From Myxococcales bacterium (GTDB lineage: Bacteria; Myxococcota_A; UBA9160; SMWR01): 45,990 nt of DNA. Position numbers and translations under genes: made by a program. The stretch covers positions 1 through 45,990 of the forward strand of contig JABSQW010000075.1 of the NCBI GenBank assembly GCA_013215605.1, written 5' to 3'. Under the pieces are notes generated by a model. It did not search any database, was not told where the DNA came from, and worked only from the letters and a program-made list of their open reading frames with translations. This document shows positions 1 through 45,990 of this stretch, piece after piece (position 1 is the stretch's first letter; each line of letters begins with the position of its first letter).

Positions 1-700
1 TCAGCAGCGGCGCGAAGATTTCGAACCACGGGATACCGAATGACATCGCGCGGACGAGCGCCGGCATCCCGAGCAACACGTCGCGGAACGGGGAGCGGCC
101 GTACTCGCCCATGATCGAGAGCTCGATCGCGTTGCCGATCTCGGTCCACTCGGGGCCGATCTTGTGGACTCCGTTGAAGACGTAGAGGAACACCCACTGG
201 AGGAGCAGCGCGGCCGAGGCGAACGACACGACGCGTTTTCCGTCGCCGACGGCCTGAAATCCGCGCCGCGAGTCCAGGGAGAGACACGCACCGATCGGCA
301 GGAACATGCACCAGAAGAGCAGCATCCGCAGCAGCACGTCACCGCCGTTCAGCAGGTCGAGGTTGCGCTCCTGCATCGCGGTCAGCAGGAACCAGGTGAC
401 GGTGCTGGAGACGGGCGTCAGGAAACCGAGCATCAGCGTGAGGGCGAACACGGCGAGCAGACCGGTGAGGACGTACACCGGGAGCAGGTCGCCGCTCCAC
501 ATGAAGAACGAGAAGAGATAGCCGACAGGCCCGGCGAGCACGCGCGGCAGGATGCCCTCGTCGGTGTACCAATGTTGGAGGTAGGGGACCTGGAGCGCGA
601 GGTCGACGAGGATGATGGCGCCGATTGAAATGCGCAGTACGGCGAGGGCGCGCACGTCGATCCCGAAGATCTCGCGGAGCGTGGCGCGAACGTCCGGCAT
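1..700 (-). CDS. HTTM-domain membrane protein (3' end cut by window edge)
   Basis: The minus frame from ATG at 700 stays open to base 1, giving 233 visible residues without a stop; the C-terminus lies outside the window. The N-terminus (MPDVRATLREIFGIDVRAL, then a hydrophobic stretch and a YTDEGILPR segment after the first membrane span) is typical of HTTM proteins, a multi-span family related to vitamin K-dependent gamma-carboxylase. About five hydrophobic segments are visible. The start codon shares one base with the TGA of the upstream gene (TGATG), so translation is probably coupled in a three-gene run transcribed leftward from about 4.7 kb. Bacterial HTTM proteins have no firmly established reaction, so the substrate is unknown. 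The family call rests on N-terminal pattern and context. Confidence 0.75.
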   Translation of the reverse strand, partial: MPDVRATLREIFGIDVRALAVLRISIGAIILVDLALQVPYLQHWYTDEGILPRVLAGPVGYLFSFFMWSGDLLPVYVLTGLLAVFALTLMLGFLTPVSSTVTWFLLTAMQERNLDLLNGGDVLLRMLLFWCMFLPIGACLSLDSRRGFQAVGDGKRVVSFASAALLLQWVFLYVFNGVHKIGPEWTEIGNAIELSIMGEYGRSPFRDVLLGMPALVRAMSFGIPWFEIFAPLL

Positions 701-2451
701 CAGAAGTCGCGTCCCTGGTGGCTGCTGCGCACACCGCACCAGCGGGCGTCGATACCGGGCAGGCCGCTCGGTTGCCACGTGCGATGCAGGTTCTGCTCCA
801 GCGGGTGCAGCAGGGCGCTCGCCCCGGTCTCGCGCGAGCGCAGCTCGAGAACGAGGCGACCGGCACCGGCCTGGGCGGCGACGTCCATGATGCGACTTCG
901 TTCCCCGCCGGTGTTCCAGACGAGGCGGGTTCCGCCGGTTTCGAGAAACGTGTATGCGACGTCTTTGCTGCGGATCTCGATCTCGTCGGGGTCCACGGGA
1001 GCGTTGACTCGCAGCTTCACGCAGTCGAGCGTCGCGCTGCCCGGAGGCTTTAGCCAGCCGGTGGGATCGGCGAGCTCGCGGTACCAGCCGGAGACGAATC
1101 CCGCGCGTAGCGCCGACGCGCTCCGATCCGCCGGCAGCGTGGCGAGGCTCGCCAGGCAGAGGAGCACGAGAGTCCCCGCGGCGACGCGCACGGGAATGCG
1201 TTCGAGCGCTCGGAGGTTCGCGAGGCCGATACCGGCGAACGGAATTCCGAGAGCGATGAGGGGCAGACCCATGCGCGAGTTCCCGATGGCGATGACCGGC
1301 GCAGCGAGGCCGGTTGCGATCAGCAGCAGGAGCAGCGCCCGACCCGGTGCCGAGCCCGCGCCCGACGCCACGCCGATCGCCGTCAGGCCGGTCCAGACCA
1401 GGGGCGTCGCCGCGAGCAGTGCGAAGATTCCGAAGAGCAGCGCGCCGGGGAGCGGCGGATAGATGACGTGGACGAGGTGGCGGAGTACGAATTCGTCCAT
1501 GCCGAAGACGCGCCGGAAGCGCAGCGCGCAGCGCTCGACGAAGCGCGGCAGGTCGTCCGCGATGGCGCGCAGAGCGAGCGTTGTGCCGGCCCGGTTCTCG
1601 GCGACGGCGTGCTCGGCCGCGTACTCGTCGATCGCCGCGCGCACGGCCGCTTTCGAGGTGAAGTCGGAGTTCAGCTTGAGGAGGTTGTATCCCGCGGCGG
1701 TCGAGAGGACGACGGGGTGACCCTCGTTGGCGTAGAGAACGACCTGCCACGGAGAGATCACGACGAGCGCCGTGACGAACGCGAGCGCTGCGTGTGCGAA
1801 GCGGCGCTGCGACCGATCCAGGGCGAAGAGCAACCAGGCGGGCACCGCGATCAGGGCCGTGGCCCCCGACGCGCGCGTGAGGGCGGCGAGGCCCAGCGCC
1901 ACCCCACAGGCGACTGCGCCTCCGGCACGGCGCGCGCCGGTTCGCGCGGAGCAGGTCGCCAGCGCCGCGAGCACGGCGCATACGAGCACTGCGACGAACA
2001 GCGTCTCCGACCAGAGCAGATGCGCGTACGCGACGAAGCTCGGATGCACGGCGTGGAGCGCAGCCGCCGCCACGGCTGCCCGGCGACCCGCGATCCTGCC
2101 GGTCACGAAGAAGATCAGTACGCTGGTCGCCGACGAAACGAGCACGCCGATCCAGCGGGCACCCGTCGCGTCGCTGCCGTGCCCGAGGCCGACGGCGACG
2201 AGGGCCGGATACAGCGGAGGCCACACGCCCTCCGCGTACATCCTCTCGAGGGAGCGAGGCGACGGCCGCTCGCCCTCCGCAAGGGTCTGCGCGAGCTCGG
2301 CGATGGCTTCGCCCCGCTGTACGTACACCTTCTCGTCGAACGCCGGCCGCAGTGGCGACACGGCGAGGAACACCGCCGCGCGCAGCGCGAACGACACCGC
2401 AAAGAGGAGCACGGCCGCCGATCCCGCGGAGGCGATTCCGCGGCGGCTCAT
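700..2451 (-). CDS. GT39/ArnT-like membrane glycosyltransferase (GT-C fold)
   Basis: The 583-residue protein has a first membrane span at about residues 10-32, followed by an acidic loop (RPAFDEKVYVQR, Asp-Glu at 39-40) as in GT39/PMT-type enzymes. About ten further hydrophobic segments follow, then a soluble C-terminal region of roughly 120 residues. GT-C enzymes of this kind take a sugar from a polyprenyl-phosphate carrier on the periplasmic side; donor and acceptor here are unknown. The ATG at 2451 was chosen because it overlaps the upstream stop as ATGA; the open frame continues to 2565, but that part lies inside the neighbour. The gene is the middle one of the run 4628 to 1, which suggests a joint role with the LTA-synthase-like protein before it. 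Confidence 0.82.
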   Translation of the reverse strand: MSRRGIASAGSAAVLLFAVSFALRAAVFLAVSPLRPAFDEKVYVQRGEAIAELAQTLAEGERPSPRSLERMYAEGVWPPLYPALVAVGLGHGSDATGARWIGVLVSSATSVLIFFVTGRIAGRRAAVAAAALHAVHPSFVAYAHLLWSETLFVAVLVCAVLAALATCSARTGARRAGGAVACGVALGLAALTRASGATALIAVPAWLLFALDRSQRRFAHAALAFVTALVVISPWQVVLYANEGHPVVLSTAAGYNLLKLNSDFTSKAAVRAAIDEYAAEHAVAENRAGTTLALRAIADDLPRFVERCALRFRRVFGMDEFVLRHLVHVIYPPLPGALLFGIFALLAATPLVWTGLTAIGVASGAGSAPGRALLLLLIATGLAAPVIAIGNSRMGLPLIALGIPFAGIGLANLRALERIPVRVAAGTLVLLCLASLATLPADRSASALRAGFVSGWYRELADPTGWLKPPGSATLDCVKLRVNAPVDPDEIEIRSKDVAYTFLETGGTRLVWNTGGERSRIMDVAAQAGAGRLVLELRSRETGASALLHPLEQNLHRTWQPSGLPGIDARWCGVRSSHQGRDF

Positions 2452-4628
2452 CCTGCGTTTCCCCCGGTCGCTTCCGGATCCTGGGCCGGCGAGATCCTCA
2501 GCACGGCGCGGTCGATCCGAAGCCGAAGCTCCTCGCCATCGCTGTCCTTCACCTTGAGGCGACACTTCAGGTTCTCGACCGCGCTGCGCGTTTCCACCGC
2601 GTAGCGGATCGAGAGCGTCTCGCCGGCGTACAGTCGAGCGAGCTCCGGCTCGGCGAGGGTGTTCTCGTGGTTGTCGTCGAGCACGTGGTGAAGCTCGACG
2701 TGCCCCGCGGCGCCCACGAGCGCCAGATCGATCTCGACCTCGATCCGCGAGTTGGGCGGTACGAAGAGGTTCTGCCCATCGAGGATCCGCTGGTTCTCGA
2801 TGCCCCAGATCGGCAGCGATTCCGTCGAAGCCAGCTGAAACGAGAGGTCGCTGCGGGCGGCGTCGAGACCTCCGAGGGATCGAGCCACCACCGCGCCGGG
2901 ATCCGTGAACTCACCGGGCTCGAACTCAGCGGGTGTGGGCTCGCCGCCGAAGAGCCCGGCCGCCGGGGCGGTGTACTTCTCGCACTGCGAGACCGACTCC
3001 GAACAGACGTAGATCGTGTCGCTGCCGAAGATCGCGCCGGTGCGGCGTTTGTGGGTGTTCGAGAAGAAGACGCGGCGAGGGGTGTCGTATGCGCGGAACA
3101 CACTGCGGCCGATGAAGGGCGTGCTCGACGGGGCGATCCCGAGGTAGTCGACGATCGACAGCGCGACGTCGCTCTGCGCGAACGGGGCGTCGATCGCGAA
3201 CGCCGGCCGGGAGGGGAGCAGCGCGATGAACGTGCCCCAGCTCTGGTGGAGCAATCGCGCCACCGGTCCACCGGCCGTGCGGGTCCCGCGCGATTCGTCC
3301 ACGGTGATGAGGACGAGGGTGTCGTCGAGCACGCCTCGCCGGTCGAGCGCGGCGATGAACGCGCTCACCCTGTCATCGAGCCAGGCGAACGCCGCCTCCA
3401 GTCGATCGTCTTCGTCTTCCAGCTCGCGATCGGGGGGCAGAATGTAGGGGTGGTGGGTGCCCACCGTGAGGAGCGTGACGAACCACGGCACCCCCTCTTG
3501 GTCGCGTTCGTCGATCAGCTCGAGGGCGCGTCGGAACAGCGTGCCGTCGTCCACGCCCCAGTTCGTGCGCACGTCGGGATTCTCGAAGTGGCGGTCGCCG
3601 ACGACGCGGTCGAAGCCGATCTGCTCCATGAACGCGCCCTTGAACATGAAGTCGAGCGGCGCGCTCTGCATGTAGACGCTCGTGTAGCCGAGCGCGCCGA
3701 GGACCCGCGGAAGGCAGCGGCGCGTGCCGCCGTCCAGGTATTCCGTCATGCGCGCGAGCTGCGAGCCGAGCTTCGGGTAGTCGCCGCACAAGAGGGCGTA
3801 CAGTCCGCGGTTCGTCTGGCGCTGCTGGCTGATGAAGCTCGTAGCCACCACGTTCCGGCGGGCGATCTCCGATAGACCGGGCATGTTGAACGGGGCGGTG
3901 ACCCCGTGAGCGGCGGCGCTGGGCTCGATGTACGCGCCGGTCACCCCTTCGAGCACGACGAGCAACACGTTCGTCCCGCGACGCACGCTCTCGTCGCCGA
4001 CGAAGGCGAGTGGTGTGCCCGCCAGATCGGCGCGGTATTCCGCGAGTGGATCGTCGGTCGAGGCGCCGGCTGGGTCCGCGGTGTCGCTGAGGGCGAACAG
4101 GGCTTCGTGGGCGAAGTGCAGCTCCCGCCATCCGGTGCGGTCCGGGGGGATCGCGGTGGCGGTCAGGACGCCGAGCAGAACGATGCCCGCGCCGAGCGGC
4201 GCAAGCCAGGATGCGGGCTTCCTCGCGCGCTGGGCGAAGCCCACGAGGAGGCAGGGGCCGAGGGCGAGCGTCGCGAGCAGGCCGGGGCGCGATGGGGTCA
4301 TCGCCGAGCCCGTGAAGAACGTCGGGTCGCCGAGGTAGCGGGCGGTGGCGAGCCGCAGGTTCGAATCGAGTTCGAACGCGTGTTCGTACTGCGCGTAGTG
4401 GACGAGGCCCCACAGCAGCGCGACCACGACGGCCGCGGCCCGGGATCGCTGCAGCAGGGCAGCGAGGAGCGCCGCCGCCAACAGTGCGATGTCGAGGTCC
4501 GAGAGGACCGCGCCGAGGGTTCCGACTCCCAGCGACGCTCCCGTCCCGGTCTCCGAAGCCAGCAGCGCGGCGCGGACGAGCAGCGGCGGCCCCGCGGCGG
4601 CGGCGACCAGAATGGCGATTCGGCGCAA
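2448..4628 (-). CDS. LTA-synthase-like sulfatase-fold membrane protein
   Basis: The protein is 726 residues from TTG at 4628. About five hydrophobic segments (residues 4-160) precede a periplasmic domain of the alkaline phosphatase/sulfatase fold. Expected metal and nucleophile positions are visible: NVLLVVLEG with Glu 227, and RQTNRG with Thr 272, which matches the catalytic Thr of LtaS. A THHPYILP segment and the late metal motif ITVDESRG follow. Canonical members read Asp-His at the last motif; here it is Asp-Glu. A C-terminal beta-rich extension of about 120 residues ends the protein. A phosphoglycerol- or phosphoethanolamine-transferase-like role on a surface glycan is inferred. The start is uncertain: AGGA precedes TTG 4628, while GTG 4733 adds 35 residues containing a low-complexity LGGSP repeat. 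Confidence 0.8.
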   Translation of the reverse strand: MRRIAILVAAAAGPPLLVRAALLASETGTGASLGVGTLGAVLSDLDIALLAAALLAALLQRSRAAAVVVALLWGLVHYAQYEHAFELDSNLRLATARYLGDPTFFTGSAMTPSRPGLLATLALGPCLLVGFAQRARKPASWLAPLGAGIVLLGVLTATAIPPDRTGWRELHFAHEALFALSDTADPAGASTDDPLAEYRADLAGTPLAFVGDESVRRGTNVLLVVLEGVTGAYIEPSAAAHGVTAPFNMPGLSEIARRNVVATSFISQQRQTNRGLYALLCGDYPKLGSQLARMTEYLDGGTRRCLPRVLGALGYTSVYMQSAPLDFMFKGAFMEQIGFDRVVGDRHFENPDVRTNWGVDDGTLFRRALELIDERDQEGVPWFVTLLTVGTHHPYILPPDRELEDEDDRLEAAFAWLDDRVSAFIAALDRRGVLDDTLVLITVDESRGTRTAGGPVARLLHQSWGTFIALLPSRPAFAIDAPFAQSDVALSIVDYLGIAPSSTPFIGRSVFRAYDTPRRVFFSNTHKRRTGAIFGSDTIYVCSESVSQCEKYTAPAAGLFGGEPTPAEFEPGEFTDPGAVVARSLGGLDAARSDLSFQLASTESLPIWGIENQRILDGQNLFVPPNSRIEVEIDLALVGAAGHVELHHVLDDNHENTLAEPELARLYAGETLSIRYAVETRSAVENLKCRLKVKDSDGEELRLRIDRAVLRISPAQDPEATGGNAG

Positions 4629-4797
4629 ACGAAGATCCTGTTCGGTCGCGAGCCCCTCCGGGCTCGGTGAGCCCCCGAGGGGTGATCCTCCGAGCGGCCG
4701 ATGGCCCCCCGGCTGCAGGAGTATAGGCTCCACCCCCGCCGGGTATCCTCCCGTCCGGGAATCCGGCGGGAGGCCGGTGAATTTCTCGGAGGCGGAT
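4629..4797. promoter_or_regulatory. Divergent promoter region with hairpin and 15-bp tandem repeat
   Basis: This gap separates two divergent genes. On the plus strand TATAGGCT (4722-4729) and TATCCT (4743-4748) look like -10 elements for the gene at 4798. On the minus strand GATACCCG ends 6 bases before the alternative GTG at 4733. GAGCCC/GGGCTC (4650-4665) can form a small hairpin. GGTGAGCCCCCGAG (4666-4679) and GGTGATCCTCCGAG (4681-4694) are near-identical direct repeats 15 bp apart. GGAGG at 4788-4792 is the ribosome site for GTG 4798. Promoter assignments are by eye. Confidence 0.4.
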
Positions 4798-6318
4798 GTG
4801 AGCCAGCCCTGGTCGATCGAAGTCGACAGCGGACTCGTCGACGAGGTGCGGTGCCGCCACGAGGAGCTGGGCGCGGAGTTTCCGCGGATCGCGCTGTTCC
4901 TGTTCGGGGGCCGGGACGCCGACCTCGTGGCCGCGACCTTGAAGCGCATTCCGGAGCCCGCGCTCGGCTGGATCGACGAAGTGGTGATCGTCGGAAACCC
5001 GGATCGCGAGCTCCCCCAGGCGCAGGCGGAGGAGATCCGGGAGCGGGCCGGCGAGCGCGGCTTGCGCGTCGCCTTCCTCCGCCAGCCGCGCAATCGCGGA
5101 TTCGGGGGGTCGCGCAAGTCGGCGTTCGAGTACGCGCTGCAGCGGAGCTTCGACTTCGCGGTCACGATGCGCGGCGATGGGCTGCATCCCCCCGAGACGC
5201 TGCCCGCGCTGGTGCACGCCGTCGTGGTGGGGCACCGGCAGCTCGTGGTCGCGTCGCGCGTGCACCGTCTCCTGGCGCGTCCGCCGGGTCTGCCTCTCGC
5301 GCGCATGCTCGCGCATCGGCTGGCCACGGGACTGCAGAACCGCCTGCTCGGTCTGCGCCTCGAGGACTACCACTCGAGCTACCGCATCTACCCGATTCAT
5401 GCGCTGCGCCGGCTGCCGTTTCAGCTGAACGCCAACGACCGGACGTTCGACATGCAGATCGTCATCCAGGCACGCGCGCTCGGGCTGCCCATCGAGGAGG
5501 TCAATGTACCTCCCGCGTGGCAGGAGTACTCGACGGGGAGGCAGGGGCTCCGCGAGGTGCTCGTCGCATGCGCCGAGGCCGTCGACTACCGGCTCCACCA
5601 GCTGCACCTGACCCGCCGGGGTCGCTACTTCGTCGACCGCGGCATCCACTACACCCTCAAGCGGAGCCCCACGGGCTCGCACATGCAGATCGTCGATGCG
5701 ATCGCGCCGAACAGTCGCGTGCTCGACCTCGGCTGCTCGCAGGGCCTGCTCGCCCAGCCCCTCGCCGAGAAGGGCGTGCGGGTGGTGGGGGTCGATGCGG
5801 CACCCGCCAGCGAGACGACGCTGGTCGCCGAGCTCGAGGCCTACCACTCGCGGGATCTCGAGCAGCTCCTCGAGCTGCCCGTCGGACGCGAGTTCGACTA
5901 TGTCGTGCTCTCCGACGTGATCGAGCATCTGCGAAACCGGGCCGAGCTCCTGCGCGGCGCGCGCCGCTACCTCAAGGAGGGCGGACGCCTGGTGGTGTCG
6001 ACTCCCAACGTCGCGCTCTGGTTCTACCGACTCTCCCTGCTCGTCGGCCGCTTCGAGTACGGCGCGCGCGGCGTCCTCGACGAGACCCACGTCCATCTCT
6101 TCACGCGTTCGACGTTCCAGCGCGAAGTCGAGAAGGCCGGCTTCCACGTCCTTCGCGAGCGGGTGACGGCGCTCCCGTTCGAGGTGGTGTTCGAATCGAC
6201 GGGCCGCAGTCGGCTCGTCCGGAGCACGGCGCGCTTCTACCACGCGCTGGCACGGCTGTGGCCCACGATGTTCGCCTACCAGATCGTCCTCGAAGCCGAG
6301 ATCACCACGCTCGACTGA
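4798..6318 (+). CDS. GT2 glycosyltransferase fused to a class I SAM methyltransferase
   Basis: The 506-residue protein has two domains. Residues about 30-250 look like a family 2 glycosyltransferase: an EVVIVGNPDRE strand, the NRGFGGSRKSAFEYAL helix seen in dolichyl-phosphate-mannose-synthase-like enzymes, and TMRGDGLHPPE at the usual DxD place. Residues about 300-500 are a Rossmann methyltransferase, with motif I VLDLGCSQG near residue 307, LSDVIEHLRNR, and EGGRLVVSTPN. No membrane anchor is evident. It may transfer a sugar and methylate the same residue or chain, perhaps as a capping step; that is inference. GTG 4798 was chosen for GGAGG five bases upstream; GTG 4777 is in frame. A hairpin directly follows the stop. 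The gene is divergent from the LTA-synthase-like gene. Confidence 0.85.
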   Translation: MSQPWSIEVDSGLVDEVRCRHEELGAEFPRIALFLFGGRDADLVAATLKRIPEPALGWIDEVVIVGNPDRELPQAQAEEIRERAGERGLRVAFLRQPRNRGFGGSRKSAFEYALQRSFDFAVTMRGDGLHPPETLPALVHAVVVGHRQLVVASRVHRLLARPPGLPLARMLAHRLATGLQNRLLGLRLEDYHSSYRIYPIHALRRLPFQLNANDRTFDMQIVIQARALGLPIEEVNVPPAWQEYSTGRQGLREVLVACAEAVDYRLHQLHLTRRGRYFVDRGIHYTLKRSPTGSHMQIVDAIAPNSRVLDLGCSQGLLAQPLAEKGVRVVGVDAAPASETTLVAELEAYHSRDLEQLLELPVGREFDYVVLSDVIEHLRNRAELLRGARRYLKEGGRLVVSTPNVALWFYRLSLLVGRFEYGARGVLDETHVHLFTRSTFQREVEKAGFHVLRERVTALPFEVVFESTGRSRLVRSTARFYHALARLWPTMFAYQIVLEAEITTLD

Positions 6319-6331
6319 GTCTTCAGGAACC

Positions 6332-6354
6332 CGATCCGGCCGAAGCCCGGATCG
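6332..6354. terminator. Hairpin between convergent genes (copy 1 of a repeated element)
   Basis: CGATCCGG and CCGGATCG form a perfect 8-bp stem with a 7-base loop, between the convergent ends of the GT2-methyltransferase gene and the 2OG oxygenase gene. The flank from 6319 matches 14898-14933 at 29 of 36 positions. There is no clear T-run, so termination is inferred from position and stem. Confidence 0.5.
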
Positions 6355-6363
6355 CGTTGCGCG

Positions 6364-7209
6364 CTAGAAGCGTTTGAGGATGCGGCTGATCATGCTGTCG
6401 GAGAGGCCGGTGTGGCGGCGCAGGAATGAGTAGGCGCGCAGGGCGGTTCGGTCGGCGGCGACGAGCACGCGCTTGAGGAGCGGATCGTCGGGGCGTGCCT
6501 GGTAGTGGGTCGACGTGAGCTGCTGGGTTTCGTTCTCGATGCGGAAGTAGTAGAGCGCAATCGACTTCCGCTCGACGCCTTCGGGGCAGGCGAGGGCGTG
6601 GGGGTGGCCGTGATACGACGTGTCGGTGGTGTGGAAGAGCACGCAGCGGTTGTAGACCGGCTCGACCCTTGCCTCGCAGCCCTTCATCTCGGCGTCCCAG
6701 AGCTCGAGGCCGCCTCGATAGCTCGGCTGCCAATCCGGGTTGAAGTACAGCAGGAGATTGATCTGCCGGCTCCAGTCGTGGTGCACCGTGTGGGAGAGGA
6801 AGTCGGTGTGCATGTTCAGGAAGCCGCCGGACGGAACCTTGTGAAGACCCGCACCGTCGAGCTCCGGATCGGCGATGAGGTCTGGGAGGCCGCACAGCGC
6901 CTCGACGAAATCTACGAAGCGACGCGAAATCAGCGCGTCGACGAGCGAGCGGGTGTTCGGCGCCATGCCCGCCAGGTTCGTGAGGGCGATCTTGTCCTCG
7001 TTGTAGTGGCGGTAGTGGTCCCAGCCCTGCTCGGTCGAATCGAACTCGGCGTGCACCGCTGCGGCGACATCGGGAGCGAGGAAATCGTCGATCACGATGT
7101 GGGGGAAAGGGCGGGCGTTCACGAACTCGTCGCGGCGGGTGCGGGCGATCTCGTCGAATCGCCCGTAGTCGAGGACTTCGGATTCGTTCACGATGGCTTC
7201 GATTTCCAC
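6364..7209 (-). CDS. 2OG-Fe(II) oxygenase, prolyl-4-hydroxylase-like
   Basis: The protein is 281 residues with the double-stranded beta-helix iron and 2-oxoglutarate motifs: HxD in NMHTDF (His 134, Asp 136), a distal His in SYHGHPH (His 200), and an Arg for the cosubstrate carboxylate in VERKSIALYY (Arg 214). FPHIVIDDF near residues 35-43 is the usual opening of this family. No signal peptide or membrane span is seen, so it is probably cytoplasmic. It would hydroxylate or otherwise oxidise a substrate using O2 and 2-oxoglutarate; the substrate is unknown. A paralogue at 10515-11438 shares the NPDWQP block and motif spacing. The start is GTG 7209 with a weak ribosome site; GATACGCT on the minus strand (7229-7236) may be its -10 element. 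Confidence 0.85.
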   Translation of the reverse strand: MEIEAIVNESEVLDYGRFDEIARTRRDEFVNARPFPHIVIDDFLAPDVAAAVHAEFDSTEQGWDHYRHYNEDKIALTNLAGMAPNTRSLVDALISRRFVDFVEALCGLPDLIADPELDGAGLHKVPSGGFLNMHTDFLSHTVHHDWSRQINLLLYFNPDWQPSYRGGLELWDAEMKGCEARVEPVYNRCVLFHTTDTSYHGHPHALACPEGVERKSIALYYFRIENETQQLTSTHYQARPDDPLLKRVLVAADRTALRAYSFLRRHTGLSDSMISRILKRF

Positions 7210-7496
7210 GGCTTTCGCAGCCTGGGGAAGCGTATCCCCGGATGCGACCCCGGCCCGGTCGCCGTCGCATGCGACGCGCCAGATTCGAGATTTCCAGGCG
7301 CAGTTTCTCTATTGATGGTGGGAGGTTGTGCGTTTCTTGATCAAGTGGAATCGCGCTTCGGGAGGGCGCCCGCTGTCGACCATCGCGCGAGGCTCTGCGC
7401 AGCGGTCGCGCAGTCCGGGCGGCAAATCCCCGAGCCGGCGGATAGCCTGCGTTCCGGTTCGGAGCCGAGCGCTTCGCGCCGATCACCACTCTGTCG
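7210..7496. promoter_or_regulatory. Divergent intergenic region with a 14-bp palindrome
   Basis: This region of 287 bp lies between the divergent oxygenase and sulfatase-like genes. It holds the perfect palindrome CGTCGCATGCGACG (7263-7276), a GGGGA/TCCCC hairpin (7224-7239) around a minus-strand GATACGCT, and a relatively AT-rich stretch near 7295-7345 that could carry promoters. No ORF with coding character was recognised. Confidence 0.35.
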
Positions 7497-9377
7497 ATGA
7501 GGGATGCGGTGCTCAGGTTGGCGCGACAAGGCAGCGTGCTCGCAGCGCTTGCGGGACTCGCGATCGGGTGCTCGGACGTCGCCGAAGACCCGAGTCGGGC
7601 GACGAGCGCCCTGGAGCGACCGCTGTCCGATGGGCCCGTGGTCGAGCGCCTGCGTCCGCTTCGGCGCGCGACGATCGGCGAAGAATCGCGCCTGGTGATG
7701 CCGGCCCCGGTCAGCGCCCACCGCATCCGCATCGGCCCGGGCAGCCGGGTGTCGGTGAGCTTCGGGGTGACGGACGAGGCGCCCGATCGCGACCCCGGCC
7801 CGATCCGATTTCGCGTGGGATTCACTCCGCCGGGAACGACGACGGGTCGCAAGCTCGTGGACGTCGTGCTGAGCCGTTCGCGCGGCAAGCAGCGCTGGCA
7901 CGACTACTCGTTTCCGTTCGGCGGTGAGCACCACCGGGCTGGAGATCTGGCGCTCAGCGCCAAGGCTGAGGGGCCTGTGGACGGAATCGCGGTCTTCGGC
8001 ATTCCGCGCGTCACGCCTCCGCCATCGAGCGAGGCCGATGCGCGACCCGACATCCTGCTGCTGTCGCTCGACACCCTGCGCGCCGACCACCTTGGCGCCT
8101 GGGGCCATCCGAGAGCGACGAGCCCGGCGATCGACCGCATTGCGGCCAACGGCGTGCGCTTCGCCGACGCAGTGGCGCCGTCGAGCTGGACCCTTCCCTC
8201 GCACGCCTCGATGCTCACGGGCCTCGATCCCGCCAGCCACGGCGCGGTGGCCTTCCGCGAGTCCACCCAACTCGGCAAGGACGTGATCACGGTCGCAGAG
8301 CGGCTCTGGCTCGCCGGCTACGAGACCGGGGGGATGGTCGGCGGCGGCTGGCTTACGAGTCGACACGGATTCGACCGCGGCTTCGAGACCTACTCGGCAG
8401 CCCGGGACATGTTCGTGTTCCCGGGCCAGCTCGAGCGAAGCCTGCGCCGCGCGCGCCGCTGGCTCAGCAGTCGGCGCGAGGGCGCGCCGGTGTTCCTGTT
8501 CATCCACACGTACCAGGTCCACATGCCCTTGACGCCGCCGCGTCCCTACGACCGGATGTTCGACACCGGACCCCAGATTCTGCAGCGCCGCACGCTCACG
8601 TTCGAACAGCTCCACGAGATCGGTCTCGATGCCATCCGCCGTCCGTTGATCCTTTCGCAGGTGAAAAAACTCTACGACGCGGAGATCCGCTACGTGGACG
8701 ATCTCATCGGCGTTTTTCTCGAGAAACTCCCGCGGATTCGCCCGAACCGCGATCTGTGCGTCATCATCACGTCGGACCACGGCGAGGCGTTCGGAGAGCA
8801 CGGTCACGTCTTCCACGACCGCGCCGATCTCGGCCAGGCGCTGCTGCACGTGCCGCTGATCGTCTGGTGTCCCGGGCGCCACGAGGTATCGGTGGGACGG
8901 GTGGTCGACGCACCGGTTGGCGTCGTCGACGTGGCGCCCACGATCCTCGACCTCGCTTCGGTCGACGAGTTCGCCGGGCTCGACGGCCGCAGCCTCGTGC
9001 CGTGGCTCGGAGGCGATGCGGGGGCGCCCGCGGGCTTCGTGGATCGCGTGATCCACTCCGATGTCGATCTCACCGTCGAGGCGCGCCGTGCCGGGGATCC
9101 GGCCACCGGGGACTTCGTGATCGCCTTGCGGCGCGGTTCCCACAAGCTCGTGTACCGCAGCGCCTTCGATTCGCGTGAGCTCTTCGATCTCGCGAGCGAC
9201 CCCGGCGAGAGCCGGGACCTCGCGCAGAGCCATCCGGAGCTGCTGGCGGCGTTCGCACCGGTGCTCGAAACCGCCATCGAGCGGCGCCGGGCGCTGCCCC
9301 TGCCGCTGGACTCGGGCGCGCCGACGCTTCCCGACGCTGGCCTCGAGCAGCTGCGCGCGCTCGGCTATTTCGAGTAG
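7497..9377 (+). CDS. Sulfatase-fold lipoprotein with extra N-terminal domain, Thr at nucleophile site
   Basis: The 626-residue protein has a lipoprotein signal peptide (LAIGC, Cys 25), so it is probably anchored facing the periplasm. Residues about 60-170 form a beta-rich region not seen in its two shorter relatives here. The sulfatase/alkaline-phosphatase domain follows: LLLSLDTLRADHLG (Asp 192), SSWTLPSH (Thr 232 at the nucleophile place), FLFIHTYQVH, and the late metal motif IITSDHGEAFGEHGH. Classical sulfatases carry Cys or Ser in CxPSR for formylglycine conversion. Thr here points to a phospho-transfer or phosphodiester role, or a formylglycine-independent sulfatase. It ends with the family-typical LRALGYFE. 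The ATG 7497 start places the signal peptide correctly. It is monocistronic, with a hairpin after the stop. Confidence 0.83.
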   Translation: MRDAVLRLARQGSVLAALAGLAIGCSDVAEDPSRATSALERPLSDGPVVERLRPLRRATIGEESRLVMPAPVSAHRIRIGPGSRVSVSFGVTDEAPDRDPGPIRFRVGFTPPGTTTGRKLVDVVLSRSRGKQRWHDYSFPFGGEHHRAGDLALSAKAEGPVDGIAVFGIPRVTPPPSSEADARPDILLLSLDTLRADHLGAWGHPRATSPAIDRIAANGVRFADAVAPSSWTLPSHASMLTGLDPASHGAVAFRESTQLGKDVITVAERLWLAGYETGGMVGGGWLTSRHGFDRGFETYSAARDMFVFPGQLERSLRRARRWLSSRREGAPVFLFIHTYQVHMPLTPPRPYDRMFDTGPQILQRRTLTFEQLHEIGLDAIRRPLILSQVKKLYDAEIRYVDDLIGVFLEKLPRIRPNRDLCVIITSDHGEAFGEHGHVFHDRADLGQALLHVPLIVWCPGRHEVSVGRVVDAPVGVVDVAPTILDLASVDEFAGLDGRSLVPWLGGDAGAPAGFVDRVIHSDVDLTVEARRAGDPATGDFVIALRRGSHKLVYRSAFDSRELFDLASDPGESRDLAQSHPELLAAFAPVLETAIERRRALPLPLDSGAPTLPDAGLEQLRALGYFE

Positions 9378-9380
9378 CCC

Positions 9381-9401
9381 GTCGACCCGAGAATCGGGTC
9401 G
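9381..9401. terminator. Perfect hairpin between convergent genes
   Basis: TCGACCCGA and TCGGGTCGA form a perfect 9-bp stem around the loop GAA. It begins four bases after the sulfatase-like stop and faces the 3' end of the minus-strand UPF0104 gene, so it could serve both. No U-run follows. Confidence 0.55.
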
Positions 9402-9459
9402 AGCGACGCCCAGGGAGCCGTAGGCGAGCGGAGTTCGGGTGAAGTGGCGCAGTTCGCGG

Positions 9460-10518
9460 TCATTCGGCGGCTGCGGCTGCGGAATCCGGCGCGTTGGATC
9501 GACCGATCGCGAAGAACAGAAGTCCGAAGACCCCCCACACGAGATTCGCCGCGACGATCGACAGCGACAGCGAGAGCGCGACTTCGGGGCGCATACCGGC
9601 CGCTCCGAAGAGGGAGACGTAGAGCGATTCGCGCACGCCGGCGCCTCCGATGCTCACCGGGAGGAGGGCCACGGCCATCACGAACGGAACGATGACGGGA
9701 AACCAGTAGGGAGCGACCTGGCTGTCGAGGGCGAGCGAGAGCGAGTAGACGCCGGCCACCGGAATCGACTGACACAGCAGGCTCAGAAAGGCGGCCCCTG
9801 CGACGAGGCGCGGCCGGCGCGACATGCTGGCCACGGCGTCGAGCGATCGTCCCGCGGCGTCGGCGGCTCGGGGCCACAGACGGCCCAGAAGGCCGACGGC
9901 GGCCTTCGCAAGGCGCTGTCCGAGCGGGTGCAGCGCCACCCCGGTCCCGACGAACACGGCGCCGCTCACCGCAACGAGCGTCCACGCGAGCGCGCCCGCG
10001 GCCGCCGAACCGGGGATGAACGGTGCGGCCATGAGCCCCACCGCGCAGAGCGCCGCGAGGCCGAGCAGGCGCTCGAGCACGAGCGACCCCAGCACCTCCG
10101 CCCCGCGCCCGCTCTCGCGCCTCGCGTCTGCGAAGCGGTAGGCGTCGCCGACCACGGGGCTCGGCATCGCCATCCCGAGGAAGTTCGCGAAGAGGTACGC
10201 GCGAAAGGTGCTCGCGAAGCGCGCTTCGAGATTCGCCCCGCGAAGCAGTACGACGAAGCGGAGCGCGGCGAAGCCCGTCGCGACGAGATATGCGCTGCTT
10301 CCCAGCGCGAACCACCCCAGGGCCTCGAGCGGCGGCACGACCCAGGCCGCGACGAGCGACGGGAGGAGCGGGCTGCCGTCGTCGGGAACGGCCAGCTGCA
10401 GCGCCACGCCGAGCAGTGTGATCGTGGTGGCAAATCGCAGGAGCGACCGGACCCGGGGCGACAGCCGGCTGGCTCCGGCCGGCGGCGCGTCGGGCGCGGG
10501 GTCGGGGGCACTGCTCAC
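9460..10518 (-). CDS. UPF0104 / LPG-synthase-TM-like integral membrane protein (flippase-like)
   Basis: The protein is 352 residues with about eight hydrophobic segments. Family marks of the LPG_synthase_TM/UPF0104 group (the membrane domain of MprF, also YbhN) are visible: FRAYLFANFLGMAMPSPVVG near residues 100-120, LERLLGL, and PVSIGGAGVRE near residue 300. The soluble MprF transferase domain is absent. Members of this group are linked to lipid or lipid-linked sugar movement, and are often called flippase-like. A role in moving a lipid-linked glycan intermediate would suit the neighbourhood but is inference. GTG 10518 was chosen because it overlaps the upstream stop (GTGA); the open frame to 10650 lies inside the upstream gene. 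It is co-transcribed with the second oxygenase. Confidence 0.83.
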   Translation of the reverse strand: MSSAPDPAPDAPPAGASRLSPRVRSLLRFATTITLLGVALQLAVPDDGSPLLPSLVAAWVVPPLEALGWFALGSSAYLVATGFAALRFVVLLRGANLEARFASTFRAYLFANFLGMAMPSPVVGDAYRFADARRESGRGAEVLGSLVLERLLGLAALCAVGLMAAPFIPGSAAAGALAWTLVAVSGAVFVGTGVALHPLGQRLAKAAVGLLGRLWPRAADAAGRSLDAVASMSRRPRLVAGAAFLSLLCQSIPVAGVYSLSLALDSQVAPYWFPVIVPFVMAVALLPVSIGGAGVRESLYVSLFGAAGMRPEVALSLSLSIVAANLVWGVFGLLFFAIGRSNAPDSAAAAAE

Positions 10519-11438
10519 GGGCGCGGCGGTTCGACAGGGGACTTCTTCGACCGCGCACGCTCGGCGAGCCCCTCGCGCAGCGCGCGCAGGCCGAAGTGGG
10601 GATTGACGAGGTGTCCGAGCATCGAGAAGGCGCGCGAGAGCCTCATGCAAGCGTGATAGGCGAGCAGGCGAAGCCGTTCCAACCCTCCGAGGTCACCGTG
10701 GGCGCGCCAGTGGGTACTCCGGTCGCCGCCGTACTCGGCCGTGTCTTCGCTCGTGTAGTAGTACAGCGCGATCGATCGCCGGGTCGCAGCGGATGCGACC
10801 GGCGTGATCCCGTGTACCGACGAGTCGGTCGTCGCGAAGATCACGCAGGTGCCCCACGTCGGATCGATGAGCGTGGATCGCTCGAGGTCGTCCTCTTCGT
10901 GCAGTGAGAGGCGCCCGCCGTGTTCCGGCTGCCAGTCGGGGTTGAGGTAGACGAGCACGTTCACGCGGCGGTAGAGGCCGAGGCGCTCGTACAGGTGGAA
11001 GTCGGTGTGTGGCCTGAGGTGACCGCCGGATCCGCTCAAGTGGAGTCCCCCGCCTTCGAGGTGGGGGTCGGGGAGCAGCTTTGGAATGCCGGTGACCGTC
11101 TCGAGGAAACGCAGGAAGCGTGCCGCCGAGAGCTCTTCGATCAGCGCGCGCCACGGCTGTGGGATGACGTGCAGCTCCGAACACGTTGCCTTGCCGGTCT
11201 GGTAGCCGTCGGTGAGGGGAATCCAGTGGCGCCAGCTTGCGTCGGGGAAGTGTCGCGCGGCATCCGGTGGGATGGCGAGCAGTTCGCGGAGAACGAGGTG
11301 GGGAAACGGCTTCGCTCTCGCGAAGCGCGCGGCGAGCGTTGCGGCGTGTGCTGCTGAGCTCTCGAGGTGCAGCACAGCGGGCAGCTCGAAACGCTCCCCG
11401 CGTGTCTGCTCCGTGCTCCCGCCGTCGCCCGATGCCAC
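10515..11438 (-). CDS. 2OG-Fe(II) oxygenase (paralogue of 6364-7209)
   Basis: The protein is 307 residues from GTG 11438. Iron and cosubstrate positions are visible: RPHTDF (His 144, Asp 146), SSVHG (His 209), and TRRSIALYYY (Arg 220/221). The block RRVNVLVYLNPDWQP is nearly that of the first oxygenase (RQINLLLYFNPDWQP), so the two are paralogues with diverged N-termini. No signal peptide is seen. The substrate is unknown; a glycan, lipid or peptide partner of this locus is inferred. The frame is open to 11606, but that would overlap the divergent gene at 11521. GTG 11438 has no ribosome site; a minus-strand GATAGACT lies 7 bases before it, so a leaderless message is likely. The 3' end overlaps the UPF0104 gene (GTGA). 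Confidence 0.82.
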   Translation of the reverse strand: MASGDGGSTEQTRGERFELPAVLHLESSAAHAATLAARFARAKPFPHLVLRELLAIPPDAARHFPDASWRHWIPLTDGYQTGKATCSELHVIPQPWRALIEELSAARFLRFLETVTGIPKLLPDPHLEGGGLHLSGSGGHLRPHTDFHLYERLGLYRRVNVLVYLNPDWQPEHGGRLSLHEEDDLERSTLIDPTWGTCVIFATTDSSVHGITPVASAATRRSIALYYYTSEDTAEYGGDRSTHWRAHGDLGGLERLRLLAYHACMRLSRAFSMLGHLVNPHFGLRALREGLAERARSKKSPVEPPRP

Positions 11439-11445
11439 GGCACGG

Positions 11446-11453
11446 AGTCTATC
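11446..11453 (-). promoter_or_regulatory. -10-like GATAGACT, 7 nt before GTG 11438
   Basis: On the minus strand GATAGACT is followed by seven bases and then the GTG start of the second oxygenase. No Shine-Dalgarno lies between. It matches motifs at 11507, 18816, 28466 and 39065. No -35 was recognised. Confidence 0.45.
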
Positions 11454-11506
11454 ACTCTGCCGACGTGCGCCGCGCTCAGGGACGCTCGCTGGGTGTCGGG
11501 TCGCGT

Positions 11507-11514
11507 GATAGGCT
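11507..11514 (+). promoter_or_regulatory. -10-like GATAGGCT, 6 nt before GTG 11521
   Basis: GATAGGCT is followed by CGCGGC and then the GTG start of the GT-C-like gene. With a normal -10 to +1 distance, transcription would begin at or next to the start codon. It is divergent from the similar motif at 11446-11453. Confidence 0.45.
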
Positions 11515-11520
11515 CGCGGC

Positions 11521-13284
11521 GTGACTCGAACCGTTGGCGACGCGACACCGCGTCTTCTCCGTCCCGCCGTCGTCGCCCCGTTTTTGGTCTTCCTCGCGCT
11601 CGCCATCAGCTACTGGATGCACGGCTATCGCATCCCGGCGAGCGACGAGGGAGCGATCCTCACGCAGGCGTCGAAGATCCTGCGCGGCGCGGTGTACTAC
11701 CGGGACCTCGACGCCTATCCGTTTCCCGGCGCGACGTACGCTCTGGCGGGAGCCATGGCGCTGTTGGGCGAGCACCTGAACGTCGCGCGATTTCTCGCAA
11801 CACTCTTGTTCTGCGGGATCGTCGTCGCCGTCTACTCGTGTGCGCTGCAGCTGATCGGCGCTGCTCGCGCGGCGGTCGTCGGCGTCTCGATGTTGAGCTT
11901 CAAGTTCCTCGCGTCACCGTCGCTCAACGGGTTCTTCTACTGGGACTTCTCGTTCTGCTTCGCGGCCGTTTCGGTGGCGATGTTTCTCGCGCACTTGCGC
12001 GAGCGGTCGGTGGGGTGGCTCGTCGCCTCCGGTGCGGCCTGTGGTGTGGCTTTCGCGTCGAAGCAGACGGTCGGCGCCTTCCTCGGCATGGCGGCGCTCG
12101 GGCTCCTGCTGCTACCCGGCGCGGTGGGCATCGCGGGACCGCGGACGCCGCGCGATCGCGCCGTCGACGCACTGCGCTTTCTCGGGGGGATGGCCATCCC
12201 CAGCGTGCCGATGTTCGCGTACTTCGCGTTTCACGGCGTGCTGCCGCAGATGGTTTCGAGTGGTCTCCTGCGTCCCTTCGTCTCCTACCTGCCGACGAGC
12301 GGGCTCTCGTTCACCGCGGCCCTGCGCTGGTGGGAGTTCGGGGCGTTCTGGGGGGTGCCGGGTCTCCCGTATCACATCGAGCCCGTCTGGACCCTCCTCA
12401 TGGAGGGCCGGTTGCCCAGCGGCGATTGGTACCCCACGTACTGGGCGATCAGCGAGGCCTTCAGCCGGCTCCTCTACTCGAGTGTCGTGATCGCGTTCGC
12501 GTGGGTGGGCGTTCGCTATCTGCGTGCGCTGTTCGGTCGGCGTCTCGGCGCGGACGCGCACCAGTTTGCCTTCGCCGTGCTGGCGTTCGCGGTCCTGTTG
12601 TCCGCGTTTCCCCGCGCCGACTACCCGCACGTGATCAGCGTGTACCCGCTGATCCTCGTGCTGCTGTTCTCGCTCTGGGGCGCGACCTCGCGTCGTTGGC
12701 TGGCGGCCCTGGTGCGCGGTGGAGAGATCGCCGCTTGCGTCGTGCTGCTCGTCCTCAGCGTGGGGCTCAGCGCGCGTCAGTTCTCCTTCCTCACCCACGA
12801 GCTGAAGTTCGATACCGCGACGCTGCGGGTGTCGCCCAAGTCGGCCTGGGTGGATTCGGTGGTGAAGTACGTCTCCGCAGAGGTGCCCGAGGGCGAGCCG
12901 ATCCTCGTCTACGGCCATGAGGCCTTCTACTATTTTCTGACGCAGCGCTTCTACCCCTGGCCCTTTGCTCAGCTCTATCCAGGCCAGGCCGGCGGCGACG
13001 GGGGCGTCGCGCTCGGATCGCTCATGCTGGAGACGCCGCCGAAGCTCGTGCTCCGCGGCATGATCAAGTTCCCGGGAATCCCCTTTCTGCCCGACTACGC
13101 GCCGTACCTCGACAGGGTGCTCAAGGCGAGATACGCGCGCGAGCGGAGCGTCTTCGAGCGCTTCCCGCCGGCTGCGGGCAAGCCGCCCCGCTACAAGGCC
13201 TTCACGGTGCTGTCGCCCCGCAAGCCGCCGGCAAAGAACCCGCGGGTCAAGCGCAAGAAGCCGAAGCCCGCGATTCCCCCCTGA
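11521..13284 (+). CDS. GT39-like membrane glycosyltransferase (GT-C)
   Basis: The protein is 587 residues. After a first membrane span (about 16-34) comes RIPASDEGAILTQASKIL, with the Asp-Glu loop expected of GT39-like enzymes, and YRDLDAYPFPG. About ten more hydrophobic segments follow, then a soluble C-terminal part with a Lys/Pro/Arg-rich tail (PRKPPAKNPRVKRKKPKP). It probably moves a sugar from a lipid carrier on the outer face of the inner membrane; specificity is unknown. It stands first in a plus-strand unit with the GT2 and methyltransferase genes that follow, and that GT2 could make its lipid-linked donor. GTG 11521 was chosen because the first span then sits normally and the -10-like motif lies 6 bases upstream. 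Confidence 0.8.
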   Translation: MTRTVGDATPRLLRPAVVAPFLVFLALAISYWMHGYRIPASDEGAILTQASKILRGAVYYRDLDAYPFPGATYALAGAMALLGEHLNVARFLATLLFCGIVVAVYSCALQLIGAARAAVVGVSMLSFKFLASPSLNGFFYWDFSFCFAAVSVAMFLAHLRERSVGWLVASGAACGVAFASKQTVGAFLGMAALGLLLLPGAVGIAGPRTPRDRAVDALRFLGGMAIPSVPMFAYFAFHGVLPQMVSSGLLRPFVSYLPTSGLSFTAALRWWEFGAFWGVPGLPYHIEPVWTLLMEGRLPSGDWYPTYWAISEAFSRLLYSSVVIAFAWVGVRYLRALFGRRLGADAHQFAFAVLAFAVLLSAFPRADYPHVISVYPLILVLLFSLWGATSRRWLAALVRGGEIAACVVLLVLSVGLSARQFSFLTHELKFDTATLRVSPKSAWVDSVVKYVSAEVPEGEPILVYGHEAFYYFLTQRFYPWPFAQLYPGQAGGDGGVALGSLMLETPPKLVLRGMIKFPGIPFLPDYAPYLDRVLKARYARERSVFERFPPAAGKPPRYKAFTVLSPRKPPAKNPRVKRKKPKPAIPP

Positions 13285-13339
13285 TTCGCGCGGTACACTG
13301 CAGAGCCCCCTGAGAGAGCGCCGGAGGCCGATCTCCACC

Positions 13340-14221
13340 TTGACGGACGAAAATCGCTTCCTGTTGTCGGTCGTGATCCCGGCGCACAACGAGGAGAAGA
13401 ACCTCGCGCCCACCGTCACGGAGCTCACGCAGGCTCTCCGAGAGGCCGGGATCCGCTACGAGATCCTCGTCGTCAACGACAACAGTACCGATGACACCGC
13501 CGGCACCTGCGCGGCGCTCTGCCGGGACGACCCCGGGATCCGCGTGGTCACCCGCACCAAGCTCGGCGGTTTCGGCCGCGCGATCCGCGGCGGACTCGCC
13601 GTCTTTCGCGGCGACGTCGTCGCGATCGTCATGGCCGACCGCTCGGACGATCCGCGAGACGTCGTGCGCTACTACCGCAAGATCGAAGAGGGCTACGACT
13701 GCGTATTCGGCTCGCGTTTCCGGTCCGGTAGCGAAGTCGTGAACTATCCCCGCTCGAAGCTCTGGGCGAATCGCATCGTGAATCGCGGAATCCAGCTGCT
13801 GTTCTGGACGCGATTCAACGACCTCACGAACGCGTTCAAGATGTACCGACGCGACGTCGTCCTCGAGTGTGGGCCGTACTCGTCGAGCCACTTCAACTTG
13901 ACGATCGAGATGTCTCTCTCCGCGCTGATCCGCCGGTATCACATCGCCGAGATTCCGATCCGCTGGCACGGACGCACGTGGGGCGCCTCGAACCTGTCGA
14001 TCGGAGCGATGGGGCGGCGTTATCTCAGTACGCTGCTGAAGGTCTTCTTCGAGCGGCTGCTCATCGCCGATGACATCCTCGAGGAGCGTCTCGCCGAGCG
14101 TTCCCTCATGGCCGACCGCCTCGGTTCGCTCGAGAGCCGCGTCGACCGGTTCGAGGGCGAGGTCAGGGAGCTCCGCAAGGGCCCGCTGCCGCCCGTGGAC
14201 CCGGGCGATTCCACGGGATGA
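13340..14221 (+). CDS. GT2 glycosyltransferase, DPM1-like
   Basis: The 293-residue protein opens with LLSVVIPAHNEEKNL, the GT2 nucleotide-sugar fold. EILVVNDNSTDDT, RTKLGGFGRAIRGGL and VMADRSDDP (acidic metal site) follow, as in polyprenyl-phosphate sugar synthases. FNDLTNAFKMYRRDV resembles the DPM1-like region. The last 40 residues are charged and probably a short coiled coil; no C-terminal membrane helices are present, unlike GtrB. It likely makes a polyprenyl-phosphate-linked sugar for GT-C enzymes nearby. The start is TTG 13340 with GGAGG at 13323-13327, a long spacing of 12. TACACT near 13293 could be a -10 for an internal promoter. The stop overlaps the methyltransferase start (ATGA). 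Confidence 0.87.
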   Translation: MTDENRFLLSVVIPAHNEEKNLAPTVTELTQALREAGIRYEILVVNDNSTDDTAGTCAALCRDDPGIRVVTRTKLGGFGRAIRGGLAVFRGDVVAIVMADRSDDPRDVVRYYRKIEEGYDCVFGSRFRSGSEVVNYPRSKLWANRIVNRGIQLLFWTRFNDLTNAFKMYRRDVVLECGPYSSSHFNLTIEMSLSALIRRYHIAEIPIRWHGRTWGASNLSIGAMGRRYLSTLLKVFFERLLIADDILEERLAERSLMADRLGSLESRVDRFEGEVRELRKGPLPPVDPGDSTG

Positions 14222-14898
14222 CGCCGCATCCCGGCGACGACCCCGTCGATGCGATCTACGCGACGCGATTTCCCGAGAATGATCTCGGACACGCGCGCTG
14301 GCGTCGCGAGCTGTGGCAGGTGCTCGTCGACGACTGGTTCTCCCGCTGGATTCCCGATGATGCGACGCTGATCGACTTCGGCTGTGGCTCGGGCGAGTTC
14401 ATCAACGCGGCACGCTGCCGGCGGCGAATCGGTGTCGATGCCCGGCCGACGTCGCGCGACGCTCTCGACACCGCCGTCGAGTTTTTCCTGCCCGACGGCG
14501 TGAGCATGCCCGGCATCCCCGACGCGGACGTCGATGTCGTGTTCTGCTCGAACCTCCTCGAGCACCTTCCCGATCGCGAGACCGTCACCGAGCTCCTCAC
14601 GGAGTTCCGACGGGTCCTGCGACCCGGCGGTCGCGTGCTGCTGCTCGGCCCCAACCTTCGCTACACCGGGGCCGCCTACTGGGACTTCTTCGACCACATC
14701 CTGCCGTTCACCCACGTCACGGTGGTCGAGGCCCTCGCCACGGCCGGGCTCTCGACCGAGACGCTGCTGCCGCGCTTTCTCCCCTACACGACGGTCGGAG
14801 CCCGCCGTACCCCGCTCGCCCTCGTGCGCTGGTATCTCCGCATCCCGCTCGTCTGGCGGGTGATGGGCGCGCAGTTCTTCGTGGTCGCGCGGGTTTAG
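14218..14898 (+). CDS. Class I SAM-dependent methyltransferase
   Basis: The 226-residue protein has a Rossmann methyltransferase fold: motif I LIDFGCGSGEF near residues 52-62, an acidic strand end RIGVDARP, DVVFCSNLLEHLPD at motif IV, and LRPGGRVLLLGPN. No membrane segment or signal peptide is seen, so it is cytoplasmic. Its start overlaps the GT2 stop by 4 bases, so the two are coupled. The arrangement mirrors the fused GT2-methyltransferase at 4798, though the methyltransferase sequences differ. The substrate is probably a sugar or a lipid-linked intermediate; this is inferred from position only. A hairpin element begins at the stop codon. Confidence 0.85.
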   Translation: MTPHPGDDPVDAIYATRFPENDLGHARWRRELWQVLVDDWFSRWIPDDATLIDFGCGSGEFINAARCRRRIGVDARPTSRDALDTAVEFFLPDGVSMPGIPDADVDVVFCSNLLEHLPDRETVTELLTEFRRVLRPGGRVLLLGPNLRYTGAAYWDFFDHILPFTHVTVVEALATAGLSTETLLPRFLPYTTVGARRTPLALVRWYLRIPLVWRVMGAQFFVVARV

Positions 14899-14910
14899 TC
14901 TTCGGGGTCC

Positions 14911-14933
14911 CGATCCAGGCAGAGCCCGGATCG
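14911..14933. terminator. Hairpin between convergent genes (copy 2 of a repeated element)
   Basis: CGATCC-a-GGC, loop AGA, GCC-c-GGATCG forms a 9-bp stem with one mismatch. With its 5' flank from 14898 it matches 6319-6354 at 29 of 36 positions. It sits after a methyltransferase gene and before the convergent end of the epimerase gene. Confidence 0.5.
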
Positions 14934-15005
14934 ACCCGGCTTCGCCGACCTTCGGCCGGCTGCGCGCGCTTCGCGCTTGCGTTGGGGGTCCCGAGCCGGA
15001 TGCGT

Positions 15006-16064
15006 TCAGCGCGCGAGGAGGCCTTCGTAGACTTGGTCGAGAATGGCCTCGACGTCGAACTGCGGGCGCCAGTCGGGGTAGTGGCCCTGGAATTTACGGA
15101 CGTCGCTGATCCACCAGATGTGGTCTCCCGCGCGGTTCGCCTCCTGGTAGCTCCACTGCATCGGGCGCCCCGTGAGCTTCTCGCAGTAGGCGATGGCCTC
15201 GCGCATCGAGCAGTTCGAATAGCGCGCGCCGCCCATGTTGTAGACCTCGCCCACGCGCGGCTCCTCGAAGAAATGCCAGAACGCGTCCACGAGGTCGCGC
15301 GAGTGGAGGTTGTCGCGGACCTGCTTTCCCTTGTAGCCGATGACGGTGTAGGGCTGGTCCTCGATCGCGCACTTCACGAGGTACGCGAGGAAGCCGTGCA
15401 GCTCGGCGCCCGAGTGCCCCGGACCCGTCAGGCAGCCTCCGCGGAAGCTCCCGGTCTTGAGCCCGAAGTAGCGCCCGTATTCCTGCACCATCAGGTCCGC
15501 CGCGACCTTGGACACGCCGAAGAGGCTGTGCATCGTCGAGTCGAGGCTCATGGTCTCGTCGATGCCGTGGGTGCCGAAGGGGTGGCTGTCGCCGAGCTCG
15601 TAGCGCGTCTCGAGCTCTTCGAGCGGGAGTCGGTTCGGCGTGTCCCCGTAGACCTTGTTCGTACTCGTGAAGATGAAGACGGCGTCGGGGCAGTGTGCGC
15701 GGGTGGCCTCGAGGAGATTCAGGGTGCCGTTCGCGTTGACCGTGAAGTCGGTCTTGGGCTCGCGGGCCGCCCAGTCGTGCGAGGGCTGCGCCGCGGCGTG
15801 GATGATCACGGAGATCGACTTGCCGTACCGTGCGAACAGGGCGTCGATCGCCTCGTCGTCGCGGATGTCGATCGCCTCGTGGCGGTAGCTCCGGAGTTCG
15901 GACTCGAGGCGGCGGCGCGCCCACTCGGTGCTGGCGTCGGGGCCGAAGAACACGCTGCGCATGTCGTTGTCGATCCCCACCACGTCGAATCCCCGGTCCG
16001 CGAAGAAGCGGCAGGATTCGGCGCCGATGAGGCCACCGGATCCGGTGACGACGGCGAGACTCAC
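15006..16064 (-). CDS. SDR sugar-nucleotide epimerase, CDP-tyvelose-2-epimerase-like, Phe at catalytic Tyr site
   Basis: The protein is 352 residues. The N-terminal [13 protein letters not shown] is the NAD-binding glycine motif, with Asp at the end of strand 2 (VVGIDND). STN at 134-136 and VYGDTPNR match extended SDR epimerases of the CDP-tyvelose 2-epimerase kind. The catalytic YxxxK appears as FGVSK (Phe 182, Lys 186). From memory, a recognisable clade of these proteins has this HSLFGxSK form, so it is probably a family trait rather than damage. C-terminal blocks NLHSRDL and [14 protein letters not shown] support the family. GTG 16064 was chosen because of the GTGA overlap with the upstream SDR; the two are probably made together and may act in sequence or as partners. 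Confidence 0.82.
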
Positions 16065-17158
16065 GGGCGATCGCTTCCCTGCGACGCAATTCCGGAGAGC
16101 AGCGGCGCGAGGGCTTCTCGGTGGTCCGACAGCCACTGGAAGACGTCGGTCAGGAGTTCCCCGATGCTCCGCTTCGGCGCCCAGCCGGTTTCGGCGATCG
16201 CGCGGCGGTTGTCGGTCACGTAGTAGGGGATGTCGGACGGGTGGGTCGTGGGGTCGCTCCCGAGGTCGAGCGTGCGCCCCGTAGCCTCCTCACAGAGCTG
16301 GGTGAGCTCCCGAAGCGACACGCTGTTGTCGGCCCCGCCACCCACGGCCAGCACGCGGCCCTGGTGAGGGGTCGGATCGGCGAGCTGGAGGGCGACGAGA
16401 TCGAAGAGGTCGTCGGCGTGGAGGACGTCGCGCACCTGTGCGCCGTCACCGCCGAAGCCCTTGTACCCGAGGTCGCCGCCGAAGAAATGCCGGGCGGCCC
16501 AGAGCGTGAGGAATCCCTGGTCGACCTTGCCCATCTGCCAGGGACCGGCGATGACCCCGCAGCGGTTCACAATGGCGCGCAGACCGTACATGTCCGCGTA
16601 CTCCTCGATCAGGTGCTCGGAGCAGAGTTTCGTGGCGCCGTAGAGCGAGCGGCTTCCGGCCATCGGAAAGTCGAGCGAGATGCCGTGCTTGGACCACCCC
16701 GGGCCGCTGGCGTCGTCCGCGATGACGAGGCGGTCGCCGCGGCGTTCGAAGGGCAGGTCTCGCAGCGGGGCGATCGGGTAGACGCGACTCGTCGATAGGA
16801 AGATCACACCGGCGTCGACCGTACGCGCGCGCTCGAGGCAGTTGATCGTACCGACGAGGTTCGTCTGGATCAGGTAGCGGGCGCCGGTGTCGTAGCCGGC
16901 CTGTACGCTCGGCTCGGCCGAGCACTCGAGGAGCCAGTCGATGGGCCCGACCGCGTCGAGGTCTTCGGGGTTGCGGATGTCGCCGTGAATGAAATCGACA
17001 CCGCCGTCGCGGAGCCTCGGCAAGGTGAGCTCACTGCCCCGCCGCTTGAGGTTGTCGAGGGCGATGACCTGGCAATCGACGCGCGTGCGCTTGAGGGACA
17101 GCGCGAGCGTGGAGCCGACGAATCCCGCCCCCCCCGTCACCAGAATCCGCTCAGGCAT
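16061..17158 (-). CDS. SDR NAD-dependent sugar-nucleotide epimerase/dehydratase
   Basis: The 365-residue protein has all the usual extended SDR marks: [11 protein letters not shown], Asp after strand 2 ([11 protein letters not shown]), STSRVY at the active-site Ser/Thr, and SLYGATK with Tyr 173 and Lys 177. It resembles CDP-paratose/tyvelose-type or UDP-sugar epimerases; the exact substrate cannot be told. It precedes and overlaps by 4 bp a second SDR that has Phe at the catalytic Tyr place. It is cytoplasmic, and its product would feed the glycosyltransferases of the locus. ATG 17158 was chosen because [10 protein letters not shown] places the fold at the N-terminus; the frame stays open to 17281 without coding character. 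Confidence 0.87.
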
Positions 17159-17282
17159 GCCGTATTCTGCTCTCGTCTCGCGAGGGGGTTGGGGGAGGTG
17201 GGGTTCTGCTGTTCCGTCATCCGCCGATTGGCCAAAAAGAATAGCGGGCCGGCCGGGCGTCTGGGGGCGGGCCGAGGTCACC

Positions 17283-17402
17283 GTGGTCTTCCATTCGCTC
17301 TCGTTCGTGCTGTTCTTCGCGGTCGTCCTCGTCGTTCACCTCGCGGCGCGTCGCCTTGCGCGGGCGGAAGCGGTTGGGGCCCGGCGCGCGCTCCTGCGGT
17401 GG
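17283..17402 (+). pseudogene. Apparent 5' remnant of an MBOAT (AlgI-like) acyltransferase gene
   Basis: GTG 17283, with GAGG at 17274-17277 as a good ribosome site, starts VVFHSLSFVLFFAVVLVVHL and about 18 more residues. This pattern (MxFxSxxFxxFF, then a hydrophobic helix and a basic turn) is that of the first segment of MBOAT O-acyltransferases such as AlgI. The likeness stops near 17400, just where the antisense sulfatase-like gene ends at 17406; the frame then runs on only as antisense of that gene. MBOAT genes usually pair with an SGNH-type partner, and such a gene lies on the same strand at 18881. A broken MBOAT gene is therefore inferred. The match is short and by eye. Confidence 0.45.
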
Positions 17403-17405
17403 GCG

Positions 17406-18809
17406 TCAGTCGGCGTAGCCGAGGGCGCGGAGGCCTTCGAGGGTTTCGGCGTCGAGGCGTTGCGGGGAGACGTCCTCGAGGGCGTCGAGGTGGCTCGCGA
17501 GCCGCTCGGTGTGAGCGACCAGATCGGCGGGGAGCGCAGCGTCGAGCGGCCGCGTTTCGTGCGGATCGTGGTCGACTCGGTAGTTCGCCGCTGCGGACGT
17601 TCGCGAGCGGATCGTCTTCCACGGCCATCGCAGGACCGCGAGCCGCTGCTCCCGGGGAGCCACGTTCTCTTCGAATGGCGGGTCGTGGTGGAGCTCCGCC
17701 ACGAGGTCGCGAGGTGCCAGATTTGCCGACAGGAGATCGCGACCCCGCATGCCGGCGGTGGGCTCCACACCGGCTCGCCGGAGCAGCGTCGTCGCCACGT
17801 CGATCAGGTCGACGGGCTCTTCGCGGCGCTCGCCGCGGCGCCCGGATCGGGGGTCGCGGAGGATCAGTGGAACGCGCAGCGATTCGGCGTGGAGCGAAAT
17901 CCCGTGGAACCAACCGCCGTGCTCGCCGAATTCCTCGCCGTGGTCGGATACCACGCAAATGACGCTGTCGCTCCCGTAGCCGCGCGCGGCAAGCGCCTCG
18001 AGCAGCTCTTCGATCGCAGCGTCGACGCTCGCAATCTCGGCGTCGTAGAGGTCGATCAGCCAGCGTCGGTCGCGATCACTGAGCTCGACCTCGCCGCGCG
18101 CCAGGGATTTCAAGAGCGACGACGACGCGAATTCATCCGCGCGGTAACCGGGGTCGCGGGCCAACCGCGCCCGGTGTTCGCTCGGCGGCGAGTACGCGGA
18201 GTGGGGGTCCATGTAGTGGACGTAGAGGAACAGCGGTGCATCGCCAGCGGGTGGCACCCGCTCGAGCACGGCGGCGTTGAGCTCGGGCGCATCGGGTGCC
18301 CTGCGGTAGACCGGTGTGCCCGCGGGGTCGGCATCGGTGAAGATCGCGTTTCCCTCGCCGCGGGTGGCCTTCGAGAGCGCGAACCAGTCGTCGAAGCCCC
18401 GCGCGAGGCCGGCGGGCTCGCTCACGTGGACGAAGTTTCCGGAGACGCCGACCGTTCGGTATCCCGCGTTGCGCAGCAGTTCGGCGAGGGTGGCGACCCC
18501 CGCGCGCAGGGGGCGCTCGAAGGCGGTTGCCCCGTGCTCGCTCGGCCACAGCGAGGTGAACAGGGAGGCCACCGCGGGTCGGGTCCAGGAGCTGGGGGAA
18601 TGGGCGTTCTCGAAGAGCACGCCTTCCCGGGCGAGGCGGTCGAGCGCGGGCGAGGTCGGGCGGTCGTACCCGTAGGCGCCGAGGTGGTCGGCGCGCAGGG
18701 TGTCGATCGTGATCAAGACGATGTCCGGCGGTTGCTCGGGCTCCGCCAGACGGCACCCCAGAGCGAACGCGGCGAGAGCCAGAGCAGTGGCGCAACGGAT
18801 CTCGGGCAC
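17406..18809 (-). CDS. Sulfatase-fold lipoprotein, Thr at nucleophile site
   Basis: The 467-residue protein has a lipoprotein signal (FALGC, Cys 19). The sulfatase-fold motifs are VLITIDTLRADHLG (Asp 36), SSWTRPAV (Thr 76 at the nucleophile place, no PSR), LYVHYMDPHSAY, and CVVSDHGEEFGEHGGW for the late metal site. It ends LRALGYAD like the relatives at 7497 and 20004. Thr makes classical formylglycine activation unlikely; a phosphodiesterase or phosphotransferase on envelope glycan or lipid is inferred. GTG 18809 lies 6 bases after a minus-strand TACGCT, so the message may be leaderless. The 3' end abuts the MBOAT remnant, suggesting this gene arrived by, or marks, the rearrangement that broke it. 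Confidence 0.82.
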   Translation of the reverse strand: MPEIRCATALALAAFALGCRLAEPEQPPDIVLITIDTLRADHLGAYGYDRPTSPALDRLAREGVLFENAHSPSSWTRPAVASLFTSLWPSEHGATAFERPLRAGVATLAELLRNAGYRTVGVSGNFVHVSEPAGLARGFDDWFALSKATRGEGNAIFTDADPAGTPVYRRAPDAPELNAAVLERVPPAGDAPLFLYVHYMDPHSAYSPPSEHRARLARDPGYRADEFASSSLLKSLARGEVELSDRDRRWLIDLYDAEIASVDAAIEELLEALAARGYGSDSVICVVSDHGEEFGEHGGWFHGISLHAESLRVPLILRDPRSGRRGERREEPVDLIDVATTLLRRAGVEPTAGMRGRDLLSANLAPRDLVAELHHDPPFEENVAPREQRLAVLRWPWKTIRSRTSAAANYRVDHDPHETRPLDAALPADLVAHTERLASHLDALEDVSPQRLDAETLEGLRALGYAD

Positions 18810-18815
18810 CGCGAT

Positions 18816-18821
18816 AGCGTA
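18816..18821 (-). promoter_or_regulatory. -10-like TACGCT, 6 nt before GTG 18809
   Basis: On the minus strand ATTACGCT is followed by ATCGCG and the GTG start. It belongs to the same class as the motifs at 11446, 11507, 28466 and 39065. No Shine-Dalgarno is possible in the gap. Confidence 0.4.
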
Positions 18822-18863
18822 ATTCTTCCGAACTTCGTTCGCCTTCGGCTCCGGCCGGGGCGC

Positions 18864-18875
18864 TGTGGTACCACA
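18864..18875. promoter_or_regulatory. 12-bp palindrome TGTGGTACCACA in a divergent gap
   Basis: This is a perfect palindrome five bases before the SGNH gene start, in the 71-bp gap shared with the divergent sulfatase-like gene. It could be an operator or part of the promoter. No regulator gene is present in the window. Confidence 0.3.
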
Positions 18876-18880
18876 CCGGG

Positions 18881-20023
18881 GTGGCGCCGCCCGTTTCGAA
18901 GAGCCCGACCCTGCGCGCTCTGGCGAACACCGCCATCGGTGTCGGCTGTGGCGTGCTCTTCTTCGTGATGATCGAAGGACTGTTCAGCACGTGGATCGCC
19001 CTGGACACGATGTTTCCCCAGGACCGCATCGCCGAGCGTCTCCACACCCGCCACGATCCGTTGCTCGGCTGGGTCAACGTCCCGGATCGCGAGTTTCCCG
19101 ACTTCTACGGCCCTGGGCGGGATCTGAGCATCAACCCTCAGGGCTTCCGCGCCGCGCGCGACGTGTATCCCGCGGATCCGGGCGATCGCATTCGGATGAT
19201 CTGCTCCGGGGACTCGTTTGCGATGGGCTACGGCGTCGGCAATCTCGACACCTGGTGCCACGGCCTCGAGTCGCGGTTGGAAGGGTTGGAAGGGGAAGCT
19301 GTCGAGACCCTCAACATGGGGCAGGGCGGCTACGGGGTCGATCAGGCGTACCTGTGGTTCCGCCGCGACGCCGGCGAACTCGGTCACTCCGTCCACCTGT
19401 TTACGTTCACGACGGGCGACTTCGAGCGAATGCTGTGGGACGAGTTCTCGGGCTACCTGAAGCCCCTCCTCGTCACGGGTGACGGCGGTCTCGTCGTCGC
19501 GAACGAACCACTCCCGGAGCCGGGGATCGCCGATACGCTGCGGCGCACTCCGTTCAAGCTGCTCGCTTTTCGCAGCGTGCAGGGGCTGTTCAGCTTCGGG
19601 AAGTCACTGCGCGACCTCGATGAGCGCCGCGCGATTCGCTCGCGCGAGCAGGCGCGGGTGATCTCGCTGCTGTTCGAGGACCTCGTGGCCATCAACCATC
19701 GGAAGTCGAGCGCGCTGTTCGCGGTGCTGCTCCCGACCGAGGTCGAGGTCACGTCCGGGTCGGCGTCCCCAGAGCGCGCGCATCTGCGCGGCGAGCTTGC
19801 GCGCCTGGGCGTTCCTTTCTGGGATCTCACGGCGGACTTCCGCCGCATCTCCCGCGACGACCTCGCCTCGCACTTCATCCCCGCCGACGATCCGCTGGTG
19901 CGGGACTTCCCGGGCGCGCCGGGCCACTACAACGAAAAGGGCAACGCCTTCGTCGCCGACGTGTTGAGCGCCCGGCTGCGCGCGTCGGGGCTCCTCGGGA
20001 ATCGTGGGCCGGCGGGTTCTTGA
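18881..20023 (+). CDS. SGNH/GDSL-family hydrolase, membrane-anchored
   Basis: The 380-residue protein has one N-terminal membrane span (about 17-38), so it is probably anchored and periplasmic. Block I is MICSGDSFAMGYGVG, with Ser 112 as nucleophile. NMGQGGYGVDQ gives the Gly/oxyanion part, and GHYNEKGN near the C-terminus gives the catalytic His with acidic residues just before. Such proteins are commonly found beside MBOAT acyltransferases as AlgJ/AlgX-like partners in glycan O-acetylation; here only an MBOAT remnant lies upstream, beyond the inverted sulfatase-like gene. It may act alone as an esterase or use an MBOAT elsewhere. The start is GTG 18881. The 3' end overlaps the next gene by 20 bp. 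Confidence 0.82.
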   Translation: MAPPVSKSPTLRALANTAIGVGCGVLFFVMIEGLFSTWIALDTMFPQDRIAERLHTRHDPLLGWVNVPDREFPDFYGPGRDLSINPQGFRAARDVYPADPGDRIRMICSGDSFAMGYGVGNLDTWCHGLESRLEGLEGEAVETLNMGQGGYGVDQAYLWFRRDAGELGHSVHLFTFTTGDFERMLWDEFSGYLKPLLVTGDGGLVVANEPLPEPGIADTLRRTPFKLLAFRSVQGLFSFGKSLRDLDERRAIRSREQARVISLLFEDLVAINHRKSSALFAVLLPTEVEVTSGSASPERAHLRGELARLGVPFWDLTADFRRISRDDLASHFIPADDPLVRDFPGAPGHYNEKGNAFVADVLSARLRASGLLGNRGPAGS

Positions 20024-21467
20024 GATCCGCCGGGCGTCGGCCCGAGCACGCATCGGGCCCCGGCTCCTCGCGGTCTGCCTGCTCGTCTGCCCGGGGTGCG
20101 ACGTGCCTGAACCTTCGTCCGCGAGCGCTGGCCGCGACGGCCCCCGCCCCGACCTCGTACTGGTGTCGATCGACAGCCTGCGCGCCGATCACGTCGGTTG
20201 CTACGGCTACCCGCACCCCACGACGCCCGCCCTCGACGCGCTCGCCCGGGGTGGGGTCCGGTTCGAGACCGCGACGAGTACGACATCGTGGACGCTGCCC
20301 TCGCATGCCGCGCTCTTCACCGGTCTGCCCGACTCCAGCCACGGCCTCATCGACAACGGTCTGAGCCTCGACGCGGAACACGTCACTCTCGCCGAGACGC
20401 TCCGCGACGCGGGCTACGCAACGGCGGGGTTCTACGGCGGGCCCTACCTGCACCCCACCTTTGGCCTCGCCCAGGGCTTCGACCACTACCAGAGCTGCAT
20501 GGCGGCCTTCGGCGATGCCGCCGCCGGCGACGCGGTGCGAGCCGAGGCGCGCGCGCGCAAGGCGGCGGCTCACGCCGACGTCACCGGGCCGCGCACGCTC
20601 GCGGCGGTGGAGCGATTCCTCGCCCAGCGCGACGAACGGCCCGTCTTCCTGTTCGTTCACCTCTGGGACGTCCACTACGACTACATCCCGCCGCCCGGCT
20701 ACGCGCGCCGCTTCGACCCCGACTACACGGGGACGCTCACCGGCGTCGGCGTCATGCGCAATCCGCGCATCCGCCGGGGAATGCCCGCCCGCGACCTGGC
20801 CCATCTGGTCGCGCTCTACGACGCCGAGGTCCGCTTCACGGATGACGTGCTCGGTCGCATCCTCGCGGCCGTCGAAGCGTCCCCGGGTGCCAGAGGGTCG
20901 GTCGTCGCGGTGACGGCGGACCACGGCGAGGAGTTTCTCGAACACGGGAGCCGCGGTCACGCGCAGACGCTGTTCGACGAGGTGCTGCGGATTCCCCTGG
21001 TCATTCACGCGCCGGGGCGTGTCCCGGCGGGCGTCGTCGTCGAGGAACCGGTTCAGATCCTCGACGTCATGCCGACGCTGCTGGGCCTCGCGGGGGTCGC
21101 CGCGCCAGCGCACGTGCTGGGCCGCGACCTCAGCGCGCTGTGGAGCGGTCGCGTCGGCGCTGTCCCGCCGGCTCTCGCGGAGCTCCACATCGACGATCGC
21201 GAACTTTTCGCGCTGCGGAGCCCCGACGCGAAGTTCCTCGCGTTCCGCGGCGGTGCGTCGTGGTTCGATCTCGGCGCCGATCCCGGCGAGCAGCATCCGC
21301 AGCCGCCCCGCGGAGTTCGCTTCGCCTCGGGGCGCGCGCAGCTGCTCGCCGCCCTCGCCGAGGCGCGCGCAGCGGGCGCCGCCGCGGGCCACCCCGGAGC
21401 GTCTCCGGTCGCACTCGAGGCGGGAGTGCGCGAGCGGCTCGAAGCTCTCGGGTACGTCGAACCCTAG
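20004..21467 (+). CDS. Sulfatase-fold periplasmic protein, Thr at nucleophile site
   Basis: The protein is 487 residues. The N-terminus is basic then hydrophobic (LLAVCLLVCPGC), probably a lipoprotein signal with an imperfect lipobox. Motifs are LVLVSIDSLRADHVG (Asp 57), TSWTLPSH (Thr 97 at the nucleophile place), FLFVHLWDVHYDY and AVTADHGEEFLEHGS. It ends LEALGYVEP. It is nearest in layout to the protein at 17406, and shares the WTLPSH motif with the one at 7497. Reaction and substrate are unknown; a phospho- or sulfo-group on an envelope glycan is inferred. GTG 20004 lies inside the SGNH gene, so the two are co-transcribed. It is convergent with the next gene; no clear hairpin was found in the 99-bp gap. 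Confidence 0.82.
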   Translation: MGRRVLEIRRASARARIGPRLLAVCLLVCPGCDVPEPSSASAGRDGPRPDLVLVSIDSLRADHVGCYGYPHPTTPALDALARGGVRFETATSTTSWTLPSHAALFTGLPDSSHGLIDNGLSLDAEHVTLAETLRDAGYATAGFYGGPYLHPTFGLAQGFDHYQSCMAAFGDAAAGDAVRAEARARKAAAHADVTGPRTLAAVERFLAQRDERPVFLFVHLWDVHYDYIPPPGYARRFDPDYTGTLTGVGVMRNPRIRRGMPARDLAHLVALYDAEVRFTDDVLGRILAAVEASPGARGSVVAVTADHGEEFLEHGSRGHAQTLFDEVLRIPLVIHAPGRVPAGVVVEEPVQILDVMPTLLGLAGVAAPAHVLGRDLSALWSGRVGAVPPALAELHIDDRELFALRSPDAKFLAFRGGASWFDLGADPGEQHPQPPRGVRFASGRAQLLAALAEARAAGAAAGHPGASPVALEAGVRERLEALGYVEP

Positions 21468-21566
21468 TCGGGTGGGGGTTCGGCGGGCGAGTTCGTCTGC
21501 CGGCCTTCCTTCGGATTCGGTTGGCTGAGCGCATCGCACGCGAAGGCCGCTGTCGGGTCCGATCCG

Positions 21567-23186
21567 TCAGGGGCGTCCGCGTTCGAGCACGACGAGGGGG
21601 CGGCTGCCGCGGCCGGCCTCGAGCCGCGTGCGCTCGGCGAATCCGAGCACGTGCCACTTCGCGAGCTCCGCGACCGCCTCGGCCTCCACGACCACCACGC
21701 GGATCTCGCGTGGCTGCCGATCGAGCGTCGCGTCGAAGCGATCGGCGGGCAGCCAACGCCACGCGGGGTCCATCACCATCCGGAAGTAGAGGTTCGACGC
21801 GTAGTCGGGATCGCCGGGGAGGCGGACCCGCACGGGGCGCCCGGCGTGCGCGGCGAGGCGCGGCGCGAGTTCGCGGATGCCGTCGAAGGGCCGCCAGATC
21901 TCCTCACTGCGCGGCTCGTAGACGCGCGCGAGGTGGATCTGCGTCTCGAGCGACAGCAGCGACAGGATCACTCCGAGCGCCAGCGGAAAGGCAAACCCGT
22001 GGCCCGCTGCCTCGCGCACGCCGCGCACCGCGAACGCCGCGTAGCAGGGGATCAGCGCGAGGGTGTAACGGCCCTCGGGAAACGACACGGTGAGGAAGAC
22101 GAGTGCGAACGCCGCCACCACCGACGCGGCGAGGCGCGCCTGGGGCTCGTGCGCCCGCAGCCCCGCGACCGCCCCGAACGCCATCACCGGGAGGAGACCG
22201 AGGAAGCCGGCGTGATGGGCGTTCAGCGTCCACCAGGTGTCGCTGCGGGTCGGGTCGCCGAGGTCGTCCACGAGGAACAGGAAGTGCTGGTTTGCCCACT
22301 TCAGGAGCTTGTCCGTCGGGTCGACGCCGGTGAGCTGCGCGATTCCGATGCTGGCGCTGCGCTCCCCCTGGAAGCGCAGCACGCGTTCGGCGAAACCCAG
22401 CGCGGAGCCGTCGTAGGCGAGGCCGAGTCCCAGCGTGAGCAGCGCGGCGAGGGCGACGGCGGAGCCGACGGCCAGGTAGATGCGCCAATTGCGCCGCGCC
22501 GCAGCGAGTCGGCCGCTCGACGCGAAGGCGAACAGCAGGGCGAAGGGAAGTGCGGCGAGGGGCGGGTAGGGGTTCGCGACGAAGAGCGCCACGAGCAACG
22601 TGGCGGCCACGAGCCAGCGTCGCTGCCGCGATTCCGAGTAGCGCAGGGCCGCCGCCATCACCCCCCAGAAGAGCGCGTGTGCGAACAGGTAGAACGACGC
22701 TCCGGTGCGGGTGAACAGGAGCATCGACGGGTGGACGATCGAGATCCCCACGATGGCGAGTCGCTCGGGTGTTGCGCCGGTCTGCCCGGGGGTGAGGGCG
22801 ACCGCGGCGAGCCCACAGCCGGTCACCGCGAAGAGCACTGCGAGCACCGTCAGCAGCGACTCGACGTCGTGCCGTGCGATTCCCAGCCATCGCTGCAGCG
22901 CGCTGATCGGTAGGGAGTACGAGAGGCGCTGGGCCGCCCAGTCGCCGCGGTAGGCGTCCTGATACTCGCGGGCGCCCTCGAAGCTGGCGTCGTAGTCCCC
23001 GCGAAAGGTCAGATCGTTGACGAAGATGCCCTGCGAGGCGTCATCCGGGTCGAAGAGGCGCGGGTAGTCGACCGGTGCCGGGAGGAGCGCCAGACCGCAC
23101 GCGATCAGACCCAGCAGGACGACCACGCGAGGCGCGCCCGCACGAGTGGCGAGGGACCAGCGGTCGTTCGGGAACCCAGCCTGCAC
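21567..23186 (-). CDS. Polytopic membrane protein, probable GT-C glycosyltransferase
   Basis: The protein is about 539 residues from GTG 23186. After the first span comes YPRLFDPDDASQGIFVNDL, an acidic loop (Asp-Asp) as in GT39-like enzymes. Roughly ten hydrophobic segments follow (SLLTVLAVLFAV, LLVALFVANPYPPLAALPFAL and others), then a soluble C-terminal part of about 110 residues. No GT family could be assigned firmly. A periplasm-facing lipid-carrier sugar transferase is inferred from architecture and neighbours. The start is uncertain: TTG 23228 adds 14 residues, and no ribosome site is clear for either. It is divergent from the next gene and may share its promoter region. Confidence 0.7.
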   Translation of the reverse strand: MQAGFPNDRWSLATRAGAPRVVVLLGLIACGLALLPAPVDYPRLFDPDDASQGIFVNDLTFRGDYDASFEGAREYQDAYRGDWAAQRLSYSLPISALQRWLGIARHDVESLLTVLAVLFAVTGCGLAAVALTPGQTGATPERLAIVGISIVHPSMLLFTRTGASFYLFAHALFWGVMAAALRYSESRQRRWLVAATLLVALFVANPYPPLAALPFALLFAFASSGRLAAARRNWRIYLAVGSAVALAALLTLGLGLAYDGSALGFAERVLRFQGERSASIGIAQLTGVDPTDKLLKWANQHFLFLVDDLGDPTRSDTWWTLNAHHAGFLGLLPVMAFGAVAGLRAHEPQARLAASVVAAFALVFLTVSFPEGRYTLALIPCYAAFAVRGVREAAGHGFAFPLALGVILSLLSLETQIHLARVYEPRSEEIWRPFDGIRELAPRLAAHAGRPVRVRLPGDPDYASNLYFRMVMDPAWRWLPADRFDATLDRQPREIRVVVVEAEAVAELAKWHVLGFAERTRLEAGRGSRPLVVLERGRP

Positions 23187-23289
23187 GCGGTAGAAAAGTG
23201 TGCGGAATGAGACGGTCGTACGCCACAAGGGGGCCGATCGCAGGAGAATGACCGGCGGAGGCGCGCGCGGCCGCTATGGTGTTTCGCCG

Positions 23290-25314
23290 ATGTCCGAGCT
23301 GGTGAGCGGCATGGCGGGATCCGCTTGGGCGGCCCTTTGGCTGGCCTCCTGGGTCGTCACGGGCTGGTGGTGGGTGCGTGGCTGGCTGGCCACCGACTGG
23401 CCGTGGATCGAGCGCCTCGCCCTCACCTGGGCGGTCGCCAGCGGCGCGCTGATCGCCACCACTCTGATCGCGGCCCGCTTTGTCACGCCCGGATTCTTCG
23501 GGCCGGGGACCCTCTCGATGTTGCTCGGGTGGGGGTGTGGGGTCGCGGCGATACGGGGAGCGAAGCATCGCCCCGAGCCGCCAGCCTCGCCCGGGAGTTC
23601 CAGGCTGATTGCGATTCTCGCGCTGGGCAGCGCGCCGATCATCGCGATCGCGGTCACGAATTTCTCGGGCGACTGGAGCGCCCACTACTGGAACGCGGCG
23701 GCGATTCAGAACGGCGTCCTGCCGCTCGCGTATCCCACCGATCCCGATCTCGAGATCCCCTACCACTACGCGATCGATCTGCTCGCCGCCGTCCTCTGGC
23801 GCGCCATCCCGATCGACCGCGAATGGATCTTCGACTCGCTGTCGATCGTCGCGTGGCTGACGTCGGCGCTCCTCGGCGCTCGCCTGGTGCTCGACATCCG
23901 ACCGCTTCGCCGCGAACGCGCACTCGGTTTCGTCCTCGGGTTCGCGCTCCTCGGCGGCGGGCTGCTGTGGCTCGTGGCGCCGCTGGCCGAGAACGCTGCT
24001 GCGCGGTCGATCGCTCGAGCCGGGATGGATGCGTGGCTGTTCACCGCGGGCGCGTGGGGACCGCCGCCCCGCGTCGCTGGCGCGTTCGTCAACTTTCCGA
24101 CCCTCCATTACTTCTTCAACATGCCGGTCGCCGCGGGACTGCCGCTCGGGCTCGCTGGGATCGCAATGTACGGGCGGTTCGCGTTGAGTCGCGAGCGGGC
24201 GCACGGCGCGGCGGCGACGCTGTGTCTGGGTGCGCTCTCGATCGCTCACATCGCATTCTTCGGCGTGATCTGCGCCGCAATCGGCGTCACGGCGCTGGTG
24301 GCGGCCGTCGCGAACCGCATCGTCCCGGGCTCGGAGGGCCGCGAGCGTTGGTTGGGCAGTCTCGCGGTCGGAGCCGGGGTGCTGGCACTCGGGGTGCTGC
24401 AGGGCGGGATCTTCGCCTGGCCCCAGGGCATCGTCGGATCGGATCGGATGGTCTGGCTGCAGGGGCTGCAGATCGACACGCTCGGTCTTCCGCTGTACTA
24501 CGCGGCGACCTTTGGTGTCCCCGGCGCGCTCGGTGTCGTCGGCGCGGTCTTCGCGATTCGCCGCGGCAACCTGGTAGCGGAGGTATTGACGTTCACGGCG
24601 CTTCTCGGTGTCGTTCTGCCATTGGTCGTCTGGTACACGGTGGCCCCGATCGACAACCTGAAGTTTCTGACCCTCGCCGCCATCGCACTCGGAATCCTTG
24701 CCGCGGCCGGCTTCGAAGACCTGCGCGATCTGCTCCCGCAAGCGCTCGGCCGAGCCGCGCTGCCGATCGTGATGGCGGCGAGTATGGCTACGCCGCTGCT
24801 GCATGTGGTCGCCCGGATGCAGAGCGCGCCCGACTACGTACTCGCGGTGCGGGGACGGACGTCGGTCGGGGAGATTCGCGTGCAGCCGCTCTTCGCCGAG
24901 CGCTGGCCCGGCGCGGCGAACGCGGCGCGCTGGCTGCGAGAGAACATGACGCCGAGCGATCGAGTGATCCTGCTGCCGTCCGGCGATCGCGAGGCGGGTG
25001 TCGCACTGGCTCTTGCCGGCCGCTTCAGCGCCGAGGCGCGCTACGACGGCTATCCCGGCATCGCGATCGAGCCCGACGACGTCGAGCGTCGCAAGGCACG
25101 GGTAGCGCGCGTGAAGGCGCTCGATCCGAGCGCACTGTGCGAGTCACCACCGCTGCTCCTCTACGCGCGCCAGGGGCGGATGCGGGGCACGGAGCTGCTG
25201 GAGCTGCAGGCCGCAGAAGCTTCGTCACAGATCCGTGTGGTTTACGCCTCCGACGAAGTGGGCGGCCGGCACGTCATCTACCGCGCCTGTCCGAACGGCG
25301 CCGCCGCTCCCTGA
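23290..25314 (+). CDS. Large polytopic membrane protein, probable GT-C glycosyltransferase
   Basis: The protein is 674 residues from ATG 23290. About twelve hydrophobic segments fill residues 10-520. The first large loop has NFSGDWSAHYWNAA and DPDLEIPYHYAIDLL, acidic and aromatic residues at the place where GT-C enzymes bind the lipid donor. The last 150 residues are soluble and end beside GGRHVIYRAC. No named family was recognised. ATG 23290 was preferred because TATGGT lies 9 bases upstream; ATG 23248 is in frame, with AGGAG too close to it. The gene is probably monocistronic, and its end converges on the minus-strand gene at 25337 with only 22 bases between. Confidence 0.68.
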   Translation: MSELVSGMAGSAWAALWLASWVVTGWWWVRGWLATDWPWIERLALTWAVASGALIATTLIAARFVTPGFFGPGTLSMLLGWGCGVAAIRGAKHRPEPPASPGSSRLIAILALGSAPIIAIAVTNFSGDWSAHYWNAAAIQNGVLPLAYPTDPDLEIPYHYAIDLLAAVLWRAIPIDREWIFDSLSIVAWLTSALLGARLVLDIRPLRRERALGFVLGFALLGGGLLWLVAPLAENAAARSIARAGMDAWLFTAGAWGPPPRVAGAFVNFPTLHYFFNMPVAAGLPLGLAGIAMYGRFALSRERAHGAAATLCLGALSIAHIAFFGVICAAIGVTALVAAVANRIVPGSEGRERWLGSLAVGAGVLALGVLQGGIFAWPQGIVGSDRMVWLQGLQIDTLGLPLYYAATFGVPGALGVVGAVFAIRRGNLVAEVLTFTALLGVVLPLVVWYTVAPIDNLKFLTLAAIALGILAAAGFEDLRDLLPQALGRAALPIVMAASMATPLLHVVARMQSAPDYVLAVRGRTSVGEIRVQPLFAERWPGAANAARWLRENMTPSDRVILLPSGDREAGVALALAGRFSAEARYDGYPGIAIEPDDVERRKARVARVKALDPSALCESPPLLLYARQGRMRGTELLELQAAEASSQIRVVYASDEVGGRHVIYRACPNGAAAP

Positions 25315-25336
25315 ATGAAAGCGTGACTCTCGAGAC

Positions 25337-26731
25337 CTAGCGGGTTGGGGGATCGTCGAAGCGAACAGCGCGCATCGTGATGTCGACCTCTCGCAGCGTG
25401 CGTCGTTGCTCGGGTCCGTATCCCTCGTACTGGTAGGGGCGGTACTGCAGCGGGTGGAAAGCGCTGAGTACGATCTCGTGTGGAGCGGTCACCACCTCCT
25501 CGACCGCTTCGGGATAGATGTGCACCGCCTGTACGAGGTGATAGCGACCGGGCCTCGCCATGCCGATCTCACGCACGGCGTCTTCGAACTCCCTGGGGAA
25601 GACCTGCGTCAGCGGGCGATGGAAGTCCACGCCCGCGCACACGAGGATCAGCGCCATCGCGCCGGCGAAGGCCCGCGACCCCCAGCCGGGCACGCCGCGC
25701 AGACGCTCGAGACCGAAGGCCGCGAGCAGGCACAGGAACGGCACGAGCTGCCGTACCAGCCGCCCGTAGACGACGAACTTGTCGAAGACGCTCGACGACA
25801 GGGCCAGGCACGCGTAGATCACGACGACGGCGCCAAGCGCCTGGGCCGCGCGGGCGGGACCGCGACGTCGCCCGACGAGCTGCGCGGCGTAGAGAAGCGC
25901 CGCGAGCCACACCCCGAGGAGGAGCGGGTTCGCAGTTCCCAGGTACGCGAAGGGTACGCGCCAGCCCTCGGCGAAGTCACCCTGGTCGATGGTCGCCGAG
26001 AACGAGACGAGCGAGCCCAGGAAATCTCCTCCGGCGAGCGCGCACGCCATTGCGATGCACCAGATCGGCACGCCGAAGCCGAGGACGGCGCCGGCTCCGC
26101 GGAGCAGGAGGTCGCGCCAGTGCCAGGGCGGCGCGGCGATGCACGCGAGCAGGGCGATCCCGGCGATCGTCCAATAGCCGTTGTAGGTCAAGAATGTCGC
26201 GGAGGCGGCGGCGCCGGCTGCGAAGGCGCGCACCCCGTCGACCTTCCCGGTGGCGAGCCACACCGCAAACAGACCGCTGGCGAGGGCGACGTCATACGGG
26301 AGCAGGTGCCGCGCGTAGTAGAGGAACGGCACGGATACGGCCATGAGGATCGCGGCCCAGAGCGCCTCGCGCCGCCCCGCGCCGGCGCGCAGCGCGATCG
26401 CCCAGGTGAGGGCGATGCTCGCGACCGAGGCGCCGCAGAAGAAGAGACCCGGGATGCGCAGATCCGCGCCGAGCGCGGCCTCGATCGCAGCCGGGATCAC
26501 GCCGAGGATCTTGAAGCCGACGTGATCCGGCGCGGCGGCGATTCCGCGCAGCGCGCCTCCGATGTCGCCTTCGCGCAGGATGTCGACGAGAGACCGAGAA
26601 ACCTCGTAGCGCCGCTCATCGGGCCAGTAGAACAGTCCGCCGGAGAGAACGAGGTACACCCGCACGAGGAGCGAGGTCGCGAGAACCGCGACGAGGGCCA
26701 GGCCGGTGCGATCGCGCGGCTCGGAGCTCAT
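25337..26731 (-). CDS. GT39-like membrane glycosyltransferase (GT-C)
   Basis: The protein is 464 residues. The first span (about 11-31) leads to GGLFYWPDERRYEVSRSL, the acidic DE loop of GT39-like enzymes. Nine or so hydrophobic segments follow, then a soluble tail of about 90 residues with Tyr-rich PLQYRPYQYEGYGPEQRR. Donor and acceptor are unknown. ATG 26731 was chosen because it overlaps the upstream stop (ATGA); the open frame reaches 26887 inside the neighbour. It is coupled to the ArnT-like gene before it, so the two may add sugars to the same acceptor. At 464 residues it is shorter than most GT39 members but appears complete. Confidence 0.78.
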   Translation of the reverse strand: MSSEPRDRTGLALVAVLATSLLVRVYLVLSGGLFYWPDERRYEVSRSLVDILREGDIGGALRGIAAAPDHVGFKILGVIPAAIEAALGADLRIPGLFFCGASVASIALTWAIALRAGAGRREALWAAILMAVSVPFLYYARHLLPYDVALASGLFAVWLATGKVDGVRAFAAGAAASATFLTYNGYWTIAGIALLACIAAPPWHWRDLLLRGAGAVLGFGVPIWCIAMACALAGGDFLGSLVSFSATIDQGDFAEGWRVPFAYLGTANPLLLGVWLAALLYAAQLVGRRRGPARAAQALGAVVVIYACLALSSSVFDKFVVYGRLVRQLVPFLCLLAAFGLERLRGVPGWGSRAFAGAMALILVCAGVDFHRPLTQVFPREFEDAVREIGMARPGRYHLVQAVHIYPEAVEEVVTAPHEIVLSAFHPLQYRPYQYEGYGPEQRRTLREVDITMRAVRFDDPPTR

Positions 26732-28458
26732 GGCGATGCCCGATCGGCTTCCAGGTCGCGAGGCGAAAGACGCGCGAGCTTCGAGCCCTCGATGACCCGT
26801 TGAATCGAGATCCGCAGCTGCGCGTCCGGCTGTGACCGCAGTGGCATGGCGCCGGCATACGCGTAGGGGATGGCCGACCACGGCCAAGGACTCTTCACGT
26901 CGAAGACGGCCAGGGGGGGACTGAGACCTGAAATCTTGGGCAGTTGCTGACGGGCGACGTATCGCGCCGTCACCACCCAGTCGCCCGATTCGAGGACCGA
27001 CCGGCCGGCGACGAGCTGCCGCATCCCGAGGCGTTCGGTGTAGAACTGGTAGCCCCAGTGGCCGGCCACCCAGATCGTTTCACGCGCCGGGTCGCCGCCG
27101 AGGTCGTGCACCGCCGCTTCGATGCGGGGAGCGGCAAAGGCTCGCGCCCGCGCGTCGAAGAAGCCCGCGCCCCAGTGGATCGCGGTGAGGGCGGCGCCGA
27201 AGGCGGCGATCCAGACGAGCGCCGAGGACCGGCGGTGCGGCGGGGGGGGTAGCAGCGACCCCAACAGCAGCGTGAGGGCCGTGATCAGCCCCATCAATCG
27301 GCGCACGGCCATGAACGGCGTCATCCACACGATTCCGACCAGCTCGAGCGCCACCCATCCGAGCAACATTTGACGGGGAGGGGATCCGCGTACTCCCGGA
27401 TCGCGGAGCGACCGCGCGACGGCCGCGCCGGCGACCCCGACGACCGCGACGCCGAGCGGGAGGAACAGGAAGATCTCGAGATTTCGCAGCGTGAAGCGCG
27501 GCTCGAACATCAGAGCGGCGATGGGCCGGCCCGGCAGCAGCGGAATGATCGCGAATGCGACGGCGACGGCGAGGGCGGCTCCGGAGATCCAGCGCAGCCG
27601 CACGCGCAGTCCGAGCGCGGCGAGGAGCCCGAGCACCGGGGCGGAGCCGCCGAGCACCGTGAGCATGAGGACGAAGAGCTCGCCCAGCGGATGACGCGCC
27701 TTCGACCCCTGTCCCTCGAGGAGCGCCACGATGAAGTGCGACTGCCCGTAGCGGAAGGCGAGCGCGGTCTCCCAGGCTGCGAAGATCGCCGTAGCCGCCC
27801 CAAGGCACACGATTCCGAGACGGACTCTTCGCGCCGAAACCGCGTAGACCGCGAGCGCCGAGACGCTGAAGACGGCCGGGTACTTGGTCTGCATCGCGAG
27901 TCCCGCGACGACTCCGGCGAGGGCTGCGAGTCCCGCCGAATCGCGATCGCACGCGCGCAGAAACAGCGCCATCGCCCCGAGCACCAGGGCCAGCGCCGGG
28001 ACGTCGAGCATCAGGTTGACGTGGGGGAGCAGGGCGGGCGACAGGACGCAGAGTGCGAGCAGCGGGGTCTCGTGTCCCGGCGCGAAACGACGGAGCAGAT
28101 CGCGCAGGGAGGCACACAGGACCAGCGCGAACGGAAACGCCCATAACTTCCAGAGCACCGGGTCGTCGCCAAAGATCGCGATACCCGCGCCCCACCAATA
28201 CGGGAACGCGGCGGGTGCGAGGACCAGCATCGCGGGCATCGGTACGTTTCGCCACGCCATGGCGAAGCCGTAGGGATCGAACGGGTGTTCTGAAATCTGG
28301 CGCGCCAGCTGGTAGTAGGCCGCGTCGTCCACCACGAGCGGCTTCCAGAGGTTCGACGCCAGGAGCGCTAACGCCGCCAGCCAGACCGCAGGGTCCCGGA
28401 GGAGAGGCGGATGTCGGGGCGCGCAGGCTGCCGGCTGAGCTTCGGGCGCTTCGCTCAC
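26728..28458 (-). CDS. ArnT/GT39-like membrane glycosyltransferase (GT-C)
   Basis: The protein is 576 residues. A first span at about 25-38 is followed by KPLVVDDAAYYQLARQI (Asp-Asp, then the conserved Tyr-rich helix of ArnT/GT39-like proteins) and FDPYGFAMAWRN. LPHVNLMLDVPALAL and MQTKYPAVF resemble the family core. About eleven hydrophobic segments are followed by a soluble tail of about 130 residues. It likely moves a sugar from a polyprenyl carrier to an envelope acceptor. GTG 28458 lies 7 bases after GATACGCT on the minus strand, pointing to a leaderless message that starts a two-gene unit. It is on the same strand as the TonB receptor 37 bases upstream, so read-through is possible. Confidence 0.8.
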   Translation of the reverse strand: MSEAPEAQPAACAPRHPPLLRDPAVWLAALALLASNLWKPLVVDDAAYYQLARQISEHPFDPYGFAMAWRNVPMPAMLVLAPAAFPYWWGAGIAIFGDDPVLWKLWAFPFALVLCASLRDLLRRFAPGHETPLLALCVLSPALLPHVNLMLDVPALALVLGAMALFLRACDRDSAGLAALAGVVAGLAMQTKYPAVFSVSALAVYAVSARRVRLGIVCLGAATAIFAAWETALAFRYGQSHFIVALLEGQGSKARHPLGELFVLMLTVLGGSAPVLGLLAALGLRVRLRWISGAALAVAVAFAIIPLLPGRPIAALMFEPRFTLRNLEIFLFLPLGVAVVGVAGAAVARSLRDPGVRGSPPRQMLLGWVALELVGIVWMTPFMAVRRLMGLITALTLLLGSLLPPPPHRRSSALVWIAAFGAALTAIHWGAGFFDARARAFAAPRIEAAVHDLGGDPARETIWVAGHWGYQFYTERLGMRQLVAGRSVLESGDWVVTARYVARQQLPKISGLSPPLAVFDVKSPWPWSAIPYAYAGAMPLRSQPDAQLRISIQRVIEGSKLARLSPRDLEADRASP

Positions 28459-28465
28459 CCGCGGA

Positions 28466-28473
28466 AGCGTATC
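28466..28473 (-). promoter_or_regulatory. -10-like GATACGCT, 7 nt before GTG 28458
   Basis: On the minus strand GATACGCT is followed by TCCGCGG and the GTG start. TTGCCG lies 18 bases upstream as a weak -35. The motif sits in the 37-bp gap after the TonB receptor stop. It has the same form as the motifs at 11446, 11507 and 39065. Confidence 0.45.
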
Positions 28474-28495
28474 GGCCGGCCGCTGGTTTCGGCAA

Positions 28496-30970
28496 TCAGA
28501 AGCGGTAGCCGATTTTCACCCCGAAGGTGCGAGGCGGCAGGTAGGCCGCCAGGACCGGCGAGCCGATCGGCGGGCTGCCGACGATGATCGAGTTGATCAC
28601 GGCCACATCGGTGATGTTCTCCACGGTCGCCTCGACCGAGAAGCGGTCGTCTTCGCTGCGCCACGTCACTTTGAAGTCGATCTTGTGGAACGGCTTCTGG
28701 CTGAACTTCTCGAGGTTGAACACCCGGTAGTAGGTACGTGTCTGGAAGCGGTACGTGAAGCGGGGGGTCAGGTAGCCGAAGAGTCCGAAGTCGGCCAGAT
28801 CGAACTCGTACTGGCCGCCGAGGGTCACGCTGAACTTCGGCGCCTTGGTGAGGTTGCGGCCACTCACGTCGATCAGGACGTCGTGGAGCGGGTTCGATGA
28901 TCCGTCGGGATTGATCATAGGCTCGGTATCGTCTCTGATTCGCAGGCCCTCGATCTTGCTGTTGAGGTAGTTGAAGATCGCATCGATGCGCATTCCGGGG
29001 ATGGGAGACCAGTTCGACTCGAGCTCGACTCCCTTCGTGCTGGCGTCACCGACGCTGCATCGGAAACCTTCAGGGGTGATCAGACACGCCTGGTAGGCGC
29101 TGTAGTCGACCCAGAAGAGTGAGACGTTGACCACCAAGTCGCCGTCGTTGAACGTGTTCTTGGACAGGAACTCATAGCTCCACACGCGCTCGGGGGCGTA
29201 CTGGAGGACCGACGCCTGCGAGTCGCCTTCCTGCCCTGTCGAGTTCTCCGTTGCGTCGGGAAGGGCGGGAAGCGAGAAGCCGCCGAGCTTGAACCCTCGG
29301 GTCGCACTGACCGACAGCGAACTGTCGTCCGTGACGTCCCACTTCAGCAGCGCCTTGGGGGTCCAGGCCTCCCACGTGGTGACGCGGGCTGTATTCCCGA
29401 TGCGGCTCTCCGCAATGGGGCCACCCTGGGAATCCAGTCTCAGTCGGTAGGCGTTGCGGGCGATGGACTTGTTGCCTCGCGTGTACCGCATGCCGCCCGC
29501 CAGCTGCACGTTGTCGAGCAACCAGAAGCTAAACTCGCCGTACCCCGCTTTCGTTCTCGTCTCCGCGACCGATTCCGTGATGGTAGGGAGAGTATTGGGG
29601 CGATGAAGTGCGTAGAGAACCGAGTCGCTGTCGATGAGCTCGTTGAGGCTGAAGAAACCGAACTTCCACTGGACGATGTCCGAGTCGCGGGACTCCATGA
29701 AGATCTCGAAGGACTGCTGCCGCGCCGTCTGATCGTTCTTCAAGCTCGAGACGATGCTGTTCGTTGCGTCGAGGTCGATGCCGCGGTCGCTGAGCGGGTC
29801 GTTGCCACCCTGTTCGTTGTGAGTCAACTGGTAAGACGCGACGGCGCCGAAGCTCGTGTCACCGAGACCCACGAGGGTGGGGAGATCCCAGTCCAAATGA
29901 CCCGTGAAGCCGTACTGGTGATCGTCGCGGAGGCCGATGGTGTTCTGGCTGCTTTCCCGTGGCGACGCCGGATTGATGACGGTGTCCAGACCGCTGAGTG
30001 TCTCGATCGGGCAGGAGGGTCCTCCCGGACGGTTTACCTGGAAGGTATCCGGACAGGTCCGTGCCTGTTTGAAGAGCGGACCGATCGTCTTGAATCCGGG
30101 CCCGATGCCCTTTTGCTGCGCGTACGTCGCAATGCCGCGGAGCTGCAGGTTGTCCGTGGTATGGGAGAGCAGTTGTGAGCGGATCGCGAAGTCGTTGGCG
30201 TCGTCCTGGCGCAAGTTCGTGGCGCCGAATTGTGGGAGGATGTTGCGCTGGTAGCCGTCGCGCTTCTCGAACACGGCGCTGATGCGCGACATCAGATACT
30301 CCTCCCAGATCGGTATGTTGAGCACACCGCGCTGGAGGATCTGGTTGGCGGTACCGAACTGGGTGTCGCCGAAGGCTTCGAAGTCCGCGGTCGGACGCGC
30401 CGACGAAATCGCGATGCGGCCCGCCGTCGAGTTCCGGCCGCCCTGGGTTCCCTGCGGCCCGCGAAAAACCTGCACGTTCTCCACGTCGTAGAACAACGCG
30501 TTTGCGGCGGAGGGTCGCGACAGCGGGACGCCGTCGACCTCGAAGACCACGCCGGGTTCGCCGAGCACCGTCAGGTTGTCGAAACCGATACCGCGCAACG
30601 TGATGACCGCTGCGGTGCCGACCTGTCCGATATGCAGCGAGGGAACGAACTGCTGCAGCGAGTCGACGTCCTGGATGCCGAGCTCGTCGAGGCTGGCCTG
30701 GTCGAATGCGGTGATCGACAGCGCTTCCGCCTGCGCGAGGGACTCGCGACGCGTCCCGATGATCTGAATGATTTCCGTACCTGCTTCGGGGCGGCGTTCG
30801 TCGACGACGACTTCCTCGCCGAGGCCCTCGGTTGCGAGGCTCTCGTCGCTGGTGTCGTCGACACTGTCGGCGTTCTGCGCAGAGGCGCGATCGGCGATAC
30901 ACAACGCCGCGAATCCGGCGAACAGACCGAAGACGCAAGCGAGGATCAAGCTCCGGGCAGGGGTGCGCAT
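28496..30970 (-). CDS. TonB-dependent outer-membrane receptor
   Basis: The protein is 824 residues. A signal peptide ends near residue 31 (DRASA-Q). A TonB-box-like EIIQIIGTRRES is followed by a plug domain: VDSLQQFVPSLHIGQVG, TLRGIGFDN, VFEVDGVPLSRPSA, VENVQVFRGPQGTQGGRN. A 22-strand type barrel ends with a C-terminal aromatic (KIGYRF), the usual assembly signal. The plug resembles FecA/iron-complex-type receptors common in sphingomonad-like bacteria; the ligand is unknown. No SusD partner, TonB/ExbBD or periplasmic binding protein is nearby. Base composition looks lower in GC than its neighbours (about 58 % in a sampled line), which suggests separate ancestry. AAGGA lies 4 bases before ATG 30970, and a canonical sigma70-type promoter lies upstream. 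Confidence 0.93.
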   Translation of the reverse strand: MRTPARSLILACVFGLFAGFAALCIADRASAQNADSVDDTSDESLATEGLGEEVVVDERRPEAGTEIIQIIGTRRESLAQAEALSITAFDQASLDELGIQDVDSLQQFVPSLHIGQVGTAAVITLRGIGFDNLTVLGEPGVVFEVDGVPLSRPSAANALFYDVENVQVFRGPQGTQGGRNSTAGRIAISSARPTADFEAFGDTQFGTANQILQRGVLNIPIWEEYLMSRISAVFEKRDGYQRNILPQFGATNLRQDDANDFAIRSQLLSHTTDNLQLRGIATYAQQKGIGPGFKTIGPLFKQARTCPDTFQVNRPGGPSCPIETLSGLDTVINPASPRESSQNTIGLRDDHQYGFTGHLDWDLPTLVGLGDTSFGAVASYQLTHNEQGGNDPLSDRGIDLDATNSIVSSLKNDQTARQQSFEIFMESRDSDIVQWKFGFFSLNELIDSDSVLYALHRPNTLPTITESVAETRTKAGYGEFSFWLLDNVQLAGGMRYTRGNKSIARNAYRLRLDSQGGPIAESRIGNTARVTTWEAWTPKALLKWDVTDDSSLSVSATRGFKLGGFSLPALPDATENSTGQEGDSQASVLQYAPERVWSYEFLSKNTFNDGDLVVNVSLFWVDYSAYQACLITPEGFRCSVGDASTKGVELESNWSPIPGMRIDAIFNYLNSKIEGLRIRDDTEPMINPDGSSNPLHDVLIDVSGRNLTKAPKFSVTLGGQYEFDLADFGLFGYLTPRFTYRFQTRTYYRVFNLEKFSQKPFHKIDFKVTWRSEDDRFSVEATVENITDVAVINSIIVGSPPIGSPVLAAYLPPRTFGVKIGYRF

Positions 30971-31404
30971 TGAATCCTTATGTGGGTTGGTTTCGACCCG
31001 GCATTAGATCGTTGCGTCCGGCAGCTGTCAACATCCATCCGAGGGGAACGGGCAACCCGAAACCCCCACGATGTCCTCGGGTAGCACGGGCAGTTGCGCC
31101 AAGGCCCTTGGGGTCCCCAGACCGTGCTGAGATCCGCGGCGATCTTATCACCCCGCGCGCCTAGAGGGGTCGCGAATCCGCGGCTCGGGCCCAGTCCGGC
31201 GGGGGTTCGGCGAGCAAAGCCCGCCCGCCCGCCCGCCTTCGCTCCGCTTCCACTCGCCGCGTGCTTCGCTCGCCGGTCGGAAGCCCGGGGCACGCTTCTC
31301 CATCGAGCCGTCCCGTTCGGGGTTCTGCGCCGCGCCGCGCAACGCGATTCGGTCGCTGCGACCCCGCGGGCTCACGGTTCGTCGCGAGGTACTCAGGGTG
31401 CGAA
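30971..31404. other. 434-bp intergenic region without a recognised gene
   Basis: This is the only gap over 300 bases. Its left end holds the TonB receptor promoter. Around 31193-31219 a G-rich stretch resembles 21465-21491. At 31219-31237 the tetramer GCCC is repeated four times plus GCC. The remainder is very GC-rich with no coding character in any frame that I could recognise. Confidence 0.6.
31003..31031 (-). promoter_or_regulatory. Canonical sigma70-type promoter of the TonB receptor gene
   Basis: On the minus strand a perfect TTGACA (31031-31026) and TCTAAT (31008-31003, five of six consensus bases) are separated by exactly 17 bases. Transcription would start near 30996, giving a leader of about 26 nt that carries AAGGA before ATG 30970. 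It is the only full -35/-10 pair of this quality noticed in the window. Confidence 0.7.
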
Positions 31405-33672
31405 ATGATAGGCTTTCCGGCGCTCCGAACGACGCCGTCGATCGATCCACTGCGGCCGGGCCTGTTCGGCGAGGCGGGGAAGACCGACGCGACCGCCCTC
31501 TCGCCCCCTGTGCTCCCGGGATCAGCGAATCGGATCGGGGTCGCGAGAGTCCGCGTCCCCCGAACGGGTGGAATCGACGCGTCGAAGAGTCAGGAGACGA
31601 TCATCCACACCACGACGCGCGACCGGATCGGGATCGGTCTGCTCTTGTTGCTGGCGGTCGCCGTCCTCTACGGGAGGACGGCGGGTTTCGAGTTCCTCGA
31701 CTTCGACGACGAGAAGTATCTTCGTCAGCACCGCCACGTCCGGAACGGTTTCTCGATCGAGAACCTCCAGTGGGCGCTGACGACGAGCTATTTCTCGAAC
31801 TGGCACCCGGTCACCTGGCTCTCCTATTTCACCGACTACGCGCTGTTCGGCTTCGACTCCGCGGCCTTCCACGCCACGAACGTGGTCTTTCACGCCCTGG
31901 CGACCCTGCTGCTGTTCGCGTGGCTCTGTCAGGCAACGGGAAGAACGGCTCGCAGCGGCGTCGTGGCCGCGGTGTTTGCCCTGCATCCGCTCCACGTCGA
32001 ATCCGTGGCGTGGATATCCGAGCGCAAGGACGTGTTGAGCGCGTTTTTCGGCTTCGCGGCACTGCTCGCGTACACGAGCTACGCGAGGCGTGGTGGGATC
32101 GGGCGCTACTGCGTCGTCACGCTGCTGCTCGCGCTCGGCCTGATGTCCAAGTCGATGCTCGTGACGCTGCCGTGCGTCTTTCTGCTCCTCGATGCGTGGC
32201 CGCTGCGACGCTTCGACCCGGGCTTGGGAATTGCCGAGGACCCACGCGTCGCGGCGCCTCCGCGCAGCGTGGTTCATCTGGCGGCCGAAAAGCTCCCGTG
32301 GTTCGCGATGTCGGCCGTGACCTCCTGGGCGACCTGGCGCGCACAGACGAGCGGAGGGTCGACGGTGTCCGACGACATGGTCGGGCTGCCGCACCGGCTG
32401 CTGAACGCCGTCCACTCGTACGCGGGATATCTCGGCAAGCTGGTGTGGCCGACGGATCTCACGATCCGGAACCTTCATCCCAATCTCGCGGGGGGTACAC
32501 CCCTCAGTGCCGTGGAGGTGAGTGTCGCGTTGGCGGCACTCGGGGCGTTGACGGCAGCCGCCTGGCGCTGGCGTGCAACCGGATACGCCCCGATCGGCTG
32601 GCTCTGGTACCTCGGCATGCTCGTCCCCGCGATCGGTCTGATCCAGGTGGGTCACCAGGCGATGGCCGACCGGTACACCTACCTGCCGCTCGTGGGCGTC
32701 GTCATCGCGGGCGTCTGGGGCGGCGCGGATGCGGCGCGGCGGCTGGGACTGTACGCCGGTCGCTGGAGCCGCGCGTTCCCCGTATCGGTCGTTGGTCTGC
32801 TTTTCGCGATGGCGGTCGTCTCGTGGGAGCAAGTCGGCGTCTGGCGGAACGACATCACGCTCACCCGCCACGGCCTGTCCATCAACCGCTACGACCAGGT
32901 GCTCCACTCCGCACTCGCGCGCGAGCTCGTGCTCGAGGAACGCCTCGATGACGCGATCGTTCACTACGAGATCGCTCGCCGCATCGCACCGGCAAAGGCC
33001 GACGTGCACCTGGACCTCGCCGAAGTCCTCGCCCTGAAAGGTCACTACGAGGTGGCACTTCGCGAGTACACGCGCGCAGTCGAGCTCGATCCCGACCACA
33101 TCAAGGCGCGCAAGGGCCTGGGCGCGCTGCGTCTGTTCATGGGGGACTTCGACGCGGGCATCGACGACCTGATGCGTGCGACTGAATCGTCGCCACGCGA
33201 TTCGAAGGTTCGGTTCTCGCTCGCGTCAGCGTTGATCCTCGTGGGGCGTCCCGCAGAGGCGATCGTCCACCTCGAACAGGCGAGCCGGATGCTCCCGCGT
33301 TGGGCTCGACCCATCGACGAGATGGCGTGGCTGTTCGCCACGCATCCGGATCCCGACTTGCGCGACGGTGCGCGTGCCCTCGAACTCGCGCGGCATGCGC
33401 TGAGGCTGGCGACCGGACGCAAGCCACTGGCCATGGCGACCCTCGCCGCGGCGCACGCAGAGCTCGGTGACTTCACGGCTGCCGTCAGCCATGCCGAGCG
33501 GGCCCTCGAGCTCGCGGAAGCAGCGGATCAGACCGGCTGGGCAGCTGAAATCCGGGAGTCCCTACCCGATTACCGAGCCGGTCGACCGAGGCGGGTCGAG
33601 CGGCCGAGGCGCCCCGCGAAGGGTGACCTCAGCGATCCGGCGGACGGCGGATTGCCGGGAACGTCGGGATGA
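31405..33672 (+). CDS. TMTC-like membrane protein with C-terminal TPRs (GT-C type)
   Basis: The protein is 755 residues. After the first span comes FEFLDFDDEKYLRQHRHVRNG, then NWHPVTWLSYFTDYALFG, HATNVVFHALATLLLF and ALHPLHVESVAWISERKDVLS. These are the blocks of bacterial relatives of eukaryotic TMTC O-mannosyltransferases, with the Asp-Asp motif in the first loop. About ten membrane spans are followed by TPR repeats (about residues 500-720) that would face the periplasm and hold an acceptor protein or partner. A protein or glycan O-glycosyltransferase role is inferred. The start is uncertain: ATG 31405 has AGGG upstream, but GATAGGCT (31407-31414), identical to the -10-like motif before 11521, overlaps it, and GTG 31510 is in frame. 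Confidence 0.83.
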   Translation: MIGFPALRTTPSIDPLRPGLFGEAGKTDATALSPPVLPGSANRIGVARVRVPRTGGIDASKSQETIIHTTTRDRIGIGLLLLLAVAVLYGRTAGFEFLDFDDEKYLRQHRHVRNGFSIENLQWALTTSYFSNWHPVTWLSYFTDYALFGFDSAAFHATNVVFHALATLLLFAWLCQATGRTARSGVVAAVFALHPLHVESVAWISERKDVLSAFFGFAALLAYTSYARRGGIGRYCVVTLLLALGLMSKSMLVTLPCVFLLLDAWPLRRFDPGLGIAEDPRVAAPPRSVVHLAAEKLPWFAMSAVTSWATWRAQTSGGSTVSDDMVGLPHRLLNAVHSYAGYLGKLVWPTDLTIRNLHPNLAGGTPLSAVEVSVALAALGALTAAAWRWRATGYAPIGWLWYLGMLVPAIGLIQVGHQAMADRYTYLPLVGVVIAGVWGGADAARRLGLYAGRWSRAFPVSVVGLLFAMAVVSWEQVGVWRNDITLTRHGLSINRYDQVLHSALARELVLEERLDDAIVHYEIARRIAPAKADVHLDLAEVLALKGHYEVALREYTRAVELDPDHIKARKGLGALRLFMGDFDAGIDDLMRATESSPRDSKVRFSLASALILVGRPAEAIVHLEQASRMLPRWARPIDEMAWLFATHPDPDLRDGARALELARHALRLATGRKPLAMATLAAAHAELGDFTAAVSHAERALELAEAADQTGWAAEIRESLPDYRAGRPRRVERPRRPAKGDLSDPADGGLPGTSG

Positions 33673-33702
33673 TCGTAAGGTGTCCGTGATAGGGGGGTCT
33701 TC

Positions 33703-34392
33703 ATGCTTGGGGTTCGCTCGGCGCACAGCTCGACGTCGATCCTCGCGGCCTGCCTGATCGGCGTCTCGGCGGCGAGCTGCGGCATCCCGCCGCCGCGTCC
33801 GGGAGACGCCGACCTCTCCGCGAAGAAGGTCCGATACCGCGGAAATCTCGACGGCCTCGTGCGCGTCGCAGACAGCCGTCTCGCGGAGCTCTACCAGCGC
33901 CCGGACCGCGACCTGTCGAGGTACACGCAGATCCTGCTCGATCCCCTCGCTTTCGATTCGAACATGGACACCGAGAACGTCCGCTACCGCGAGCGCGACC
34001 TCGCCGTGGTGCGGCGCAACTTTCGCAAGATCATCGAGCGCGAGCTTCGCGGTCAGTTTTCACTCGTCGACTTTCGAGCGGAGAACGTGCTGCGCGTCCG
34101 GTTCACCCTCACGAAGCTCGTCGCGAATCGGCCGCCGCGCGGCGTCGTCGACAAGGGCGGTGTATCTCAGGAGGTGTACCGATCGGTGGGTGTCGGCGAG
34201 GCGTCGATGCAGGTGGGCGTGCTCGACTCGCAGAGCGACACCCTTCTCGTCGCCGCCGCGGATCGTTATCGGGGCTGGCCGCTCGGATCGAACAACTACG
34301 CGAACGAGGTCTGGGGCGACGTCGACAAGGCGTTCTCGATGTGGGGGCGCCTGTTGCGCCAGCGCCTCGCGAAGAGCACGGCCTCGCCTTAG
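33703..34392 (+). CDS. DUF3313-like lipoprotein
   Basis: The 229-residue protein has a lipoprotein-like signal (VSAASC, Cys 26) and a compact domain. YTQILLDPLAFDSN, YRERDLAVVRRNFRKIIEREL and ENVLRVRFTLTKLVANRP match the pattern of DUF3313, small lipoproteins with unknown role, often in the outer membrane. The length of about 220 fits the family. It follows the TMTC-like gene by 30 bases on the same strand, so it may be co-transcribed. GGGGGG five bases before ATG 33703 could act as the ribosome site, and GTGATAG just upstream resembles the -10-like motif elsewhere. A hairpin follows the stop. Function is unknown. Confidence 0.75.
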   Translation: MLGVRSAHSSTSILAACLIGVSAASCGIPPPRPGDADLSAKKVRYRGNLDGLVRVADSRLAELYQRPDRDLSRYTQILLDPLAFDSNMDTENVRYRERDLAVVRRNFRKIIERELRGQFSLVDFRAENVLRVRFTLTKLVANRPPRGVVDKGGVSQEVYRSVGVGEASMQVGVLDSQSDTLLVAAADRYRGWPLGSNNYANEVWGDVDKAFSMWGRLLRQRLAKSTASP

Positions 34393-34422
34393 CGATCCCG
34401 CGCAGCGATTCGCCGGGAGTCG

Positions 34423-34438
34423 GCCCGTGGCGACGGGC
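34423..34438. terminator. Hairpin between convergent genes
   Basis: GCCCGT and ACGGGC form a perfect 6-bp stem with loop GGCG in the 45-bp gap between the DUF3313-like gene and the convergent YfhO-like gene; it touches the stop codon of the latter. There is no T-run, so this is position-based inference. Confidence 0.4.
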
Positions 34439-36747
34439 TACCGATCCGACCCGTTCGTCGGGCCTTCGTTCGTCGGCGGCTCACTGTGCGGAGACCGCCA
34501 CTTGCGTCGACCTGCTCGTTCGCCCGACCTTCGGCCTGCTAACCATCGCACGACGAGCGCCGCGCCCGCGATCGCGAATCCGAGGTGGGGGATCCCGCTG
34601 AAGCGGGCCCACGGCACGAAGCGGAGTTCGACGGCTCCGACGCCGGGTGGCACGACGACGCCCTGGTAGAAGTCGTTCACCACGCGCGCTTCGAGGGGGC
34701 GAGCGCCGGCCGAAGCGATCCAGTGCGGGTGGAACTGCTGGCTCACGAAGAGCAGGCGCTCGTGCGCTGCGTCGGCGGGAAACTCGAACTGCAGACGATC
34801 GTCGCGATCGATGCGGCGCCGCACCGCGGACGCGCCCAGCTTCGCGTCGGAGACGCTGAGCCCAACCCCCGCGGATGCGGCGGCTCCCGGGGCCTCGCGG
34901 ATCGCCGCGATGGCTTCGAGGAGGAGCGGTCCGTGCGTCCGGTGAAAGTGCACGCCGGCGCGCTCCGCCACCACGGGACCCACGGCCGCGGCGTCGAGCG
35001 GCCGCGAGGCCGCCACGACGGAGACGCCGGCGAGCGCGAACGCGGGCGAGTCGATGCGCGCCGCGTCGGCGAGGTTGCGAAAGAAGCGACCTCCGTCGCG
35101 CGTGCCCCCACGACTCACGCGCTCGGCCCAGCGCTGATACGCCGCGGGCGACAGCGAGTCGTAGGCGTGTACGCTGCGCAGTCCGACGACGCCCTCCTGG
35201 TTCGAGGGCACGAGCAGACCGAGTTCGTGCCCGACCTTCGCAAACCTGCTGCCGCCGCGGGTCTCGCGCTCGAGCGTCTCGACGACGGGAGAGGTCCTCG
35301 CTAGGTCGCCCGGTGCGAGCGAGAGCGCGAGGCTGCCCCCGTAGTAAACGACACTGGCGAGCGCGACACCGCACAGCAGCCGCGCATTGCGCGTCGCGAG
35401 GAACACCCAGGAGCCCGCGAAAAGGCTGGCGCTGCACGCCACCGCCAGGGCGTCGACGCGGAGGCCCGAGCCCGCGGCGGCGAGCGCGGCAATCGCTGCT
35501 GGAACCCCGACAGCGATCGCGGCGGTGCGTGGCGCCACTCCGACGCGCAACACGTGGTCGGCAGCGTACGTCGCGAGCACCGCCCACGGAAGCACCCCTG
35601 CAGCGAGTGGCAGGAACCGCGACAGGCCGAAGCCGAAGAACTCGACGGCGATGGCGAAGACGGGCGGCACGAGTGTCGCGACGAGCGTCGCAACGACGAA
35701 CAGCTGCACGGGCCAGAGCCGTCGGCGCAGGACGCCGAGCAGGCTGAGGCCCGCCAGGCAGAGCGGCAGAGGCGTCAGCGAGGGGCCGCTGAATGCGGTG
35801 GGATAGGCGTCGCGAATCGGGTTGCCGAACCAGAACGCGTCGATCAGCAACCCGACGAAGACCGCGAAGTCCGACACGCCCGACATGCGAGGGAGGGCAC
35901 CGAGAAAGAAGGCGGTGTCGGCCGAGGGTCGCGCCGAAGCCTGCGTGGTCAGCCACAAGTCGGCATACACGGGAGCCGTCGCCAGCGCGCCCGCGAGGGC
36001 CGCTGCGGCGAGACCCAGAGCCAGCGCGCCGCGGCGCGTTGCGGCAGACGCCGTGCGCAGCAGGCGCCACGCCGCGAAGCCGGTGATCGCGTAGGCGTGC
36101 CAGACGATCTGCTGGGGATAGCCGCTCAGCAGCAGCGCGTACGTACAGAAGCTGATCGCGATCGCGCTGCCCATCCCGGGCGCGCGAACGAAGCGCGCGA
36201 CCGCCCACAGCACGCCCGTCGACCAGCACACGCCCCAGACGAACATCGCGAACGTGAGCCAGAACGCGGAGAAGACCCCGACTCCGAGGAGCAGGGCGCC
36301 GAACGCGGCCGCCGCCGGGTGAAGATCCAGCTCCCGGAAGAGACCGAACGCAAAGCCGCAGCCGAGCAGGGTCGCCAGCGCCACGAGAGCCGTGTAGGCG
36401 ACATAGGGGTCGTCGGTGAACCAGGAGATGACGCGCAGGATCGGAAAGGCCTTGCTGAAGCCGGACACGTGCGCCGCCGGCCGCCCGAGCTGGGTGTGGG
36501 GATTCCAGGTGGAGAGCCAACCCTCCGCGTCGCCGCGCAGGTGCTGGTGCAGCGCCGGGATGAAGATCGCGCTGTGGTCCGCGAGCTTCCGACTCGAGGC
36601 AGCGGCGACCTTCCCGTCGGATGCGGCGGCGAGGCCGAGTTCCAGGCGGTTGTCGTGAGCGGCGATCACGTGCCCCTGTACCAGAATGGGGCCGAAGAGC
36701 AGAAGCCACCCGACGACGACCACGGCGAGGGCCGCTCGCTGACTCAC
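34438..36747 (-). CDS. YfhO-like large membrane protein (GT-C type)
   Basis: The protein is 769 residues. First span at about 7-24, then VIAAHDNRLELGL, IFIPALHQHLRGD and WNPHTQLGRPA, as in YfhO-family proteins. SWFTDDPYVAYT and LLLSGYPQQIVWH are also typical of this group. About twelve membrane segments fill residues 7-500, followed by a soluble domain of about 250 residues. YfhO in Firmicutes is a GT-C enzyme that glycosylates teichoic acid polymers; here a similar transfer to another envelope polymer is inferred. The tail SEPPTNEGPTNGSDR is low-complexity. GTG 36747 was chosen for GGAG eight bases upstream and because the frame to 36840 lies in the neighbour. It is in one unit with the TMTC-like gene 25 bases before it. 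Confidence 0.78.
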   Translation of the reverse strand: MSQRAALAVVVVGWLLLFGPILVQGHVIAAHDNRLELGLAAASDGKVAAASSRKLADHSAIFIPALHQHLRGDAEGWLSTWNPHTQLGRPAAHVSGFSKAFPILRVISWFTDDPYVAYTALVALATLLGCGFAFGLFRELDLHPAAAAFGALLLGVGVFSAFWLTFAMFVWGVCWSTGVLWAVARFVRAPGMGSAIAISFCTYALLLSGYPQQIVWHAYAITGFAAWRLLRTASAATRRGALALGLAAAALAGALATAPVYADLWLTTQASARPSADTAFFLGALPRMSGVSDFAVFVGLLIDAFWFGNPIRDAYPTAFSGPSLTPLPLCLAGLSLLGVLRRRLWPVQLFVVATLVATLVPPVFAIAVEFFGFGLSRFLPLAAGVLPWAVLATYAADHVLRVGVAPRTAAIAVGVPAAIAALAAAGSGLRVDALAVACSASLFAGSWVFLATRNARLLCGVALASVVYYGGSLALSLAPGDLARTSPVVETLERETRGGSRFAKVGHELGLLVPSNQEGVVGLRSVHAYDSLSPAAYQRWAERVSRGGTRDGGRFFRNLADAARIDSPAFALAGVSVVAASRPLDAAAVGPVVAERAGVHFHRTHGPLLLEAIAAIREAPGAAASAGVGLSVSDAKLGASAVRRRIDRDDRLQFEFPADAAHERLLFVSQQFHPHWIASAGARPLEARVVNDFYQGVVVPPGVGAVELRFVPWARFSGIPHLGFAIAGAALVVRWLAGRRSGERAGRRKWRSPHSEPPTNEGPTNGSDR

Positions 36748-36772
36748 GACCGGGGCTCCGGGATCGCTTCGC

Positions 36773-39043
36773 TCAGGGCACAGCCCTCTCGAGCCGATCG
36801 ACGTAGGCGACGCCCGAGGCGTACAGCGCTCGCCTTTCATTGACCTCCAAGGCGAGCGAGAGGTTGCCGAGCTCGCGCGCCGCGGCGATCGAGTCGTTGG
36901 CCGCCGCGAGTGCGGACTCGAAGTCGCCGAGCGCCGCGAGCGCGGCCGCCTTCGTATCGAGCACGTTGGGATCCCGAACGCCTGTCATCTCGGTCACCCG
37001 GTCGGCGAGCTCGATGGCGCGCACCGGGTCGCGCAGCGAATCGATGGGTGCCGTCGCGAGCATCCACCCGAGGTTGTTCGCGGCGATCGGGCTGTGGGGC
37101 GCGAGCCGAACGGCCTCCTGCAGGTGGTGGATCGCCGCGCCGGACCGCCCCTGTTCCCAGTACACATTCCCGATGTGGACGTGGGTTTCCGGTTCATCGT
37201 ACGTCTTGAGGACGAGCAGGAAGTGCTGCAGCGCGCGGTCGAGCTCCCCCTTGTCGATGTACACGAGGCCCATGTTGATGAGCGCGAGTCCGTACTCGGG
37301 GTTGTAGCGGAGCGCGGTGTTGAAGAGTTGGATGGCTTCGTTGAAACGACCCTGTTTGTGGCGTAACACGCCGAGGCTGGTGAAGACGCGCTCGTCGGGG
37401 TAATGCTCGAGGGAGGCGACGTACGCGGTAGCAGCCTCTTCAAGGCGATCCAACTCACTCAGCGCGTCGCCGAGACCACCGAGCGCCAGGTGGTTGTCGG
37501 GCTCCAGACGGACCGCTTGTCGCATGTATTCGAGCGCTCGCTCGTAGTCGCCGAGCTCGAGCATGGACGCGCCCAGGTTCTGGTAGGGATCGGATTGCGC
37601 CGGATCGATCTGGATCGACTTCTCGTACAGGACGATGGCCTCGTCGTTGCGGCCGGCGCGACCGAGAGCGGCTCCGAGGTTGTGCACGGCGCGGAGGGCG
37701 TTCGGGCTCTTACTGTACGCGTCCGACCAGAGCGTGATGCCGTCGATCCAGGTGGCGTTGCGCACGAAGGTCGCGCACCCGAGCGCCGCGACGAGCGCCG
37801 CGGAGATGCCGACGAGTCGAAGGGTTGGCAGCGGTATCAGGGTGAATGCAGCGTGGGAGAGGGCGATGCACACCGCGGCCATGGGGAGGTACGTACGGTG
37901 CTCGTAGACGATCTCGAGTGGAAGGATCGACGATTCCATCACGAGGTTCAGGAAGAACCAGAGCACGGCGAATGACGCGATGCGCGCGCGCGGTGCCATG
38001 CCGATGCCCGCTGCGAGCAGCGCTCCGAGCAGGAGTCCCGAAGCGAGCGTGGTCGCCGGATCCAGGAAGGATTGGGACACCGGAAAGTCGTGGGCGATGT
38101 TGAGCCGGGAGGGCAGGGGCAGTGCCATCAGACTCAGGTAGAAGACCACCACCCTCAGCTGGGTCAGGACCCGCTCGCCCATGCCAAAACTGCGACTCGC
38201 ATAACCCATGTCGGGTCCGTAGACCACGATGTAGAACGCGATTCCGCCGATGAGCAGCATGGGGGTGGCGATCCAGGCGCCCGCGCGCAGCGCCCACGAG
38301 CGGTTCAGATCGCGGAAGAAGAACAGCTCGTAGAGCCAGATCGCGATCGGCAGGGTGAGCGCGTTCTCCTTCGACCCGGCTGCGAGGAGTCCAGCGGCCA
38401 GCGCGGCCGAAAATGCGGCAACGCGCCGGCGGCGCGTCTCGGAGAAGCGGCCGTGCAGATACAGCAACATTGCCGCGAGGTAGAAGAGTGTCGCCATGCT
38501 GTTCATGCGCTGGACGATGTACGTGACCGACTGGGTCTGGAGGGGGTGCAGCGTGAACAGCAGACCTGCAAACAGCGCCGCCCACTCGAGCCTGGTGGTC
38601 GCGAGCGGCGCCTGCCACTGACGCCTCGAATGGCGGACCCGATGGAACGTGATTCGGGCGAGCGCCTGCACGAGGAGGCCGTTCGCGATGTGGATCGCGA
38701 TGTTCACCGCGTGAAAACCCGGCACGGTGAAGCCGTGAAGGTAGTAGTTGAGCGCGAAGGTGACGTCGGCGACGGGCCGATCGTTGATGCCCCGGGTGGC
38801 CGCGCGCCACAGGTTGTCGAACGACAGTTCGGTCCAGCGCAGGAAGGGATTGCGCAGGATGTTCACCCCATCGTCGAACGCCCAGCTCGCCTCGAAAGTG
38901 TTCGCGTAGGCGAGCAGACCCAGCAGGCCGATGGCGAACGATCCCCAGCGGCCGATGCTGCGTTCCGGTGCGGTGGTGGGGGGCGGCCGCGAGGCGACAG
39001 GCGACGCCGGAAGCGGATTCGATGACGGGTCGTTTTCGGACAT
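36773..39043 (-). CDS. TMTC-like membrane protein with TPRs (GT-C type)
   Basis: The protein is 756 residues. The first span is followed by ASWAFDDGVNILRNPFLRW (Asp-Asp motif), INDRPVADVTFALNYYLHG, FHAVNIAIHIANGLLV and FTLHPLQTQSVTYIVQR. This is the core of bacterial TMTC-like proteins. About ten spans reach residue 420, then seven or so TPR units (for example NLGAALGRAGRNDEAIVLYE, NMGLVYIDKGELDRALQH) to about 700. The membrane part would transfer sugar from a lipid carrier; the TPRs would bind a periplasmic acceptor or partner. It is a second member beside 31405, but the two differ widely. ATG 39043 is 35 bases from the divergent gene at 39079, so their promoters must overlap. Confidence 0.84.
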   Translation of the reverse strand: MSENDPSSNPLPASPVASRPPPTTAPERSIGRWGSFAIGLLGLLAYANTFEASWAFDDGVNILRNPFLRWTELSFDNLWRAATRGINDRPVADVTFALNYYLHGFTVPGFHAVNIAIHIANGLLVQALARITFHRVRHSRRQWQAPLATTRLEWAALFAGLLFTLHPLQTQSVTYIVQRMNSMATLFYLAAMLLYLHGRFSETRRRRVAAFSAALAAGLLAAGSKENALTLPIAIWLYELFFFRDLNRSWALRAGAWIATPMLLIGGIAFYIVVYGPDMGYASRSFGMGERVLTQLRVVVFYLSLMALPLPSRLNIAHDFPVSQSFLDPATTLASGLLLGALLAAGIGMAPRARIASFAVLWFFLNLVMESSILPLEIVYEHRTYLPMAAVCIALSHAAFTLIPLPTLRLVGISAALVAALGCATFVRNATWIDGITLWSDAYSKSPNALRAVHNLGAALGRAGRNDEAIVLYEKSIQIDPAQSDPYQNLGASMLELGDYERALEYMRQAVRLEPDNHLALGGLGDALSELDRLEEAATAYVASLEHYPDERVFTSLGVLRHKQGRFNEAIQLFNTALRYNPEYGLALINMGLVYIDKGELDRALQHFLLVLKTYDEPETHVHIGNVYWEQGRSGAAIHHLQEAVRLAPHSPIAANNLGWMLATAPIDSLRDPVRAIELADRVTEMTGVRDPNVLDTKAAALAALGDFESALAAANDSIAAARELGNLSLALEVNERRALYASGVAYVDRLERAVP

Positions 39044-39064
39044 TCGGGAGCGAAAACGTTATCC

Positions 39065-39072
39065 GATATACT
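39065..39072 (+). promoter_or_regulatory. -10-like GATATACT, 6 nt before GTG 39079
   Basis: GATATACT contains TATACT (five of six -10 consensus bases), then GAACCC and the GTG start. Transcription would begin at the start codon. The 35-bp gap to the divergent ATG 39043 must hold both promoters. Confidence 0.55.
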
Positions 39073-39078
39073 GAACCC

Positions 39079-41907
39079 GTGGGAGAAGGCAGCGGACCGG
39101 GAGTGCGGCTCGTCTCACCCGCGGCTGGACTGCGCGTTCCGAAGGCATCTCGTCTTCGGCTCGGACTCCTGCTCGCAGTGCTCGCGGCGCTCGCCCACTT
39201 CCTCCTCTCGTACACCGTTCTGCACCCCGACTCGGACCCGATGCGCTGGTTCGCGTACGCCCGCGATTTCCTCGCCCGCTTCGGTGAGGTGAAGCTCGCG
39301 TACGGCTTTCCGCTCGTCGCTTCGCTGGCCGTTCGCATCGCCGGACCGCTGTACGGCTTTCTCGTCAATCTCCCCATCGTTCTGCTGCTCGCGTTCCTCG
39401 TGCATCGCTTCGCCCTGCACCACGGCGCGCCGCCGCGCCTCGCGCCCGGCGTGGCCGGGGTCGCGCTGATGGTCTTCATCGCCTGGAACACGGGCGATTC
39501 CTCGATGCTGCTGCGTCTGTCGAATCCCTACCGCGATCCCCTCTCCTACGTCCTGCTCCTGTCTGCGACGCTCGTGCTCTTCCGGTCCGCCGCACTCGGT
39601 GGGGAGCCGTGGCGCTCGGCGCTCGGCGGCGCACTGCTCGCGCTCGCGTGCTCGACGCGCGAGACGTCGGTGCTGTTGCTCGCGCCGCTCGGCATCTACG
39701 CCGTGGTGACGCGGCTCTCTGCCGCCGACGTGCGCTTCGTGCGACCGGTGCTCTGCTTCGTCCTGGGATTCGCGGTGGCGATCCTGCCGCTCCTGATCCA
39801 GAACTGGATCGTCAGCGGGTCCGCGATCGTGCCCGCCCAGGCCTCGGGCACGCTCGGACTCACGCGTACGTACTTCTCGGGACTCGGCTGGCTCTACTTT
39901 CCCGAGACGTTTCCGCGGCTGATCGCGGAGATGGTCGAGCACTACGGAAAGACCGGCCTCGCGCTCATCGCCGTTGGCCTCGCCGCAGCCGCGAAGCAGC
40001 GGCTTCGCGTGGTGCTCTTCTTCTCCGCCCCAGCCCTCGTGATCTACACGCTCTTCTACGGGAGCTACTACGCGATCGTTCCCCGCTATCTCTTCGTGCT
40101 CGACCTCTTCGCCGCGCCGATCGCCGGTTGCGGTGCCGTCGCGCTGGCCTCGGCGCTGCTCGCGCGCGTCGCGGTCCGGCGGACGCGGACGCTCGCCAGG
40201 CGCTGGCTGCCCGCAGCGGCGCTCGCCGGTGCGTTCGGCTTCGTCCTCTACGCGCCGTCGACGGAGTGGGTCCGCGTCGATACCACCGGCCCGTTCGAGG
40301 AGCGGCTTCGCATCGACGACGTCAAGAGGCTGCGCGACGACCTCGCCGCGCTCGCCCCGGCGCCCGCGACGCTGGTCAGCGAACGGCCGCTGTCGTCCCT
40401 GCTCCGCACGTTCTTCGACTACGACGTGACGGCGCTGATGTTCGAGTCCGGCAACCGCAACCTGAAGAAGCGGGTCGTGGTGGATCACATCGTCGCCGAC
40501 CTGCGCGCTGTCTTGAAACCGCGCTGGTACCTGCGTCCCCTGGGCGTCTCGGAGACTCCGGCGGACTATGTGTTGTCGACCGAATTCGATCGGGTTCCCG
40601 CAGCCGAGCTCGACGCCGCTACGTACCGACTCGGCGCACTGTACCCGGGGGTCGAGGGGCTGGCCCTCGAGCGCCTCGAGCCGTGGAGCCTGCTCGAGAC
40701 CCGAGTCGCCGTCGAGGCCGAAGCCGCTGGCCGTCAGGTGCTCAGCCTCGACGTCGGGCGCCTCTCGCGCGAGCCGCGGAGCTACGCGCGCGTCCGCTTC
40801 GATGGTCAGTGGCTCGACGACCGCGCCGACGACCAGGTGAACCACTACGTCGTGTCGGTTGACGAGCCCGGCACGTTCTTTGTCACGCTCTCGTCCGACG
40901 CGCCGCTGCCGCGCGTCCTTCGCGCGTCGCTCGCACCGGTCGAGATGCCCATCGAGCTCGATCTGCGCGATCAGCAGCGACTCGCCCACGTGACCCGCCT
41001 CTCCGAAGACTTCTTTCGCGACACCATCCCGGTGGCGCCGATCATCGACGGGGGCGCCGGCACGATCCGCGTGCCTCTCCTCGAGCCCAAGGGCGCGGTG
41101 TTTGCGGTGCTCGTGGTCCTGGCCTGCATGGGCGAGGAAGACGTTCTGCTCACACACCACCTGCGCGCAGAGCTCGCCGGTCGGAGGGTGGCCGACGGCC
41201 CGATCGGTGCGCCGGCCAGTGTGAAGAACGGCTGGGGGTGGTACGAAAAGGTGTTTACGATCGAAGGTCGCGAGGTGGCGGATCCCGACGCGGTTCTCGA
41301 TCTGCGCGTCACGGCGCCCGCCGAGATCGGCCGACCGCCACGTCCCATGCTGGTCGCCCTCGAGATCTATCGCTTCGATCGGGACCGGCCGTTCGACGTC
41401 GAGTTCGGCTCAGCGGGCGACGATCCCTTTGCGGCCGACGGGTTTCCGCAGCTCACCGATGAGGCGATCGACGCCGATCTCCCGGGCCGCTACGCGGGAC
41501 CCCGTGCGCGCATCCCCGTGGTGATCGGTGACGCCGACCAACCGGGTCGCCTGCGCGTCGAGTACCTCACGGGCCTTCGACCCCCCCAGACGCCGCCCCC
41601 GGCGCCGGTGTTCGCGCTCAACGGGAAGAAGCTGTCGGGGCGACGCATCGCTCAACGGGTACGCGCCGGGATGGCCGACCGGAACGACCCGGACAGCGTA
41701 GAGTGGGGTCGTATGTTGACCCTGTTGACCGACGAGTTCGAGGTACCCGCGGCGCTGCTCGAGGGCGGGTTTGCAACCCTCGAAATCACCTCGCGCCCGT
41801 GGGTCCCGGCCGACGCGGGAGTCGGCGGGGACACGCGCGAACTCGGCGTGCTCCTTCACCGCGTTCGCTTCGAGCAGACCGGCGCGAACGAAGCACGCGG
41901 CGGCTAG
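39079..41907 (+). CDS. Very large GT-C-like membrane protein with about 460-residue soluble module
   Basis: The protein is 942 residues. Membrane spans fill about residues 25-400; the first loop, LHPDSDPMRWFAYARDFL, gives the acidic pair of GT-C enzymes, and STRETSVLLLAPLG and SNPYRDPLSYVL resemble the GT39/GT87-like core. The rest (about 405-942) is soluble and probably periplasmic, with an alpha/beta part and then beta-rich segments such as RSYARVRFDGQWLDD and ATLEITSRPWVPAD that look like carbohydrate-binding folds. No named family was recognised for this module. GTG 39079 was chosen because of the -10-like motif six bases before it; GTG 39103 is in frame. The alpha/beta hydrolase gene starts 25 bases after its stop, so the two could be co-transcribed. 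Confidence 0.72.
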   Translation: MGEGSGPGVRLVSPAAGLRVPKASRLRLGLLLAVLAALAHFLLSYTVLHPDSDPMRWFAYARDFLARFGEVKLAYGFPLVASLAVRIAGPLYGFLVNLPIVLLLAFLVHRFALHHGAPPRLAPGVAGVALMVFIAWNTGDSSMLLRLSNPYRDPLSYVLLLSATLVLFRSAALGGEPWRSALGGALLALACSTRETSVLLLAPLGIYAVVTRLSAADVRFVRPVLCFVLGFAVAILPLLIQNWIVSGSAIVPAQASGTLGLTRTYFSGLGWLYFPETFPRLIAEMVEHYGKTGLALIAVGLAAAAKQRLRVVLFFSAPALVIYTLFYGSYYAIVPRYLFVLDLFAAPIAGCGAVALASALLARVAVRRTRTLARRWLPAAALAGAFGFVLYAPSTEWVRVDTTGPFEERLRIDDVKRLRDDLAALAPAPATLVSERPLSSLLRTFFDYDVTALMFESGNRNLKKRVVVDHIVADLRAVLKPRWYLRPLGVSETPADYVLSTEFDRVPAAELDAATYRLGALYPGVEGLALERLEPWSLLETRVAVEAEAAGRQVLSLDVGRLSREPRSYARVRFDGQWLDDRADDQVNHYVVSVDEPGTFFVTLSSDAPLPRVLRASLAPVEMPIELDLRDQQRLAHVTRLSEDFFRDTIPVAPIIDGGAGTIRVPLLEPKGAVFAVLVVLACMGEEDVLLTHHLRAELAGRRVADGPIGAPASVKNGWGWYEKVFTIEGREVADPDAVLDLRVTAPAEIGRPPRPMLVALEIYRFDRDRPFDVEFGSAGDDPFAADGFPQLTDEAIDADLPGRYAGPRARIPVVIGDADQPGRLRVEYLTGLRPPQTPPPAPVFALNGKKLSGRRIAQRVRAGMADRNDPDSVEWGRMLTLLTDEFEVPAALLEGGFATLEITSRPWVPADAGVGGDTRELGVLLHRVRFEQTGANEARGG

Positions 41908-41931
41908 GAGGCCCGAAACCGGAGAGACGAC

Positions 41932-42858
41932 GTGAGCTACAACGAATTCGAACTCCTGCAGGACAACGCCGGCGAGGTCGGCCTCCCGTTCGACGGGCCG
42001 CCGTCGTTGCGTCGGGTGACGGTGCCTCTCGACGACGGCCGCAAGCTCTCGGCGATCGTCTGGGGGGACGGCGATCCCGAGCTCGTCCTGGTGCACGGGG
42101 GCGCTCAGAACGCCCACACCTGGGACACGGTCGCGCTCGCGCTGGGGCGGCCGCTGGTTGCGGTCGATCTTCCGGGACACGGTCACTCGGACTGGCGCGA
42201 GGACGGGCGCTACGGTCCGCTCGACAACGCGCCCGCGCTGGCCACCGCGGTGGAAGCACTCGCTCCGCGGACGCGCGTCGTGGTCGGCATGTCGCTCGGG
42301 GGACTCAGCAGCGCCGTGCTGGCGTCGCAGGCGCCCGAGCTCGTCGAGCGGCTCGTCCTCGTCGACGTGACCCCCGGCGTGAACCAGAAGAAGGCGGCGG
42401 CGATCGTCAACTTCGTACGCGGTCCCGAGGTGTTCGAGAGCTTCGACGCGATTCTCGCGCGCACGGTGGAGCACAATCCGACGCGAAGTCGGTCGTCGCT
42501 GCGCCGCGGCGTCCTCCACAACGCGAAGGAGCTGGCCGGGGGGCAGTGGACCTGGCGCTACGACCGCCGCCGTTTCGAGGGCACGCAAGCGGCGGCCGAC
42601 GGAGATCCCGACGGGCCGGCGTTCTTCGGGTCGCTCTGGGACCACTTCTCGAAGATCGCCGCGCCGCTCATGCTGTGCCGCGGCAGCCTCTCGCCAGTCG
42701 TGGACGACGACGATGTTGCGGAGCTGCTCCGGCGCCAACCCGAAGCCCGCATCGAGGTCGTCGACGGGGCCGGGCACAGCATCCAGGGGGATCGGCCCCT
42801 CGAGCTCGCCCGACTTCTCGAGGACTTCGGGCCCTTTGGCGCAAGCGAGGGCCCGTGA
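41932..42858 (+). CDS. Alpha/beta hydrolase
   Basis: The 308-residue protein has the alpha/beta-hydrolase fold: LVLVHGGAQNAHTW (oxyanion region, residues 51-64), VDLPGHGHSDW, nucleophile elbow GMSLGG (Ser 121), and GAGHS near the C-terminus for the catalytic His; Asp residues near RGSLSPVVDDDD could complete the triad. No signal peptide is seen, so it is cytoplasmic. The substrate is unknown; esters or C-C bonds of small molecules are typical. It is followed by an NTF2/SnoaL-like gene, a pairing more like small-molecule catabolism than glycan assembly. GGAGAG five bases before GTG 41932 is a strong ribosome site. Confidence 0.88.
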   Translation: MSYNEFELLQDNAGEVGLPFDGPPSLRRVTVPLDDGRKLSAIVWGDGDPELVLVHGGAQNAHTWDTVALALGRPLVAVDLPGHGHSDWREDGRYGPLDNAPALATAVEALAPRTRVVVGMSLGGLSSAVLASQAPELVERLVLVDVTPGVNQKKAAAIVNFVRGPEVFESFDAILARTVEHNPTRSRSSLRRGVLHNAKELAGGQWTWRYDRRRFEGTQAAADGDPDGPAFFGSLWDHFSKIAAPLMLCRGSLSPVVDDDDVAELLRRQPEARIEVVDGAGHSIQGDRPLELARLLEDFGPFGASEGP

Positions 42859-42889
42859 AGCTCGGCGTCCGCCCACCGAAGGGAGAATC

Positions 42890-43525
42890 ATGAGCGACGA
42901 GTCGAGCGCGCGCCTGGCTCAACAGATCGACCGCCTGCAGGCCCAGGAGGAGATCCGCCAGCTCACCGCCAAGTACGCGCTCGCCCTCGATATGCGGGAC
43001 ACCGCCGCGTGGGTGGGCCTGTTTCCGGAGGACGTTCGGGTCGGCGGGGGACAGGTCGGGCGCGCGGCGCTCGCGGCCTGGTTCGATCAGACCATGCGCG
43101 AGCGCTTCACGGGAACCGCGCACTTCACCGGCAACCACATCATCGAGTTCGACGACGCCGAGCATGCCCACGGAGTCGTGTACAGCCGCAACGAGCACGA
43201 GATGGACGGCGAGTGGGTGATCATGACGATGATGTACTGGGACGCGTACGAGCGCATCGACGGGCGCTGGCTATTCCGGCGCCGCCTTCCGCTCTACTGG
43301 TACGCGACCGATCTCAACAAGCCTCCAATCGGTCCAGACAAGATGCGCTGGCCCGACCAGGATCCCTACGACGGCGGGTGGCACGCGCACTGGCCTAGCT
43401 GGCAGCGCTTCTGGGACCACCCGCCCGAGGGCCCGGTGGACGTCGCGGAGCCCGCGCCCCTCGGCGAGTTCCTCGCACGCATGCGCGGAGACGGGGCGCA
43501 GGAGTTGTCGGTTCGCGTGAAGTGA
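42890..43525 (+). CDS. NTF2/SnoaL-like domain protein
   Basis: The 211-residue protein has an N-terminal helix QEEIRQLTAKYALALDMRD, then AAWVGLFPEDVRV, FTGTAHFTGNHII and DGEWVIMTMMYWDAYERIDG, which is the cone-shaped NTF2-like fold used by SnoaL cyclases, ketosteroid isomerase and many proteins of unknown role. The C-terminal 60 residues are rich in Trp and Pro. A binding or isomerase/dehydratase role on a small hydrophobic compound is possible. GGGAG lies four bases before ATG 42890; the frame to 42713 is antisense-like and was not used. It is in one unit with the alpha/beta hydrolase. Confidence 0.83.
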   Translation: MSDESSARLAQQIDRLQAQEEIRQLTAKYALALDMRDTAAWVGLFPEDVRVGGGQVGRAALAAWFDQTMRERFTGTAHFTGNHIIEFDDAEHAHGVVYSRNEHEMDGEWVIMTMMYWDAYERIDGRWLFRRRLPLYWYATDLNKPPIGPDKMRWPDQDPYDGGWHAHWPSWQRFWDHPPEGPVDVAEPAPLGEFLARMRGDGAQELSVRVK

Positions 43526-43572
43526 CGATCCCGCCGCGCCGGGCGGAACCGGGTGTTTCCACGGCGGGGTGA

Positions 43573-43578
43573 TATCCT
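43573..43578 (+). promoter_or_regulatory. -10-like TATCCT upstream of the sugar operon
   Basis: GATATCCT in the 104-bp gap before the GT2 gene resembles the -10-like motifs elsewhere. It would give a start near 43585 and a leader of about 45 nt before ATG 43630. No good -35 is seen. Confidence 0.3.
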
Positions 43579-43629
43579 GTGCGCCGCCTCCCCGGCAACC
43601 GCGCCGAACGGCCCGCCGAACCGCTAAAG

Positions 43630-44619
43630 ATGGGACCTGTTTCGACTTCGTCTACACCCGCCGCGACCCCCGCAAGCGCGCCCGAATCCCTCTCGGTCGT
43701 GGTGCCGGTCTACAACAGCGAAGCGATCCTCCCCGAGCTCGTGCGTCGCCTCGAGGCCGTCCTGCGCACCACGGGTCGGCTCTTCGAGGTGATCCTGGTC
43801 GACGACGACAGCGCCGATGGCAGCTGGCAGACGATCGTCGACCTTTCCGATCGCTACGACTTCGTCTACGGCCAGTGCCTGATGCGCAATTTCGGTCAGC
43901 ACAATGCGCTGCTCGCGGGAATCCGCCTGGCGAAGGGCGATCTCATCGTCACGCTCGACGACGACCTCCAGCATCCGCCCGAGGAGATCCCGAAACTGCT
44001 CGCGAAGCTCGACGACGGCTTCGACGTCGTCTACGGCACCCCGCAGCAGGAGCAGCACGGCTTCTTGCGCGACCTCGCGTCGCGGGCGACGAAGCTGGCG
44101 TTGCGCAGCGCAATGGGTGCGGAAACCGCGCAGAAGGTGAGCGCGTACCGCGTGTTTCGCTGTGCCCTGCGCGACGCTTTCGCGGGATACGCGAGCCCCT
44201 ATGTGTCGATCGACGTGCTGCTCACGTGGGGGACGAAGCGCTTCTCTTCGGTCGTCGTGCGCCATGACGCGCGGCACTCGGGTCCATCGAACTACACGCT
44301 GCGCAAGCTCGTCGTCCACGCGCTCAACATGGCGACGGGTTTCAGCGTGCTGCCGCTGCAGCTCGCCAGTCTGGTCGGCTTTGGGTTCACCGTGTTCGGC
44401 ACCTGCGTACTCGCGTACGTCCTCGGCCGCTTCATGATCCAGGGAACGAGCGTCCCCGGCTTTCCGTTTCTTGCCTCGGTGATCGCCATCTTCTCTGGTG
44501 CCCAGCTGTTCGCGATCGGGATCATTGGTGAGTACCTGGCGCGGATGCACGTCCGCGCCATGGGGCGTCCCGCGTACTCCGTCCGTACCGCCACGACGAA
44601 AGAGCGGGAGCGCGGATGA
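43630..44619 (+). CDS. GT2 glycosyltransferase, GtrB/DPM1-type with C-terminal membrane helices
   Basis: The protein is 329 residues. GT2 opening LSVVVPVYNSE, VILVDDDSADGSW, RNFGQHNALLAGI and the metal site LDDDLQHPPEE are all standard for polyprenyl-phosphate glycosyltransferases of the GtrB/ArnC/DPM1 type. Two membrane helices (about residues 240-300) end with QLFAIGIIGEYLARMH, typical of the bactoprenyl members. It probably loads a sugar from a nucleotide donor onto undecaprenyl phosphate at the cytoplasmic face. It is first in an operon with the acetyltransferase and aminotransferase that follow, so its sugar may be the amino sugar they make. ATG 43630 was chosen; GTG 43579 in frame lies too close to a -10-like motif. 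Confidence 0.9.
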   Translation: MGPVSTSSTPAATPASAPESLSVVVPVYNSEAILPELVRRLEAVLRTTGRLFEVILVDDDSADGSWQTIVDLSDRYDFVYGQCLMRNFGQHNALLAGIRLAKGDLIVTLDDDLQHPPEEIPKLLAKLDDGFDVVYGTPQQEQHGFLRDLASRATKLALRSAMGAETAQKVSAYRVFRCALRDAFAGYASPYVSIDVLLTWGTKRFSSVVVRHDARHSGPSNYTLRKLVVHALNMATGFSVLPLQLASLVGFGFTVFGTCVLAYVLGRFMIQGTSVPGFPFLASVIAIFSGAQLFAIGIIGEYLARMHVRAMGRPAYSVRTATTKERERG

Positions 44620-45383
44620 GCGCGGGCGCCGCGGGCTCGCTGCCCCCCTGCCGGATTCTCGACTGGGACACGGAGTACTTCGGCTGCCGCGTCGGTCGCG
44701 TCGACGCGACCTCACTCGACCCCGATCAGGCGCGGCACGTCCGCGCGTGGGCCACGGGCGAGAAGGTCGCCTGCGTGTACTTCCTCGCCGACGCCGCCGG
44801 CTCCGCGAGCGCCCACGCGGCCGAAGCGGTGGGCTTCCGGCTCATGGACGTACGGGTGACGCTCGCCCGAGACCTGGGCGCCGCGCCTCCCCCGGCGCCC
44901 GCGGCGAGCGGCGACGCGATCGGTGCGGCGGTGCCGGGCGATGTTTCGGCGTTGCGCGAGATCGCGCGGGTGAGTCACCGCGACTCCCGTTTCTACGCCG
45001 ACCCGCGTTTCTCTCGCGACCACTGCGACGGCCTGTACGAGCGCTGGATCGCCGCGGCGTGCGCGGGCGACGCCGACCACGTGTTCGTCGCGCGCGCGGG
45101 CGACGAAGCGGTGGGCTACCTGAGCGCCCACCTCGACCCCGAGCGCACCGGCCGCATCGGGCTCGTCGCGGTTGCCGAGCGGGCCCAGGGGCGAGCGCTG
45201 GGTGGGGCCCTCGTGATGGCGTCGCTCCGCTGGTTCGCTGACTCCGGATGCGAGCGCGTCACGGTCGTCACCCAGGGGCGCAACGCGTCGGCACTGCGCC
45301 TCTACGAGCGCGCCGGCTTCACCACCCTGTGCGTCGCGCCCTGGTTCCATCTCTGGGTCGATCCGCAGGGGTCGGCCCCGTGA
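44616..45383 (+). CDS. GNAT N-acetyltransferase, WecD/RffC-like
   Basis: The protein is 255 residues. The N-terminal part opens with ILDWDTEYFGCRVGRVD, characteristic of WecD/RffC-type dTDP-fucosamine acetyltransferases. The C-terminal half is a GNAT domain: HVFVARAGDEAVGYLSAHL, IGLVAVAERAQGRALGGAL at the acetyl-CoA loop, and GRNASALRLYERAGF. In enterobacteria the homologous enzyme acetylates the 4-amino group of dTDP-4-amino-4,6-dideoxygalactose using acetyl-CoA. The next gene encodes the aminotransferase that makes such a substrate, so a similar product is likely here. The start overlaps the GT2 stop (ATGA), and the stop overlaps the next start (GTGA). Confidence 0.87.
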   Translation: MSAGAAGSLPPCRILDWDTEYFGCRVGRVDATSLDPDQARHVRAWATGEKVACVYFLADAAGSASAHAAEAVGFRLMDVRVTLARDLGAAPPPAPAASGDAIGAAVPGDVSALREIARVSHRDSRFYADPRFSRDHCDGLYERWIAAACAGDADHVFVARAGDEAVGYLSAHLDPERTGRIGLVAVAERAQGRALGGALVMASLRWFADSGCERVTVVTQGRNASALRLYERAGFTTLCVAPWFHLWVDPQGSAP

Positions 45384-45990
45384 AGCGCTATCGGATTCCG
45401 TTCAATCGCGCTGCCCTGGCGGGCAACGAGCTTCGCTACATCGCCGACGCCGTCGAGCAGGGACACGTGTCGGGAGATGGACCGTATACGGAGAAGTGTT
45501 CGAAGCTCCTCGAGCGAGAGCTCGGGGTGCACAAAGCTCTCCTCACGACCTCTTGTACCCACGCGCTCGAGATGAGCGCGCTGCTTCTCGAGATCGGTCC
45601 GGGCGACGAGGTGATCGTCCCGTCCTTCGCCTTCGTGACCACGGTGAACGCCTTCGTTCTGAGGGGCGCCGTGCCCGTGTTCGTCGACGTCCGCCCGGAC
45701 ACGCTCAATCTCGACGAGACGCTGATCCGCGAGCGCATCACGGCGCGGACGAAGGCGATCGTCGTGCTCCACTACGCCGGAGTCGCCTGCGAGATGGACG
45801 AGATTCTCGCCATCGGGGCGGAGCACGGGATCCCAGTCGTCGAAGACAACGCGCACGGGTTGTTCGGCGCGTATCGCGGGCGGCCGCTCGGGTCGCTCGG
45901 TGTCCTCGCGACACAGAGTTTTCACGAAACCAAGAACTTCACGTGTGGCGAGGGCGGGGCCCTGCTCGTGAACGACGAGTCCCTCGTGGA
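45380..45990 (+). CDS. rffA: dTDP-4-amino-4,6-dideoxygalactose transaminase, RffA/WecE-type (3' end cut)
   Basis: 203 residues are visible before the window ends; the family is about 375-390 long. The sequence closely follows E. coli WecE: RIPFNRAALAGNELRYI, SGDGPYTEKCSKLLE, TTSCTHALEMSALLLE, FVDVRPDTLNLDETLI, VVLHYAGVACEMDEIL, VVEDNAHG and the lysine that binds pyridoxal phosphate in SFHETKNFTCGEGG. It would transfer an amino group from glutamate to C4 of dTDP-4-keto-6-deoxyglucose, giving the substrate for the acetyltransferase before it. GTG 45380 overlaps that gene's stop by 4 bases. The reaction is assigned from strong likeness to the family. Confidence 0.9.
   Translation, partial: MKRYRIPFNRAALAGNELRYIADAVEQGHVSGDGPYTEKCSKLLERELGVHKALLTTSCTHALEMSALLLEIGPGDEVIVPSFAFVTTVNAFVLRGAVPVFVDVRPDTLNLDETLIRERITARTKAIVVLHYAGVACEMDEILAIGAEHGIPVVEDNAHGLFGAYRGRPLGSLGVLATQSFHETKNFTCGEGGALLVNDESLV

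Follow-up and report, generated by a model that had tools for sequence, protein, structure and literature searches.

What remains of a gene whose start is followed, after 41 codons, by the stop codon of another gene on the opposite strand, and how could it have come to this state? The question is raised by a locus on contig JABSQW010000075.1 of a Myxococcales bacterium (assembly GCA_013215605.1), in the window, that is, the whole stretch of 45,990 nucleotides that was analysed. The original prediction saw here a broken MBOAT gene, separated from its SGNH partner by an inverted sulfatase-like gene that had taken the place of the MBOAT body, possibly exchanging acylation for another modification. 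The layout itself is as described: a ribosome site (GAGGT) and a GTG start codon are present in the sequence, the frame that they open runs into the 3′ end of an antisense sulfatase-like gene with a full PF00884 match (sulfA; E 3.1e-48), and an SGNH-type gene stands just beyond it on the strand of the stub (Table 1). From the GTG, the frame reads VVFHSLSFVLFFAVVLVVHLAARRLARA... for 41 codons, up to the antisense sulfatase-like stop codon (17406-17408), which abuts it. The reading that we favour, at a probability of about 0.6, is that the stub is an MBOAT 5′ remnant left by a single deletion, with the SGNH gene as an unrelated neighbour.

Table 1. Features around the truncated MBOAT gene, in window coordinates.
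Feature	Position	Strand	Basis
Second epimerase gene, left of the stub	15006-16064	opposite to the stub	
NAD-dependent epimerase gene, divergent neighbour and synteny anchor	16061-17158	-	
Ribosome-binding site GAGGT of the presumed lost MBOAT gene	17274-17278	+	sequence
MBOAT 5′ stub, GTG start, 41 codons in all	17283-17405	+	homology
Break zone, from the end of clear MBOAT homology to the sulfatase-like stop codon	17366-17408	.	profile and sequence
sulfA, intact sulfatase-like gene (alkaline phosphatase superfamily), possible lipoprotein, SSWTRP instead of CxPxR	17406-18809	-	
SGNH/GDSL-type gene, product with a long hydrophobic helix at the N-terminus, probably not MBOAT-linked	18881-20023	+	
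Second sulfatase-like gene, a neighbour outside the broken gene, sharing 20 bases with the SGNH gene	20004-21467	+	

Judged by its sequence, the beginning of the stub is clearly the N-terminus of an MBOAT O-acyltransferase, over the 19-28 codons that the alignment supports and not the approximately 38 recognisable residues first counted. The comparison with MBOAT N-termini proposed at the outset gives a significant match that begins at the start codon. Thus, when the six frames of the 80.7-kb contig were searched, as three pieces, with an MBOAT N-terminal profile of 60 positions, the stub was the sole significant match on the whole contig (E 6.9e-6, the next best reaching 5.8), and in a search of its own genome it scored E 0.0011, the next non-MBOAT match being at 0.25. 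At the DNA level, the sequence from 17281 is 77% identical over 91 bp (E 1.1e-11) to the start of one MBOAT gene of the same genome, and 80% identical over 59 bp (E 1.3e-7) to that of a second. The N-terminal segment FxSxxFxxFF at the start codon is likewise present in the stub. Over the first 19 codons, pN/pS values, which come from few sites, are 0.36, 0.19 and 0.30 between the stub and three MBOATs, and 0.31, 0.22 and 0.25 among those three intact genes; over 27 codons the picture is less clear, with 0.51-0.91 for the stub versus 0.48-0.59 among the intact genes. Since nonsynonymous change is rarer than synonymous change in the first 19 codons, the stub was probably selected as a protein until recently.

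A short and hydrophobic open frame might resemble MBOAT starts by chance, and neither Pfam nor NCBIfam calls the 41-residue stub. However, such an accident is hardly credible in view of the profile and DNA E values, the coincidence of the beginning of the match with a start codon behind a ribosome site, and pN/pS well under 1 over 19 codons. It could also be thought that the stub is a translocated 5′ fragment, the duplicated start of a paralogue, and that a whole gene never stood here, given that two paralogues in the same genome have similar starts. This is improbable: DNA identity of only 77-80% means that the stub is no recent copy of either, and the similarity starts at the start codon and excludes the upstream DNA of the paralogues. 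The stub is too short to be placed firmly among the MBOAT subtypes, and the former partner of its gene is therefore uncertain.

The rest of the MBOAT gene is absent from the contig. There is no PF03062 match on it, and the search for MBOAT family genes in the genome found ten places, all of them on other contigs. The comparison of 20 MBOATs with the contig by tblastn, composition correction being off, produced weak scattered hits and no credible body match; the best of them (E 0.002, 25% identity) lies inside another gene. Among these comparison MBOATs, the only sequences in which GLWHG itself was looked for, this motif occurs in 20 of 20 and an F[ILV]YFQF C-terminus in 19 of 20. A C-terminal hexapeptide with its invariant Tyr, i.e., an FxYFQF-like end, was not found near the locus, where a single stray FLYVF lies at 190. 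The profile matches also locate the break. In 17 genomes of the family, own genome included, there were 30 matches at E ≤ 0.05; 28 of these extend to profile position 59-60, and the two exceptions are the stub, confined to positions 2-25, and a weak match (E 0.02) at 9-36. The MBOAT block that comes next, LLxASYLFYAAWN, is the most conserved one; the stub lacks it or, on a generous reading, breaks off within its first residues, and a match to it of the 13 codons that precede the sulfatase-like stop is only arguable. Given that clear homology extends over 19-28 residues and that this block is missing or cut, the break falls between about 17366 and 17408.

Profile, tblastn and motif searches found no MBOAT remnant beyond sulfA or elsewhere on the contig; one junction is therefore seen, and not two, which speaks against the suggested replacement of, or insertion into, the MBOAT gene by sulfA. 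An insertion that left a 3′ remnant was rejected on the same ground, and an insertion of sulfA combined with a second break that removed the remaining MBOAT sequence would leave the same picture as a deletion. In the PatA/PatB mechanism (PMC12148441), a His and the Tyr of the C-terminal hexapeptide are essential. As its sequence stands, the stub cannot encode an acyltransferase, since the remaining membrane bundle is missing and so are the histidine of GLWHG and the Tyr motif of the C-terminus.

The stub frame has no stop until 18966, which is due to the openness of the antisense frame of sulfA. When sulfA and nine orthologues were compared, this antisense frame was open throughout in 5 of the 10, and its openness is therefore a by-product of composition; the coding score per codon is 0.26 in the stub versus 0.03 beyond the break. 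On these grounds, a real fused gene of 561 codons was discarded. A stub that is still alive is very improbable; in that case, its ribosome site, start and presumed promoter would drive antisense transcription through sulfA towards the SGNH gene, thereby regulating sulfA, or a chimera of 561 residues would be produced, with an MBOAT signal-anchor followed by antisense-coded sequence.

The protein encoded by the SGNH gene has the features of the SGNH superfamily (a GDS motif, a late His and the SGNH fold): its Lipase_GDSL_2 score in Pfam is 17.1 bits, under the cut-off of 32.9, and its predicted model, with a mean pLDDT of 86.1, matches TesA and GDSL esterases among 54 PDB matches at E ≤ 0.001. 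Within its family, D111, S112 and H349 are invariant in 24 sequences, and in another set of eight, two lack an exact GDS. The SGNH gene and the second sulfatase-like gene (18881-21467), which overlap by 20 bases, probably form one operon. Relatives of the SGNH gene were surveyed in a pattern-based, non-exhaustive set with one genome per species, from which records of the genome that the window comes from, or of one very close to it, may be missing; this gave 70 loci across many phyla, and the libraries searched assign no role to the family. An MBOAT lies in the flanks, of up to 8 kb, of 1 of these 70 loci (L155, 4,288 bp away), many of the loci being cut by contig ends. In ten SGNH-relative loci of the order (L031-L040), some of whose contigs are shared with the 70, no MBOAT was found at E 1e-5. 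Of 78 loci, made up of the 70 and 8 of the order and partly overlapping, 9 have a sulfatase-like gene, and the linkage of SGNH and sulfatase-like genes is consequently not conserved.

The MBOATs nearest to those that share the stub's start have, in turn, a partner of another kind. Six of the eight (L042, L043, L100-L105) are followed by a gene of the L043:8444-9388 type, L043 itself being the query; of the other two, L042 is near a contig end and L103 has no gene called downstream. Sequence comparison of this type with the SGNH family of the window gave nothing useful (a best BLASTP E of 0.13 and an hhalign probability of 3.3). In genome G004, another match of the stub has as its neighbour a protein with weak GDSL resemblance (E 0.02 for Lipase_GDSL_2, below the cut-off). 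When a lost partner was sought elsewhere in the genome, the L043-type partner was found to occur once, on contig C654. With an MBOAT at only one of 70 family loci and a sequence-unrelated partner behind the close MBOATs, the SGNH gene was probably not the former partner of the stub MBOAT, contrary to the original prediction; it would belong to a separate, self-standing family and appears to have been a neighbour of sulfatase-like genes.

An insertion of sulfA into the MBOAT body, or its replacement by sulfA, with this SGNH gene as the partner and with acylation giving way to another modification, fits in one respect: the distance from the MBOAT start to the SGNH start, 1,598 bases, would accommodate an MBOAT of 470 codons. 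It is quite improbable, however, taking into account the SGNH family's lack of linkage to MBOATs, the different partner of the close MBOATs, the missing 3′ remnant before 18881, and the neighbourhoods of sulfA itself. The closest sulfA orthologues, with 42-55% identity, come from ten loci with varied neighbours, none of which (0/10) has an adjoining MBOAT. In one of them, L070, an MBOAT of another type lies 7.4 kb away, and the start of this gene is the only match of the N-terminal profile over the ten loci (E 0.0093). In another, L065, there is a weak SGNH match (28%, 38.9 bits) at 1.7 kb.

The product of sulfA does not help the idea of an exchange of modifications either. FGly sulfatases carry the nucleophile signature C/S-x-P-x-R (CxPxR). 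This signature was not found within the first 130 residues in sulfA or in any of 12 other sulfatase-like proteins, one of which (L069) lacks its start, and all 24 NCBIfam matches of sulfA are below their cut-offs. The stretch SSWT[KR]P occurs in 8 of the nine sulfA orthologues examined, the pattern finding none in the ninth (L066). A swap thus finds no support in the absence of CxPxR, the varied places in which the relatives of sulfA are found, and the ten other MBOAT genes that the genome has kept. Another possibility raised at the outset, that the stub is a short non-coding element conserved upstream of the sulfatase gene, was looked for and not found: in 79 genomes of the order, a 42-residue query recovered only the window and three full-length MBOATs. 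Repeats flanking sulfA were also sought, and discarded, since those present are weak and chance-like or reflect homology between the two sulfatase-like genes.

No relative was found with an intact MBOAT-SGNH pair at this place. Orthologues of the epimerase gene adjacent to the stub were found in five other genomes of the order, and a search of the class (90 genomes, E 1e-80) added none. The side that faces the stub is readable in four of the five and has no MBOAT; the fifth is cut by a contig end at this point. Since an intact MBOAT was not found at the site in any genome, we infer, as the simplest history, both that such a gene once stood here and that it was lost by one deletion. On this view, a PatA/DltB-like O-acyltransferase gene whose product ended in an FxYFQF motif would once have been whole here, with the stub as what is left of its 5′ end. 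A single deletion may have started around MBOAT codon 28-42, continued through the body and any partner gene after it, and ended just past the stop codon of the convergent sulfatase-like gene, which would have been kept whole and would now lie antisense to the stub. One deletion would explain all that is seen by a single junction, as well as why this junction stops where sulfA begins to matter.

The main rival to a deletion, owing to the draft nature of the assembly, is an artefact of assembly or binning that joined an MBOAT start and a sulfatase-like 3′ end from different places or strains. The genome consists of 713 contigs and is 89.9% complete with 4.69% contamination; the junction all but coincides with a stop codon, the 3′ ends of sulfatase-like genes are found more than once in the genome (29 bp at 93% to C354; 38 bp at 84% to C688), and the stub still resembles selected coding sequence across 19 codons. 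All the same, a misjoin is unlikely. The contig is 80.7 kb long, and its G+C content changes little across the junction, staying at 0.655-0.735 in steps of 200 bases between 16801 and 19000. Exact matches to the junction in the genome are of at most 19 bases among those listed, although a somewhat longer exact run may be contained in the 29-bp match at 93%, and a headless body of the stub type at a contig end is not apparent at any of the ten places where the genome has an MBOAT. All told, the stub is a genuine 5′ remnant of a gene, of an ordinary kind.

The importance of this remnant beyond the locus is small. It is a case of gene loss, in a surface-glycan region with many MBOAT and sulfatase-like genes, from an uncultured lineage whose relatives are labelled Deltaproteobacteria or Myxococcota MAGs. 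It also serves as a warning against taking an SGNH gene near an MBOAT fragment for its functional partner, the two families here being unlinked elsewhere. A literature search on truncated or pseudogene MBOATs in bacterial genomes found nothing, and no claim is made that such stubs are unreported.

Several other MBOAT loci deserve mention in their own right. In the same genome, a sulfatase-like gene, an MBOAT and a partner gene stand in a row on one strand (L043:8444-12239), with 12 bases between the first two. A family of proteins of about 320 residues with a G[SA]SR motif is encoded directly behind MBOATs (L043:8444-9388, L100:7483-8466, L101:9752-10744, L104:8969-9964 and L105:10065-11021); three members tested had no Pfam match over the cut-off, and the one tested had no NCBIfam match. 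At L047:8390-9646, an MBOAT of another type is apparently split into two called pieces, perhaps by a frameshift or a sequencing error, and a gene 79% identical to it, L070:971-2164, is a single frame. Finally, at G011:C77:3388-4794, an MBOAT start lies in an open frame of 128 residues with a body match further on, possibly a second broken MBOAT in this bacterial family.

Regarding known systems, sulfA shares with the FGly sulfatases and phosphoethanolamine transferases a full match to the PF00884 superfamily, and differs from the former in having SSWTRP in place of CxPxR. The only NCBIfam match of the window's SGNH protein is to the LA_2490-family SGNH/GDSL-type esterases (NF047475), of which it is not a member, its 40.9 bits being far below the curated cut-off of 325 bits. 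The intact relatives of the stub are MBOATs of the kind found in PatA/PatB and other bacterial MBOAT-SGNH pairs (PMC12148441), and have GLWHG and an FIYFQF-type hexapeptide, whereas the stub lacks both active-site parts and the SGNH gene near it belongs to another family than the genes downstream of the closest MBOATs. Within the genome itself, the MBOATs on C199 (L042) and C654 (L043), 70-79% identical to the stub over the N-terminal 19-20 residues and 77-80% in the DNA of the start region, are whole proteins of 473 and 471 residues, respectively, in contrast to the truncated stub.
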